DNA of 8,459 bases from Treponema sp. (GTDB taxonomy: Bacteria; Spirochaetota; Spirochaetia; Treponematales; Breznakiellaceae). Shown here one piece after another: positions 1 to 8,459 of the stretch. The stretch is taken from NCBI GenBank assembly GCA_031269405.1, contig JAISZE010000145.1, positions 1 through 8,459 of the forward strand. Reading direction: 5' to 3'. Under the pieces are notes generated by a model that saw nothing but the letters and a program-made list of their open reading frames with translations, was not told where the DNA came from and made no database searches. The translations under genes were made by a program, and so were the position numbers. How positions within the stretch are numbered: position 1 is the first letter of the stretch; each line of letters opens with the position of its first letter.

Positions 1-44
1 CGATATACAAAAACACAACCAAAAGAACTACGAGACTTTTTCAT
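1..44 (-). CDS. Start of an unidentified protein (partial, runs off left edge)
   Basis: Reading leftward from an ATG at 44, an open frame of 14 codons continues to the window edge (MKKSRSSFGCVFVY). It is preceded by a strong GGAGG at 57-61, 12 nt upstream, and by a near-consensus promoter at 106-134. The lysine-rich start followed by a hydrophobic stretch with a cysteine at residue 10 could be the beginning of a signal or lipoprotein leader, but 14 residues are too few to decide. No function can be assigned. The call as a gene rests on the aligned promoter, ribosome binding site and ATG. Confidence 0.5.
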   Translation of the reverse strand, partial: MKKSRSSFGCVFVY

Positions 45-56
45 TCAGAATGTTAT

Positions 57-61
57 CCTCC
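57..61 (-). promoter_or_regulatory. Ribosome binding site for the left-edge gene
   Basis: The minus strand reads AAGGAAGGAGGATAAC, containing a full GGAGG core 12 nt before the ATG at 44. The spacing is on the long side. A CTG lies closer, but its frame hits TAG within a few codons, so the ATG at 44 is the sensible start. Confidence 0.55.
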
Positions 62-105
62 TTCCTTTTGACGAATACTGATATGAAATCTATCAAGTTA
101 AAAAA

Positions 106-134
106 ATTTTATCATACAAATTTTCTTCTGTCAA
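106..134 (-). promoter_or_regulatory. Near-consensus sigma70 promoter with extended -10, leftward
   Basis: On the minus strand there is a perfect TTGACA (134-129), a 17-nt spacer (128-112) and TAAAAT (111-106, five of six matches). A TGA immediately before the -10 gives the extended TGn motif. The DNA upstream is rich in T and A tracts, like an UP element. The predicted start is near 99, leaving a leader of about 55 nt before the ATG at 44. It serves the gene leaving the window on the left. No convincing terminator separates it from the GH57 gene, so some read-through is possible. Confidence 0.75.
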
Positions 135-209
135 GTCCAAAAATCATTTTCTTTACAAAAAATATGAAAAAAAATTATACACCTATACAAATGAATAGTA
201 AAAACCGCC

Positions 210-2063
210 TCAGGAACTGACTTTGAGTGAAAAATCCCCGTCCCAAGATTTGCCGGGCTCAAGGGAGACCTGCAGGGACGGGAGAATAGTCGTGAACTGG
301 TATTCTGCCCCGCCCCCTTCGCCTGTCCGGACCGGCAGAATCCGTGCGTCGAAACGGCGGTTCGAGTCAAGGGAAAGGACCGCCTCGTTCTTCAGGTCCC
401 GGAATTCCAGGCCGGAAAGGTCCTTTACCGCCCCTGTGCCTGAAGCCAGGGCCTCTTTCACGCCGCCCTGGAGGGTAAGAATGCGTACAAAGGCCTCCCC
501 TTCTCCAGGGAAGGACAAATCGATTGAAGGTACGAGAAAAAACGATTCCGGCTTATCTCCTGAATTTTTCAGGCCGTACCGGACTGTAATGGTGTTTTTC
601 TTTATCCACCAGGTTTTTTCTATCTCTATAGAGCCGAAAGGCAGCCCCTCTTTGGGAGGAAGGCGGAAACGTACTTTCTTGTGAATCCGGTCTGTTTCCT
701 GGACCTCAAAAATCTCCTTTCCGCAAAACCTCAAAGCCCCGGAGTTTCCTGGAACACCAGCAGCCTCAGGGGCCAGGTAATCGGAGAACCCCTGGCGCCG
801 CAAAGGCGTCGAATTCCGGGGCACAAAAAGATCCAGGTAATTCCAGGCCCTGGGAAGGTAATCAAGCTCAAAAATCCCTGCCCCTTCGGCTTTGACATAG
901 CAGTTGAGCTTTTCTTCCTGAAAAAGAAACTCCCCTTCGCCGTCAAGATCAAAATCAAAAACCGAAAGCGAAGGGGAAAACCGGCCTTTTTCCCTGGTGA
1001 TTTTTTCAGCTTCCAAAAGGGCCCGGTACGCCGTCTTGCGTACCAGGGAACGGCTGAGGCAAGGGGGGTTCCCGGTACTAAAAAGGCCGCAGTCCTGGGC
1101 TTTCCAGAGCTCCTCCAGAGCCGTGCGCTTCCTGGATTTGTCGCCCCTAAGCTGGTTGATAAGGGTACGGGTATACATCATCTTGGCGTAGATGCCGTTA
1201 GCCTCCGGGCAGTCTACCAGGAACTGGCGCGGCCGGACAGGGCCCCCTTTTTCCCCGCTTCCAGGGATTCCGCAGAAATAATGCTTTTCAAGCCCCCTGA
1301 GGTTTTTGAATATCCTGCCCGGAAGGGTAAACTCAAACCTAGAATCAGCGTTGGACAGTTCCTCAAAAAAACTCTGGAATTCCAGTTCAACGTTTTCTTT
1401 AGCCCCCTGGGCAGGGAAAACCGTAACCAAATGCTCCCGCCCGCCGCCCAGGAGTTCCTTAAGCCTTTCCAGACCAGCGAAAGGCCGGTTTAGGGAAAAT
1501 TCCCTGCCCAGAGCGGAGGCTACAGGGAAAACCGTAAGGAGCTTCCCCTGATCCTCAGTGATACAAGGGGCGAAGGTGTTCCCGGCGACTGGGTTTGCCC
1601 CTGAGGCGGCAAAATAGGCGTCTTCCAAGAACGTATAACTCATGCCGCAGGCGTTGAGAGGGCTCACCAGGTTCTGCTCCCAGGCCAGCGCGGGAATCCA
1701 GCAACCCTGGGGCCTCTTGCCGAACTGCCGGCGCAGGTAGGTTGTGAGCATTTCAATTTGCCCGAGCTTGTCGGCCAGGGGCAGGAGGGGCATCATGGGC
1801 TCGTAAAAGCCGCCGCCCAGGAGTTCCGCCTGTTTCCGGGACAAAAGATCCTCTAAAAGCATAAAAAGCTCCGGGTGCCGCCGTTCTATCCAGTGCAGAA
1901 GCACCCCGGAATAATGAAAGGCCATACATATCCTGGGAAATTTATACAATGTAGAGATAAGAGGTTTTACTTCCCTGCTATAAAGGGTTTCAAATTCATC
2001 TTCCCCTGATCCGGAAGGAAGATGGTTATAAGAACCCAAAATAATACTTATTTTAGAATTCAT
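210..2063 (-). CDS. GH57 4-alpha-glucanotransferase-like protein, predicted catalytically inactive
   Basis: This 617-residue cytoplasmic protein aligns along its length with GH57 4-alpha-glucanotransferases such as the Thermococcus litoralis enzyme (about 659 aa). Recognisable in order are YNHLPSG (residues 12-18, for HNHQP), FHYSGVLLHWIE (49-60), GGGFYEP (83-89), QIEML (102-106), GCWIPALAWEQNL (120-132), TVFP twice (177-180 and 214-217), and the beta-rich C-terminal domain starting at SVFDFDLDG (367-375) with GIFEL (396-400). The family nucleophile Glu in TERVW is A125 here. The acid/base Asp in VFHDDGEK is replaced by P217-A218-Q219. The first His of the HxHQP-type motif is Tyr. Real GH57 activity is therefore unlikely, and a glucan-binding or regulatory role is an inference. 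ATG 2063 is preferred because AGGCGG lies just upstream. An in-frame ATG at 2084 lacks a binding site and falls at the predicted transcription start. The gene is probably monocistronic. Confidence 0.85.
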   Translation of the reverse strand: MNSKISIILGSYNHLPSGSGEDEFETLYSREVKPLISTLYKFPRICMAFHYSGVLLHWIERRHPELFMLLEDLLSRKQAELLGGGFYEPMMPLLPLADKLGQIEMLTTYLRRQFGKRPQGCWIPALAWEQNLVSPLNACGMSYTFLEDAYFAASGANPVAGNTFAPCITEDQGKLLTVFPVASALGREFSLNRPFAGLERLKELLGGGREHLVTVFPAQGAKENVELEFQSFFEELSNADSRFEFTLPGRIFKNLRGLEKHYFCGIPGSGEKGGPVRPRQFLVDCPEANGIYAKMMYTRTLINQLRGDKSRKRTALEELWKAQDCGLFSTGNPPCLSRSLVRKTAYRALLEAEKITREKGRFSPSLSVFDFDLDGEGEFLFQEEKLNCYVKAEGAGIFELDYLPRAWNYLDLFVPRNSTPLRRQGFSDYLAPEAAGVPGNSGALRFCGKEIFEVQETDRIHKKVRFRLPPKEGLPFGSIEIEKTWWIKKNTITVRYGLKNSGDKPESFFLVPSIDLSFPGEGEAFVRILTLQGGVKEALASGTGAVKDLSGLEFRDLKNEAVLSLDSNRRFDARILPVRTGEGGGAEYQFTTILPSLQVSLEPGKSWDGDFSLKVSS

Positions 2064-2087
2064 CACCCGCCTAATTTCTATCATATC

Positions 2088-2116
2088 ATTTTAATCTATA
2101 TTTTTCTTTCTGAAAA
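2088..2116 (-). promoter_or_regulatory. Probable promoter of the GH57-like gene
   Basis: The minus strand shows TTTTCA (2116-2111, four of six -35 matches), a 17-nt spacer and TAAAAT (2093-2088, five of six). The predicted start is near 2081, giving a leader of about 18 nt that carries the AGGCGG binding site before ATG 2063. This is the main reason to separate the GH57 gene from the upstream rnf-like unit and to reject ATG 2084. Confidence 0.5.
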
Positions 2117-2120
2117 GCGT

Positions 2121-2149
2121 TAAAAAGCCAAAGTCCGCCTAAAGCGGGA
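2121..2149 (-). terminator. Weak hairpin with T-run after rnfA-like gene
   Basis: The minus strand reads TCCCGC-TTTAG-GCGGA, a stem of about five pairs with one bulged C that covers the rnfA stop codon. A T5 run follows about 7 nt later (2126-2122). The stem is short and set back from the T-run, so termination would be partial at best. Confidence 0.3.
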
Positions 2150-2744
2150 AATTTTTACCTAGGTTTTCAAGAATCCTGAAGCAGATCCAGGCGGCGGCGG
2201 CGAAGATCATTGAAAGCAGGCCCGTAGAGATAAGGACCAGCGGGCCGCCCCGGAGATAGCGGGGAACCCATTCCAGACCGGATCTCCTGCGTATCTCCCC
2301 AAGGATCAGCAGCGCCAGGAAGCAGCCAAGGGCAAAGAAAAAAGCAAAGACAGCGGCGTCTAATACGGTCAAAGCCAGGTGGATGGTCATAATAAGGGAA
2401 ACCGGAACCAGGCCGTCGTATGCGGTAAGAGCGGAAAAGGCCCGGGCCCCTTCCTGTCTGGGGAAGAGCTTCTTCCAGAGAGATTCAAAGCCCAGGCAAA
2501 CCAAGGCTGAAAGGGGGAACAAAAGAAAATACTCCAGAGCCCCTCCTGAAAAGGGCTTGAGAATGTAATCATAAGCCGCCCAGAGGACGAATACGGAAAC
2601 AAAAAGGTTCGCTGTCTGGAAAACCGGAAAGGGATTTCCCCTGCTGTCCCTGGCAAAGAGCAAAACCCCTCGCGCTCCAAGGGCAAACTGGAGTATCAGA
2701 TTCAGGGAAAGACCGGCGAAAACCGCCAAAGCCGCAAAGGTCAT
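2139..2744 (-). CDS. rnfA: RnfA-like membrane subunit, lacking the Fe-S cysteines
   Basis: The protein has 201 residues and about six membrane segments, the size and shape of RnfA/NqrE. The C-terminal part is clearest: WVPRYLRGGPLVLISTGLLS (159-178) matches the family pattern of a VPxxxRG box followed by an ALITAGLMSL-type helix. In RnfA, two Cys (in LGxCP and in TTNC) bind the intramembrane 2Fe-2S cluster with the partner RnfE. Here the first region reads QFALGARG (19-26) with no Cys, and the second reads VPVSLIMTIH (113-122), again with no Cys. C83, C141 and C188 lie elsewhere. The ATG overlaps the rnfE stop by 4 nt (ATGA) and follows GGAGG with 7-nt spacing. It is the last gene of the operon, and rnfB does not follow. 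The alternative name NqrE-like is less likely given the order C-D-G-E-A. Confidence 0.75.
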   Translation of the reverse strand: MTFAALAVFAGLSLNLILQFALGARGVLLFARDSRGNPFPVFQTANLFVSVFVLWAAYDYILKPFSGGALEYFLLFPLSALVCLGFESLWKKLFPRQEGARAFSALTAYDGLVPVSLIMTIHLALTVLDAAVFAFFFALGCFLALLILGEIRRRSGLEWVPRYLRGGPLVLISTGLLSMIFAAAAWICFRILENLGKNFPL

Positions 2745-3379
2745 AGATCATCCTCCGTTCCGGTATACTGGCTTTTAAAATAGCGGAAAACCGCCAGGAG
2801 ATAACCCAGAAGCAAAAGCCCGCCTGAGGAAACCGAAAAGATACGGACAGGAAAAAACCCGCCAGGGTCTTCTGAACTGAAAAGCTCGAAAATCCCCCCT
2901 GGGCCGCCGGGAAGGGAGAGCGAACCCAGCCCCAAGGGTTCGCGTATCAGGGAAAGGGCAATGATAAGGAGGCCCAGGCAGAGGGCTTCCAGGAAAACCC
3001 TGGGCAGCGACTCGCCGGGATCCAGATTCTCAAGCTGCTCCAGGGCGCCTGAACCTATGTAGCAAGGCGGGACCAGGATCAGGAAAAACCAGGTTGTCTG
3101 GACCAAAAGGGGGTTGAGAAAACCTCCGAGAAGGAGATATACGCTGCAAATAAGGCTTGACAGGAAAAGGCGGATAACCGGCTTCCCTTTGACAGGCATA
3201 AAATCCCTGGCTGCGAAGTACGCCAAAGCAGTAAGGCTGAAAACCCAGATGAGGCCCAATGTGCAGAAAAGGGCGAAGGCCAACCGCTGGGAAGCCATAA
3301 TCAAAAGCGCCCCGCCGGCCATAGTTGACAGCGGCGCGTGAGGCCCCCAGAAGACGTGGGATTGAAGGCGCTGGTTCAC
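2741..3379 (-). CDS. rnfE: RnfE-like membrane subunit
   Basis: This 212-residue, six-helix protein belongs to the RnfA/RnfE/NqrD/NqrE family. SLIREPLGLGSL (143-154) corresponds to the family's AIREILGxG signature. VPPCYIG (103-109) corresponds to VNCIILG, so one Fe-S ligand, C106, is kept. The first ligand region, normally LGLCP, reads WGPHAPL (11-17), with His14 where Cys is expected. The start is GTG at 3379, overlapping the rnfG stop by 4 nt and preceded by GGGGG with a 6-nt gap. The family's role is to form, with RnfA, the membrane pair that carries electrons across the inner membrane. With only one of the four expected Cys in the pair, that role is doubtful here. Position between rnfG and rnfA supports the E assignment. 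Confidence 0.75.
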   Translation of the reverse strand: MNQRLQSHVFWGPHAPLSTMAGGALLIMASQRLAFALFCTLGLIWVFSLTALAYFAARDFMPVKGKPVIRLFLSSLICSVYLLLGGFLNPLLVQTTWFFLILVPPCYIGSGALEQLENLDPGESLPRVFLEALCLGLLIIALSLIREPLGLGSLSLPGGPGGIFELFSSEDPGGFFPVRIFSVSSGGLLLLGYLLAVFRYFKSQYTGTEDDL

Positions 3380-3846
3380 GGTTTACCCCCTTCACCGCCG
3401 CTTCCTTCGATGCGGCGTATGTAGATCCCCAGGGCCCCAGAGGAGACACGGTCCAGGAGTTTTGCCGAATGGCTGTTCAGGGGAACAATCCGTTCCACCA
3501 GCCCTTCAGGGCTTACCACAGCGAGACAGGGCAGGAAAGAGCCGTTGGCGATAATAGTAAAGACCAGCCCCTTCTGCCCTTCTGCGTCCTCCAGGGTAAA
3601 CCATGTTCCCATACGGGTAGTTTCCGGCGGAAGGTCCCGGAAAGCAAGGGGTTTTCCCAGACTTAACGGCTGCCCTTCCCAGGCGATCCGGGCCAGGACC
3701 CTGTTCACAGACCGCATCAGAAAATTCGCCCGTATCTGCTGGGTCAATGACCAGCAGAGGACGCCAGTAAGGACGAGCCCGGCTATCCAGCCCAAGAACA
3801 GGGCGCTGTCTTTGACTCTTGGCATAAACGGACTGCCGCCCTTCAT
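3376..3846 (-). CDS. rnfG: Shortened RnfG-like protein without the flavinylation motif
   Basis: This 156-residue protein has one N-terminal membrane helix (about 15-33) and an extracytoplasmic domain, as in RnfG, but it is shorter than the usual 180-210 residues. RnfG normally carries FMN bound covalently to the Thr of an SGAT motif in an FMN_bind domain. The corresponding stretch seems to be DRVSSGALGIY (132-142), with Leu139 in place of that Thr. The HxETPG-type motif is also absent; the region reads LNSHSAKLL (123-131). The assignment therefore leans on position between rnfD and rnfE, topology and weak similarity. ATG 3846 overlaps the rnfD stop (ATGA) and has AGGAGG about 6 nt upstream, which favours it over Met8 (MPRVKDS). 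It could equally be described as a membrane-anchored protein that replaced RnfG. Confidence 0.6.
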   Translation of the reverse strand: MKGGSPFMPRVKDSALFLGWIAGLVLTGVLCWSLTQQIRANFLMRSVNRVLARIAWEGQPLSLGKPLAFRDLPPETTRMGTWFTLEDAEGQKGLVFTIIANGSFLPCLAVVSPEGLVERIVPLNSHSAKLLDRVSSGALGIYIRRIEGSGGEGGKP

Positions 3847-4961
3847 GACGCCCTCCTGGCAGGGTCCCGTTTCGCCCGTGGTTCCCGTTTTTCATAAAAA
3901 AAGCGCGTTTCCAGAACCCTCACTGCAGGGAGCAGGGCGTTTACCAGAATTACCGAAAACAGGGCCCCGTAAGGTTCGGCGCCGTAATAACGGAAAAGCC
4001 AGGCTAGAACGGCCCCTGTAGCAGAAGCGGCCAGTATGCCCCAGTTGGATTTGGCTCCTGTAGCGGGATCCGCAGCCAGAATAAAGGCTGCCGCCAATAC
4101 GCCTCCGGAACAGAAGGAAAAGAGCACATCCCCGTTCCACCATCCCCCCCCGTAAGGGAGGGCCCCTGCGAGGCGGACCAGAAAACCGTAGGCCCCAAGC
4201 CAGATCGCGGGTATCCAGGAACGGTTCGCCTGGGACGCTGTGATGATAATGGTTCCCGCAAGCAGGGCCAGGATACCGCGGTCGGCTATGATCCCCTGAT
4301 GGACAGCGGCGAAAAGATCGATATATCCCCCAGGGAGTTCAGCGCCTGTGACGGCGAAAACCGTATCGTTCAAAAAAGACCTGATCAGCGAGTCTGTACT
4401 GCTGGTTTGGGAAAAAAGGCCCGCTGAATCTATCTTGAGGATCCCCATAGGGGAACTCTGGGGATTGGCCCCTCTGGAGAAGCTTTCAGCGACGAGGGAC
4501 AAAGGCGACCCTTCCAAAGCCCGGTTAAAAACCCCGGGCCATGCGGTACGTATAAAAAGCCAGCCTCCAGCGGCGGGGTTGAGCCAGTTAGAACCAAGGC
4601 CCCCAAAACTGTGTTTTATCACAGCCATGGCGAAGGCAGCGCCTAAAGCCGCGTAAACCGGGGGTATTCTGTCAGGCAGGAGCAGCGTGAGGATAAGGGC
4701 AGAGGCTACCGCGCTGCCGTCCCTGAGCTGAGCCGCCCTTCCTGAAGGGTACAAGATGAGCAGTTCCACCAGAACCGCCGCAGCTACAGCGGCCAGAGCG
4801 ATAAAAAAAGATGAAAAGGAATCAGTAAGGCTGGACTGGATAACCACCATAAAAGCGCAGAGGCTTACCAGCCACATGCGTCCCACTGTCGGGCGGGCCA
4901 GGTTCACCTGGGGCTTCTGGGACTGCAATTTTTCAAACAGGGCCTTGGAATTTTCAGCCAT
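3843..4961 (-). CDS. rnfD: RnfD-like membrane subunit
   Basis: The protein has 372 residues and multiple membrane helices, and belongs to the NqrB/RnfD family. Family marks are DGSAVASALILTLLLP (81-96), KHSFGGLGSNWLNPA (116-130) and AADPATGAK (296-304). In RnfD an ApbE-type transferase attaches FMN to the Thr of an S/T-G/A-A-T motif. The equivalent stretch is probably SQTSSTDSL (184-192), where T189 could be the acceptor although Ala is replaced by Ser and the leading Asp is missing. ATG 4961 is chosen because it overlaps the rnfC stop (TGATG) and follows AAGGGGG with a 5-nt gap. A 30-codon upstream extension would lie wholly inside rnfC. The coding strand has a G8 run at codons 271-273. Confidence 0.85.
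   Translation of the reverse strand: MAENSKALFEKLQSQKPQVNLARPTVGRMWLVSLCAFMVVIQSSLTDSFSSFFIALAAVAAAVLVELLILYPSGRAAQLRDGSAVASALILTLLLPDRIPPVYAALGAAFAMAVIKHSFGGLGSNWLNPAAGGWLFIRTAWPGVFNRALEGSPLSLVAESFSRGANPQSSPMGILKIDSAGLFSQTSSTDSLIRSFLNDTVFAVTGAELPGGYIDLFAAVHQGIIADRGILALLAGTIIITASQANRSWIPAIWLGAYGFLVRLAGALPYGGGWWNGDVLFSFCSGGVLAAAFILAADPATGAKSNWGILAASATGAVLAWLFRYYGAEPYGALFSVILVNALLPAVRVLETRFFYEKREPRAKRDPARRAS
4144..4151 (-). repeat. G8 homopolymer inside rnfD
   Basis: The coding strand has eight consecutive G across codons G271-G272-G273 of the RnfD-like protein. A change of one base would frameshift the last quarter of the protein. Poly-G tracts are known phase-variation sites in Treponema pallidum, usually at or above this length. 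Whether this tract varies cannot be seen from one sequence. Confidence 0.8.
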
Positions 4962-6271
4962 CAGTTCCCCCTTAGGGCAGAAGCGCAGATCGCCGAACTG
5001 AGGGGCAGACGTGAAGGGCAGACGACCTCGCAGCAGCCGCAGCCGTGGCACTCAGCCGCCCTGGATGCCAGGACTTCCCTGGGCATGCCGTTTACCCTGG
5101 TCCGCTTATACAGTTCTTCCGGGTCCAGCCCTACAGGACAGACGTTCCGGCATTCGCCACAGCTTATACAGCAGTCCGGGACATTCCCTGCCTTCTGGGC
5201 TTCCAGGAGGGCAAAGACCGCATAGGTGGACTTTACCACAGGTTCGTCCAGATCCATCACCCCCCTGCCCAGAAGGGGGCTGCCTGACGCGATACGCCTG
5301 GGCGTTCCGGTAAAGCCGCCGCACTGTTCAAAGACCTCCCTGATGCGGGTCCCTATACGCACTTTCATAACCTGCGGGTGCTTTACCGCCGAGCCGCCTA
5401 TGGCAACATAGCGATCCAGGACGGGCTTTTTCAGCTTTACCGCGTCATGAATCGCCGCCAGAGTAGCGGGCCCCAATACAACCAGGGACCCCAAATCAAA
5501 GCCCTCATGCCTGCAGAAATTCCGCAGCACCAGTTCCAGTTCCCGCTGGTTCCGCTGGGGATACCGCGAGCCGACCAGGGCCAGGTAAGAAGGAGGCTCC
5601 CAGTTCCCCGCCTCTGCCAGGAAGCGGCTGCCCAGATCCCTCTCCCTCTGGGACACAGCGAAGATGATCCTTGCGGCCCTGACAGTACGTGCAGTGATCC
5701 TGCTTCCCTCGATTACCGCTTTCAGCTGTTCCTGACAAAGAACATAATCCGCAGCCAGCCAGGGATCGTCAAAAACGCAGCGCACCACCAGGGTTACAGG
5801 CTCAGGGGCGTTTCTGAGTGAAGCGATACTGTCGGAAACAGGCTTTCCCAGACCGTCCATCTCCACTACCCCGTATTCCGCGATAAACCGCTGGAGATCG
5901 TACGGGAGCATACTCTCCCAGGGGAAAACCTCTTCGCGTTTACCCAGTTTTTCAAAGTTCCCTTCCATGCGGATCACCAGGGCGTCATTGGTCTTGCCGT
6001 CCGCCATTTTCCAGGAAACCATGCGAATCACCCTGCCGGGAACCGTTGCATGGACATTGGCTGACCCCATCCCCTGCCCCCTGCCGATGAGCATGCCTTC
6101 CTTGACCATGTCGCCGATGGAAACAATGGGGTACGCCCTGCCTCCCGGATGCTGGACCAGGGGTATCACCGAAAGGGCGGGCAAAAAAGCGGTAACCGAA
6201 GAATCCCTGGACGGAACTGCAGGGTCCGCGAAAGCTATCCCCCCGCGGGGAAAGGAGTATACCCGCGTCAT
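4961..6271 (-). CDS. rnfC: RnfC-like protein with two 4Fe-4S motifs but degenerate flavin/NADH site
   Basis: This 436-residue peripheral subunit has an N-terminal FPRGGI (7-12, for FKGGI) and a biotinyl-like segment with HATVPGRV (74-81). The SLBB-type region IGTRIREVFEQCGGF (306-320) is followed by ASGSPLLGR (328-336). Two full ferredoxin motifs are present: C368-C371-C374-C378P and C408-C411-C414-C418P. In canonical RnfC the central domain binds FMN and NADH. Its marks are changed: GLGGAGFPT reads EMDGLGKPVS (137-146), the NxxECEP box reads RCVFDDP (164-170), and YPQGGE reads YPQRNQ (237-242). ATG 6271 is preceded by AAGG with a 7-nt gap and lies 10 nt after the upstream gene. The fold assignment is firm. 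NADH oxidation is doubtful, so the electron donor is unknown. Confidence 0.88.
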   Translation of the reverse strand: MTRVYSFPRGGIAFADPAVPSRDSSVTAFLPALSVIPLVQHPGGRAYPIVSIGDMVKEGMLIGRGQGMGSANVHATVPGRVIRMVSWKMADGKTNDALVIRMEGNFEKLGKREEVFPWESMLPYDLQRFIAEYGVVEMDGLGKPVSDSIASLRNAPEPVTLVVRCVFDDPWLAADYVLCQEQLKAVIEGSRITARTVRAARIIFAVSQRERDLGSRFLAEAGNWEPPSYLALVGSRYPQRNQRELELVLRNFCRHEGFDLGSLVVLGPATLAAIHDAVKLKKPVLDRYVAIGGSAVKHPQVMKVRIGTRIREVFEQCGGFTGTPRRIASGSPLLGRGVMDLDEPVVKSTYAVFALLEAQKAGNVPDCCISCGECRNVCPVGLDPEELYKRTRVNGMPREVLASRAAECHGCGCCEVVCPSRLPLSSAICASALRGN

Positions 6272-6281
6272 CCCTTAGCCT

Positions 6282-7691
6282 TCATGCGGCAATCCGCCGT
6301 TCCCTGAGTAGCGCAGCTTTTTTCTTTTTTCCATTCCTGCCTCCAAGTCTGAAACGATTGGGAAAACAGGAAAGAACAAGTAAAATCAATAAAATCCAAT
6401 CCTTTTCTTGAACCGGCGGCGTATCGCCGGTACTGGTAGTATACTGTACCAGAAACTCCATAAGTTTTTCCAGCGGGAAAGGCGGAATAACGCTTTCATC
6501 AGGAACACCCTGTTTGCCCTCCCTGCTTATAAGACCGTCTTCTCCTAAAGTATAACGGAAATATCCTTCATTTCCAGCTTTTTCTCCTTTTTTTCCCAAA
6601 GGAGTATAGGAAAAGGAAGCCTGAAAAGCCAGGTGTTGTTCATAATCCTCAGGAGAAAGAAGATACCCGGAATAAGCGCTTCCTCCCCTGTCCTCAGGGT
6701 AAGGGAAAGAAGGGGAAAAAAACCTTGCAGCCAGAATCAGGAACGCCGCTGCTGCGAAAACTGCGGCGCAAGGCTGGAACCCCGGAGGAACCGCGGGACC
6801 CGGAAATATGCGCAGAGGCATAAAAAGGATATGATCGGCGTTTTTCCGTTCCATCCTTAAGACCCCGGGAAAAAGTATGCCTGGCGCCAAGAAACACACA
6901 AATCCCGCCGCTGCAGGGACTCGGGGTATACCTGCCAGGATACACAGGAGGAAAAAGAGAAACGTGAAAAAAACAGCCAGAATCCAGTTAGCCCTGAAGG
7001 TTTTAAATTTATCCCCTATAGTTCCGTAGGCACGAAAAGGGAAAAGCTCTCCCAGAGGTTCCCGGAGCAGTTCTCCAAGGCCGGTTAAGATCCCTGCCAG
7101 GATGATGCCTCCGGTTCCGGCCCAGGCAAAAGCCAGGAGGAGCGGAATCTGGAGGGCAAAACGCGCCTTTTCACGGGAAAAGAACAACGCAGCAAGGGAA
7201 GAAACAGCGGCGGCAAGAACATACATGCCAAGGGGATCTGGATTTCCCGGAATGTCCAGGGAAAACGGAATATCTCCCAAAGCTGCTGCTGCCTTCTTCT
7301 CAATTTTTCCGGGATTCCCTGTATCCTTCAGGAGGATGAAAAAATGCCGTTTCCCGTTATGGACAAAAACCGAACGAAGCTTTTCCCCGTAACCGTCATC
7401 CCTGGGATCGAAGGGCTCCAGTTCCTCACGGTACGTTTCCAGATCCAGGCGTTTAAGGGCGCCAAAGCCATCAATGAAAAATTCCTGGGTGGATTCGGAA
7501 AGGCACTCCCGTATGCCGGCTTTTTCAAGAAGCTCCCTGATACGGCGATCCTCCAGGGATTCGTCTACAGAAAGGATCCCCCAGACATTATCCTCCGGTT
7601 CCAGCGGAAGGGCACGGGAAAACAAGAACACCCCCCCTGCTCCCAGAAGCAGCGAGAGCATACAAAGCGGGAAATAATTACGGATCCTCAC
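6282..7691 (-). CDS. Unrecognised polytopic membrane protein of the rnf-like operon
   Basis: I do not recognise this 469-residue protein. An N-terminal helix (about 8-28) is followed by a charged domain of about 120 residues (30-150), then some five hydrophobic segments (about 155-171, 180-206, 235-253, 258-278, 305-322). A second soluble domain (about 325-430) is rich in Tyr, Gly and Pro, followed by a last helix (431-443) and a very basic tail with GKKKK and RERR (454-466). The basic tail suggests a cytoplasmic C-terminus with both soluble domains outside the membrane. No cofactor motif or catalytic signature is apparent. The start is GTG 7691, with AGGG about 5 nt upstream overlapping the preceding stop; ATG at residue 11 is an alternative. 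It lies 7 nt after the DUF212 gene and 10 nt before rnfC, so it is very likely co-transcribed and may be an accessory subunit. Confidence 0.75.
   Translation of the reverse strand: MRIRNYFPLCMLSLLLGAGGVFLFSRALPLEPEDNVWGILSVDESLEDRRIRELLEKAGIRECLSESTQEFFIDGFGALKRLDLETYREELEPFDPRDDGYGEKLRSVFVHNGKRHFFILLKDTGNPGKIEKKAAAALGDIPFSLDIPGNPDPLGMYVLAAAVSSLAALFFSREKARFALQIPLLLAFAWAGTGGIILAGILTGLGELLREPLGELFPFRAYGTIGDKFKTFRANWILAVFFTFLFFLLCILAGIPRVPAAAGFVCFLAPGILFPGVLRMERKNADHILFMPLRIFPGPAVPPGFQPCAAVFAAAAFLILAARFFSPSFPYPEDRGGSAYSGYLLSPEDYEQHLAFQASFSYTPLGKKGEKAGNEGYFRYTLGEDGLISREGKQGVPDESVIPPFPLEKLMEFLVQYTTSTGDTPPVQEKDWILLILLVLSCFPNRFRLGGRNGKKKKAALLRERRIAA
7631..7637 (-). repeat. G7 run near the start of the unknown membrane protein
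   Basis: Codons 19-21 (GGG GGG GTG) give seven consecutive G in the first membrane helix of the 469-residue protein. Slippage here would end translation early. Length seven is borderline for a contingency tract. Confidence 0.6.
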
Positions 7692-7698
7692 AGAAACC

Positions 7699-8238
7699 CT
7701 ATAACCAGGCGTAAGCGGCTGCGATAAAAATACCCAAAAGGGCCCCTATCACTACTTCCAGCGGGGCGTGCCCCTGGATTTCCTTGACCTGCCGGTACTC
7801 AAAACCCAGACGGTCCGACGCGTTCCTGCCCAAAAGGTTTAAAGCCCGGGCCTGGAGCCCTGCGGAACGGCGCACCCCCATGGCATCGCGCATCACGACC
7901 ATGGCGACAAAGAAACAAACCACAAAAAGATTGGAACCTATCCCTTCCTGAAAGGCGACTTCGGCAGTCATGGAACATATGACAGCCGCATGGCTCGACG
8001 GCATACCCCCGGTGCGCCAGATGATGGTTTCTATCAATTCCCGGGGAGATTTTTTGCGACCGCTAAGAATCACCACCAGGGCCTTGACGATTTGGGCCAA
8101 TACCCAGCTCGTGAAAGCCGACAGCATGACGGGATTTTCAATAAAAGGCCTTAACGAAAAGGACCGCAGGGATGAAAGAAAGAACATTGCTAAATTTTCC
8201 ATTACAGCATAGGCTTTGTCAAGCCTTGACCTTGACAA
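7699..8238 (-). CDS. DUF212 / divergent PAP2-family membrane protein
   Basis: The protein has 179 residues and four or so membrane helices. It carries the DUF212 (YuiD-type, acid phosphatase/vanadium haloperoxidase-related) marks TGGMPSSHAA (76-85), MRDAMGVRRSAGLQA (116-130) and GHAPLEVVIGALLG (156-169). SSH and GHxxxE resemble the PAP2 phosphatase signature, but the substrate of the family is not settled; lipid or polyprenyl phosphates are an inference. The longest frame starts at TTG 8238 with AAGGGG 4 nt upstream, in the style of the rnfD and rnfE binding sites. ATG 8202 (MENLAM, 167 residues) is closer to usual family length but has no visible binding site, so the start is unsettled. It is the first gene of the seven-gene unit and diverges from the pseudouridine synthase gene. 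Confidence 0.85.
   Translation of the reverse strand: MSRSRLDKAYAVMENLAMFFLSSLRSFSLRPFIENPVMLSAFTSWVLAQIVKALVVILSGRKKSPRELIETIIWRTGGMPSSHAAVICSMTAEVAFQEGIGSNLFVVCFFVAMVVMRDAMGVRRSAGLQARALNLLGRNASDRLGFEYRQVKEIQGHAPLEVVIGALLGIFIAAAYAWL
8216..8238. repeat. Nested inverted repeat, possible operator between divergent genes
   Basis: TTGTCAAG (8216-8223) and CTTGACAA (8231-8238) are perfect 8-bp inverted arms separated by 7 nt. Inside, GTCAAG-C-CTTGAC (8218-8230) forms a second perfect palindrome. The half-site CTTGAC therefore occurs three times, twice in tandem and once inverted. Each strand also shows a TTGACA (plus 8232-8237, minus 8222-8217) facing away from the centre, like paired -35 boxes. 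Matching -10 boxes are poor. It overlaps the first codons of the DUF212 frame if TTG 8238 is the start. Confidence 0.5.
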
Positions 8239-8269
8239 TACACCCCTTGGGAATCAGGATGAACCAGGT

Positions 8270-8459
8270 ATGCCTCGATTAATGACCGCAGATGATGACG
8301 ATGGCCGAAGGCTGGACCGGGTGCTCCGTAAGGCCCTGCCGGCTCTGCCCCTTTCGGCGCTGCACCGGCTTTTCAGGAAAGGCAAAATAACGGTAAACGG
8401 CGTCCCTGCGGAAGCGGCGTTCAGGGTCAGGGCAGGGCAGATCATCGGCATTCCCGAAC
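8270..8459 (+). CDS. RluA-family pseudouridine synthase, N-terminal S4 domain (partial)
   Basis: The open frame runs from ATG 8270 to the window edge (63 codons, no stop). GRRLDRVLRKALP (12-24) followed by LHRLFRKGKITVNG (31-44) and RVRAGQIIGIPE (52-63) matches the RNA-binding S4 domain at the start of RluC/RluD-type enzymes, which convert uridine to pseudouridine in 23S rRNA. The catalytic domain with its conserved Asp lies beyond the window, so RluC and RluD cannot be told apart. The binding site is weak: AGGA at 8256-8259 lies 10 nt upstream of ATG 8270, and an in-frame ATG at 8282 is an alternative start. It is divergent from the DUF212/rnf-like unit and shares the intergenic inverted repeat. 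Confidence 0.8.
   Translation, partial: MPRLMTADDDDGRRLDRVLRKALPALPLSALHRLFRKGKITVNGVPAEAAFRVRAGQIIGIPE

What the first reader, a model, noticed from the sequence alone, without database searches (positions are those of the whole stretch)
2139..6271. Rnf-type operon that has kept its scaffold but lost most redox sites
Five consecutive genes match RnfC, D, G, E and A in the usual order, overlapping by 1 to 4 nt. Yet the cofactor motifs known for Rnf are absent or altered in four of the five: the flavin/NADH site of RnfC, the FMN-Thr of RnfG, and three of the four Fe-S Cys of RnfA/RnfE. The frames are intact, with good ribosome binding sites and translational coupling, so this is not decay. It suggests a repurposed complex, perhaps one taking electrons from another donor through the two RnfC 4Fe-4S clusters, or using the membrane part for transport or ion coupling.
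Basis: partly seen in the sequence, partly recalled or inferred. Interest (0 to 1): 0.8.

Follow-up and report, generated by a model that had tools for sequence, protein, structure and literature searches.

The report
Rnf-like operon stripped of cofactors
Termite-gut spirochaetes and their relatives keep, usually next to a normal energy-conserving Rnf pump, a second Rnf-like membrane complex that has lost most of the parts that carry electrons yet is still protected by selection, so it probably does another job now, and a bacterium that is very probably the syphilis agent appears to own only this stripped version.

Summary
The five genes (2139-6271, minus) are distant RnfC, D, G, E, A. RnfB is absent, the RnfC flavin/NADH site is replaced, the RnfG FMN-Thr end is missing, the RnfD FMN-Thr is Ser, and the RnfA/E [2Fe-2S] ligands are gone. 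Kept: eight [4Fe-4S] Cys of RnfC (75 of 75 family rows) and the RnfD riboflavin Asn (77 of 77). It is not decay: dN/dS against the closest relative is 0.09-0.23. RnfC-D-G-E-A recur in order in 73 of 79 fetched loci, with a GH57 gene next in 66. The RnfE-like gene occurs in 170 of 195 genomes of the family. Canonical RnfC coexists in 17 of 19 genomes tested. Relatives in other families of the order carry the same operon at graded stages: some keep RnfB, all four RnfA/E Cys and the RnfG FMN site, but 0 of 20 have the RnfC flavin loop. Best account: a second, GH57-linked Rnf-type complex that left NAD chemistry first, then lost its transmembrane electron arm repeatedly, and survives as a cytoplasm-facing Fe-S/riboflavin module on a membrane scaffold. 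What it does is unproven.

The parts
4961..6271 (-). RnfC-like, 436 aa: both 4Fe-4S cysteine sets kept, FMN/NADH site replaced by conserved RCVFDDPW
   Evidence: TIGR01945 224.3 bits, under the cut-off 245.95; PDB RnfC hits; motif audit; dN/dS 0.088
3843..4961 (-). RnfD-like (probable start ATG at 4961, 1-nt overlap with rnfC stop): riboflavin residues kept, FMN-Thr position is Ser
   Evidence: PF03116 176.6 bits; start and overlap
3376..3846 (-). RnfG-like, 156 aa, lacking the C-terminal FMN-Thr part
   Evidence: no family hit; remote RnfG-like fold, weak scores; 0 of 80 family rows keep the FMN-Thr
2741..3379 (-). RnfE-like, 212 aa, [2Fe-2S] Cys positions lost
   Evidence: PF02508 23.4 bits; NqrD 7xk3 E 0.0086
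2139..2744 (-). RnfA-like, 201 aa, both [2Fe-2S] Cys positions lost
   Evidence: TIGR01943 39.8 bits; RnfA PDB hits, best E 0.0024
6282..7691 (-). U469: multi-helix membrane protein of unknown family, 10 nt upstream of rnfC and in the same syntenic block; weak RND-like resemblance
   Evidence: missing between DUF212 and RnfC in 7 of 54 loci with the whole block
7699..8238 (-). DUF212 (divergent PAP2 family) protein, first gene of the conserved block
   Evidence: PF02681 141 bits; dN/dS 0.064
210..2084 (-). GH57-type protein directly downstream (54-nt gap); 1k1w Glu of WLTERVW is Ala here, probable pseudoenzyme
   Evidence: PF03065 94.9 bits; 1k1w E 2e-39; E at that column in 7 of 67 family rows

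Best explanation
This is a second, GH57-linked Rnf-type complex of spirochaetes of one order that no longer is a ferredoxin:NAD+ oxidoreductase or a redox-driven pump of the known kind. Shown by sequence: RnfB, the RnfA/E [2Fe-2S] ligands, the RnfG FMN-Thr and the RnfC FMN/NADH site are gone, while the two RnfC 4Fe-4S clusters and the RnfD riboflavin residues are kept under purifying selection. Shown by comparison: relatives hold the same operon with RnfB and most cofactors but already without the canonical RnfC flavin loop. Inferred order: NAD chemistry was lost first, then the arm RnfB - RnfA/E - RnfG. Inferred function: RnfC, with a remodelled FDDPW face, exchanges single electrons between a soluble cytoplasmic protein and riboflavin in RnfD on the cytoplasmic side, so the complex works as a membrane-anchored redox relay or redox-state sensor, with RnfA/E/G kept as scaffold. 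Partner and end acceptor are unknown.
For: Cys: eight RnfC ligands in 75 of 75 family rows and 20 of 20 outer loci. Riboflavin site (A. woodii N123 and D249, whose Ala variants lose activity, PMC11889175, passages; I mapped them through the 9eri alignment): Asn 77 of 77, Asp 61 and Glu 16 of 77. Loss of the other sites. The same paper reports that removing the RnfA/E Cys or the RnfG Thr abolishes activity and growth. Purifying selection, one pair: dN/dS C 0.088, D 0.189, G 0.219, E 0.168, A 0.226. Synteny: C-D-G-E-A in order in 73 of 79 loci, GH57 next to A in 66; 20 outer loci, GH57 in 18, RnfB in 14. Graded states. Coexisting canonical RnfC over cut-off in 7 of 9 genomes and 10 of 10; seven complete operons read. 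Trees: canonical rows form one side of a branch with support 100/100 in C and 100/99 in D, and the window's family forms one with 100/99 and 100/100.
Against: No partner protein, activity or cofactor was measured. Two isolated clusters plus one flavin make a dead-end chain unless something takes the electrons. In part of the Treponema group the riboflavin Asp is W or Q (4 of 20 outer loci; E in 2), so riboflavin cannot be the common functional site there. The downstream GH57 also looks catalytically dead, which fits a purely structural or regulatory role equally well. In the RnfC tree one row of the same neighbourhood (L171) sits next to the canonical clade (98/95), in the RnfD tree with the other outer rows (96/90), so a single origin of the operon is not certain.
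Confidence: 0.42

Rival explanations
1. Non-redox scaffold: the membrane part and RnfC serve as a structural or transport platform, with the 4Fe-4S clusters only holding the RnfC fold; the pseudo-GH57 and the RND-like U469 are partners in an envelope or glycan-related machine.
For: Conserved neighbours DUF212, U469 and GH57; the 1k1w catalytic Glu column is E in only 7 of 67 family GH57 rows; U469 Foldseek hits are mostly RND proteins, best E 0.018; riboflavin Asp lost in part of the Treponema group.
Confidence: 0.3
2. Still an electron-transferring Rnf with substitute ligands: FMN on Ser in RnfD and an RnfA/E metal held by other residues, donating electrons across the membrane.
For: Ser at the RnfD FMN-Thr column in 48 of 77; SGASPLG in L167; ApbE can flavinylate Ser (PMC12052999); ApbE present in 8 of 9 genomes, among them G007 and G008, in which no canonical RnfC or RnfB passed the cut-off.
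Against: The RnfD loop is a gap in 18 of 77; RnfG has lost the FMN end (0 of 80); no new invariant Cys or His appears in RnfA, where the residues kept at 95% or more are N15, W55, P77, A130, F137, G140, E158, or in RnfE. In most of these genomes the canonical Rnf is a sufficient target for ApbE, and G007 and G008 are in many contigs.
Confidence: 0.15
3. Accessory or regulator of the canonical Rnf in the same cell: a paralogous complex that docks on, competes with or tunes it.
For: Canonical RnfC coexists in 17 of 19 genomes tested.
Against: G205 keeps the stripped operon but shows no RnfB (0 matches) and no second RnfC; five further genomes (G242, G196, G245, G215, G198) show the RnfC of this neighbourhood as the only full-length one, though these assemblies are in many contigs.
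Confidence: 0.08
4. Decaying pseudogene operon.
For: Loss of most catalytic residues.
Against: Open frames, dN/dS 0.06-0.23 in all eight genes (one pair), 88 RnfC positions at 95% or more identity among 75 rows, new invariant residues such as FDDPW, retention in a 1.14 Mb genome.
Confidence: 0.02

Closest known systems
Rnf complex (Na+/H+-translocating ferredoxin:NAD+ oxidoreductase; C. tetanomorphum 7zc6, A. vinelandii 8ahx, A. woodii 9eri)
   Same: Homologous RnfC, D, G, E, A in the order C-D-G-E-A; two 4Fe-4S clusters in RnfC; riboflavin residues in RnfD
   Different: No RnfB, no RnfA/E [2Fe-2S] ligands, no RnfG FMN-Thr, no RnfC FMN/NADH site, Ser instead of the RnfD FMN-Thr
Treponema pallidum 'noncanonical RNF' (rnfD = tp0151; PMC7512555, PMC11371664, passages seen)
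   Same: Very probably the same operon: L185 lies on a single 1,139,633-base contig and its RnfD gene covers the published tp0151 position
   Different: In print it is treated as part of a flavodoxin-oxidising ion pump; by sequence the four A/E Cys, the RnfC flavin site and RnfB are missing
Na+-NQR
   Same: Homologous membrane core (NqrB, C, D, E); NqrA likewise is devoid of the RnfC FMN (PMC9588780)
   Different: NqrA lacks the two 4Fe-4S clusters, and NQR needs NqrF and the membrane metal site; neither is found in the window
NQR/RNF-like partial systems of Meheust et al. 2021 (PMC8238504, passages seen)
   Same: Partial Rnf/Nqr parts reused outside the full pump
   Different: Those are RnfD-NqrF fusions in flavinylation gene clusters, thought to work for one-way electron flow; here flavinylation sites are lost and all five scaffold subunits stay

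Membership tests
Rnf complex | Homologues of RnfC, D, G, E, A in operon order | tested here: met
   RnfG by position and remote fold only
Rnf complex | RnfB ferredoxin-accepting subunit | tested here: not met
   Only 54 bases between rnfA and GH57 in the window; no RsxB-like ORF in or beside the operon in 79 family loci, the single hit (L079) being a short frame about 4 kb away on the other strand; RnfB sits at this position in 14 of 20 outer loci. The rest of the window's genome is not held
Rnf complex | RnfC FMN/NADH site (GxGGAGFP, ECEPY) | tested here: not met
   0 of 75 family rows, against GxGGAxFP in 9 of 9 canonical rows
Rnf complex | Two RnfC 4Fe-4S clusters | tested here: met
   8 Cys in 75 of 75 rows
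Rnf complex | [2Fe-2S] between RnfA and RnfE, four Cys | tested here: not met
   2 and 1 of 79, 0 and 0 of 80
Rnf complex | Covalent FMN on RnfG Thr | tested here: not met
   0 of 80
Rnf complex | Covalent FMN on RnfD Thr | tested here: inconclusive
   Ser in the window; T 1, S 48, gap 18, other 10 of 77; Ser can be flavinylated
Rnf complex | Riboflavin residues in RnfD | tested here: met
   Asn 77 of 77; Asp 61 and Glu 16 of 77
Rnf complex | Score over NCBI's curated cut-offs | tested here: not met
   RnfC 224.3 of 245.95, RnfD 107.9 of 207.05, RnfE 17.8 of 213.4, RnfA 39.8 of 229.3
Rnf complex | Ferredoxin:NAD+ activity coupled to ion pumping | not testable with these tools
   needs purified complex or membranes
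Na+-NQR | NqrA type first subunit, and NqrF | tested here: not met
   TIGR01936 nqrA 13.1 of 321 bits; no NqrF among the eight window proteins scanned
GH57-linked Rnf-type operon (defined here) | DUF212, (U469), RnfC-D-G-E-A, (RnfB), GH57 in this order | tested here: met
   window; whole block in 54 of 79 family loci, many others cut by contig ends; outer loci
GH57 alpha-glucanotransferase | Catalytic Glu of WLTERVW and Asp of the VFHDDG stretch (residue roles recalled, not from a call) | tested here: not met
   Ala at the Glu position, VFPAQG at the other

The most novel reading that the evidence does not exclude
A new kind of membrane complex: the full Rnf scaffold has been cut loose from its redox arm and welded to a dead GH57 protein, a PAP2-like protein and an RND-like protein, forming a conserved spirochaete machine whose only constant redox parts are the RnfC clusters. 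In the syphilis spirochaete this machine is the only 'Rnf', so the proposed flavodoxin:NAD+ ion pump would not exist there.
Probability: 0.33. Interest if true: 0.9.

Novelty: new variant of a known kind. Interest (0 to 1): 0.74.

Why it matters
It is a natural case in which the architecture of an ancient redox pump is kept while its electron path is removed step by step, with the intermediates still alive in related genomes. It could separate what RnfA/E/D/G do structurally from what their cofactors do. It also bears on an open question: published models of T. pallidum energy metabolism rest on an Rnf-type pump (PMC7512555, PMC11717252, PMC11371664; passages seen), and the only Rnf-like genes found in the genome that is very probably T. 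pallidum lack RnfB and most of the known electron-carrying residues. Annotation pipelines call some of these genes Rnf/Nqr (source names), and metabolic reconstructions of spirochaetes that only count subunits could be misled.

Tried and rejected
Chance resemblance: rejected; C-D-G-E-A recur in order in 73 of 79 loci. The loci were collected by the RnfE-like gene alone, so the neighbours were not part of the selection. Shifted cofactor residues: checked by alignment with nine canonical rows and by motif search. ApbE's motif D..[ST]GA[ST] occurs in 0 of 77 family RnfD and 0 of 80 RnfG, but that strict pattern also misses many canonical rows (4 of 9 RnfD, 1 of 8 RnfG match), so the column counts are the better evidence. 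In the outer-locus table the RnfD FMN column was misaligned; I read that site from the sequences instead. One of the nine canonical rows, L098, is itself odd (no RnfG hit; gap at the RnfD FMN-Thr).

Rows dropped: per locus only the best-scoring ORF was kept, and hits under 40 bits were dropped except for RnfG. Family rows are therefore C 75, D 77, G 80, E 80, A 79, window included; the loci without a row lie mostly at contig ends. GH57 counts use 67 rows, hits under 80 bits left out, and 18 outer rows. RnfG was found in 16 of 20 outer loci and RnfA in 16 of 20. The 30 outer genomes were picked by hand from the order sample, those with weak RnfE hits first, and 20 of the places were read; they are not a random sample. 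The ten genomes were also picked, mainly large or single-contig ones.

Literature searches. None of the listings or passages that I saw describes cofactor loss in a spirochaete Rnf operon, but the library holds only open-licence papers and the key T. pallidum paper (mBio 00519-15) is not held. All papers were seen as listings or passages, none as a whole.
Full report
What is there. On the minus strand the window reads DUF212 (7699-8238), U469 (6282-7691), RnfC-like (4961-6271), RnfD-like (start at 4961, stop 3843), RnfG-like (3376-3846), RnfE-like (2741-3379), RnfA-like (2139-2744) and, after 54 bases, a GH57-type protein (210-2084). A pseudouridine-synthase-like frame starts on the plus strand at 8216 (name from my reading, not tested). 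RnfC and RnfD are clear homologues, RnfE and RnfA weak ones, and RnfG is recognised only by position and by a predicted fold that ranks RnfG structures first or near first, with weak scores. No window protein reaches NCBI's curated cut-offs for Rnf subunits. No RnfB is present.

Cofactor sites. I aligned the window and the best ORF of each of 79 fetched loci with E. coli Rsx and eight canonical-type operons from spirochaete genomes. Reference residues come from published structures: four Cys in RnfA/E, FMN-Thr in RnfG and RnfD, riboflavin held by N123 and D249 of RnfD, FMN in RnfC, two 4Fe-4S clusters in RnfC (PMC9588780 and PMC11889175, passages seen). Result: RnfC 4Fe-4S Cys 75 of 75; the RnfC flavin loop GxGGAxFP in 0 of 75 and its ECEPY replaced by F(75)D(75)D(72)P(73)W(74) of 75; RnfD riboflavin Asn 77 of 77 and Asp 61 or Glu 16 of 77; RnfD FMN-Thr 1 of 77, Ser 48, gap 18, others 10; RnfG FMN-Thr 0 of 80; RnfA Cys 2 and 1 of 79; RnfE Cys 0 and 0 of 80. 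In A. woodii, removing the RnfA/E Cys, the RnfG Thr or the riboflavin residues abolishes activity (PMC11889175). The known electron path through the membrane therefore cannot run here, unless unknown ligands replace it.

Not decay. Between window and L001 (same block, 81-96% protein identity) dN/dS is 0.088 for C, 0.189 D, 0.219 G, 0.168 E, 0.226 A, 0.210 U469, 0.064 DUF212, 0.121 GH57 (one pair, Nei-Gojobori counts). RnfC keeps 88 positions at 95% or more identity over 75 rows, several of them replacing residues that canonical RnfC conserves.

Distribution and company. A named cultured member is Leadbettera azotonutricia (its contig length equals that of G143). Of 79 loci, 73 show C-D-G-E-A in order, 54 the whole block from DUF212 to GH57 (47 with U469, 7 without it), and 66 have GH57 directly after RnfA. 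Of the 13 without, some end soon after RnfA, but others, such as L005, L009, L076 and L077, have several kb there and no GH57. No RnfB-like ORF lies in or beside the operon in these loci; the one hit is a short frame about 4 kb away in L079. The same genomes usually carry canonical genes: RnfC over cut-off in 7 of 9 and 10 of 10, RnfB over cut-off in 7 of 9, ApbE in 8 of 9. Two of the nine (G007, G008) have ApbE but no canonical RnfC or RnfB over the cut-off, which may be incompleteness or may mean another ApbE target. Eight canonical-type operons were read; seven have all six genes C-D-G-E-A-B and one (L098) shows no RnfG hit.

Graded relatives. Of 30 genomes picked from other families of the order, 29 have a match to the stripped RnfC profile, in some of them only a canonical RnfC. 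I read 20 places. In 18 of 20 the block ends in GH57; the other two (L171, L172) are cut by the contig end. RnfB lies between RnfA and GH57, or after RnfA, in 14; these RnfB are weak matches (21-60 bits to E. coli RsxB), and of the six such genomes tested with TIGR01944 only one (G242) passes the cut-off at this place. Six of 20 keep all four RnfA/E Cys (L166, L167, L168, L169, L171, L178), two keep three (L175, L176), and the other 12 keep one or none, with RnfA not found in four of those. RnfG's FMN motif is present in 3 of 16 found (L167, L169, L171). RnfD keeps Thr or Ser at the FMN site in 12 of 20. None of 20 has the RnfC flavin loop and 6 have E-[C/S]-EPY. All 20 keep the eight RnfC Cys. 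The riboflavin Asn is kept in 19 of 20; the Asp is D in 14, E in 2, W or Q in 4 (my count). In four Treponema-group loci the RnfB is short and lacks the N-terminal CGxCG segment (L177, L180-L182); the L171 RnfB, cut by the contig end, also shows none although its RnfA/E Cys are kept. Trees of RnfC and RnfD put canonical rows on one side of a branch with full or nearly full support and the window's family on another; in RnfC the family stands next to the Treponema group (100/99). L171 stands next to the canonical rows in RnfC (98/95) but with the outer rows in RnfD (96/90). The root is not known and several rows are long. Read together: RnfC's flavin site went first, then the arm RnfB - RnfA/E - RnfG was lost, in more than one lineage, while the RnfC clusters were never lost in any row examined.

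A consequence. L185 lies on a single contig of 1,139,633 bases. Its RnfD gene spans 173,898-174,914, which contains the published position of a tp0151 variant (174,174 in another strain), and tp0151 is in print as rnfD of an ion-pumping Rnf complex (PMC11371664). I therefore infer that G205 is T. pallidum; the tool does not name it. This genome has no RnfB match, no second RnfC apart from one short ferredoxin-domain hit, none of the four RnfA/E Cys and no RnfC flavin site. Of the riboflavin pair it keeps Asn and has Glu for Asp, as 16 of 77 rows of the window's family do, so a riboflavin there is not excluded; it also keeps the eight RnfC Cys. The models that use an Rnf pump there call it noncanonical or putative (PMC7512555; PMC11717252); the present reading goes further and says that the known electron path is absent.

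The GH57 protein. It aligns with T. litoralis 4-alpha-glucanotransferase 1k1w (organism name recalled) over 217 residues, but the Glu of WLTERVW is Ala (WIPALAW) and VFHDDG reads VFPAQG. The catalytic role of these residues is recalled, not looked up. Glu is present in 7 of 67 family and 8 of 18 outer rows. So the neighbour too seems to have lost catalysis while being kept.

How it may work. What is always kept faces the cytoplasm: two RnfC clusters and, in the window's family, the riboflavin residues of RnfD next to them. The simplest working model is a short relay or sensor: a soluble protein docks on the remodelled RnfC face and exchanges electrons with the clusters and riboflavin, while RnfA/E/G keep the shape of the membrane part. 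I hold this at 0.42; a purely structural platform is nearly as likely (0.3), because the chain has no visible exit and because some Treponema members also lost the riboflavin Asp.

Membership. As to what it works like: unknown, probably a redox relay or scaffold. As to membership: it is homologous to Rnf but fails four tested defining features (RnfB, RnfC flavin site, RnfA/E cluster, RnfG FMN), so I do not file it as an Rnf complex.

Noticed in passing
window 210-2084: GH57-type protein next to the operon lacks the Glu that aligns with the 1k1w WLTERVW Glu; probable pseudoenzyme kept under selection (dN/dS 0.121).
   Followed up: partly
window 6282-7691: U469: orphan membrane protein with a conserved extracytoplasmic domain (consensus SESTQWVFLDDFG, FDPRNDGYAE); Foldseek's best hits are RND proteins, but only at E 0.018.
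   Followed up: partly
window 7699-8238: DUF212 (divergent PAP2) protein heads the block and is the most constrained gene of the eight (dN/dS 0.064).
   Followed up: no
L185 (G205:C1:169500-180500): Stripped operon in a 1,139,633-base single-contig genome, probably T. pallidum; no RnfB match in the genome; an open frame of about 155 aa at the RnfG place.
   Followed up: partly
L177, L180, L181, L182: Short RnfB (about 200 aa) that keeps ferredoxin-type cysteines but lacks the N-terminal CGxCG segment, in operons without RnfA/E Cys where these could be read.
   Followed up: partly
L098 and L091 (G002): One genome holds two canonical-type RnfC plus the stripped one; the second canonical-type operon shows no RnfG hit.
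   Followed up: no
G001: No ApbE match in the sister genome although its canonical RnfG carries the FMN-Thr (L093); perhaps assembly incompleteness.
   Followed up: no
G007, G008: ApbE present but no canonical RnfC or RnfB over the cut-off: either draft gaps or another ApbE target.
   Followed up: no
L059: Record titled Treponema denticola, but its operon groups with the termite-gut family in both trees; probably a misnamed MAG.
   Followed up: no
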